32,880 nt of DNA. It comes from Acidilobaceae archaeon. Its GTDB lineage: Archaea > Thermoproteota > Thermoprotei_A > Sulfolobales > Acidilobaceae. The notes below the pieces were generated by a model that was given only the letters and a program-made list of their open reading frames with translations, did no database searches and was not told where the DNA came from. The stretch spans positions 1-32,880 of the forward strand of contig JAPYWV010000009.1 of assembly GCA_028276165.1 (NCBI GenBank), written 5' to 3'. A program made the translations under genes and the position numbers. Within the stretch, counting starts at the first letter, position 1; every line of letters starts with the position of its first letter. Shown here piece by piece: positions 1 through 32,880 of the stretch.

Positions 1-1
1 T

Positions 2-196
2 GGCTCATTTGAGATCTACTACTCAAACCCGACTCTTAGGAAGATAGTACACTACATCTCGTCGAGTAACGCTAAGATCTACAGGGTTATCACTAGTAGA
101 GAAGGACAGCTTATAAGCGTCCTAGCAGAAGCAAACCCGAAGACAGTCAAGGAGGTCTACGACATACTAGTGAAGGTTAGTGATATAGCGTGTTAG
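2..196 (+). CDS. C-terminal fragment of an unrecognised protein
   Basis: An open frame enters from the left edge and ends at TAG 194-196, giving the last 64 residues of a protein whose start lies outside the window. The fragment is mixed polar and hydrophobic (it includes IYRVITSREGQL and ends LVKVSDIAC), has no membrane segment and looks like the end of a soluble alpha/beta domain. I recognise no family. The next gene starts 268 bases later, behind its own TATA-like box, so the two are probably separate transcription units. The frame is open from the first base and its codon use matches the neighbours, so I take it as real. Confidence 0.5.
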   Translation, partial: GSFEIYYSNPTLRKIVHYISSSNAKIYRVITSREGQLISVLAEANPKTVKEVYDILVKVSDIAC

Positions 197-407
197 AAGC
201 ATAACGTAATCCTCCTCCCTCATAGTAGGATCCCAGCTAAACGTGCTCCAGAACTTCGAGTACGTTAAAACAGGGAGCCTCCAGCGAATGTAGTGTAGCA
301 GGGGCTATGAGGATGGACTTATACAATAGTAGATCCTCGAGAGTAGAGGGCATGAGCGTAGCCTGGGGATCTCCCCACTAGTAACCCCGAGGTTCTAAAG
401 CGCATGT

Positions 408-416
408 GTTTAAGAG
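408..416 (+). promoter_or_regulatory. TATA-like box upstream of the ABC transporter operon
   Basis: GTTTAAGAG lies about 50 bases before the GTG start of the ABC ATPase gene, in an otherwise gene-free gap (197-463) where I see nothing else. Motif and spacing fit an archaeal TATA box with a short leader. This rests on inspection only. Confidence 0.3.
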
Positions 417-463
417 CTTAACTGGGAAGGTTAGCATAAGGGTGTATAGGGATTACGGGGAGG

Positions 464-1414
464 GTGGCTGTTAGGATTAGGAATCTTGTTAAGAGGTTTG
501 GAAGCGTTGTTGCTGTTAACAGGTTGAACCTGGACATATACGATGGCGAGATATTCGGCCTCCTCGGCCCCAATGGCTCCGGTAAGTCTACAACGTTACT
601 CATCATAGCTACTGTCTACAAGCCCACTGAGGGTGATGTAGAGGTTTACGGCTATAGTGTTACAAGGGATGGTGATAGGGTTAGGAGGATTGTTGGTATA
701 GCCTTCCAGGAGCCTAAGGCCTTGTGGGTTGATAACCCCTACGAGCTCCTACTATGGCATGCTATGGTCGTCGGCTACAGTCTAGGTGACGCTAGGAGGG
801 TTGTAAGAGAGGTTATGGAGGAGCTGGACCTGTGGGAGCATAGGGGTAAGTTTATAGCAGAGCTTAGCGGTGGTACTAGGAAGAAGGTTGAGATAGCTAA
901 GCTACTCATACAGAAGCCAAGAGTAGCCATATTCGATGAGCCTACAGCACAGCTCGACGTAACAAGCAGACACTACGTCTGGGATAGGATTAAGGCTATG
1001 AGGGATGAGGGTTCAACGGTTATAATAGCTACAAACGACATGCTTGAAGCCGAGAGGCTCTCCGACAGGATAGGCATAATATACAGGGGCTCCCTCAAAG
1101 CCCTCGGGACCCCCGCTGAGCTTAAGGACAGGATACCCAGGGGTGATATCATAGAGTTGAGGGTTGAGGGCGCTATCGGAGACGAGCTTATCAGAAAGCT
1201 CTCCGAGCTCCTGGAATCCGATAGGATATCCGTATCCGATGGGCTTGTAAGAGCCCACGTTAATAGAGGTGAGGAGAGGATTGCGACAGCTGTAGAGCTC
1301 CTATCCAGGCACGGGGTTAGAGTTAAAAGCGTCTCCATGAGGGAGCCTTCTCTAGACGACGTGTTCTTCTACTTCACAGGAGCTAGGTTGAGGGAGGATG
1401 AGAGAGGATCTTAG
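464..1414 (+). CDS. ABC transporter ATP-binding protein (ABC-2 type exporter)
   Basis: ATPase subunit that powers an ABC-2 exporter at the cytoplasmic face of the membrane. The 316 residues show Walker A GPNGSGKST (35-43), a Q-loop glutamine near 82, signature LSGGTRKK (134-141) and Walker B ending FDEP, with the catalytic Glu near 159. Where most ABC ATPases have the switch histidine, this one reads IIATND, with Asn near 191. A C-terminal domain of about 100 residues follows, as in multidrug and polysaccharide exporters of this class. GTG 464 is the first start after an in-frame stop. The gene overlaps the next permease by 17 bases. Substrate is unknown. Confidence 0.9.
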   Translation: MAVRIRNLVKRFGSVVAVNRLNLDIYDGEIFGLLGPNGSGKSTTLLIIATVYKPTEGDVEVYGYSVTRDGDRVRRIVGIAFQEPKALWVDNPYELLLWHAMVVGYSLGDARRVVREVMEELDLWEHRGKFIAELSGGTRKKVEIAKLLIQKPRVAIFDEPTAQLDVTSRHYVWDRIKAMRDEGSTVIIATNDMLEAERLSDRIGIIYRGSLKALGTPAELKDRIPRGDIIELRVEGAIGDELIRKLSELLESDRISVSDGLVRAHVNRGEERIATAVELLSRHGVRVKSVSMREPSLDDVFFYFTGARLREDERGS

Positions 1415-2198
1415 AGCCCTAGCACTCATAATACTATGGGATGTTAGGAAGCTTGGGAGGTACAAGTTCTTCCTGGCAATGAGGCTCGCATGGTTCCTAC
1501 TACAGGTTCTAGTGTTCGGGCTCATAGTAGCCCACATGGTCTCCATAAGGGGGCCCTACGGGCCTATAGACTACTACAAGTTCTACGTCGTGGGGGCTTA
1601 CATGGCCGTGCTATTCTCAATGTCCATCATGAGGGGTCACGAGATTGTAGAGGAGCTGGAGGACGGGCTTATAGACTACCAGCTATCCCTCCCCGTTAAG
1701 AGGAGGGTTCTAGCTATTGGTAGAGCTCTAGGCGGTGGTATAGCTTCCTTCACCTACTCACTACCAATGCTACTTGTGGCGGTCATAGTCCTAGGGGTTC
1801 CAAGTATACCCCACGTTATCCTACTAGCGATCATAGCATTCCTATTCGCATCAGGCCTCGTGGGGGTTGCTATGAGCGTAGCCCTATGGCTTAGGTCTGG
1901 TGATAAGCTAGACATACTGATGGGTGTATCGGACTCGCTACTCGTAAGGCTTAGCACCATATTCTACCCCATAGTAGCCCTAACACCCATAGCCATCTAC
2001 TACTACCTAGCCAAGGTTAACCCGGTAAGCCACGCTGTAGACACCCTCAGGGTGATAGCCGTACCCGAGCACGCCTCAGGGATCACTGTATCAGACCCAC
2101 TGGTAATGGCCTCCTACATAGCAGGGTTCACCCTGGCATCAATACTAGCAGCTATAACACTGCTAGAGAGGAGGATAGAGGGGGGCTATGGGAGGTGA
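1398..2198 (+). CDS. ABC-2 type transporter permease
   Basis: Integral membrane subunit of the exporter. The 266 residues hold about six hydrophobic segments. The cytoplasmic stretch after the first pair of segments reads EIVEELEDGLIDYQLSLPVKR, the usual ABC-2 pattern in which an amphipathic helix contacts the ATPase, and the same pattern recurs in the next gene. ATG 1398 lies inside the end of the ATPase gene, which implies translational coupling, and the stop overlaps the next start. Export of lipids, peptides or drugs is typical of the family; the sequence does not say which. Confidence 0.85.
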   Translation: MREDLRALALIILWDVRKLGRYKFFLAMRLAWFLLQVLVFGLIVAHMVSIRGPYGPIDYYKFYVVGAYMAVLFSMSIMRGHEIVEELEDGLIDYQLSLPVKRRVLAIGRALGGGIASFTYSLPMLLVAVIVLGVPSIPHVILLAIIAFLFASGLVGVAMSVALWLRSGDKLDILMGVSDSLLVRLSTIFYPIVALTPIAIYYYLAKVNPVSHAVDTLRVIAVPEHASGITVSDPLVMASYIAGFTLASILAAITLLERRIEGGYGR

Positions 2199-2968
2199 TG
2201 GTCGGAGCTCAAGCACTCATGGTAGCCTACAGGGATCTACAGAGGTTCTGGAAGTACAAGTGGTGGCTTGCAGGCCTCATAACAATGAACCTAGCCGACC
2301 TATTCATATTCGCCATGGTGTTTAAGGGCATGGTTAGGAGGGATGTTGTGCCAGACTACTTCTACTTCCTAGCCCCCGGCATAGCCTCCATAGCAGCCTT
2401 TGCAGCAGCATTCACCATCGGGAGGGAGGTTATGATGGAGCTCCGGAGGGGGTTCCACCACTACCTACTAAGCCTACCGATATCGAGGGTCGACCTAGTA
2501 CTAGGGAGGATCCTAGGGGGTGTTGTGAGGGGTGTAGTATACCAGATGCCATTCCTAGCACTCCTAGTGGTACTAACAGGGGTGGTGGGCCCAGCCTTAG
2601 CCCTAGCCTTAATAGTGACAGTCATGGTCTCAGCCTCCATGTCAAGCCTATCAATAGCCCTATCAACAGCCGTTAAAAGCCTTGAAATGCAGGCGACAAT
2701 AAGGAGTATAACGTACTTCGCAATATTCTTCCTATCAAACGTATTCTACCCCGAGAACGTGCTAAAAACAAGATTCCCCGAACCCCTCTACACATTGATA
2801 GTCAACAACCCAATATCGATAGCCACAAGCATATACAGAGCGATATTCACACCAGGGATCTTACACGATGCACACCAGGTGGAAGTACTCCTAGCAAAAC
2901 TAACACTATGGACCATAACGCTGGTTGTGGTAGGAGCCATACTCTACGATAGAAACCTAAAGAGTTAA
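2195..2968 (+). CDS. ABC-2 type transporter permease, second subunit
   Basis: Second membrane subunit, 257 residues and about six hydrophobic segments, with the coupling motif EVMMELRRGFHHYLLSLPISR parallel to that of the preceding permease. The two probably form a heterodimeric channel, explaining one ATPase gene beside two different permease genes. GTG 2195 overlaps the previous stop by four bases; ATG 2198 is an equally good start (TGATG overlap) and changes the protein by one residue. The operon ends here, and an inverted, decayed tnpB fragment begins about 35 bases later. Confidence 0.85.
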   Translation: MMVGAQALMVAYRDLQRFWKYKWWLAGLITMNLADLFIFAMVFKGMVRRDVVPDYFYFLAPGIASIAAFAAAFTIGREVMMELRRGFHHYLLSLPISRVDLVLGRILGGVVRGVVYQMPFLALLVVLTGVVGPALALALIVTVMVSASMSSLSIALSTAVKSLEMQATIRSITYFAIFFLSNVFYPENVLKTRFPEPLYTLIVNNPISIATSIYRAIFTPGILHDAHQVEVLLAKLTLWTITLVVVGAILYDRNLKS

Positions 2969-3004
2969 GGTTACTCAGAAGCCGTCTAGCTAGAGTTCAC
3001 CTAA

Positions 3005-3200
3005 GCGTTTCCCCGCTAACGGGAAATACCGTTAGCGGGGTTGGGCCTTGGTGTGGGTTCACTTACTTCACCCACACCTCATGGGCCCCGGTCGAGCCCT
3101 AACGCCACTGGGCTCCCATCTACGCCCGGGCAACCAAGCCCCCCTCACCGTAGTGCGGATCAACGGGGGGCTGTACCCGTCAACCCCTCCCCTCCCTCCG
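3005..3200 (-). pseudogene. Decayed 3' end of a tnpB gene, second copy of the element at 7.6-8.9 kb
   Basis: Read on the minus strand, this stretch matches the last part of the complete tnpB in two blocks. 3005 to about 3122 corresponds to 8759-8870, and about 3141-3192 corresponds to about 8599-8645. Roughly 110 bases in between are replaced by about 18 unrelated bases. Scattered single-base changes and indels break the frame, so no TnpB product is possible. The similarity stops after GGGGAAACGCTTA in both copies, which places the right end of the element there. The terminal hairpin is kept. A solo relic like this shows that the element moved in this genome and then decayed. Confidence 0.85.
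3011..3040. repeat. Element-end hairpin, relic copy
   Basis: CCCCGCTAACGG and its exact complement flank a six-base loop (GAAATA). The same 12-bp stem with a five-base loop occurs at the end of the complete tnpB (8836-8864). The stem is intact although the coding sequence around it has decayed. Confidence 0.8.
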
Positions 3201-3310
3201 AAGCTTAAACACCTGCTGTTCAGCTATAGAACTGTGGCAACCTCCCACACGGTCTTCGACAGCTCACCCAACACGTTATACCATGTATCTACAGTTATTT
3301 AAATCTACCG

Positions 3311-4093
3311 TCAGCTCCGTAACAGCCTTCTCTTTACCTCCTCAAGGTAGTACTCTGCATCACCTGGATCCAGGCCGTGTGACTCCAGGATCCTAGCTAT
3401 GGCTTGAAGCTTCTCCTCTAAGCTCTTACTAGATAGGCGTTTAACAGCCTCCTCGACTTCCTCGAGCACTTTGAACCTTAGGTTAGAGTACTCCTTCAAA
3501 GGCCCTGGAGCGTACTCCAACTCTCTCACATCGACGTCTTTGAATGTTACGTAAACCCTTCTAACCACATCAGGCCTCCTGGTTCTACCAAGGTACATTA
3601 TGGGTTTGTAGAGTCTAAGATCCCATAGTCCTTTAAACTCCTCTCTTGCATATGCCGCCTTAACCTCCCCAATGAATAGATCGTGATCCCCTGTTTCGAT
3701 AACATTCGTGAGTGTAAGCTCTAGAGCTGCTGTAGCCTCCAATACTATGGGGGCTCCCAGTACTTCACCCTTCACTATCGTGAACCCAGCGGCCTTCAGC
3801 TTCCCTGGGTAGAATCTCTCAGAGACATCGCCTAGGAGGGGTGTCCTATCAACGTACTTGAAGTCCAGTAGGTTTAACGCGAAGACCCCGGAGCTCCTTA
3901 CAAGCTTGTACGTGAACCTCTCAGGAGCAATAGCAACACCCACAAGGAACGGCTTGAAGGATAGCTGTGTCCACCATGCTGCTAGCATCCCACCAACCCT
4001 ACCTTTAAACTCGCTTGTGATGAAGACTGGGATTACAGGGTATAGGAGTCTCTCAGCCTCACCTAGATCAATTCTCCTAAGCCCCCCTACCAA
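3311..4093 (-). CDS. Flavin reductase-like (flavoredoxin family) FMN-binding protein
   Basis: Probable FMN-binding protein of the flavin reductase/flavoredoxin family, taking part in cytoplasmic electron transfer. Of 260 residues, about 1-175 carry the split-barrel fold: GGMLAAWWTQLSFKPFLVGV, then IAPERFTYKLVRSSGVFALNLL, the usual flavin-contact region, and later VIETGDHDLFIGEV, a family hallmark. The last 85 residues are charged helix, a tail longer than in short members. It overlaps the upstream ferredoxin gene by 17 bases, so the ferredoxin is a natural partner. An exact substrate cannot be read from the sequence. Confidence 0.85.
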   Translation of the reverse strand: MVGGLRRIDLGEAERLLYPVIPVFITSEFKGRVGGMLAAWWTQLSFKPFLVGVAIAPERFTYKLVRSSGVFALNLLDFKYVDRTPLLGDVSERFYPGKLKAAGFTIVKGEVLGAPIVLEATAALELTLTNVIETGDHDLFIGEVKAAYAREEFKGLWDLRLYKPIMYLGRTRRPDVVRRVYVTFKDVDVRELEYAPGPLKEYSNLRFKVLEEVEEAVKRLSSKSLEEKLQAIARILESHGLDPGDAEYYLEEVKRRLLRS

Positions 4094-4334
4094 CCCTCTC
4101 CCACCTTATGATCTCCACAGGGCAGTTCTCAACAGCAGCTATCACGCAATCCTCAAGATCATCCCCTACAAGGCCTTCAGAAGGGTTGTCTCTAGAACTC
4201 CTCCACTGCATCTTCACAGCTACCTTGCCATCCTCACGTGTTATCTCGAAGACCTCAGGACATAGTACTGTGCACACCATCTCTGATACGCATGCCTCAC
4301 GAGGCTCTATGTAAACCCTTATCGTCACCCTCAC
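4077..4334 (-). CDS. Ferredoxin with a single Fe-S cluster
   Basis: Small cytoplasmic electron carrier of 85 residues. Cluster ligands read C15-x2-E18-x2-C21-x3-C25-P, then C71-P near the C terminus, with an extra Cys at 63. The second position of the usual CxxCxxC motif is Glu, not Cys. Family knowledge: ferredoxins with a non-Cys residue here bind a 3Fe-4S cluster, or a 4Fe-4S cluster with a carboxylate ligand. It is first in a two-gene operon and overlaps the flavin reductase by 17 bases, suggesting it passes electrons to or from it. The gap 4335-4413 must hold promoters for this gene and the diverging PAC2 gene. Confidence 0.85.
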   Translation of the reverse strand: MRVTIRVYIEPREACVSEMVCTVLCPEVFEITREDGKVAVKMQWRSSRDNPSEGLVGDDLEDCVIAAVENCPVEIIRWERVGRGA

Positions 4335-4413
4335 ATCCCCCAGTGGGGTCTCGGTTTACCCTTAAAACCTATCTATTTTAAAGCTCGGGTAACCACTAAG
4401 CCCTGGTGTTGGG

Positions 4414-5184
4414 TTGTTGAGTGTGTATGAGGAGGAGATTAACGGGTTTATCTACAGGGAGTATAGACCTCTTGGTAAACCTAGGTTTCTCGTGGTAGGC
4501 CTCCCTGATGTCGGGCTCGTGGGGGAGATAGCTGCTGTCCACATGATCAGGACTCTTGGTCTAACCGATAGTGTTGGAGTTGATAGCTACACCATGCTCC
4601 CACCTATAGCTGTTATCAAGTCGGGTGAAAGCCTATGCCCCATCAGGATCTACTCGGATGGCGGCCTAGCTGTTATGGTAACCGATATAGCCCTATCCCC
4701 AAGGGCCATCGTGCCCCTCGCTCTCTCAATAGTAGAGTTTACGAGACTCAGGGGGTTCGAGCTCCTCATAGGCTTGACCGGGGTTGCTAACCCTGAGAGG
4801 GCTGAGATGGAGAAACCTAACGTCTACTGGCTCTCTAGCACGGATGAAGCATCGAGAATAGCCTCAAACGTGCCCGGCATTAGGAGGGCTGAGGAGGGCT
4901 ACATAGTAGGCCCCTACGCTATAATCCTCAAGGAGTCTGTTAGGAAGAGGGTTAACACCCTGATACTCATGGCCGACTCGTTCCTAGACCTACCAGACCC
5001 CGAAGCTGCAGCTGAGATACTGAAAGCCCTATCCCAGATAACGGGGGTTCAGGTTCAGGTTGATAAGCTGTTAGAGGAGGGGGAGCTGGTTAAACTTAGG
5101 ATGAAGGAGTTGATGAAGGAGACTAGGAGTGCCCTAGCCAGGATGGGTAAGGGGTACGAGTACAGGGCCCCCATAATATACTAG
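4414..5184 (+). CDS. PAC2 family protein (proteasome assembly chaperone-like)
   Basis: Archaeal PAC2-family protein, 256 residues. The family signature is near the N terminus (FLVVGLPDVGLVGEIAA), followed by VDSYTMLPPIAVIKSG and later LTGVANPERA. Family members in eukaryotes chaperone proteasome alpha-ring assembly; the archaeal role is unproven. The C-terminal 50 residues are charged helix. TTG 4414 is the first start in frame; TTG 4417 or GTG 4423 are possible. A small heat-shock protein gene starts 11 bases after the stop, so the two form a proteostasis pair. Confidence 0.85.
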   Translation: MLSVYEEEINGFIYREYRPLGKPRFLVVGLPDVGLVGEIAAVHMIRTLGLTDSVGVDSYTMLPPIAVIKSGESLCPIRIYSDGGLAVMVTDIALSPRAIVPLALSIVEFTRLRGFELLIGLTGVANPERAEMEKPNVYWLSSTDEASRIASNVPGIRRAEEGYIVGPYAIILKESVRKRVNTLILMADSFLDLPDPEAAAEILKALSQITGVQVQVDKLLEEGELVKLRMKELMKETRSALARMGKGYEYRAPIIY

Positions 5185-5195
5185 GGGGTGGGCTT

Positions 5196-5672
5196 GTGAG
5201 CTACGATCCATTCGAGGAGTTGAGGAGGAGGATATACAAGGCGATAAGGGATACCATGAGGAGCTTTGAGAGGGAGTTCGAGGAGATGGAGAGTTTAATG
5301 GAGGAGATGCTGGCGGAGGCCAGAGAGTGGGAGAGGATGTTCGAGGAGAGTGTTGAGGAGATCAGGGGAGGCTACGTAGAACCACTTACAACAATGATAG
5401 ACAGGGGGGACAAGATACTATTAATAGTTGAGACACCCGGAGCAAAACAGGAGACAGTGGAAGTCATAGTAACAGAGAGGGCCATAAGAGTAGAGGCAAA
5501 ACTAGACGAGGAGAGGGTTAGAAGAGCCCTAGGAGGCGTAGCACACGCAAGAAAGCTAACAACCATGAGAGGAGAATACAGGCTACCATACCCGGTAGAC
5601 CCAACACAGGTTAGAGTAGAGAGGAGGGGGTCAAAAGTATACATATGGATACCAAAACTACAACCCACATAA
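5196..5672 (+). CDS. Small heat-shock protein, Hsp20/alpha-crystallin family
   Basis: ATP-independent holdase chaperone in the cytoplasm, 158 residues. An N-terminal arm of about 60 residues is rich in Glu, Met and Arg and strongly helical. The alpha-crystallin domain (about 62-158) follows, with ILLIVETPGAKQETVEVIV and a second half ending YRLPYPVDPTQVRVERRGSKVYIWIPK. The last strand carries the I-x-I-type motif (IWIP). GTG 5196 sits behind the purine-rich GGGGGTGGG at 11 bases from the PAC2 stop, so the pair is probably co-transcribed. tRNA-Ser begins 37 bases after the stop. Confidence 0.9.
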   Translation: MSYDPFEELRRRIYKAIRDTMRSFEREFEEMESLMEEMLAEAREWERMFEESVEEIRGGYVEPLTTMIDRGDKILLIVETPGAKQETVEVIVTERAIRVEAKLDEERVRRALGGVAHARKLTTMRGEYRLPYPVDPTQVRVERRGSKVYIWIPKLQPT

Positions 5673-5709
5673 CACTTAAAACTCCAAACCATAGAATAGT
5701 ATCCTAGGA

Positions 5710-5796
5710 GCCGGGGTGGCCGAGCGGCCTAAGGCGACGGGCTTGAGACCCGTTGTCCCCCCTGGGGACGCGCGGGTTCGAATCCCGCCCCCGGCG
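5710..5796 (+). tRNA. tRNA-Ser (UGA anticodon)
   Basis: Acceptor GCCGGGG pairs with CCCCGGC (5789-5795). The anticodon loop CTTGAGA gives TGA. A long variable arm (TCCCC/GGGGA) marks a class II tRNA. The T arm is GCGGG-TTCGAAT-CCCGC. CCA is encoded at 5797-5799. No intron. Confidence 0.95.
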
Positions 5797-5801
5797 CCAC
5801 C

Positions 5802-5876
5802 GGGGCCGTAGTCTAGCCTGGCTAGGATGCGGGGCTTGGGCCCCCGTGATCCCGGGTTCAAATCCCGGCGGCCCCA
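5802..5876 (+). tRNA. tRNA-Pro (UGG anticodon)
   Basis: Acceptor GGGGCCG pairs with CGGCCCC (5869-5875). The anticodon loop CTTGGGC gives TGG. The T arm is CCGGG-TTCAAAT-CCCGG. CCA is encoded at 5877-5879. It starts two bases after the CCA of tRNA-Ser, so both must be cut from one transcript. Confidence 0.95.
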
Positions 5877-5997
5877 CCATCTCGCAGACCCACACGTTCA
5901 CCAACTATTAAATCTACATCCTAGGACCACGTAGGTTTCGTGGGGAGTCGACCACCCCCCGTATCATCATAAGACTGATTGACCGTGAGTTGTATGG

Positions 5998-6032
5998 TTG
6001 GAATGTAAAACAAAATTGGAATGTAAAACAAA
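5998..6032. repeat. Tandem pair of a 17-18 base AT-rich unit
   Basis: TTGGAATGTAAAACAAA occurs twice back to back (5998-6015 and 6016-6032), the first copy with one more A. It lies in the gap between tRNA-Pro and the convergent atpK gene, just past the atpK stop. Only two units and no spacer are present, so it is not a CRISPR array. Function unknown. Confidence 0.8.
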
Positions 6033-6066
6033 GAGCGTGTAGAAGATATTGTAAATAGTACGTTGT

Positions 6067-6396
6067 TCATAGTAGGAGTATAACAAGTAAGGCTATAAGG
6101 AGGCCGTATATTGCTATACCCTCTCCGAGCACCACTATGAGTAGGAGGGGTCCTGTGACCTCTCTTTTCTCCACAATACCGCTGGCCGCAGCTGCACCCG
6201 CGGTGCCAACCGCGTACCCAGCGCCAAGACCTGCAAGTCCTACGGCGAGAGCTGCACCCGCAGCTTTAGCTATTATCCTGATCGCTTCACCCTCCTCAGC
6301 GTAGCCTACCACAGAGGGGATGCTGAGAGCTAAGACTAGCACGAGTAGGGGGATAGCACTAACTGTTCCTCCATACCTCAAACCGGCCACCTCCAT
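6067..6396 (-). CDS. atpK: A-type ATP synthase proteolipid (rotor c/K subunit)
   Basis: Proteolipid that forms the ion-carrying rotor ring of the archaeal A-type ATP synthase. The 109 residues comprise a signal-like hydrophobic N terminus (about 12-32), a glycine/alanine-rich helix (about 43-72, with GLAGLGAGYAVGTAGAAAASG) and a second helix (about 82-109). The ion-binding carboxylate is Glu92 in VVLGEGIAIYG. One hairpin per subunit makes this the simple 8-kDa type rather than a fused multimer. No other ATP synthase genes are nearby, so the gene stands alone, as is common in Crenarchaeota. A TATA-like TTTAAAT lies about 55 bases upstream. Confidence 0.92.
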   Translation of the reverse strand: MEVAGLRYGGTVSAIPLLVLVLALSIPSVVGYAEEGEAIRIIAKAAGAALAVGLAGLGAGYAVGTAGAAAASGIVEKREVTGPLLLIVVLGEGIAIYGLLIALLVILLL

Positions 6397-6446
6397 ACCA
6401 TATCCACACTACGCTGTGGAATCTAAACCTCTTATAGGTGGGCACA

Positions 6447-6457
6447 CATTTAAATAC
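6447..6457 (-). promoter_or_regulatory. TATA-like box for atpK
   Basis: On the minus strand GTATTTAAATG lies about 50 bases before the ATG of atpK, between that gene and tRNA-Gln. Spacing and composition fit an archaeal TATA box. Inspection only. Confidence 0.35.
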
Positions 6458-6497
6458 ATTCATTGTAGAATAGGCTCTAGAGGTCTTAAGGTGATGG

Positions 6498-6570
6498 TAG
6501 CCGGGCGGGGATTCGAACCCCGGTCACGGGGGCCAGAGCCCCGCATCCTGGGCCGCTAGACGACCCGGCT
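6498..6570 (-). tRNA. tRNA-Gln (CUG anticodon)
   Basis: On the minus strand acceptor AGCCGGG (its 5' end at 6570) pairs with CCCGGCT. The anticodon loop CTCTGGC gives CTG (complement at 6534-6536). The T arm is CGGGG-TTCGAAT-CCCCG. CCA is encoded (complement of 6495-6497). No intron. Confidence 0.93.
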
Positions 6571-6620
6571 ACCCCTTATCCTCTATTATAGGCGTGGAGG
6601 GCTTTAAAGCTATCTAGGGG

Positions 6621-7088
6621 TTGGAGTCCTTGAGTCTATGGCCTAGGGTTGTTGAGAAATGTGATAGTGTGAGCTCCTGCGTCCAAGCCCTCGAGGAGTT
6701 CCTAGAGTCTCTTCGCGTAGATCCTAGTGTTTGCGAGGAGACCCCCATTAGGGGTGATTATAGGAGGGTTTATGCTTGGGTTGAGAAGCTTATAGAGTCT
6801 GGTGTCCCTGATGGTAGGTCTAGACTCATCCTCTACGTTATAAGCAGGTACCTTGTTAACGTTAAGAAGCTTAGTGTGGAGGAGTCCGAGAGGGTTATAG
6901 AAGTGTTTATAGAGAATAGCTGTAGGAACCACGGTAACTGCGGGAAGATCTATAAGAGCTGGATCAGGAGAGTCCTTGAATCCGTTAAAACCGGGGGGTG
7001 GCGTCCGTGGAGTATCTCTAGGATTAAGGAGAATGATAGGCAACTCTACGAGATTATATCAAGGATAGTGGGTGTGGTTGAGGAGTGA
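6621..7088 (+). CDS. priX: PriX-like non-catalytic DNA primase subunit
   Basis: Probably the third, non-catalytic subunit of the crenarchaeal DNA primase (with PriS and PriL), which helps bind substrate during primer synthesis. Its 155 residues match the size of Sulfolobus PriX. The core motif GVPDGRSRLILYVISRYLVN and the following helix (SVEESERVIEVFIENSC) resemble the large-subunit C-terminal fold from which PriX derives. Four cysteines near the start (C14, C20, C38) and in the C-terminal half (SCRNHGNC) are present, but I see no clear four-Cys cluster motif. TTG 6621 follows AGGGG closely. The gene sits between tRNA-Gln and tRNA-Ala, both on the other strand. Identification is by remembered family pattern. 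Confidence 0.6.
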   Translation: MESLSLWPRVVEKCDSVSSCVQALEEFLESLRVDPSVCEETPIRGDYRRVYAWVEKLIESGVPDGRSRLILYVISRYLVNVKKLSVEESERVIEVFIENSCRNHGNCGKIYKSWIRRVLESVKTGGWRPWSISRIKENDRQLYEIISRIVGVVEE

Positions 7089-7093
7089 GGTGG

Positions 7094-7167
<74 letters not shown>

Positions 7168-7571
7168 ACCCTAGAGTCTACTATGGGGCCCGGAGGGTTT
7201 AAAAGAATTCAATTAATGCTGCTATCAGCCTAGAGTTGATATCTAGGGGTATCGCAGGCAGTTACAGAAGTGGCGATAAGTTTGAATATCTGTGAATACT
7301 CGTTAATACTTGGCGTAGTACGTTGAGTGAGCGGTATCCTAGTACTAGGGGTTTGCGAGGCTTTTATAGAGTTGATGGTGGATTTAGGTAGCCGTAGATA
7401 CATGGTGTAATGTGTTGGGTGAGCGGGGGGAGGTTGCTTTACCCTAGAGCTCCCTGGAGGGGTCTTTGTGGGGGGTTGTTGTAGTTCTATAGTTAAACAG
7501 TATGCGAGTATTTAAGCTTCGGGGCTTGGAGGTATATCCTGGTCTTAGATTGTACTAGCTATGGGTTTGAG
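7168..7571. other. Gene-free stretch holding the unresolved left end of the TnpB element
   Basis: About 400 bases without a supportable gene. The left end of the element should lie here, but the relic copy at 3.0-3.2 kb keeps only the right end, so the boundary cannot be fixed by comparison. A TATA-like GTATTTAAG at about 7508-7516 lies some 60 bases before the tnpB start. No inverted repeat matching the right-end hairpin was seen. Confidence 0.5.
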
Positions 7572-8873
7572 GTGTTCTTTTTGGATCACTTGTTCAAAGT
7601 GCTTCGTAGGACTGTTGTGCTGGAATGCTATGCTAACAGGGTTGCCGGGGAGGCTCTAAGGGATATAGTTGAACCTTTGAAGACTATGATCGGTGAGATG
7701 GTCGAGTACGCGCTGGAGCATAATGCATCCCAGAAAACACTACACAGAGTGTTCTACGAGAGGTATAGGAGAGAGTACCCATGGATACCAACAAAGGTTA
7801 TAAAGGGTGCTTATAGAGATGCAGTTAGAAGAGCCAAATCCTTCAGAGAACGCTTGAAGAAGGGTAAAGCCCGCACAAGAAAACCAGAGGTTAGAAGGGT
7901 TACAATAGTATACTCGGACAACCAAGACTGGAAGATTGAAAGTGGAAGCTTGAAGGTTAGAACCCACAGGGGGTGGGTTGAGTTAAAGTACGGTAACAAC
8001 AAGCAGTTACACAGATACCTCTACGGTGGTTGGATCCCCGCAAGCGAGCTTAAGCTGAAGACAAGTGGGGGTAGGAGGGTTCTAGCATACATAACGTTCA
8101 CGAAAATACACCCTGTGTTCTACAATAAGAAGAACGTTATAGCGGTTGACGGTAACGAGAACAATATTACAATAGCTGTTTTCAGGAACGGTGTTCTAGT
8201 AGAGGTTATAAGGGTTGAGACGGGTCTTGGTAGGATCGTCATAGCATACGCTGTTAGGAGGAAGAGGATTTCAAGGGGTAAGTCTACCAAGACGAGAGAG
8301 GTTAAGAAGAAGCTTAGAAAGCTCAGGGAGGGGGATAGGAAGAGGGATATACTGTACAAGGTTGTAAACTTCATAGAGGAGCTTGCAAGGGAGAACAACG
8401 CAGTAGTAGTAATAGGAGATATTGATGGTGATGATAAGGAGAGGATGGAGAAGAATAAGAGTAGGAAGCTTAGACACAGAATACACCAATGGAGTATTGC
8501 TACGTTAATAAAACTACTAGAGGATAGACCGATCCACGTTGTAAGGATATCAGAGAGGGGTTCCTCTAGTGTAGACCCGTTCACGGGGAGGAGGATTGAG
8601 GGTTACAGCCCCCTGGTGATCCGCACTGCGGTGAGGGGGGCTAAAGGTAGATTCAAGGTAGTGAAGGTTGTCCTAAGAGTTGCATACGTGGATGGCAGGG
8701 TTGTCGAGAGGGATGTCGTTGGGGCTATAAACATTGGCCTTAAATACCTCTCCTCAGATGGGAGCCCCATGGCGTTGGGCTCGACTGGGGCCCATGAGGT
8801 GTGGGTGAAGCTAGTGAACCCACACCAAGGCCCAACCCCGCTAACGGAAATACCGTTAGCGGGGAAACGCTTA
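7572..8873 (+). mobile_element. Lone TnpB element (IS605/IS607-like, no tnpA), left end unresolved
   Basis: The right end is fixed by comparison with the decayed inverted copy: shared sequence stops after GGGGAAACGCTTA (8861-8873). The left end lies somewhere in 7168-7571, so the start given here is only that of tnpB. No TnpA or serine recombinase gene accompanies it, so mobility would depend on a transposase supplied from elsewhere. Confidence 0.7.
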
Positions 8874-8909
8874 ATGGAAGATCTTACACTCTATAAGCAT
8901 GGGTTTTAG
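7572..8909 (+). CDS. tnpB: TnpB-like RNA-guided nuclease family protein, atypical active site
   Basis: TnpB-family protein, 445 residues. The N-terminal 180 residues form the helical/beta recognition part. The RuvC-like region starts at VIAVDGNENNITIAV (first Asp, about 193), continues through a basic helical insert (230-305), reaches VVVIGDIDGDD (280-288) and ends with RDVVGAINIG (last Asp, about 381). Family consensus at the second site is I-E-D-L; here it is I-G-D-I, so the expected catalytic Glu is Gly, though Asp 283 and 285 are adjacent. The zinc-finger segment reads SSSVDPFTG, with no Cys pairs. GTG 7572 is the first start after an in-frame stop. The last dozen residues are encoded by flanking DNA beyond the element end. 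It may be a divergent active enzyme or a nuclease-dead form. Confidence 0.85.
   Translation: MFFLDHLFKVLRRTVVLECYANRVAGEALRDIVEPLKTMIGEMVEYALEHNASQKTLHRVFYERYRREYPWIPTKVIKGAYRDAVRRAKSFRERLKKGKARTRKPEVRRVTIVYSDNQDWKIESGSLKVRTHRGWVELKYGNNKQLHRYLYGGWIPASELKLKTSGGRRVLAYITFTKIHPVFYNKKNVIAVDGNENNITIAVFRNGVLVEVIRVETGLGRIVIAYAVRRKRISRGKSTKTREVKKKLRKLREGDRKRDILYKVVNFIEELARENNAVVVIGDIDGDDKERMEKNKSRKLRHRIHQWSIATLIKLLEDRPIHVVRISERGSSSVDPFTGRRIEGYSPLVIRTAVRGAKGRFKVVKVVLRVAYVDGRVVERDVVGAINIGLKYLSSDGSPMALGSTGAHEVWVKLVNPHQGPTPLTEIPLAGKRLMEDLTLYKHGF
8836..8864 (+). repeat. Right-end hairpin of the TnpB element (candidate guide-RNA scaffold part)
   Basis: CCCCGCTAACGG and its exact complement enclose the loop AAATA: a perfect 12-bp stem inside the last part of the tnpB reading frame, nine bases before the mapped element end. 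Family knowledge: such hairpins serve as recognition structures at IS605-type ends, and the 3' end of tnpB is also where the guide (omega) RNA is made. The relic copy preserves the same stem. Confidence 0.75.
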
Positions 8910-9395
8910 GGAGGATTCTTTGAAAACCTCCATGGCTGTCGTGATGCACCTTTGCATGCTACAGGTGCATGTGAATAGGTGTGTGTAGCTCGTCTTATCA
9001 GTTGAACCGAAGCCCTTGATGGCTGGTTTTATGCAGTACTCCTTTCTAAGCATCCCCCAGGCTATCACCTCTTCAAGATCTAAGTTTGCCTCCGCTATTA
9101 CAGCAGCAGTTACCCTAACGTTACTATTTGAGGTTAGATAGTCTATATGCCATCTAGTGCGAGTTGGACCCCTACAGTGCCTCGTTAAACGCGCTCTTAG
9201 ACCCCCGGGGCCTCTAGCCGAGCCTACGTACATGTATATGCCTTTACCGAACCTTAGGGTTCCCAGGCGTCCAACGTTAACCTCTATATCCTCTAGGATT
9301 TTGAGGATTAACGTGTAGATACCAGGCCTCCCCGGTACACCCTCTCCTTGGTATGTAGTATTTATATGCCGTGAGTCTCCGCTGTGCAACTTCAA
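8871..9395 (-). CDS. GIY-YIG (DUF123/Uri-like) endonuclease family protein
   Basis: Compact GIY-YIG nuclease-fold protein of the archaeal DUF123 type, 174 residues as read. Motifs in order: PGIYTLIL (GIY part, about 24-31), GKGIYMYVGSARG (YIG part, about 50-62), the Arg-containing helix LRARLTRHCRG, WHIDYL, a Glu-rich helix (NLDLEEVIAWGM), and the family end motif GFGSTD...THLF near 127-140. About 30 further residues have no family character. The stop codon TAA is the complement of TTA 8871-8873, the last bases shared by both copies of the TnpB element, so the insertion supplies the stop and perhaps an altered tail. TTG 9395 begins one base after the upstream aminotransferase stop, implying coupling. 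Confidence 0.8.
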   Translation of the reverse strand: MKLHSGDSRHINTTYQGEGVPGRPGIYTLILKILEDIEVNVGRLGTLRFGKGIYMYVGSARGPGGLRARLTRHCRGPTRTRWHIDYLTSNSNVRVTAAVIAEANLDLEEVIAWGMLRKEYCIKPAIKGFGSTDKTSYTHLFTCTCSMQRCITTAMEVFKESSLKPMLIECKIFH

Positions 9396-9396
9396 C

Positions 9397-10767
9397 CTAG
9401 ATCCTCGTTATCCTGGCTATGAACCCTTCAAGTACGTCTATGAAGGTTCTAGCTTCCTGCTCCCCGTGGATTAGGGATGGTAGTAGGTGTACAGTCTTAC
9501 TACTTATGTAGAGTACACCGTTTAGCCTAGCGTATAGGTTTAACGCCTCCTCAACATACCTACCCCATCTCTCCCCGTAGACCTCTGACACCCTCCTAGG
9601 CTTCACCTTTGTAAAGTGTACTCCAAGCATGCTACTAACCCCTGTAACCCAGCATAGCCTCTCCCCTTCGCCACAAATCTTATCAATTCTTCTCCTAACG
9701 CTGGCCCAGAGCTCCTCAGCTCTCCCATATAGGCTCCTGTGCTCCACAAGGTATTTCACCGTAGTGTACCCCGCTATGACAGTTGCTATGTTGCCTACAA
9801 ACGTACCCCCATGGAAGGCTCTCGATCTTGGATCGGGGTATTTGATGTGGTCTAGAAGTTGCATTACATCACCCCTACCCCCTATGGCTCCAGCTCCTGG
9901 GTAGCCTCCCCCCACCACCTTACCGTAGACCGCTATATCAGCTCTAACGTTGAAGTACTCCTGTGCACCTCCAGGTGCAAGTCTAAAACCTGTTATAACC
10001 TCGTCGAACACGAGGAGCGAGTCGTACCTATCAGCTAGCTCTCTAAGCCCCCTCAAGTACCCCTCTTCAGGCTCTATGCAACCACCCGCGCCTAGCACGG
10101 GCTCCACTATTATAGCTGCTACAGGGTACTCCCTAAGGGCTCTCTCAACAGCTTCAAGATCGTTGAAGGGCACTACTATGGTGTACTTGATGGAATCCTC
10201 TGGTAGCCCCGCTGACTCGGGGCCCTTGAATGGAGGGGTTACCCCTACGTGTAACACGTCATAACCCCCGTGCCATCCACCCTCCATCTTGATAATGTAG
10301 TTCTTCTTGGTGTAAGCTCTAGCGAGCCTTACAGCGTACATGTTAGCCTCTGTACCACTATTGGTGAACCTAACCGTCTCAACACCAGGTAGCACCCTGG
10401 TTAGAAGCTCGGCGTACTCCAGAGCATAGGGGTTCTCGAAGCCCAGGTGCACACCAGACCTAGTAGCCTCGTTTACAGCCTCTAAGACGAAGCTAGGAGC
10501 ATGGCCTAGGATGTTAGCCCCATGCCCCATCCAGAAGTCCACATAGCTATTCCCATCAACATCCCAAACCCTAGGGCCCTCACCTCTAACAATAAACGGG
10601 GGGTACGGTCTAAGGTATCTTATAGCGTACGTAACACCCCCTGGGAAGACCTTCAAAGCCCTCTCGTAGAGCTCCCTACTCCGAGGAGTCCTCCTGGAGT
10701 ACTCTGCCTCGAGCTCAAGGATAAGCTTCGACGCTACCTCATCGTAGACATTCAAAGCGAACACCAA
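9397..10767 (-). CDS. Class III aminotransferase, glutamate-1-semialdehyde 2,1-aminomutase-like
   Basis: PLP enzyme of the class III aminotransferase fold, closest in pattern to GSA aminomutase (HemL), which makes 5-aminolevulinate for tetrapyrroles. In 456 residues: substrate loop FPGGVTYAIRYLRPYPPFIV (41-60), GTEANMYAVRLAR (138-150), the Asp that holds the PLP nitrogen in LLVFDEVITGFR (Asp255), and the Schiff-base lysine in YGKVVGGGYPGAGAIGG (Lys283). It is about 25 residues longer than typical HemL because of an N-terminal extension. No other haem genes are nearby and the neighbours do not point to haem, so a related aminotransferase reaction is possible. The ATG lies just inside a minus-strand AT-rich promoter-like region (10785-10805). 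Confidence 0.8.
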   Translation of the reverse strand: MVFALNVYDEVASKLILELEAEYSRRTPRSRELYERALKVFPGGVTYAIRYLRPYPPFIVRGEGPRVWDVDGNSYVDFWMGHGANILGHAPSFVLEAVNEATRSGVHLGFENPYALEYAELLTRVLPGVETVRFTNSGTEANMYAVRLARAYTKKNYIIKMEGGWHGGYDVLHVGVTPPFKGPESAGLPEDSIKYTIVVPFNDLEAVERALREYPVAAIIVEPVLGAGGCIEPEEGYLRGLRELADRYDSLLVFDEVITGFRLAPGGAQEYFNVRADIAVYGKVVGGGYPGAGAIGGRGDVMQLLDHIKYPDPRSRAFHGGTFVGNIATVIAGYTTVKYLVEHRSLYGRAEELWASVRRRIDKICGEGERLCWVTGVSSMLGVHFTKVKPRRVSEVYGERWGRYVEEALNLYARLNGVLYISSKTVHLLPSLIHGEQEARTFIDVLEGFIARITRI

Positions 10768-10827
10768 GCCTTTCTAGGAGGCTGAAGGCTCTTAAATATT
10801 AAATCCAATAGTTAAAGCTGGTACCCG

Positions 10828-11895
10828 CTACCTCCACACCCTCTCCCTTGATAGTGTGTAGTTGACAATGAACCCCAGTATTATCCCAACCAGCTGTCCG
10901 AGGAGCGGGTTTAAGCCTAGGAGGGTGTAGAGGAGGCGCATTGTAGCATACTGTGTGAGAGCCCCTAGAGCTACCGAGATGTGGTAGCCAACGTACCTCC
11001 CCACCACGCCTCTCAAACCACCCTTAAAGGTTGTCTTAAACGTCCACAACTCGTGCCATGTATAGTTCCAGGCTATGCTAGCCTCTATGCCAGCCAGGCT
11101 TGCTATATCAACTGGAGCTCCGCTAGTCAAAGCTAAAGCCATAACACCGAGGTTAACAGGTATCCCTGTAACCCCCACGATAGCGAATCTAACCATGCTG
11201 GATACGGATAGCACCTGGACTATGTAGAGCATTAGATCGTCGACCCCAAGCTTGCTAGAACCAGCTCTCCTAGGCTTGAACAGGTATGGTACATCAACAA
11301 CCCTAGCCTTCGGGTTCAAAGCTAGCACCTCAAGTAAAACCTTGTACCCCAAGCCCCTAACCCCACTTAAATCCAGAGATCTCCTCCTTAACAGAAAGAA
11401 GCCTGATATGGGGTCACGGGTTCTCCTAGACTCTGGTACCAGGATCCACGCTAGTAAGAGTGCACCCAGGCTCACAACCCTCCTAGCAAGACTCCATCCT
11501 GTAATACCACCACCCCTAGAATATCTTGAGGCTACGACAACGTCAGCGTTAAACCTTACAGCTGTCTCAACAAGCCTAGGCACAAGACTTGGAGGGTGCT
11601 GGAAGTCAGCATCCATAACGACAACATACTCCCCCCCAGCCTCCTGTAACCCCCTTACTATGGCCGTCCCAAGACCTCTAACGCCAATCCTCCTAACAAG
11701 CCTAACCCTAGGATCGCTACGGGATACCTCCTCGACAACACGCCATGTCCCATCAGGACTATCATCATCTACGACTATAACCTCGTAATCGTGAATCCCA
11801 CTATCCTCCAAACAACGCCTAAGCTCTTCGAGGATGAGCCTTATGTTCTCCACCTCATTATAGGTAGGTATTACAATGGAAACCTTGGGGTTCAA
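10828..11895 (-). CDS. GT2 glycosyltransferase (dolichol-phosphate mannosyltransferase-like) fused to a GtrA domain
   Basis: Membrane-linked GT2 enzyme that probably transfers a sugar from a nucleotide donor to a polyprenyl/dolichyl phosphate. Residues 1-225 are the catalytic domain: VSIVIPTYNEVENI at the start, VVDDDSPDGTW (41-51), the metal-binding DAD (95-97) in VMDADFQHPP, then SRYSRGGGITGWS and DPISGFFLLRR. Residues about 235-355 form a GtrA-like domain with four membrane helices (MVRFAIVGVTGIPVNLGVM to GIILGFIVNYTLSRERVWR), a known fusion in archaeal DPM synthases. The 71-residue gene just upstream lies 24 bases away on the same strand. Likely role: glycan donor supply for surface glycosylation. 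Confidence 0.9.
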   Translation of the reverse strand: MNPKVSIVIPTYNEVENIRLILEELRRCLEDSGIHDYEVIVVDDDSPDGTWRVVEEVSRSDPRVRLVRRIGVRGLGTAIVRGLQEAGGEYVVVMDADFQHPPSLVPRLVETAVRFNADVVVASRYSRGGGITGWSLARRVVSLGALLLAWILVPESRRTRDPISGFFLLRRRSLDLSGVRGLGYKVLLEVLALNPKARVVDVPYLFKPRRAGSSKLGVDDLMLYIVQVLSVSSMVRFAIVGVTGIPVNLGVMALALTSGAPVDIASLAGIEASIAWNYTWHELWTFKTTFKGGLRGVVGRYVGYHISVALGALTQYATMRLLYTLLGLNPLLGQLVGIILGFIVNYTLSRERVWR

Positions 11896-11919
11896 GAGCT
11901 TTCAACACCATGGAATGGG

Positions 11920-12135
11920 CTAAAGCGAGTACAGCTGATCCCTAACCTCGCTAGGTAAATCGCTCTCATCTAGAACCTTGTACGTGAATGGTGGGTTTTT
12001 AACGACTGGGCCCACGACAATGTACCTCGAAGGATCCTTCTCCTCCCTACTCTTTAGAACCCTAACTTTAACGTAGAGACCGTCCCTCCTCCTCACGTAC
12101 ACGTACTTACCGTGCTTGCCACCCAAACCCTTCAT
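11920..12135 (-). CDS. Small conserved-looking basic protein, possibly DUF5622
   Basis: A 71-residue basic protein with alternating short strands: GKHGKYVYVRRRDGLYVKVRVL, then DPSRYIVVGPVVKNPPFTYKVL, ending in an acidic helix. No signal peptide, membrane segment or cysteines. The pattern resembles a small crenarchaeal family I remember as DUF5622, of unknown function; I would not press the name. It starts at ATG 12135, with the divergent tatD gene 65 bases away, and is followed 24 bases later by the glycosyltransferase gene, so the two may share a transcript. Confidence 0.6.
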   Translation of the reverse strand: MKGLGGKHGKYVYVRRRDGLYVKVRVLKSREEKDPSRYIVVGPVVKNPPFTYKVLDESDLPSEVRDQLYSL

Positions 12136-12200
12136 CCCCTAGAGGGCTTTCTTAATTTAGGGTTTAAAATCCTTATTACCCTAGCGGTGGTGCTAGTCTC

Positions 12201-12968
12201 ATGGGGAGAGGGGTGCTTGTAAGCCTGGGTAACGCTATGATCTACGATGTGCACTGTCACCTCCACGAGTTCAACGATAGGGATGTTGAGGGGCTCCTCG
12301 AAGCTGATAGGGGTTTACGTGTAATAGCCGTCTCCGACGATCTAGAATCCAGTTTGAGGACATTGGAGCTCGAGAGGAGATACCCGGATAGGGTTGTGGC
12401 ATGCGTAGGTTTACACCCGTGGAGTATAGGGGAGGAGCCTTTACACAATGTCGAGATGATAGTAAGGTTGGCTGAGAGGGAGGGTGTTAGGTGTATAGGG
12501 GAGGTTGGGTTGGATGCAAGATTCCTCCCACAGCATACATGGCACATGCAGGTTAGGGTTTTCAGGAGGTTTATAGAGCTCTCCTTAGACCTGGGGGCCT
12601 TCCTCAACATACACGCTCCCGACGCGTGGAGAGCTGTTGTAGGCGAGCTCCTACAATACAATGTTGAGAAGGCTGTATTCCACTGGTACACTGGGCCTGT
12701 AGAGCTGGTAGACGTAATAGGAGGTAGGGGTTACAGGATATCGATAAACCCAGCTATCAAGATACAGGAGAAGCATGCTAGGATTGCTCAGGTAACACCT
12801 GTAGACTTCATGGTGTTCGAGAGCGATGCACCCTACAATTACAGAGGGCTAACACTAAACCCGCTAATGGTTAGAGAGACGTTAAACATCGTAGCCAGAC
12901 TTAAGAACATCGATGTCAACGAGCTAGTAGACAAAGCTAGGTGGAATACCGAGAAGCTACTAGTCTAG
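12201..12968 (+). CDS. TatD family metal-dependent hydrolase (putative DNase)
   Basis: TatD-type amidohydrolase-fold enzyme, probably a metal-dependent 3'-5' deoxyribonuclease or phosphoesterase in the cytoplasm. In 255 residues the metal ligands are visible in order: H-x-H in YDVHCHLHEF (18-20), Glu in RCIGEVGLD, His in FLNIHAP, His in VFHWYTG and Asp in FESDAPYN. The length fits the family. ATG 12201 follows GGTGGTG at a good distance; the catalytic domain really begins at the later ATG 12237, so a 12-residue shorter start is possible. It diverges from the small basic gene on the left and is a single gene. Confidence 0.85.
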   Translation: MGRGVLVSLGNAMIYDVHCHLHEFNDRDVEGLLEADRGLRVIAVSDDLESSLRTLELERRYPDRVVACVGLHPWSIGEEPLHNVEMIVRLAEREGVRCIGEVGLDARFLPQHTWHMQVRVFRRFIELSLDLGAFLNIHAPDAWRAVVGELLQYNVEKAVFHWYTGPVELVDVIGGRGYRISINPAIKIQEKHARIAQVTPVDFMVFESDAPYNYRGLTLNPLMVRETLNIVARLKNIDVNELVDKARWNTEKLLV

Positions 12969-13051
12969 CATCGTTGAATTAAGTTGAAGTTCTTAAAAAC
13001 CCCCATTACAACATTTAATAGGAAGGGGGTCATCCAAGGGGAGGGTTAAGC

Positions 13052-13693
13052 TTGAAACGTGAGGCTTTAGTGCTAGATGATCTTAGCGATGCCACAGTGA
13101 ACATCGTGAACATACTCGTTGAGAACGGGTTCTCAGTTCACCTTATAACGAGGAGTGAGAGGGCAGACAGGTTCCTAGCAGAGCCCATATACATACATTT
13201 ACTCGGGGATCTATCAACGCTAGCTACCATACTATCCGATATAGATCTTAGTAACGTGGAGGTAGCACTGCTACTTTCACCAAACGACGAGATCAACCTC
13301 ATGTTAGCTAGAATGCTTAGAGAGAAGGGGGTCCCAAGGGTCGTAGTGGTGGTGAGGGGGTCCGAGAAAGCTGAGATAGCTAGAGAGCTTGGAGCCGATG
13401 TTGTAGACCTATCACATTACATTACAACCAAGATTCAGAGGCTTCTAAGCCTTAAGTTCACCAAGATAACCCCGATTAGCAGGGGCATATGCATGCTAGA
13501 AATGCTAATAACGGGTGATTCCAGGATCCTAGGTGCTACCATAAGGGATCTAGAGGAGAAGTATGATGCTGACATTGTCGTGATCAGGGAGGAGAGGCTG
13601 GTTAAGGATCCTGACTCCGCGCTCCAAGCTGGTGACTATCTTGTAGCTGTCGGGCCTATAACTAGCCTGAATGAGCTGTTGAAGAATGCTTAG
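13052..13693 (+). CDS. TrkA-like (RCK) regulatory protein with degenerate nucleotide motif
   Basis: Cytoplasmic KTN/RCK protein of 213 residues: a TrkA_N-like Rossmann domain (about 1-120) and a TrkA_C-like domain (about 140-213: ITGDSRILGATIRDLEEKYDADIVVIREE, then LQAGDYLVAVGP). Such proteins gate K+ channels and transporters on binding NAD(H), ATP or cyclic nucleotides. The glycine-rich loop GxGxxG is replaced by VLDDLSDATVNI, so classical NAD binding is doubtful. TTG 13052 follows AAGGGGAGGG. The stop overlaps the start of an APC-family transporter by eight bases, which argues that this is that transporter's regulatory subunit. Confidence 0.8.
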   Translation: MKREALVLDDLSDATVNIVNILVENGFSVHLITRSERADRFLAEPIYIHLLGDLSTLATILSDIDLSNVEVALLLSPNDEINLMLARMLREKGVPRVVVVVRGSEKAEIARELGADVVDLSHYITTKIQRLLSLKFTKITPISRGICMLEMLITGDSRILGATIRDLEEKYDADIVVIREERLVKDPDSALQAGDYLVAVGPITSLNELLKNA

Positions 13694-15017
13694 GAGAGAT
13701 TGGCTTAGAAGGGATCTAAACACGCTGGACATAATGGTGTTAGCTCGTAACGATGCCCAGTCTACATACTACCTGTTGTTAGGCTTCATAGCGTTGTATG
13801 CGGGTGAGTACACGTTCCTAGTAGCCATCTACGCTGTGCTTTTAATGACTGCCATAGCGTTATCCTATGGGGAGATGGGATCTCACTTCCCTGAAACCGG
13901 GGGGTCGTACATCTACATTAAATACTCCTTCGGGCCCACGATAGGCTACATCTCCGCGTGGCTTCTAGCCTTAGATCAGCTTATAATGATAAGCTACGGT
14001 ACCCTAGATTCAGCCATATACCTTAAAGCTATACTCAACATGTACTATGTGAACCTGGGGGTTCCCACGGTAATCGTGGCTGCAATTCTATCAACGCTGC
14101 TATTCACGGTAACCTTTCTCGGTATAAGGGAGTCCGCTAGGCTCGCCTTAGCCATAGCCACCCTAGATCTCCTCATAGTACTCCCCGTCATCCTGCTACC
14201 CAATGTACTTGCTGGTTTGAAGCTAGAGCCCCCTAGTTTTGAGTGGGAGGGAGTGAAGCCTGCAAGCCTACTCTTAGCTCTAGCCCTGGCATCAAGGGGG
14301 TTCACGGGGTTAGACTCTATAGGCCAGCTTGCTGGTGAAGCGAGAAGCCCCTTAGTCCAAGTGCCTAGGGCTACATTCATCATAATAGTCTTGATGAGCT
14401 TTGTTAGCCTTAGCCTAACAGTGATCCTCATGAACAGGGTCCCCTATGAAGTTCTAAGCGGTAGCCCCGAGCTAGCACTACTATTGATAGCTGAGAGCAC
14501 ACCCTATGTGGGGGGCGTGGCCGTAGCCCTGGTAGCTGCAAACATAATCCTTATAATGCTATCAGCTGCCCTCACAGGCTACGTTGCGTTCTCAAGGCTA
14601 GCGTACATGTTATCCGAGGAGAAGCTACTACCACGATGGTTAGCCGTTGTACACCCAAGGTTTAGAACACCTTACGTGGCCCTAATAGTAGCCTACATCC
14701 TATCACTACTCTTCATAGCCCCTGGGGAGTTGAGCTTCATTGTCGAGGTTTACGCCATAGCATCTCTCGCCAACTACCTACTGGTATCCATGTCGTTAGC
14801 GTTTCTAGAGAGGAGAGGAAGGCTCTATGGGGGTTTTAGGAGCCCCAGGGTGCTAGGGCTCCCCATAACGGCTGTCATGGGGGTTGTGTTGATAAGCATT
14901 GGTATAACATTGAGTCTGCTGGAGAGGTACCATGTAGTGTGGATTCTAGGCCCCTGGCTCCTCCTAGGACTACTGTTACATGTCTACTGTAAATCCAGGT
15001 GCACTGGAACACCCTAG
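13686..15017 (+). CDS. APC superfamily amino acid/cation transporter
   Basis: Secondary transporter with about 12 hydrophobic segments in 443 residues. The family pattern is clear: SYGEMGSHFPETGGSYIYIKYSFGPTIGYISAW early in the protein, then ESARLALAIATLDLLIVLPV and LASRGFTGLDSIGQLAGEARSPLVQVPRA around residues 200-225, the APC consensus loop. It lacks the long soluble tail seen in some K+ carriers of the superfamily. Substrate is not readable; amino acids are the usual guess, while pairing with an RCK protein makes K+ or another ion possible. ATG 13686 lies within the upstream gene, so translation is coupled. Confidence 0.88.
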   Translation: MLRRDWLRRDLNTLDIMVLARNDAQSTYYLLLGFIALYAGEYTFLVAIYAVLLMTAIALSYGEMGSHFPETGGSYIYIKYSFGPTIGYISAWLLALDQLIMISYGTLDSAIYLKAILNMYYVNLGVPTVIVAAILSTLLFTVTFLGIRESARLALAIATLDLLIVLPVILLPNVLAGLKLEPPSFEWEGVKPASLLLALALASRGFTGLDSIGQLAGEARSPLVQVPRATFIIIVLMSFVSLSLTVILMNRVPYEVLSGSPELALLLIAESTPYVGGVAVALVAANIILIMLSAALTGYVAFSRLAYMLSEEKLLPRWLAVVHPRFRTPYVALIVAYILSLLFIAPGELSFIVEVYAIASLANYLLVSMSLAFLERRGRLYGGFRSPRVLGLPITAVMGVVLISIGITLSLLERYHVVWILGPWLLLGLLLHVYCKSRCTGTP

Positions 15018-15027
15018 GGGGCTAAGC

Positions 15028-15756
15028 TCACTTTATGGTAGAGTATATGTGGTCTAGGATAGCATACCTTATCTCATCCTCCCTACGGGGATCCCTTATT
15101 ATGCCTCTAACGACTAGAAGCACTCCATCCTGTCTAACGGACTCGACATCAACCTTAACACCCTCTACCCCCAGCGATCTCGCTATCCTCGACGCCTCCT
15201 CTCTAATCTTAAGCAAGCTGAGCCCAGGTGGTACGAGCACGTGGACTCTAATCTCGTGCCCCTCCTCCACCCTAAACCTCTTGAAACTAGAGTGCGCTAA
15301 CCTCGTGTAGGGTATGTATACCAGATCCCTATGGGAGTCCCTTATGACCAACGCTGTATCCTCCAATGCTACAATGTAACCTCTAACATTATCGAACTCC
15401 ACGTAATCCCCCACCTTCAGCTCGTAAGCTTTAACCAGCACAAGCCCCGTGAAATACTCTTCAATAACATGCCTAAACCCTACGAGGAGAGTCAAAGACC
15501 CTATGATGAGCACGGAGAGAGCCACGAGGACGAGCAGGGGGAATCCATAAACGTGAGCGGTCACAGCTAGGAAAAGGGATGCAGCTAGGATAATGAATAT
15601 AAACTCTAGGAGCCTAAGTAACCTCTTGTCAATAACGCCTGAGAGAAACCTATAAGCCAGCCTACGGGCCACCCAGTAGACGAGCCCGGCAGCTGCAGCC
15701 GCGACAATAGTTACAAGCAAAGCGTACAGTAGCTCACCACCTACACCCAAATCCAT
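15028..15756 (-). CDS. MscS-family mechanosensitive channel
   Basis: Small-conductance mechanosensitive channel protein, 242 residues. Three hydrophobic segments (about 10-30, 47-67, 73-93) precede the pore-lining helix and the family motif in which FTGLVLVKAYELKVGDYVEF runs into the beta domain (about 115-160), followed by the alpha/beta C-terminal domain. The pore helix reads LSVLIIGSLTLLVGFRHVIEEY, a less Gly/Ala-rich TM3 than in E. coli MscS. It opens under membrane tension and releases osmolytes. It converges on the APC transporter (stops 10 bases apart); a link to osmotic balance with the RCK/APC pair is inference. Confidence 0.88.
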   Translation of the reverse strand: MDLGVGGELLYALLVTIVAAAAAGLVYWVARRLAYRFLSGVIDKRLLRLLEFIFIILAASLFLAVTAHVYGFPLLVLVALSVLIIGSLTLLVGFRHVIEEYFTGLVLVKAYELKVGDYVEFDNVRGYIVALEDTALVIRDSHRDLVYIPYTRLAHSSFKRFRVEEGHEIRVHVLVPPGLSLLKIREEASRIARSLGVEGVKVDVESVRQDGVLLVVRGIIRDPRREDEIRYAILDHIYSTIK

Positions 15757-15802
15757 TAACTAGCACCAGTAGACATTAGGGGAGCCTGGAGAATTAAATG
15801 TT

Positions 15803-15811
15803 TTTAATAAG
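15803..15811 (+). promoter_or_regulatory. TATA-like box of the SDR gene
   Basis: TTTAATAAG lies 34 bases before the proposed ACG start at 15845, with purine-rich GGGGGTGG (15831-15838) between them at six bases from that codon. Together they place the translation start at or very near 15845. Confidence 0.45.
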
Positions 15812-15844
15812 TTAAACCTCTTTGATGCTAGGGGGTGGTCTGCA

Positions 15845-16609
15845 ACGACCCTATACGATCTCAAGGGTAAAATCGCTATTGTAACGGGATCAGGGAGGGG
15901 AATTGGGAGGGCTATTGCTGTAAGACTCGCTAAGGAGGGTGTTAAGGTTGTTGTTAATGCTAAAAAAGGGTTGGAGGAGGTTCTTGAGACCGTCAAGCTT
16001 ATCGAGGAGGTTGGTGGTGAGGCTACGTATGTCTTAGCAGATGTAGGTACTAGGGATGGGTGTAGGATGCTTGTGAGTAGAGCTGTGGAGGTCTACGGTA
16101 GGCTTGATATACTCGTCAATAATGCGGGTGTAGGGCTCCTATCCTCCTTTGAGAGTCTAGATGATGGCATAATAGACAAGCATATATCTGCTGACTTTAA
16201 ATCCGTAATATACTGCTCCCAGGAGGCTGTACCCCATATGAGAGAGGGGGGTGTTATCGTTAATATCTCATCGTTAGCTGGTATGAAACCTATACCAGGT
16301 CTCTCCATATACAGTGCTATGAAGGCTGCCATCATACAGTTGACAAGGAGTATGGCGGTTGAGCTAGCGTCAAAAGGTATTAGGGTCTTCGGTGTAGCCC
16401 CGGGTTTTGTTAGGACAAGAATGGGGCTAAGCTATTTTAAAGCGTTAGGCCTAGATCCCGATGAGTGGGCTAGGAGGCACACTTTAACAGGGAGGCTTGT
16501 GGAGCCCGAGGAGGTTGCAGAGCTCGTAGTAGCACTTATAAGGATACCGTCTATAACGGGTGAGACGATAGTTATAGATGGAGGTGCGAGCATAGCGCCT
16601 CAACAGTAA
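15845..16609 (+). CDS. Short-chain dehydrogenase/reductase (SDR), apparent ACG start
   Basis: NAD(P)-dependent oxidoreductase of the classical SDR family, like 3-oxoacyl-ACP or alcohol/sugar dehydrogenases. Read from 15845 the protein is 254 residues, the normal length: LYDLKGKIAIVTGSGRGIGR carries TGxxxGIG (14-21), then NNAG (about 92-95), catalytic Ser (about 142), Tyr156 and Lys160 in YSAMK, and PGFVRT. The first conventional start in frame is TTG 15971, which would remove the whole nucleotide-binding motif. No ATG, GTG or TTG lies in frame between the TATA box and that codon. ACG 15845, six bases after GGGGGTGG, is the best candidate. Alternatives are a mutated start codon or a sequencing error. 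Substrate unknown. Confidence 0.8.
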   Translation, partial: TTLYDLKGKIAIVTGSGRGIGRAIAVRLAKEGVKVVVNAKKGLEEVLETVKLIEEVGGEATYVLADVGTRDGCRMLVSRAVEVYGRLDILVNNAGVGLLSSFESLDDGIIDKHISADFKSVIYCSQEAVPHMREGGVIVNISSLAGMKPIPGLSIYSAMKAAIIQLTRSMAVELASKGIRVFGVAPGFVRTRMGLSYFKALGLDPDEWARRHTLTGRLVEPEEVAELVVALIRIPSITGETIVIDGGASIAPQQ

Positions 16610-16611
16610 CC

Positions 16612-16626
16612 CGGGCTTCAAGCCCG
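16612..16626. repeat. Short perfect inverted repeat after the SDR gene
   Basis: CGGGCTT-C-AAGCCCG begins three bases after the SDR stop. A one-base loop is too tight for RNA, so an actual hairpin would open to a five-base loop. It may mark the transcript end or a protein-binding site. Confidence 0.4.
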
Positions 16627-16691
16627 CTCAGCAGGATTGTATTGAAGACTTTGTTCTAGGAAACATGGGGTTTCCCCGTTTTATATGAAAG

Positions 16692-16700
16692 GTTTATATA
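16692..16700 (+). promoter_or_regulatory. TATA box of the YkgJ-like gene
   Basis: GTTTATATA is a strong archaeal TATA box, 38 bases before ATG 16738, implying a short leader. Confidence 0.5.
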
Positions 16701-16737
16701 CTGGTACCTATGGAGTTTTGAAGGAGCTGGCTAGTGT

Positions 16738-17247
16738 ATGGGTAGGCTTGCTAGGTTGCTTGATTTCGTTAACTTCGGGGACATATGTAGGGGTTGTCAG
16801 GTTAACTGTTGCCGTAGGTTCTACGCAGTCCTCCTAGATGAGGAGGTCAAGGAGTTTAAGAGCGTAGCTAAGCGTATCAAGACAAGGTATGGTGTTGCCT
16901 ACACCCTAGGGGGCCCTGATGGTAGCGTATGCCCCTACCTTAGACATGATGGCCTATGCAGTATATACCCCAAGAGGCCCTTCGACTGCAGGCTATGGCC
17001 TCTCATGATACACTACGATGAGGAGAGAGACGAGTTTGTAATACACCTGGACATGGAGTGCCCCGCAGCTAGAGAGGGTAGGATACCGCAGGAGCTTCTA
17101 GATAGAATGCTCAAAACAGTGTTAAACGCGGGGCTTGACGAGAGGTGGGTTAAGAAGTTCACATCAACACCCTGGCATAAGAATTTAAAGGAAATAGCTA
17201 GGGTTAAAAGCCTTAAAGGAGGAGTGGTAAGCAACAGTAGTAAGTAG
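16738..17247 (+). CDS. YkgJ-family cysteine cluster protein
   Basis: Zinc or iron-chelating cysteine cluster protein, 169 residues. The N-terminal CRGCQVNCC (17-25) fits CxxCxxxCC. A second set follows in SVCPYLRHDGLCSIYPKRPFDCRLWP (about 62-87), the typical family core, and a further Cys in DMECPA. The fold is thought to bind Zn2+ or an Fe-S cluster; the biochemical role is not established. The C-terminal third is charged helix and there are no membrane segments. It has its own TATA box and is a single gene between the SDR and a convergent four-gene cluster. Confidence 0.85.
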   Translation: MGRLARLLDFVNFGDICRGCQVNCCRRFYAVLLDEEVKEFKSVAKRIKTRYGVAYTLGGPDGSVCPYLRHDGLCSIYPKRPFDCRLWPLMIHYDEERDEFVIHLDMECPAAREGRIPQELLDRMLKTVLNAGLDERWVKKFTSTPWHKNLKEIARVKSLKGGVVSNSSK

Positions 17248-17337
17248 CCACAAGCCACGGACACCCTTAAATTACCACACTAAACCTCCCACTTCCCCCA
17301 CTCTTCTTTAATCCACGTTAATGAAAGGATGGTAGGG

Positions 17338-17412
17338 TGTGCTCGCCCGACGCGCGCCCTAGCCTCATAGTGCTCCGCTCGGAGCTCTCGGCTAGGTGTC
17401 GCGGCCCCCACA
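17338..17412. ncRNA. Candidate structured RNA in a GC-rich gap
   Basis: Between two convergent genes lies a GC-rich block folding into stacked stems: CCTAGCC (17358-17364) with GGCTAGG (17390-17396), inside it GCTCCG-CT-CGGAGC (17372-17385), and outside it CGCG with CGCG and TGTG with CACA. On the minus strand a TATA-like CTTTTAAACC (about 17430-17440) is placed for a start near 17408; the plus strand has a weaker CTTTAAT near 17308. GC-rich islands in a moderate-GC hyperthermophile often mark RNA genes. No SRP, RNase P or clear box C/D motif was found. The rest of the gap (17248-17545) holds only a 7-bp hairpin at 17497-17520. Confidence 0.35.
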
Positions 17413-17545
17413 ATAGCATTTCGTGGTTTGGGTTTAAAAGCTTTAACGGTTGTTTACGCGACGTCCTCCACTACCGTTTAACATGTTGCTTTTGAAATCC
17501 ACCATACCCTACGGGTGGATGGCGTTGGGATCGCATCACGTTATC

Positions 17546-18532
17546 TTAGGATAGGCTGGATGCCGGTGTTAGGCTTGCTATTCGTGCTAGTGATTCCACT
17601 ACATGTCTCCCCATCGGTTTTCCTAACGTCTTCTCTGTTAACCTGCAGAAGGAGCATATGTTCTCCCTCGAAGGCATCCCGCATAGCTGGCATTTGGATG
17701 GTGTTGCGCCCAGCCCCTCCCCCTCTTTCCTTAACATTCTCAGTATGTTTCTGATTGCTGTTAGTTTAAAGCCTGGTGTTCTCCTCTCAAGTTTTTCAAT
17801 GTACTCTCTGCTCTCCACCTCGACAGCCCCTAGGTGTTTTAGGGGGCATTCTCCCGCTACGAAGCTTATATTCGAGGCTATAGCGTAGTTTAGAATGTTC
17901 TCCTCGTACACCTCGAATAGAGGTCTTATCCTTGTCACTGTCAAGCCCTCCACCCCCTTTGATACCGGGGTTAGCTTTGATAGCTCCTCCGTGTTAGAGG
18001 ATAGTATGTCTTTTAACATGTACACGAGCATATCGTCTAGATGGTGTCCTGTTGCTAGCACATCAGCCCCGAGTACTAGCGCTATGGCGTTTAAAACATA
18101 CCTTTTAACCAAGCCGCAGACACTACACGGGGGTCTCCCCGATAGCTTTGATAGATCTGGTACGCCTACGCCTAGGAGCTCCCCTAAATCCACCTTGATA
18201 CACCTTACATTGAGAACCCTACAGTTCTCCCAGAACACCCTTTCAGCTTCCTCAGAGTAGCCTGGGATACCTAGGTTTATGTGAACTGCTACTAGCTCAC
18301 CGTAGCCTATCTCCTCTCTACGTTTAACGAGTATGTGTAGTAGAGCAACACTATCCTTCCCGCCCGAGATTGCTACAACGAGTTTAGAACCCCTAGGTAT
18401 CATCTTGTACCTCTCAATGGTCCTCACAACCCTATCCTCTATGTACTCCAGGTAGTGATCCCTACAGAAGCCTCCTCTCACGTAGCTAACATAGTATGCT
18501 GCCCTGGAACCGCATTTAACGCATTTAACCAT
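17546..18532 (-). CDS. tRNA thiolation ATP-pyrophosphatase (NcsA/TtuA/Ctu1-like, TIGR00269 type)
   Basis: Probable tRNA 2-thiolation enzyme: it adenylates a uridine (wobble U34 or T54 in this family) before sulfur transfer. The 328 residues show an N-terminal zinc site (C4, C7, C23, H26), PP-loop SGGKDS (56-61), PPCSVCG with two cysteines near 135-138, GADVLATGHHLDDM, and a C-terminal zinc finger (CQLC...CSFC). This three-part layout is that of archaeal NcsA/TtuA proteins, in which the central cysteines hold a 4Fe-4S cluster. It is the last gene of a four-gene minus-strand cluster, 36 bases after a second ATP-pyrophosphatase, suggesting shared control of translation-factor modification. Confidence 0.88.
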   Translation of the reverse strand: MVKCVKCGSRAAYYVSYVRGGFCRDHYLEYIEDRVVRTIERYKMIPRGSKLVVAISGGKDSVALLHILVKRREEIGYGELVAVHINLGIPGYSEEAERVFWENCRVLNVRCIKVDLGELLGVGVPDLSKLSGRPPCSVCGLVKRYVLNAIALVLGADVLATGHHLDDMLVYMLKDILSSNTEELSKLTPVSKGVEGLTVTRIRPLFEVYEENILNYAIASNISFVAGECPLKHLGAVEVESREYIEKLERRTPGFKLTAIRNILRMLRKEGEGLGATPSKCQLCGMPSRENICSFCRLTEKTLGKPMGRHVVESLARIASLTPASSLS

Positions 18533-18568
18533 TACAAGCTCCCATCGTACCTGGATAGGGGGAGGTTC

Positions 18569-19303
18569 TTAAAGTTTAGTATCAACCACACCCTGCACTC
18601 TTATGCAATCCGAACCCTTACCTCCGAGCCACGCTCTCCTAACGATTAGCTTGTACTCGAACTCCCTAACCTTGACAACCACACCTTCAAGGCATATGGT
18701 CTGCTTGTAGTGTGGTGCATCGTACACTAGCGTTTCAGCCTCTCCACCCTCGAATGCCGGGTTGAAGCCGTAGATCTTCGAGAGCCTCACTATCTCCTCG
18801 ACCTCACCAAGCCCTACAGGCCTCCCTAGGAGCCTTGGGGGTAAGCCCATGGTGGTTATACTTGTTATCATGAACTTGAACCCCTCCCTCACAAGCATCC
18901 TAAGGTACTCCTCCTGGTTTAAACCCCAGAGTGGAGCGTAGACTTTAACACCTAGCTTGAGGGCTAAACGTTTAATCCTCTCCATCTGATACCTACTAGC
19001 TATAGCCCCTACCACTATGGTGTCGAACCCCGTTGTCCTCCACACCTCAGCTAGACTTGCCCCGAGCTCCTCAACCTCCCTCTCCTTCACACCGCTTACC
19101 GTGACGTTGTAAACTCTATCCCCTAACCCCATCGCCTCCGCTTGGAGCCCCGCAACACTAGTGTTTATGGAGTGGAACATCCAGCTATCCTCCCTCATCG
19201 GGTGGACTACCACTATGCATGCAACCTCAGCCCCCTCACCCATAGCCTTATACAATGCGTAGTTGCTATCCTTACCCCCTGATAGTAGAGCGCAGACCCT
19301 CAC
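18569..19303 (-). CDS. dph6: Diphthine-ammonia ligase-like ATP-pyrophosphatase (Dph6/DUF71)
   Basis: PP-loop ATPase of the DUF71 family; in eukaryotes and presumably archaea it amidates diphthine on elongation factor 2, the last step of diphthamide synthesis. In 244 residues: SGGKDSNYALYKA at the N terminus (8-20), GDRVYNVTVSG, TIVVGAIASRYQMERI in the middle, VYAPLWGLNQEEYLRML, and the family end motif NPAFEGGEAETLVYDAPHYK. The length fits the family. It starts four bases after the preceding small gene and is followed 36 bases later by the tRNA thiolation enzyme. Confidence 0.88.
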   Translation of the reverse strand: MRVCALLSGGKDSNYALYKAMGEGAEVACIVVVHPMREDSWMFHSINTSVAGLQAEAMGLGDRVYNVTVSGVKEREVEELGASLAEVWRTTGFDTIVVGAIASRYQMERIKRLALKLGVKVYAPLWGLNQEEYLRMLVREGFKFMITSITTMGLPPRLLGRPVGLGEVEEIVRLSKIYGFNPAFEGGEAETLVYDAPHYKQTICLEGVVVKVREFEYKLIVRRAWLGGKGSDCIRVQGVVDTKL

Positions 19304-19307
19304 TTTG

Positions 19308-19637
19308 CTACGCCCCTAGGAGCTTTGATACCTCAGCTAAGCATATCTCCCTAGCTTTAGCCAGAGACCCCCCCGCTGGGTCTTCATCAACTCTAACTAC
19401 GAGCTTTGCGTTGATAAGCTCCACCACATCACCTACTATTGATACTAGGGCTTCGCACAACCCTAGCTTGACGTAGCATAGGGTTACTTTACCCAACGAT
19501 AGGGTGTCGTGGCATACCGGGGGTTTGCTTAGCCTAGCGTAGAGGTCTACACTGTAGACCCTCTCAGCCCCGTAGTCGACCCTTAGGACTCTATAGTGTT
19601 TGTCGAAGAGCTCCTCTAAGACAGTGTAGCCGCTCAT
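19308..19637 (-). CDS. Unrecognised archaeal protein in the Dph6/thiolation cluster
   Basis: A 109-residue soluble protein with no family I recognise. It begins MSGYTVLEELFDKHYRVLRVDYG, has four cysteines spread through the centre, and ends in a helix. ATG 19637 is preferred: it lies five bases past the upstream stop, whereas the longer frame would start at 19697 inside the zinc-ribbon gene with 20 low-complexity residues. It sits between the zinc-ribbon gene and dph6 with gaps of five and four bases, so it is surely in the same operon and may act in translation-factor or tRNA modification. Confidence 0.7.
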   Translation of the reverse strand: MSGYTVLEELFDKHYRVLRVDYGAERVYSVDLYARLSKPPVCHDTLSLGKVTLCYVKLGLCEALVSIVGDVVELINAKLVVRVDEDPAGGSLAKAREICLAEVSKLLGA

Positions 19638-19642
19638 CAGGG

Positions 19643-19900
19643 TTAGGCCTCGACGAGGGGTGTTACCAGGGTTAGGGGTGTCTTGCAGTAGGGGCACGTG
19701 TATCTAACCTTCCTAGCACACGCTCTGCAGAAGTACGCCTCGTAGTCTTGAGCGCACCTCGGGCAAGCGTAGACTATGTGCTTCTTAGTCCTACCAACAC
19801 CCCCGGTTACATCAAGCCACATAGCGCATATCCTACACCTAACTGTAACCCAGCCTAGGTGGCCCATAGCGTTTATACCCTTAGCCATGCCAACTGTCAA
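19643..19900 (-). CDS. Zinc-ribbon protein with four CxxC pairs
   Basis: An 85-residue protein whose eight cysteines form four regular pairs: CRIC (22-25), CPRC (46-49), CRAC (58-61) and CPYC (69-72), enough for two zinc ribbons. Between them are short strands typical of rubredoxin-like knuckles. No DNA-binding helix or membrane segment. It leads the four-gene cluster ending in the tRNA thiolation gene, so an RNA- or protein-binding accessory role is plausible but unproven. Three methionines (1, 5, 12) could each be the start; none changes the zinc sites. Confidence 0.75.
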   Translation of the reverse strand: MTVGMAKGINAMGHLGWVTVRCRICAMWLDVTGGVGRTKKHIVYACPRCAQDYEAYFCRACARKVRYTCPYCKTPLTLVTPLVEA

Positions 19901-19997
19901 CCTTCAAACACCAGGTTCAACCTGGAGCCCGGGGTTCTTAAGCCTTAACATTAGCTTTAAAGGGCTTCACAAACCCCGGTGTACTCGGGGGTTTTGA

Positions 19998-20783
19998 TTG
20001 GTTTCACTTGTAAGAGCTCTTATAGCTGTCTTCGCCCTACTAACCCTAGTGTCGGCTACCGCCGGCTTGTGGGTCTACTACTCCCACATATCACCGTTGA
20101 AAGCTCTAGCATCCAAGCCTAGCATAGCCGATGTGCTGGATCTTGTTGAGAGCATGAGGTACACGATGGAGTTCGACGGGGAGGTGTGGATTGTAAACAT
20201 ATACAATGACCCTGGTAGGAGGAGTGGTGTCATCGAAGTCTATAGTGCTGGGTACGGGCAGCCAATAGCGGTTTACGAGTACAACTATACAAGGACAACA
20301 CTAACATGGCTTACTGTAACCAGGGAGGGTAACAGGACCCTACTAAACCCCCTAGACTACAATGAGGCTTTCGCAACAAACCTCAAGTTCACCCAAGCTG
20401 AGGATGGGACGGTGAAGAGCGTAGAACCGTTCCCTGGAATAGCACCACTATACGCTCTCACATACATAGGAAACGCGACACTAGTAGAGTGGAGTACATT
20501 CTACAGCATTAGAGGTGATAGAAGCCCACCACAATGGGTCCACATAGCTTTCGCGAAGGTGAGGGTAGAGGGTGGAGAGGCGAGGGGGGTGGAGGTGGTC
20601 ATCGAACCACAACCAACACCACTAACAGCGTACTTCAAATGGTATAGCGTGGGGGTTCACGCTAAGGTAGCAGCTATGAGCAGGATAGCCGTAGCGTGGG
20701 AGCTAACACTAACAATGACGAAGCCGACAGGAGAACAGTTAGAGGTGAGGATTAAACTTGAAAACCTAAAGCTTAGAACTTAG
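19998..20783 (+). CDS. Membrane-anchored extracytoplasmic protein, unrecognised
   Basis: A 261-residue protein with one N-terminal hydrophobic segment (about 5-28, ALIAVFALLTLVSATAGLWV) that would act as signal anchor, then an outward-facing domain rich in beta strands and aromatic residues. Several N-x-T sites (NYT, NRT, NAT) suggest glycosylation at the cell surface. No catalytic motif, cysteines or C-terminal anchor are seen. TTG 19998 is the first start after the diverging zinc-ribbon gene. I do not recognise the family. Confidence 0.7.
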   Translation: MVSLVRALIAVFALLTLVSATAGLWVYYSHISPLKALASKPSIADVLDLVESMRYTMEFDGEVWIVNIYNDPGRRSGVIEVYSAGYGQPIAVYEYNYTRTTLTWLTVTREGNRTLLNPLDYNEAFATNLKFTQAEDGTVKSVEPFPGIAPLYALTYIGNATLVEWSTFYSIRGDRSPPQWVHIAFAKVRVEGGEARGVEVVIEPQPTPLTAYFKWYSVGVHAKVAAMSRIAVAWELTLTMTKPTGEQLEVRIKLENLKLRT

Positions 20784-20897
20784 AGTACAACCGTAAAACC
20801 ATGTAGAACATACACCCAACCCCCCGTGGAACACGCGAACATGTGAACTCAAAAACACAGGTTAAACGGTAGTACTGAAGAAGGGAGGGTTGAGGGG

Positions 20898-21092
20898 ATG
20901 GAAGCGGAAACCTGGAAGCCCTACGAGAAGCTAGTAGTAGTAACATTCAAAATAGAGCCGTCAACACTAGCAAAACTAAACCAGCTAACATACAAGACGA
21001 GGAGGAGTAGAAGCGAGATAATAAGAGAGGCCATAATGGAGTACATGAGGAAGCTCTCGAAAAGCCTAGGAGAAGACATGGAAAGCTATTAA
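20898..21092 (+). CDS. Ribbon-helix-helix (CopG-like) transcription regulator
   Basis: A 64-residue DNA-binding protein with the RHH pattern: a strand (KLVVVTFKIEP), a first helix (STLAKLNQLTYKT) and a second helix (RSRSEIIREAIMEYMRKL). Such dimers bind DNA through the paired strands. ATG 20898 follows GAGGGG. No toxin gene is adjacent, so it is more likely a stand-alone repressor than an antitoxin. The targets are unknown; the ACATGT half-sites just upstream (20813 and 20839) could be self-binding sites, but this is weak. Confidence 0.8.
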   Translation: MEAETWKPYEKLVVVTFKIEPSTLAKLNQLTYKTRRSRSEIIREAIMEYMRKLSKSLGEDMESY

Positions 21093-21121
21093 ACCCCAGA
21101 CAACCACAGACAAAAAGGGTA

Positions 21122-21230
21122 GCCGCCGTAGCTCAGCCCTGGTAGAGCGCCGGACTCATACGGCCCCAACAAGCCTGAAGTCGGGGCCTGGGGGATCCGG
21201 AGGTCCCGGGTTCGAATCCCGGCGGCGGCA
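21122..21230 (+). tRNA. tRNA-Met (CAU, elongator) with a 34-base intron after position 37
   Basis: Acceptor GCCGCCG pairs with CGGCGGC (21223-21229). The anticodon CAT is at 21157-21159. Removing 21161-21194 restores the stem CCGGA/TCCGG with loop CTCATAA. The intron contains GGCCCC and GGGGCC able to form the helix of a bulge-helix-bulge motif. CCA is encoded at 21231-21233. Position 37/38 is the canonical archaeal intron site. The intron ends are placed by stem restoration and could shift by a base. Confidence 0.9.
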
Positions 21231-21233
21231 CCA

Positions 21234-21659
21234 CTATGCCGTGAATAAGCTAAGCTCCCCCTCCGCAGACCTAGCAGCTATCACGCCCTTCAGAGCGTCA
21301 ACAACATCCCTAACAGATATGACTCCAACAAGCCTACCCTCATCGTCTACAACAGGTAGGTGCCTAATCCTACGCTCGCTCATCACCATAGCGGCCTTCA
21401 AAATGCTATCAGACCCCTTCACCACAACAACATCCCTGGTCATAACACTACCTATGGGAGAGTCCAGGGGGAAGCCTTGAGCTACAAGCCTCAGCAAATC
21501 CCTCTCAGTAAAGATGCCGATAGGCCTTCCCACATCATCGACCACAACAACACTACCAATGGAGCTCTCGTACATAACCCTAACAGCATCCCTAACAGTA
21601 GTATTAATAGCAACGGTGACAGGAGGCCTCCTAACCAGATCTGAAACCCTAAGAGACAA
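21234..21659 (-). CDS. Tandem CBS-domain protein
   Basis: A 141-residue soluble protein made of two CBS domains (about 7-60 and 70-128), the unit that binds AMP, ATP or SAM to sense energy state. Typical motifs: VRDAVRVMYESSIGSVVVVDDVGRPIGIFTERDLLR, then AAMVMSERRIRHLPVVDDEGRLVGVISVRDVV. There is no enzyme or transporter domain, so it must act on a separate partner. TTG 21659 is the start. Its stop codon directly abuts the CCA of the convergent tRNA-Met gene with no gap. Confidence 0.92.
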   Translation of the reverse strand: MSLRVSDLVRRPPVTVAINTTVRDAVRVMYESSIGSVVVVDDVGRPIGIFTERDLLRLVAQGFPLDSPIGSVMTRDVVVVKGSDSILKAAMVMSERRIRHLPVVDDEGRLVGVISVRDVVDALKGVIAARSAEGELSLFTA

Positions 21660-21743
21660 ACCAGACCACCAGGATCTATGGAGAACGAGGGGAACCTAAT
21701 AAAACCCTTATAAGCCCCAAGCCTAGATAGAATATCTAACGGG

Positions 21744-21835
21744 GCCGCCGTAGCTCAGCTGGTAGACCGCCTGCGCGGGCCAAAAGCGCCGGCCTTGTAA
21801 GCCGGTGGTCGCGGGTTCAAATCCCGCCGGCGGCT
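21744..21835 (+). tRNA. tRNA-Thr (UGU) with a 19-base non-canonical intron in the D arm
   Basis: Acceptor GCCGCCG pairs with CGGCGGC (21828-21834). The anticodon loop CTTGTAA gives TGT (21796-21798). The T arm is GCGGG-TTCAAAT-CCCGC. CCA is encoded at 21836-21838. The D arm cannot form as it stands: GCTC must pair with GAGC, but 19 extra bases (about 21767-21785) interrupt it. Removing them restores GGTAGAGC and a normal cloverleaf. The insert can form CCGC-CTGC-GCGG, fitting a short bulge-helix-bulge. Ends may shift by one base (A at both sides). Confidence 0.9.
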
Positions 21836-21954
21836 CCACACAATAAATCCCACCAATCACTACAGACCAGCCTACCCTCATCCGTGCGACTGCACCTCCC
21901 CCGTTAGGCAACCTGGAACCCTGCCGTCGCCTAACCCCAGCCAGCTAGCACAGG

Positions 21955-22209
21955 CTACCTGCCGTCACGGAGCCTAAACCCGGTGCTCGGGGGCCGGGGT
22001 GGGAGGGGGCTTGCGTCGAGCACAAAGGTTTCATCCAACAAAACCCTGTTGACCGTCACCAGGCTAGGAGTGGTCGTGATCCTCGTCTCTTCCCGCGGGG
22101 TATCCTCAACATAGGGTATTGGAACGAAAGACGTGACTAACAGGACTACACCGGCAACCAAAAGTGTTACGCCGGCCATAGCGGTGGACGAGACTTGACT
22201 CAACCCCAA
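21955..22209 (-). CDS. Possible small membrane-anchored protein in the GC-rich block
   Basis: An 84-residue frame with one clear hydrophobic segment (AMAGVTLLVAGVVLLVTSF, about 10-29) followed by a polar, Pro/Thr-rich outward tail. TTG 22209 is the start. No homologue is recognised and codon signal is hard to judge in GC-rich DNA, so this is tentative. It is the only plausible gene in 21836-22397; a plus-strand frame across 22195-22398 is proline-rich and looks like noise. Confidence 0.35.
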   Translation of the reverse strand: MGLSQVSSTAMAGVTLLVAGVVLLVTSFVPIPYVEDTPREETRITTTPSLVTVNRVLLDETFVLDASPLPPRPPSTGFRLRDGR

Positions 22210-22397
22210 CTCAGGCCACCCACCGTACTGAGCCTCCAGAAGGCAACAGTCCTAAACCCCCACCCTGAGGGAGAGCCCCCGACGTCCAAGCGGGGGAAAC
22301 CCGAGGCCGGGCTCCGAACAGCAAAACCGGCGTTACCCTCAGTGAGCCCTCGATATCACCGCACTAGTTTAAAAGCGGTGGACCTAGGGGGGTTATA

Positions 22398-23051
22398 GTG
22401 GATGGGGAGGGTAGGGTTGTGTTGGAGTTCTCCACAGCGAGGAGGCTAGGGTTCTGGGGTTCTGTGGTCGGCTTGGCGGGCTACCTCCTCTCCTTTATAC
22501 CCGAACTCTACGCCCTAGGGTTTGTGCTGATACTGACGGGGGTTGTGCTCGTGCTCGTAGCCCTGTACGGCTTGTCGAAGGTCTACGGGGATAGGAGCAT
22601 ATTCTGGAACGCTCTGCTGGCCACAATAGCCGCTGGGCTCGCCGTGATCCTCACCTTCGCACTACTACTAGCGACGGTCGCGTTCGGCCTACTCGGGGTA
22701 GCTGTGGGCGGCGGCGTGGGGGGCCTGGTGGCGGCTCTAGGAGCCTTCATCACCGTATTCACGCTCCTAACCGTGGCCGCGGTCGCCTCAGCACTCCTAT
22801 GGTACAGGGCTCTCGCAACCCTCTCAGATAAATCGGGGGTCGAGCTATTCAGATGGTCCGCGATCCTCTACGTCACAAGCATAGCGTTGTACATCGCGGG
22901 GCTCCTGCTATCAATCATCCTGGTAGGCCTCATCCTACTATTCGCAGTCTCAATCATAGACCTGGTAGGCCTCATCCTCCTAGCCCTAGGCTTCTTAGAA
23001 CTGAAACCGCCAGCAACCCGGACACCCCCAGAGAGCACGAAACCCGCCTAG
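22398..23051 (+). CDS. DUF996-like multispanning membrane protein
   Basis: A 217-residue membrane protein with about five or six hydrophobic segments. It has the DUF996 layout: a first pair of helices, then LVLVALYGLSKVYGDRSIFWNALLATI, the cytoplasmic loop motif, a long glycine-rich pair, and LLWYRALATLSDKSGVELFRWSAILY. Function of the family is unknown. The gene is markedly GC-rich: the 60 bases 22681-22740 contain 45 G or C. A second member, of normal composition, lies at 29627-30277. GTG 22398 starts the frame. Confidence 0.7.
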   Translation: MDGEGRVVLEFSTARRLGFWGSVVGLAGYLLSFIPELYALGFVLILTGVVLVLVALYGLSKVYGDRSIFWNALLATIAAGLAVILTFALLLATVAFGLLGVAVGGGVGGLVAALGAFITVFTLLTVAAVASALLWYRALATLSDKSGVELFRWSAILYVTSIALYIAGLLLSIILVGLILLFAVSIIDLVGLILLALGFLELKPPATRTPPESTKPA

Positions 23052-23108
23052 AACCCCCGGCCCCGGGGAGCTCCTAGAGGGTGAGGAGATCGCACAGGCT
23101 GTGTGCAC

Positions 23109-23128
23109 GGGTGCATAGCTGTGCACCC
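23109..23128. repeat. Inverted repeat with GTGCAC motifs upstream of a small membrane gene
   Basis: GGGTGCA and TGCACCC enclose TAGCTG, and a further TGTGCAC lies just upstream (23102-23108), so GTGCA-type sites repeat about every 10-18 bases. It could be an operator for the gene at 23225. Nothing else is seen in 23052-23224. Confidence 0.4.
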
Positions 23129-23224
23129 CCTTCTCTCGTAGTTCGTACCCCACCTGCTAGGGTGGTGCTTGGCTTGATAACGGTTAAGCCTTGTAGTATG
23201 GGGGGTGGAGCGGAGGTGGTGTGA

Positions 23225-23509
23225 GTGAGCGCGAAGGCTGTCCAGGACGCGGTGCAGGCCGCAACGTTAGTGGTGATTTTCTTCATAGTGCTGGGGGTAG
23301 CCTACTTTGTCGGGAGACAGTTCAAGGCACTCGGGCTCCCGTGGCCCAGTGCCCTTGACACAGCACTGTCAGTATTAGTCGGCTTCGTCGAGCTGGTAAT
23401 GACGCTATACGACATAAGGGGGCTGGTCGCGCCCATCGCCATATTTATAATCATCACAATCATAATACTGTTCGCCCTCGGAGGGATATTCAGGGAGGCC
23501 GGGAGGTAG
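23225..23509 (+). CDS. Small three-helix membrane protein, unrecognised
   Basis: A 94-residue protein with hydrophobic segments at about 12-29, 45-62 and 69-89 (PIAIFIIITIIILFALGGIF). Short polar ends and no motif. GTG 23225 begins MSAKAVQDAVQAA, an amphipathic start. It shares the GC-rich composition of its neighbours and follows a possible operator-like inverted repeat. Small size and GC content are reminiscent of accessory-element membrane genes; the function is not readable. Confidence 0.5.
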   Translation: MSAKAVQDAVQAATLVVIFFIVLGVAYFVGRQFKALGLPWPSALDTALSVLVGFVELVMTLYDIRGLVAPIAIFIIITIIILFALGGIFREAGR

Positions 23510-23708
23510 CCGGCCCTCCCGACCCCAGCCTCAACCCCGCACCTCCTCCCCCCTCCTGCAACCCCCTCTATGGCCGGCGGATAGCTGTTGGGAGCTCTAA
23601 CACAACCACCCTCCCAGGCTCCCGGGCCTACAGCCTCCCTAGGCCTGTTGCCTTTAAGCTCTACAGCTGTAGTGGGGTAGGAGAGGGGTTGGAGGCGCGG
23701 ATGGGGGT

Positions 23709-24554
23709 ATGAGGGATCCTGAGGCTCAGATGCTGGTTGGTTTCCTGGGGAGTAGGGGTGACCTGGGCTTCTGCATACTGGAGTACCCGCTGGACGTTTT
23801 CCTCGATGCCGGGCTGTGCAGGAGGCACAGATCTCTTCTCACTATGAGCCAGCTCCTTAGCAGGATCGACGCGGTGTGCTTCGAGGGCGTGGAGGAGCTG
23901 TCCCGGAGGCTCGGAGTGAGGATAGTCAGGTCTAATGATGTGGGCGGTGTAGTGTGCGACGCCCTAGAGGGGTCTAGGGCGGTCAACGTGATAGAGGCGA
24001 AGAGGGAGCTGAACAGGCAGGTCTTAGGAGACATACTCTTCGACATCTGGGTGGTGAGCACTTACAGCCCGGAGCTCCTGGGCAGAACCAGGTTCCACGT
24101 CGTGGTGGGGAGCGTCGAGCCCGGGAAGTACCTGGAGATGGCCTACAGGCTGGGGGTGGAGGTTCACGTGGTGGAAGAGGGGCGTCAACTCTTCCTAAGG
24201 GACGTGTGCGGTAGTATCACGAGGGGCGTCTTCATCCTATGCATTGAGGCCTCCGACGTCGCCAAGATCGAGTCGATAAGCGGTTTGATAAGCGGGCGCG
24301 ATGCGAAGCCCGCCCCGACCCCGTTGAAGCTCGAAAACGCCGAGGTGATCATGATCTACGAGGGGTCCAAGCCGCCCAGGTGCAGGTATAGCGTGAGGGG
24401 GGAGGCCGTAGAGATATACGAGTGCAACAAGCCAGTCACGGTCATCATATACAGCCGTGAGAGCGGGGGCGAGTGCAACTACGTCACCCTACGGAAAGAG
24501 GCGAGCAAGCCGTTAGACTTGTGGCTCCAGTCAAAAGACCCTCAGAGCTTCTAG
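23709..24554 (+). CDS. Unrecognised protein with a PD-(D/E)xK nuclease-like motif
   Basis: A 281-residue soluble protein of high GC (39 of 60 bases in 24121-24180). The centre reads VVCDALEGSRAVNVIEAKRE: Asp84, then Glu96-x-Lys98 on a hydrophobic strand, followed by a helix (NRQVLGDILFDIW), which is the order of a PD-(D/E)xK nuclease core with its orthogonal helix. The helix has LGDIL where many family members carry Gln. The C-terminal 80 residues are beta-rich with four cysteines (CRYS, YECN, CNY). The N-terminal 60 residues have further cysteines. I do not recognise the full-length family; nuclease function is inferred from the motif only. Start at 23709, eight residues before a second candidate Met. 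Confidence 0.5.
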   Translation: MRDPEAQMLVGFLGSRGDLGFCILEYPLDVFLDAGLCRRHRSLLTMSQLLSRIDAVCFEGVEELSRRLGVRIVRSNDVGGVVCDALEGSRAVNVIEAKRELNRQVLGDILFDIWVVSTYSPELLGRTRFHVVVGSVEPGKYLEMAYRLGVEVHVVEEGRQLFLRDVCGSITRGVFILCIEASDVAKIESISGLISGRDAKPAPTPLKLENAEVIMIYEGSKPPRCRYSVRGEAVEIYECNKPVTVIIYSRESGGECNYVTLRKEASKPLDLWLQSKDPQSF

Positions 24555-24589
24555 ACATTAAAGCGGAGATTCTACGTCATGTAAACCCT

Positions 24590-24835
24590 CCAACAGGTTG
24601 TGGTGAAGGGGTTACTAAAGTTTGTTGTAAGGTGTTTCCCCTAGCATCCAGTTTTAAGATTCAAGTGGAGCTCCTGAATCCCCATGGGGGGTGTTGGGGT
24701 CCTCCTACGACTACAGAGTAAACTCTATGGGTTGAAAGCATGCCAGCAAACGGAATGAAGATGAGAGGGAACTCTGTTGGGTCAGACCCCTTTGGTTGTA
24801 GCCGATCTCTAGATAGGACATTAGGTTTACATATT
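24590..24835 (+). other. Gene-free stretch, possible 3' relic of another TnpB-type element
   Basis: The gap 24555-24867 has no intact gene. In one frame, broken by a TAA at about 24718, the translation includes ELLNPHGGCWGPP, then TLWVES and GMKMRGNSVGSDPFG. Short tails with NPHG and a basic RGN-type end are reminiscent of C termini of crenarchaeal TnpB proteins, and the composition differs from the GC-rich gene before it. The resemblance is from memory and is weak. Confidence 0.25.
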
Positions 24836-24867
24836 TAGTTCTACCGTACTATTATCTTAGTGGTTTA

Positions 24868-25101
24868 ATGAGTGTTTTTAGTGTTAAGCTTAGGAAGGAT
24901 GTTAAGGGGAGGATGGATAGGTATAAGGGTAGGGTTAACTGAGCTGATGAGGTGAGGAGGTTTACAGAGGATAATAGGTTGAGGGTGCTGGAGGCAGAGG
25001 ATAACATTAGGAGGGTTGTTGAGGAGCTCTCAAGGATACCCTTAGAGTCTCCTAGGGGTTCCTCTGTCGCCTCTGTGAGGGAGGATCGTGAGAGTCGTTG
25101 A
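24868..25101 (+). pseudogene. vapB: VapB-like antitoxin gene broken by an in-frame stop
   Basis: From ATG 24868 the frame gives FSVKLRKDVKGRMDRYKGRVN, a stop (TGA 24940-24942), then ADEVRRFTEDN and a charged helical tail to TGA 25099-25101. Crenarchaeal VapB antitoxins read RVNW(S/A)EEIRRF here, so the stop replaces the expected Trp codon TGG by one base. Without it the protein would have 77 residues, a normal VapB size with a strand-helix-helix DNA-binding start and a toxin-binding tail. The frame overlaps the downstream vapC start, the usual TA arrangement. As read, only a 24-residue peptide is made, unless translation restarts downstream. Confidence 0.75.
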
Positions 25102-25472
25102 CGCACCTGTGCTAGCTGTGTTTACTAGAAAGGAGCCTGGGTGGGAGAGGCTAGCTGAAGTCGTGAAAATGTGTAACCGTGGATCTAGCCGTGAAGGAGG
25201 TGTTAAACACGATATGGAGGGATTACCATGTTAGGAGAACCATTAGCTTAGACACGGCCATGAGGCTACAACAAGTACTATCATCAATGACCGGTATTAA
25301 CATCCCGCTAGAACCCGAAGACAAGTATGTATCGAGAGCGTTTGAAATAGCGGCAAAGACCGGTATAACCGTCTATGACATACTATACACGGTATTAGCT
25401 GTGGAGAAGAACACGCTATTAGCCACACTCTACGAAACTTTCTTCCTTGATCTCCGCATCTTTCAGCTTTAG
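25088..25472 (+). pseudogene. vapC: VapC-like PIN-domain toxin gene with a frameshift
   Basis: The first part from GTG 25088 reads VVDAPVLAVFTRKEPGWERLAEVVK, the start of a PIN toxin with its first Asp. The rest lies in another frame (25170-25472): TVDLAVKEVLNTIWRDY with the second acidic residue (Glu) and TGITVYDILYTVLA with the third (Asp). Deleting one A from the AAAA run at 25166-25169 joins them smoothly into about 127 residues, a normal VapC. The C-terminal end is unusual: where the family has LLTLDEKL, this one reads LLATLYETFFLD, so the fourth acidic residue is absent. With the antitoxin also broken, this looks like a decaying module. Confidence 0.75.
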
Positions 25473-25561
25473 TACACTTTATTACTCTGAGCTCTTTGTT
25501 GTCATCTTTGAGCGTTGTTAGGGTGTAGTGATGATTATGTGCGTTTAGTGGGGGGTTTAAC

Positions 25562-25572
25562 GGTATAAATAA
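25562..25572 (+). promoter_or_regulatory. TATA box of the 527-residue restriction-like gene
   Basis: GGTATAAATAA is a near-ideal archaeal TATA box, about 40 bases before GTG 25610, so the gene has its own promoter and is not just read through from vapBC. Confidence 0.5.
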
Positions 25573-25609
25573 TTTTCCTATATCTTAGGGTTCGGTAGGG
25601 TGTTAGTCT

Positions 25610-27193
25610 GTGAGGGTTCCACAGTATAAGGTTAACGTGCACGTTGCAGAGTTTCTAAGCAGAATGGGCTTGAGTATTAGAGCTGAGGAGGTGTACAGGA
25701 CCCCTGTAAGGGGTGTTCGAATTCCTGATTTCACGTTATTACACCCGCTAGTGGGCCCAATGCTAGGTGAGGCTGAGGTTGGCGAGTCAGAGTACGATCC
25801 TGAGGCCGTGGAGAGGTTGAGGCGTAGGGTTGAGGGGAGGTTTGGTGATGTCCTGTTTAAAGGCTATGATTTCATCCTACTGCTCATCTATAGACTGGAG
25901 GATCTAGAGAGGCTTGCTGGGCTGGAGGAGCACAGGGTAGGAGAGGCGGTAGGCGGGGTTAACCTCGGTGTAGGTTTAGCTGTTAGAGGTGATGTCTTCG
26001 GACTCGGGAGCCACTACATAAACTACTACGGGGTGCCGGTGGAGGTTAAAGACATACCCGTGGTGTTAGACAAGCTTATACTCGAATTCTACTCCCACCT
26101 GCAGAGGGCATCACCTCAGGTTAGGGTGAGGATTAAAGATCTAGTCGAGGGCCTGGAGAGCATTATAAACGTTTATGCAAGCAACCTAGCGAGGAGCTTC
26201 ACGGACAAAGAGGATCTAGAGGAGGGCCTCGTAGAGAGATTCTATGACAACCTCTACAGGCTTATAGCCTTTAGGAGACCTGAGCTACTTAGATTCCACT
26301 TAGAGGTGATCAGCAGAAACAGTGTTAGGCTGGGAGAGCTCTTCGAAGTAGGGAGCATCATAGACCACACCACAGGGCTACACGTTACTAGGAGGGATGA
26401 GAGGGTTAGCGCGATCCACGAGCAACCAGCACTCTGGGGTTCCGGTGATAAGCTTGGCATCAAAACTGTAATGGTGGACAGGGCCCCCTGGAAGGTAGGC
26501 GTCGTACGTGAGAGCGATGTTAGGGTCAAATACTGGTCCCCTAGACAGACCTTCTATACAGCCAACCTCTTCGTGTTAAGGAGAGGCCAGCTGGATACAC
26601 AGTATGTTCTGGCCGTTAACGTGGGGGAGGCTAGTGTGTCAAACGAGTGGTGGCCTCTAAGGGCTAAAGCTGAACGGGGGGATCCACATCTGGTTGAAAA
26701 GCTCCTCGTATACATGAATAGCACGTTTGGATTCCTCTACCTCCTCGGGGAGCGCCTGGAGACAGAGGGTCTCTGGGTCGAATACAAGAAGCAACATATG
26801 TCGAGCATGATACTACCCGATCTAAGGCTCGCACCACCCCCATCCAGCGATGTCCTAGAAGCCCTTGGGAAACCCATGTCTAGGTTTAAGGAGTACCTGG
26901 AGGCTACAGCTAGGCTTAGTGAGAGGAGCGGTAAACCCTGGTATGAGGTTGCAGAGGAGCTCGTAAAGAGTGAAGGCGGGCTATCAACTAGAGCGAGGCT
27001 AGACCTAGAGGTCTACAGGTGGCTAAGGGAGGTATTCAAGGTAGAACCGCCGGCAAACCTCTATGCCATCCTATGGGATGAGGTGGTCGTGCTAAAGAAG
27101 GTAATGAAGGGTAGTGGAGGAGGGGAGGTTATAGAGGATAAAGTGGAAGGTGGGAGCACTGAGAGGCATGCTTCGCTAGATAGATGGTTTTAA
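25610..27193 (+). CDS. Restriction-like protein: nuclease-like N terminus, type IIG-like recognition region, no methyltransferase
   Basis: A 527-residue soluble protein. The N terminus reads GVRIPDFTLLHP, then MLGEAEVGESE: Asp40 and Glu54-x-Glu56, the spacing of a PD-(D/E)xK core with Glu for the usual Lys. The middle (about 150-250) is helical. From about 270 it resembles the C-terminal recognition region of type IIG and Eco57I/PglX-like enzymes: WSPRQTFYTANLFVLRR, YVLAVNV, SNEWWPLRAKA, then LLVYMNSTFGFLYLLGERLE and LWVEYKKQHMSSMILPDL, the last two matching their usual NSSL...G.GxLxxxKxxLxxLPxP logic. No SAM-binding or NPPY motif is present. A stand-alone DNA-reading nuclease, or the restriction half of a split system, are possible. 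Promoter and strong reading frame argue that it is active. Confidence 0.6.
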   Translation: MRVPQYKVNVHVAEFLSRMGLSIRAEEVYRTPVRGVRIPDFTLLHPLVGPMLGEAEVGESEYDPEAVERLRRRVEGRFGDVLFKGYDFILLLIYRLEDLERLAGLEEHRVGEAVGGVNLGVGLAVRGDVFGLGSHYINYYGVPVEVKDIPVVLDKLILEFYSHLQRASPQVRVRIKDLVEGLESIINVYASNLARSFTDKEDLEEGLVERFYDNLYRLIAFRRPELLRFHLEVISRNSVRLGELFEVGSIIDHTTGLHVTRRDERVSAIHEQPALWGSGDKLGIKTVMVDRAPWKVGVVRESDVRVKYWSPRQTFYTANLFVLRRGQLDTQYVLAVNVGEASVSNEWWPLRAKAERGDPHLVEKLLVYMNSTFGFLYLLGERLETEGLWVEYKKQHMSSMILPDLRLAPPPSSDVLEALGKPMSRFKEYLEATARLSERSGKPWYEVAEELVKSEGGLSTRARLDLEVYRWLREVFKVEPPANLYAILWDEVVVLKKVMKGSGGGEVIEDKVEGGSTERHASLDRWF

Positions 27194-27246
27194 CGGGGTT
27201 AATAGCCGTCCATGTTTATAGGAGATGAGGTGGGTGTGGTTCGGCA

Positions 27247-28005
27247 GTGTTTTTAAGCCTTAGGGGCTTAGCGAAGCCAACCTCAACGTATGTAATCGTA
27301 GGGTTACTAGTAGCCCTGCTGGTTTTAGGCTTAGTCTACTTTTATAGAGTTCATAGGGGGGTTGTTGATGTCGGCCCGACTCCTAAACCTGAGGTTGGAG
27401 GGGAAGCTGTACCCCCCACTCCGGTTCCCACGGTGTCAGGGGGAGTACCTGAGGTTGATTGGAGCGAGCTTAGGAGGGTTATCTGGGAGCATCCACTAGC
27501 ACACCAGCTTAGACTTGATCTCGCGCTAGAGGAGAGGCTACCTCCCGATTGTATAAGGTATAGGTATAGGGAGCCCACGTGGATCACCGTAGATTATATG
27601 GGGTTGAGGGCTCTGATACCTGTAGTTGAGGTGTTGTTCTGCACCTACATAGACCCCGAGACTGGAGCCTACACTTATAGGATCCCCCAGATCCAGGTTA
27701 CCACTAGGCCTGGTTTCAACCTAGCAGGTGTACCTCCCGAGTTTAGCGATACTATATTGAAGGTTGTAGAACTTGTAGAGGGTCATGTTAGGAGGATATC
27801 CGGTAGGCCTGAGAAGGTAGGGTTGGTAGCCTTGGTAGATGATAGGGTTAGCGGTGTTAGGGAGGCTTATGTTGTAGCGGTGGTAGGAGGGGGGCGTTTT
27901 GGGTTCAAAGTGGATCTGACAACGTGGAGTATGAGGTTCTGGTTTAAGGAGGGTTGGCTTGGCAGAGGTGATCTACTAGTATGGCTGGGCATATGGGAGG
28001 GCTAG
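27247..28005 (+). CDS. Membrane-anchored protein with a Pro-rich linker, unrecognised
   Basis: A 252-residue protein. The N-terminal hydrophobic segment (about 14-33, STYVIVGLLVALLVLGLVYF) is followed by a proline- and valine-rich linker (about 42-67, with PTPKPEV and PPTPVPTV), then a soluble domain of mixed alpha/beta character (about 70-252) placed outside the cell. The domain has two cysteines, one in PPDCIRYRYRE and one in VLFCTYIDPETG, that might form a disulfide. No catalytic motif. It starts 54 bases after the restriction-like gene, GTG 27247 being the only start after a stop, so the two may be co-transcribed; a functional tie is speculative. Confidence 0.65.
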   Translation: MFLSLRGLAKPTSTYVIVGLLVALLVLGLVYFYRVHRGVVDVGPTPKPEVGGEAVPPTPVPTVSGGVPEVDWSELRRVIWEHPLAHQLRLDLALEERLPPDCIRYRYREPTWITVDYMGLRALIPVVEVLFCTYIDPETGAYTYRIPQIQVTTRPGFNLAGVPPEFSDTILKVVELVEGHVRRISGRPEKVGLVALVDDRVSGVREAYVVAVVGGGRFGFKVDLTTWSMRFWFKEGWLGRGDLLVWLGIWEG

Positions 28006-28056
28006 TGTGAAACCAGCCCGGGGGATTTAAGGGTGCTGTTTACCAACGCTATCGTT

Positions 28057-29022
28057 CTACTTTCTCCTTGTTAAGAGCACCCATGCTACTACTATGGCTA
28101 CTAGGGCTACGGCTATCAGTAGAGCTAAAGGTACGGGGGTTGTCGTGTGTTGAGTTTCAACGGAGGGGGATTCCATCGTGGAGTGAGCTTCAGTTGTAGT
28201 GCCTAGCTTGGGTGAGGATATTGATATGGAGTATACTGCCCATAACCCCTCCCATTCGCCTTCACTTTCAACTATCTTACTTCCTGGTATGTATAGGCTT
28301 CTGCCGTCGAACGCCATCTTACCGAAGGGTATGGGGAATATTATTGCGTTCTCCTCTAACACCAGTCTACCAATATCGTTTAGATTCTTGTCGAAGACTT
28401 CTAGGGTTAGCTTGGAGCGTGGCATCCCAGTCCTCTCTTCAAGGGAGTACTCTATGGTTGTAACGTATAGGTAGCCGTTGGAGTAGAGGAGTTTGTAAAC
28501 CATACGGCCCGGCATCTCCTTTAAAGCTACCTTATTCCCGTTCATGTCGTACCTGGCTATGAACCCGGACATGTTATACTCGGATACAAGCCTAACACCT
28601 CCTAGGTATGCATAGCCATCCTCATCGAAGCCTATTGTGAGGGCTACACTCCTATTATCCCCACTTATGACCTTTACGAGGTTTAAGTCTAAGTCCAGTA
28701 TCTCTATTCTAAACCCACTTGCGAGGTGGAGGAGGAAGAACTGACCTCCGACAACCCAGAGGTGCCTGGTTACCGGGTTAACAGCTATACTGTAGACCTC
28801 GGATCTAGAGGTAGCGTTCGAAGTGTACTTTTTAACAAACGCTAGGTTACCAGCATCTAGCTTTAAGACAATCCACCTGTAGGCTTCTCCTACACGCTCA
28901 AACCCTGCAACGTACAAGTGGTTACCATGGGATGTGATAGCTGTTAAACCTCCTCCAAACTCGGGTCTATAGCCTTTCGGGACTACTATCATTGGAGAGC
29001 TTAAACTAAGGTCTGATACCAT
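28057..29022 (-). CDS. C-terminal part of a split surface protein: beta-propeller-like repeats and a membrane anchor
   Basis: A 321-residue frame with repeated strand motifs such as GNHLYVAGF, VNPVTRHLWVVGG, DEDGYAYLGGV and SNGYLYVTTIEY, spaced about 45-50 residues apart as in beta-propeller or NHL-type surface proteins. A Thr/Ser-rich stretch (about 275-294) and a C-terminal hydrophobic helix (PLALLIAVALVAIVVAWVLL) with positive tail form a stalk and anchor. It lacks a signal peptide. Its ATG overlaps the stop of the upstream frame (29022..29414), which does carry a signal segment and one matching repeat. I read the two as one gene with a one-base frameshift near 29041-29048; then the start at 29022 is only nominal. 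Ligand unknown. Confidence 0.65.
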   Translation of the reverse strand: MVSDLSLSSPMIVVPKGYRPEFGGGLTAITSHGNHLYVAGFERVGEAYRWIVLKLDAGNLAFVKKYTSNATSRSEVYSIAVNPVTRHLWVVGGQFFLLHLASGFRIEILDLDLNLVKVISGDNRSVALTIGFDEDGYAYLGGVRLVSEYNMSGFIARYDMNGNKVALKEMPGRMVYKLLYSNGYLYVTTIEYSLEERTGMPRSKLTLEVFDKNLNDIGRLVLEENAIIFPIPFGKMAFDGRSLYIPGSKIVESEGEWEGLWAVYSISISSPKLGTTTEAHSTMESPSVETQHTTTPVPLALLIAVALVAIVVAWVLLTRRK

Positions 29023-29414
29023 TATGCCATGTGCAAAGCTCCAGGATCAGCGTACAGCCTATCTCCAACTATAACACAGTCAGCTAGTGGATCGAAACCT
29101 GGACTCCAGTACCCGGCTATGGAGCCGTTTGACTTAAACCTCATTTCAACCCTGAGGTATGCACCGCGGCTATCGAAGGCGAAACCCTGAACTCCAACAA
29201 CGTATATGAGATCCCCGGCCTCGCATACAGCTGTAGCGTGGTCGAGCTCACGCGTAGGGTTACTAAGAGCTACCCAGTTAACCCTCATGGCTAGACTTTG
29301 AGCTTCAGCATCTAGAGAGCATTGTATAACCAGACATAGGACTAGGAGGAGTGCTACGGATACGATTAGCACACTCCCATAACCATGAATGGCTGGGAGC
29401 CCCACCGTTAACAC
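29022..29414 (-). CDS. N-terminal part of the split surface protein: signal segment and first repeats
   Basis: A 130-residue frame with a signal/anchor segment (about 14-33, VLIVSVALLLVLCLVIQCSL) followed by HATAVCEAGDLIYVVGVQGF and DCVIVGDRLYADP, the same strand pattern as the downstream frame. It ends at TAA 29022-29024, which overlaps the next ATG (TAATG). At GATCCTGGAGC (complement of 29038-29048) a one-base slip backward would continue into the downstream frame as WSFAHGIMVSDL. A single protein of about 450 residues with signal, propeller, stalk and anchor makes better biological sense than two parts, one without a signal. Frameshift mutation, recoding or sequence error all remain possible. 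Confidence 0.6.
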   Translation of the reverse strand: MLTVGLPAIHGYGSVLIVSVALLLVLCLVIQCSLDAEAQSLAMRVNWVALSNPTRELDHATAVCEAGDLIYVVGVQGFAFDSRGAYLRVEMRFKSNGSIAGYWSPGFDPLADCVIVGDRLYADPGALHMA

Positions 29415-29626
29415 CCTAAACCTCCATGCTCTCCCACATTTATAAACTTTTAAAGCCTGCTATCCTTCTAGCCCTGCATGGTAATGATATTCAGGTGATG
29501 TGCAACAGATAGCCTGCATGCCCTTAGTTGAAACGCTAGCTAGGAGGATGCCTTCCCGGGTGAGCGCTTCGCAGGCTCTAGATCACACTCATACTGGGGG
29601 GTGGTTGAGTGGTGGTCTACACTCTC

Positions 29627-30277
29627 TTAGAAGAGCTCGTTTACAAGAGCTTGTATGTAAGCTCCCGCTAAGAGTGCCCATGTTACCGCTTGTATTGCTA
29701 CCCCGAATATGTAAATGGGGATTCCAACCTGTGATATTAGGAGGAGCGTTGCCCCGGTTAGTACTAGTAGTGCTCCAACTAGACCCGACATCCCAGCCAT
29801 CATGAACCCGTATTCCTGTGAGAGCTCCGCCAGCTCCCTCAGTGATTTAAACCACATTATAGATCCTATGAGCCCGGCTACAGCGTTGGGTATGAATATA
29901 GCTGCTATAAGGCTTGGGTACGCCTCTACTATCATGTAGAGCCCTCCTTTAACGCGGAACATTATGTACAGCATATCCCATAAAACCCCACTAACCACCA
30001 AAACCCCTATAGCTGATATGAGGCCTAAAGTCCACATCGTGGCCCCAGCTAGAGCTTGCTTAAACACAACACTACTCCCCAGCGCGTGTGACATAGAGTA
30101 GAGGGAGGCTAAGACTAGGAAGACCCCTAAGGCTGAAGCTGGGAGAGCTGAGATAGGGGTGGCAAACCAGGAGATTAGGAGGTTGATGGTGAGCCCGAAA
30201 GCTGCGATCAGAGAGCCGATAGACCCTGCTACGAGGCCTGACAGCCACCAGAACCCCGGCATGGCGGGGGGAAACAC
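29627..30277 (-). CDS. Second DUF996-like membrane protein
   Basis: A 216-residue protein with about six hydrophobic segments and the same layout as the gene at 22398: a first helix pair, GVFLVLASLYSMSHALGSSVVFKQALAGA, a long middle pair, then IMWFKSLRELAELSQEYGFMMAG and two final helices. Sequence identity to the GC-rich paralogue looks low, so they are old or separately acquired family members. GTG 30277 is the start, about 30 bases behind a strong TATA box, implying a leaderless or nearly leaderless mRNA. The gap 29415-29626 beyond it shows nothing. Confidence 0.7.
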   Translation of the reverse strand: MFPPAMPGFWWLSGLVAGSIGSLIAAFGLTINLLISWFATPISALPASALGVFLVLASLYSMSHALGSSVVFKQALAGATMWTLGLISAIGVLVVSGVLWDMLYIMFRVKGGLYMIVEAYPSLIAAIFIPNAVAGLIGSIMWFKSLRELAELSQEYGFMMAGMSGLVGALLVLTGATLLLISQVGIPIYIFGVAIQAVTWALLAGAYIQALVNELF

Positions 30278-30301
30278 CCTGCTAGCTATGATTATTCAAA
30301 G

Positions 30302-30311
30302 CTTATATAAA
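30302..30311 (-). promoter_or_regulatory. TATA box of the second DUF996-like gene
   Basis: On the minus strand GTTTATATAA lies about 25-30 bases before GTG 30277, the position expected when transcription starts at or near the start codon. Nothing else is seen in the gap up to 30563. Confidence 0.5.
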
Positions 30312-30563
30312 CCATTTGTCTGAAGGGGAAAAGCCTGATGGGATCCACGCTCTGCCTTGCCCTCTAAAACCTTCTTCCTCACGGTTTCAAGTGTATTCAC
30401 CTCACCGCTTAGAGCTATGCTGGGATCTGGAGGACCTCACTGTGTTGCATTAGATGGTGCAACGATCATGTTAGCGTGCTTCTAGGGCTAGGATTACACC
30501 TCATCTATTAAGGGTGAGCCTTGTACATATGGTTTTTCTTAACCGCCCTCTCATAGGGGTTTA

Positions 30564-31095
30564 TTGGTTGTACGTATGCCCTTGAAGGTCGGGGATAGGG
30601 CTCCAGATTTTGAGCTCTACGATACGGAGTTTAGGCTCGTTAGGCTTAGCGATCTCCTAGCTCAGGGTAGGGTTGTCATCCTGACGTTCTTCCCTAAAGC
30701 TTTTACACCTGGCTGTACGAGGCAGATGTGTGCTTTCAGGGATGGGGATGGCTTTGCTTGAGAAGGCTAACGCCATTGTTGTTGGGATAAGCGTTGACGA
30801 CCCCTCGACTTTGAAGAAGTTTAAGGAGGTGAATAGGCTTAACTTCATGCTCTTAAGCGATTACAAGAGGGAGGTTATAAGGTTGTACGATGTCTACCAC
30901 GACCTACTCCCACTCCCGATAGCAGGTAAGCTCAGAGAGAGGATGATGTTTGCCAGGAGAGCCGTCTTCATACTAACACCCCCAGAGGGTAGGGTGGCAT
31001 ATGCCTGGACATCTAGATTCTCACTTCTCCAACCTGATTACGACGAGGTTGTTAGAGTGGCTAACGAGATCTCATCAAAGCTTCCCAAGGCCTAA
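30564..31095 (+). pseudogene. Peroxiredoxin (AhpC/TSA family) gene with a one-base frameshift
   Basis: Thiol peroxidase that reduces H2O2 and alkyl peroxides. The first frame (ATG 30576, or TTG 30564) reads KVGDRAPDFELYDTEFRLV and TFFPKAFTPGCTRQMCAFRDG, with the peroxidatic Cys in TPGCT, and stops at TGA 30759-30761. The second frame continues the family pattern: MALLEKANAIVVGISVDDP, RLNFMLLSDYKREVIRLYDV, FARRAVFILTPPEGRVAYAW, ending at 31095. Removing one G from the GGGG run at 30744-30747 joins them without loss into about 172 residues, a normal length. As read, the product would lack most of the fold. Homopolymer sequencing error is a real alternative to a true pseudogene. Confidence 0.8.
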
Positions 31096-31510
31096 GCCTT
31101 AGTAGCGTTTGAAAGCCTCTAAGCCGTCTCCTAACCACTCAAGAGCCTCCTAGATCGAGTTCACCGCTCCAGGGGCATAAGACATTTCTTTAACCCAGCA
31201 TACTTCACATGATGTTGGAGGACTCCTCATAATTCATGTTCCATCCTTTAAATAGAGCTCACCCCAAGACTAAAGCTGGCTCGAAACACCACCGCTAGCG
31301 AGACTTCTACGAGAAAGGATTATGAATATGTATGATAACCTCCACTAATGTCGCTAGATCGAACACCACTTTCGCCAACGTACATAGTGTTGCCTGGGGC
31401 CTCACATGTAAAAACATGTAGACCGTATAGATAAAGGGAGGCTGAGACAGCTTCAGAGCATTATGTGCTTTAAAAAGCCTACATTTACACACTAATAGCT
31501 GGGATGGCTT
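31096..31510. other. Gene-free stretch
   Basis: About 415 bases with no supportable gene. A minus-strand frame of 61 codons (31307-31492) has no recognisable features and I do not take it as real. An inverted repeat ACATGT-AAAA-ACATGT is at 31404-31419, and a TATA-like CTTTAAAAAG (31468-31477) may serve the following gene. Confidence 0.4.
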
Positions 31511-32167
31511 TTGTCTGAGGATCTTAAGAGGATAGAGGAGGCTGTTGAAAGGGCTGTTAGGAGAGCTCTAGCAGAGGCTAGAACCGAGGATCTAAGGATA
31601 CTAGCTGAGGCTGTGAAAACACTAGCTGACTACGTGAGGGAGGGGTTCAAGCTATTCAATGAAAGATTCGAGGGGGTAGACAAGAGGTTATCCTCATTAG
31701 AGAAGAGGTTATCCTCATTAGAAAATGAGGTTAAACGTTTAAAAAGCGATATCAGATACCTTACGAGCGCTGTTAATGAGATCAAGTCAGCTCTAGGGGT
31801 TACAATGGAGGATTACACCGCAGTATGGCTGTCAAGGTGGCTTGAGGAGAAAGGATACAAATGCGATGTGAGGACGAGAATTACAATAGTAGTCAACCCT
31901 ACAACAGGGGACTCAAGAGAAGTCGACGTCATATGCTGGAACCCACTAGTAGTAGGAGAGGTTACAACAACGATAAGAACAGTGGAGGAGGCCGAGAGGG
32001 AGATAGGGAAGCTGTTAGACAGCGTAGCATACGCGGAGAAGGTGGCAGGGGTCAAGCACTACGCTAAGATCTTAGCAGTAGAGGTAGCGCCAAGCGAGAT
32101 CACAGAATACCTGGAGAGGAGGGCCAGAGAGCTGGATATAACGCTAGTACTAGGCAGGAGATACTAG
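31511..32167 (+). CDS. Coiled-coil protein with a PD-(D/E)xK-like C-terminal domain (DUF3782-like)
   Basis: A 218-residue protein in two parts. Residues 1-95 are a long coiled coil (RIEEAVERAVRRALAEAR to VNEIKSALG), containing a tandem RLSSLEK/RLSSLEN. Residues 100-218 look like a restriction-endonuclease fold: DYTAVWLSRWLEEKGYKCDVR, REVDVICWNPLVVGEVTTTIRT with Asp139 and Glu150 but Thr where Lys is expected, then a helix and KILAVEVAP. Archaea carry many such DUF3782-type proteins of unknown function; the acidic pair makes a metal site possible. TTG 31511 starts it. The missing Lys makes catalysis uncertain. Confidence 0.65.
   Translation: MSEDLKRIEEAVERAVRRALAEARTEDLRILAEAVKTLADYVREGFKLFNERFEGVDKRLSSLEKRLSSLENEVKRLKSDIRYLTSAVNEIKSALGVTMEDYTAVWLSRWLEEKGYKCDVRTRITIVVNPTTGDSREVDVICWNPLVVGEVTTTIRTVEEAEREIGKLLDSVAYAEKVAGVKHYAKILAVEVAPSEITEYLERRARELDITLVLGRRY
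31682..31723 (+). repeat. In-gene tandem repeat of 21 bases
   Basis: AAGAGGTTATCCTCATTAGA(G/A) occurs twice in succession, adding one seven-residue heptad (RLSSLEK) to the coiled coil. The second copy also forms CCTCATT-AGAA-AATGAGG (31713-31730). The near identity at DNA level points to a recent duplication. Confidence 0.8.
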
Positions 32168-32399
32168 GGTTTAAAACCCCAATTATCCAAGGTAACCCCC
32201 TAACGCATAGTAGTATAGGGTATAGGGTGTACTAGGTCTACGACTCTACCCCAACACGGGTTCCATGACGAACAGGCATATGCCAGCCATCCCGCGTTAA
32301 CCGCGTAAAGGCTACATACTTTTAGCCTTGATCGTAATAGGGGTTTAGCAACTTGGAGGGTGCCTGGCAGTTGAGAGGAGGGGAGGTTTTTAGAGCATC

Positions 32400-32610
32400 G
32401 CCTGAAGAGTGGATCCCCCTTATGTGCCCTCCTCCCCGCATCCCCAGAGGCCTGACTTGAAGCCAGGCCTCCCCGAGCGGTTTGCCGGATCTCCGCTCGG
32501 AAGCGCACTCCTCATCCCTCCCATCGGATTCCCCATCCTAGGGGCATCACTTTTTCAGATGGGGGAGGGCCCCCTGCCTAGGGGGTGAAGACCCCCTAGG
32601 CACCGGTATA
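32400..32610. ncRNA. GC-rich hairpin-rich gap, candidate structured RNA
   Basis: The gap 32168-32697 has no gene. Its right half folds strongly: GAGTG (32407-32411) with CACTC (32506-32510) closes a branch holding GAGGCCTG/CAGGCCTC (32447-32454 and 32464-32471) and CCGAGCGG/CCGCTCGG (32473-32480 and 32493-32500). Further on TGCCTAGGGGG/CCCCCTAGGCA (32575-32602) forms an 11-bp stem with a six-base loop. On the minus strand ATATAAAGATATAAG (about 32628-32642) could be a promoter for an RNA starting near 32610. SRP and RNase P signatures were looked for and not found. It could instead be a decayed mobile-element end. Confidence 0.35.
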
Positions 32611-32697
32611 CAGTGTTTTCAGCGAGAGCTTATATCTTTATATGTCGTTAGGTTTATAGGGTTTAAACGTTAGGATTTTTGTGTTTGGTGTTTGGGT

Positions 32698-32871
32698 TTG
32701 AGTTGTGTTGTTAGGGTTGAGGGTGCTATTGCTAGGATTTCTGGTGGTAGTATCGGTATATACGTTAGTAGGCGTTACCAGAATAGGATTGCTAGGTTTC
32801 ATGGTAGGAGGGTTACAGTACTGGTGATAATAGATGATTGTGAGGAGATCTGTTGTAGTAGAACTACCTAA
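32698..32871 (+). CDS. Small AbrB/DUF2080-like protein
   Basis: A 57-residue frame from TTG 32698 to TAA 32869-32871. The pattern VRVEGAIARISGGSIGIYVSRRY, then FHGRRVTVLVI, is the swapped-hairpin AbrB-like logic also seen in DUF2080 proteins, which often accompany transposons. The tail CEEICCSRTT has three cysteines. TTG 32692 is an alternative start two codons earlier. A TATA-like GGTTTATAG (32651-32659) is 39 bases upstream. Being short and at the window edge, it is tentative. Confidence 0.5.
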   Translation: MSCVVRVEGAIARISGGSIGIYVSRRYQNRIARFHGRRVTVLVIIDDCEEICCSRTT

Positions 32872-32880
32872 CGTGGACTG

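Follow-up and report, generated by a model that had tools for sequence, protein, structure and literature searches.

The window analysed here, a stretch of 32,880 nucleotides from an Acidilobaceae archaeon, contains an open reading frame (ORF) at 25610-27193 that is a real coding sequence, because full-length homologues are matched with E-values of ~1e-51 for its N-terminal part and ~1e-86 for its C-terminal part. Both strings quoted for this ORF in the original prediction, NSTFGFLYLLGERLE and LWVEYKKQHMSSMILPDL, were found in its translation. The features of the gene are as follows.

25564..25571, plus strand: TATAAATA, an archaeal TATA-box-like sequence ~40 nt 5′ of the start codon, recognized by eye
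25598..25602, plus strand: GGGTG, a ribosome-binding-like site 7 nt 5′ of the GTG, recognized by eye
25610..27193, plus strand: whole ORF, 527 aa with a GTG start, a probable methyltransferase-less derivative of a type IIG-like restriction-modification (RM) gene
25610..26119, plus strand: N-terminal PD-(D/E)XK-like domain, residues 1-170, assigned from predicted fold order, Foldseek and homology
25724..25777, plus strand: active-site-like motif P39-D40 ... E54-A-E56, with Glu at the canonical Lys position
26138..26233, plus strand: putative deletion junction zone, residues ~177-208, where alignments with full-length homologues place ~490 absent residues of linker and N6 methyltransferase
26234..27109, plus strand: predicted target recognition domain (TRD) and C-terminal helices, residues 209-500, assigned from homology, AlphaFold2 and Foldseek

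Directly upstream lies a vapBC-like pair (window 24868-25472, plus strand) that has decayed. Its antitoxin frame is broken by an in-frame stop at 24940-24942, and its toxin frame from 25088 is shifted into a 97-aa ORF at 25179-25472, whereas intact homologues of the toxin piece mostly have 133-148 aa. This broken pair is the only defence-type neighbour of the gene, the ten ORFs in and around 25610-27193 had no match in PADLOC, and the spot looks like decaying accessory sequence rather than a working defence island. The absence of a nearby methyltransferase gene, as originally predicted, held for the window ORFs that were scanned, although further DNA methyltransferases are encoded elsewhere in this genome, on separate contigs.

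Further nuclease-like or flanking genes were noted in the window. A 281-aa ORF (23709-24554, plus strand) with a D...EAK-like stretch (VIEAKRELNRQVLGDIL) had no match in Pfam or PADLOC and no homologue in 78 related genomes, and is possibly an orphan nuclease-like gene. DUF996-type membrane proteins flank the gene under study (22398-23051, plus strand, and 29627-30277, minus strand; one strong and one weak Pfam match). A 218-aa coiled-coil protein (31511-32167, plus strand), for which Pfam returned coiled-coil chance matches only, carries a C-terminal stretch that by eye resembles archaeal PD-(D/E)XK-like proteins.

Relatives of the window protein were sought by a six-frame search of related archaeal genomes. 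The near homologues are a 1048-aa open frame in genome G013 (L012 4600-7746, minus strand) and a 1004-aa open frame in genome G059 (L013 2056-5070). Residues 1-193 of the window protein align to the N-termini and residues ~200-527 to the C-termini of these two proteins with 45-48% identity, while ~490 residues between both matched ends occur in the homologues only. This middle part carries DPACGTGS and NPPF and matches N6_Mtase (1e-11) and Eco57I (2e-8), and the distant family members (24-29% identity) are likewise ~1000 aa long with motif I and NPPF. Because the near homologues and the distant members are full length, parsimony suggests that the long form is ancestral and that the window form is an in-frame internal-deletion derivative.

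When an alignment was used as the query, the one record retrieved from named prokaryote contigs was that of G013, which is a Desulfurococcales archaeon MAG, and viral contigs yielded no relatives. The single window protein found no relatives in named prokaryote and viral contigs, no match in phages or in Pfam, PADLOC and NCBIfam, and chance matches only among PDB sequences. The full-length G059 copy adjoins an archaeal phage-integrase gene, and an integrase-like gene, seen in translation, lies upstream of a full-length copy in genome G314; both neighbours would fit a mobile RM gene.

The architecture proposed in the original prediction, a type IIG-style recognition part in the C-terminal half and a D...ExE core at the N terminus without the SAM and NPPY motifs, was borne out. 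The C-terminal part matches the C-terminus of full-length RM proteins, P39-D40 ... E54-A-E56 is present and invariant in the two nearest homologues, and the sequence lacks a SAM motif and NPPY/F. All family-invariant residues of both ends are retained in a frame that is open over 527 codons. The spacing of the motif is PD40-x13-E54-A-E56. In the family alignment, the near homologues both read E-A-E and the distant ones E-A-S or E-G-S, so that every member examined has Glu or Ser in the position of the canonical PD-(D/E)XK lysine. The next helix carries a conserved R/K in this alignment, which might substitute for the lysine. Because the lysine is missing from all members examined, cutting by the full-length enzymes themselves is unproven.

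AlphaFold modelling followed by Foldseek, one of the checks that had been proposed together with the original prediction, pointed to a PD-(D/E)XK-like order at the N-terminus and a TRD-like C-terminus, with no Foldseek E-value below 1e-3. In the AlphaFold2 model of the window protein (15 rows, mean pLDDT 72.7), residues 5-95 are predicted to form helix-strand-strand-strand-helix-strand, which is the order of PD-(D/E)XK folds, and the helical connector region is partly retained. Foldseek matched the recognition part weakly to BsaXI, M.BseCI, CamA and TaqI, and the nuclease part, also weakly, to VRR_NUC, XisH and the Cas4-like ACE1 (E-values between 1.6e-3 and 0.25); among viral models, PD-(D/E)XK nucleases and adenine methylases were matched. 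These results are consistent with what the sequence shows, but they are no proof of the domain identities. The model of the full-length G013 protein was too poor to interpret (mean pLDDT 47).

Comparison with the homologues places the deletion at ~1.46 kb, in frame, with loss of the helical linker and the methyltransferase and with a break that coincides with domain borders. The junction zone contains an imperfect 15/17-bp direct repeat (26138-26154 and 26213-26229); counting this one, the 32.9 kb have seven places of the kind, and the repeat is no more than suggestive. We also considered a split gene with the methylase elsewhere in the genome. No homologous methylase was found, although unrelated DNA methylases exist: the full-length query retrieved only the two end pieces and one match with E=0.06 from this 87% complete genome, and other contigs encode, as read from translations, a type I set and two further DNA-methylase candidates.

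Comparable losses were identified in two closed genomes. In G314, which is one closed contig, a full-length 1016-aa copy (L065 6337-9387, plus strand) is accompanied by a 597-aa copy (L066 5872-7665, minus strand). The two are 97.4% identical across 1131 bp on the N side, and their identity across 584 bp on the C side is 90.8%. From the shorter copy ~1.27 kb are gone, and its junction carries the 7-bp sequence GGCACAC; the same 7 bp stand at either end of the lost segment, a pattern that a microhomology-mediated deletion would leave. Like the window gene, the 597-aa copy is an in-frame deletion form, of independent origin, that keeps the nuclease and TRD ends; unlike the window gene, it belongs to another branch of the family, has other break points, has a full-length paralogue and retains motif I without NPPF. 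The methylase-less copy is a mosaic, near-identical to its full-length paralogue up to the TRD and strongly diverged over the last ~80 codons, where synonymous changes are saturated. In G009, a relic consists of the two ends only. It contains an in-frame stop, and ~216 bp take the place of an expected ~2.4 kb; judging from its sequence it is clearly dead, an obvious pseudogene.

Read from these alignments, internal methylase loss is real and recurrent, and has apparently taken place at least three times in the archaeal family (window, G314 and G009). The other short forms (G013:C4, G247, G521, G462, G516 and G524) were rejected as clean methyltransferase-less genes, since they carry frameshifts, are truncated by gaps or contig ends, or are mere fragments. 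A methyltransferase-less orthologue of the window gene was found in none of 214 genomes of the order, nor in the samples of the class and phylum, so that among these samples the form is confined to the genome of the window rather than being a conserved stand-alone defence gene. Synteny within the genus, followed through the neighbouring TtuA-like gene, gave only 31-34% matches, which are probably paralogues and so revealed no empty site, and dN/dS of the window gene was unusable with nearest homologues that are only ~47% identical.

The suggestion that this is an undescribed defence gene is therefore not upheld. Its methylase appears simply to have been deleted from an ordinary ~1000-aa single-chain RM enzyme, which would account for a gene without a methylase; no methyltransferase-less orthologue occurs outside this genome in the samples searched, the vapBC pair upstream is broken, and the parallel deletion forms elsewhere include an obvious pseudogene.

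Among known systems, type IIG single-chain RM enzymes of the BpuSI/Eco57I-like kind (nuclease, gamma-class N6 methyltransferase and C-terminal TRD) share both end domains and their order with the window protein, and its near homologues have the complete architecture. The C-terminal TRD is present, as judged by homology and weak structural matches, and at the N-terminus the predicted fold order and weak Foldseek matches agree with a PD-(D/E)XK domain, yet Glu replaces the lysine. The gamma-class N6 methyltransferase with its AdoMet motif and NPPY/F, which defines these enzymes, is absent, so that the window protein is a derivative of the class and not a member. Membership in BREX PglX or the MADS methyltransferases was rejected, since the window protein had no NCBIfam match and a full-length homologue scored ~26 bits against a cut-off of 500 (BREX) and 48 against 720 (MADS).

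Two published cases are similar. HVO_A0006 of Haloferax volcanii is, like the window protein, an archaeal PD-(D/E)XK remainder of a type IIG gene whose methylase is missing (PMC4389544), but it comprises just the N-terminal piece (219 aa), has a canonical E-A-K and lacks a TRD, and the rest forms a separate gene, whereas the window protein has its two ends fused and the middle lost. Solitary restriction endonucleases, 99 of 272 of which were judged likely fragments, share with the window gene a nuclease without a cognate methyltransferase (PMC3488263); there, however, R and M usually belong to different genes or subunits, whereas here one polypeptide lost its internal methylase. The nuclease-TRD fusion by internal deletion is a variant of such fragment cases, and a limited literature search found no description of it.

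We consider it likely that the window gene is what remains, largely disarmed, of a mobile type IIG-like RM gene and not a dedicated defence system. The ancestor would have been a horizontally spread single-chain gene with the order nuclease, helical linker, N6-adenine methyltransferase and TRD. As the comparison with the homologues shows, the in-frame loss of ~1.46 kb took away linker and methyltransferase and left the nuclease-like domain fused to the TRD. Because the AdoMet and NPPF motifs were lost, the product should be unable to methylate. In type IIG enzymes, AdoMet is either necessary for cleavage or stimulates it (PMC4081073). Because the AdoMet site that licenses cleavage sits in the methyltransferase, which together with the TRD holds the DNA, we infer from the literature that the protein most likely cuts poorly or not at all, and such a disarmed protein would explain the survival of the cell without cognate methylation. 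The TATA-like and ribosome-binding-like sites and the open frame would indicate either a recent deletion or some remaining constraint, and together with the retained invariant residues they suggest that the protein may be made.

The full-length homologues, the failure to find the methylase elsewhere, the parallel deletions in G314 and G009, the broken vapBC upstream, the part that AdoMet plays in type IIG cleavage (PMC4081073) and the published precedents of type IIG and solitary-enzyme fragments (PMC4389544, PMC3488263) count for a disarmed remnant. Against it count the open frame, the retained invariant residues, the TATA-like and ribosome-binding-like sites and a break that falls neatly at domain borders, and the loss of cutting is deduced.

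The same open frame, with conserved motifs at both ends, would be expected if the nuclease-TRD fusion still cut and the host were kept safe by another methyltransferase or by the reading of modified or foreign DNA. Because other methylases are encoded in the genome, it is conceivable that another enzyme gives protection or that the protein reads modified DNA, and the in-frame analogue in G314 has a full-length paralogue whose TRD is nearly the same, with dN/dS between the copies of 0.21 (N part) and 0.06 (TRD), although these values mix the periods before and after the deletion. Given that the AdoMet switch is lost, that the catalytic lysine is out of place throughout the members examined, that no methyltransferase-less orthologue was found elsewhere in the samples searched and that PADLOC matched no defence genes among the ten ORFs nearby, we regard a working restriction protein as unlikely. 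It is similarly doubtful that archaeal type IIG-like genes repeatedly lose their internal methyltransferase under selection and so give rise to 'restriction-only' nuclease-TRD proteins. Such proteins would be tolerated if the site were protected by a paralogue or some other methylase, a situation for which the G314 pair would leave room, or if the shortened protein attacked foreign or modified DNA alone; for the window gene, a selected 'restriction-only' function is possible but unsupported.

An assembly artefact, in which the methylase part of a gene that is really full length was dropped when a metagenome-type assembly joined two pieces, would fit a genome in 158 contigs that is 87% complete and a junction seen in no second genome, but it appears improbable: the two ends meet in frame where domains border on each other, the other contigs carry no methylase piece of this family, and the closed genome G314 has a comparable deletion. 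Very improbable, finally, is an accessory subunit that acts in trans with type I or other RM enzymes and lends them its nuclease or recognition domain: the genome has a type I set, the model still shows part of a helical connector region and the same role was proposed for the similar H. volcanii fragment (PMC4389544), but the effect on methylation reported for HVO_A0006 was not reproduced with deeper sequencing (PMC5867850), and the window gene shows neither conservation nor linkage with other RM genes.

With the window gene read as a largely disarmed remnant, a puzzling methylase-less restriction protein is explained as a deletion product. The full-length copy and the copy without methylase that the closed genome G314 encodes have recognition domains that are nearly the same, and this pair makes it testable whether a type IIG-like nuclease can act without its own methylase.
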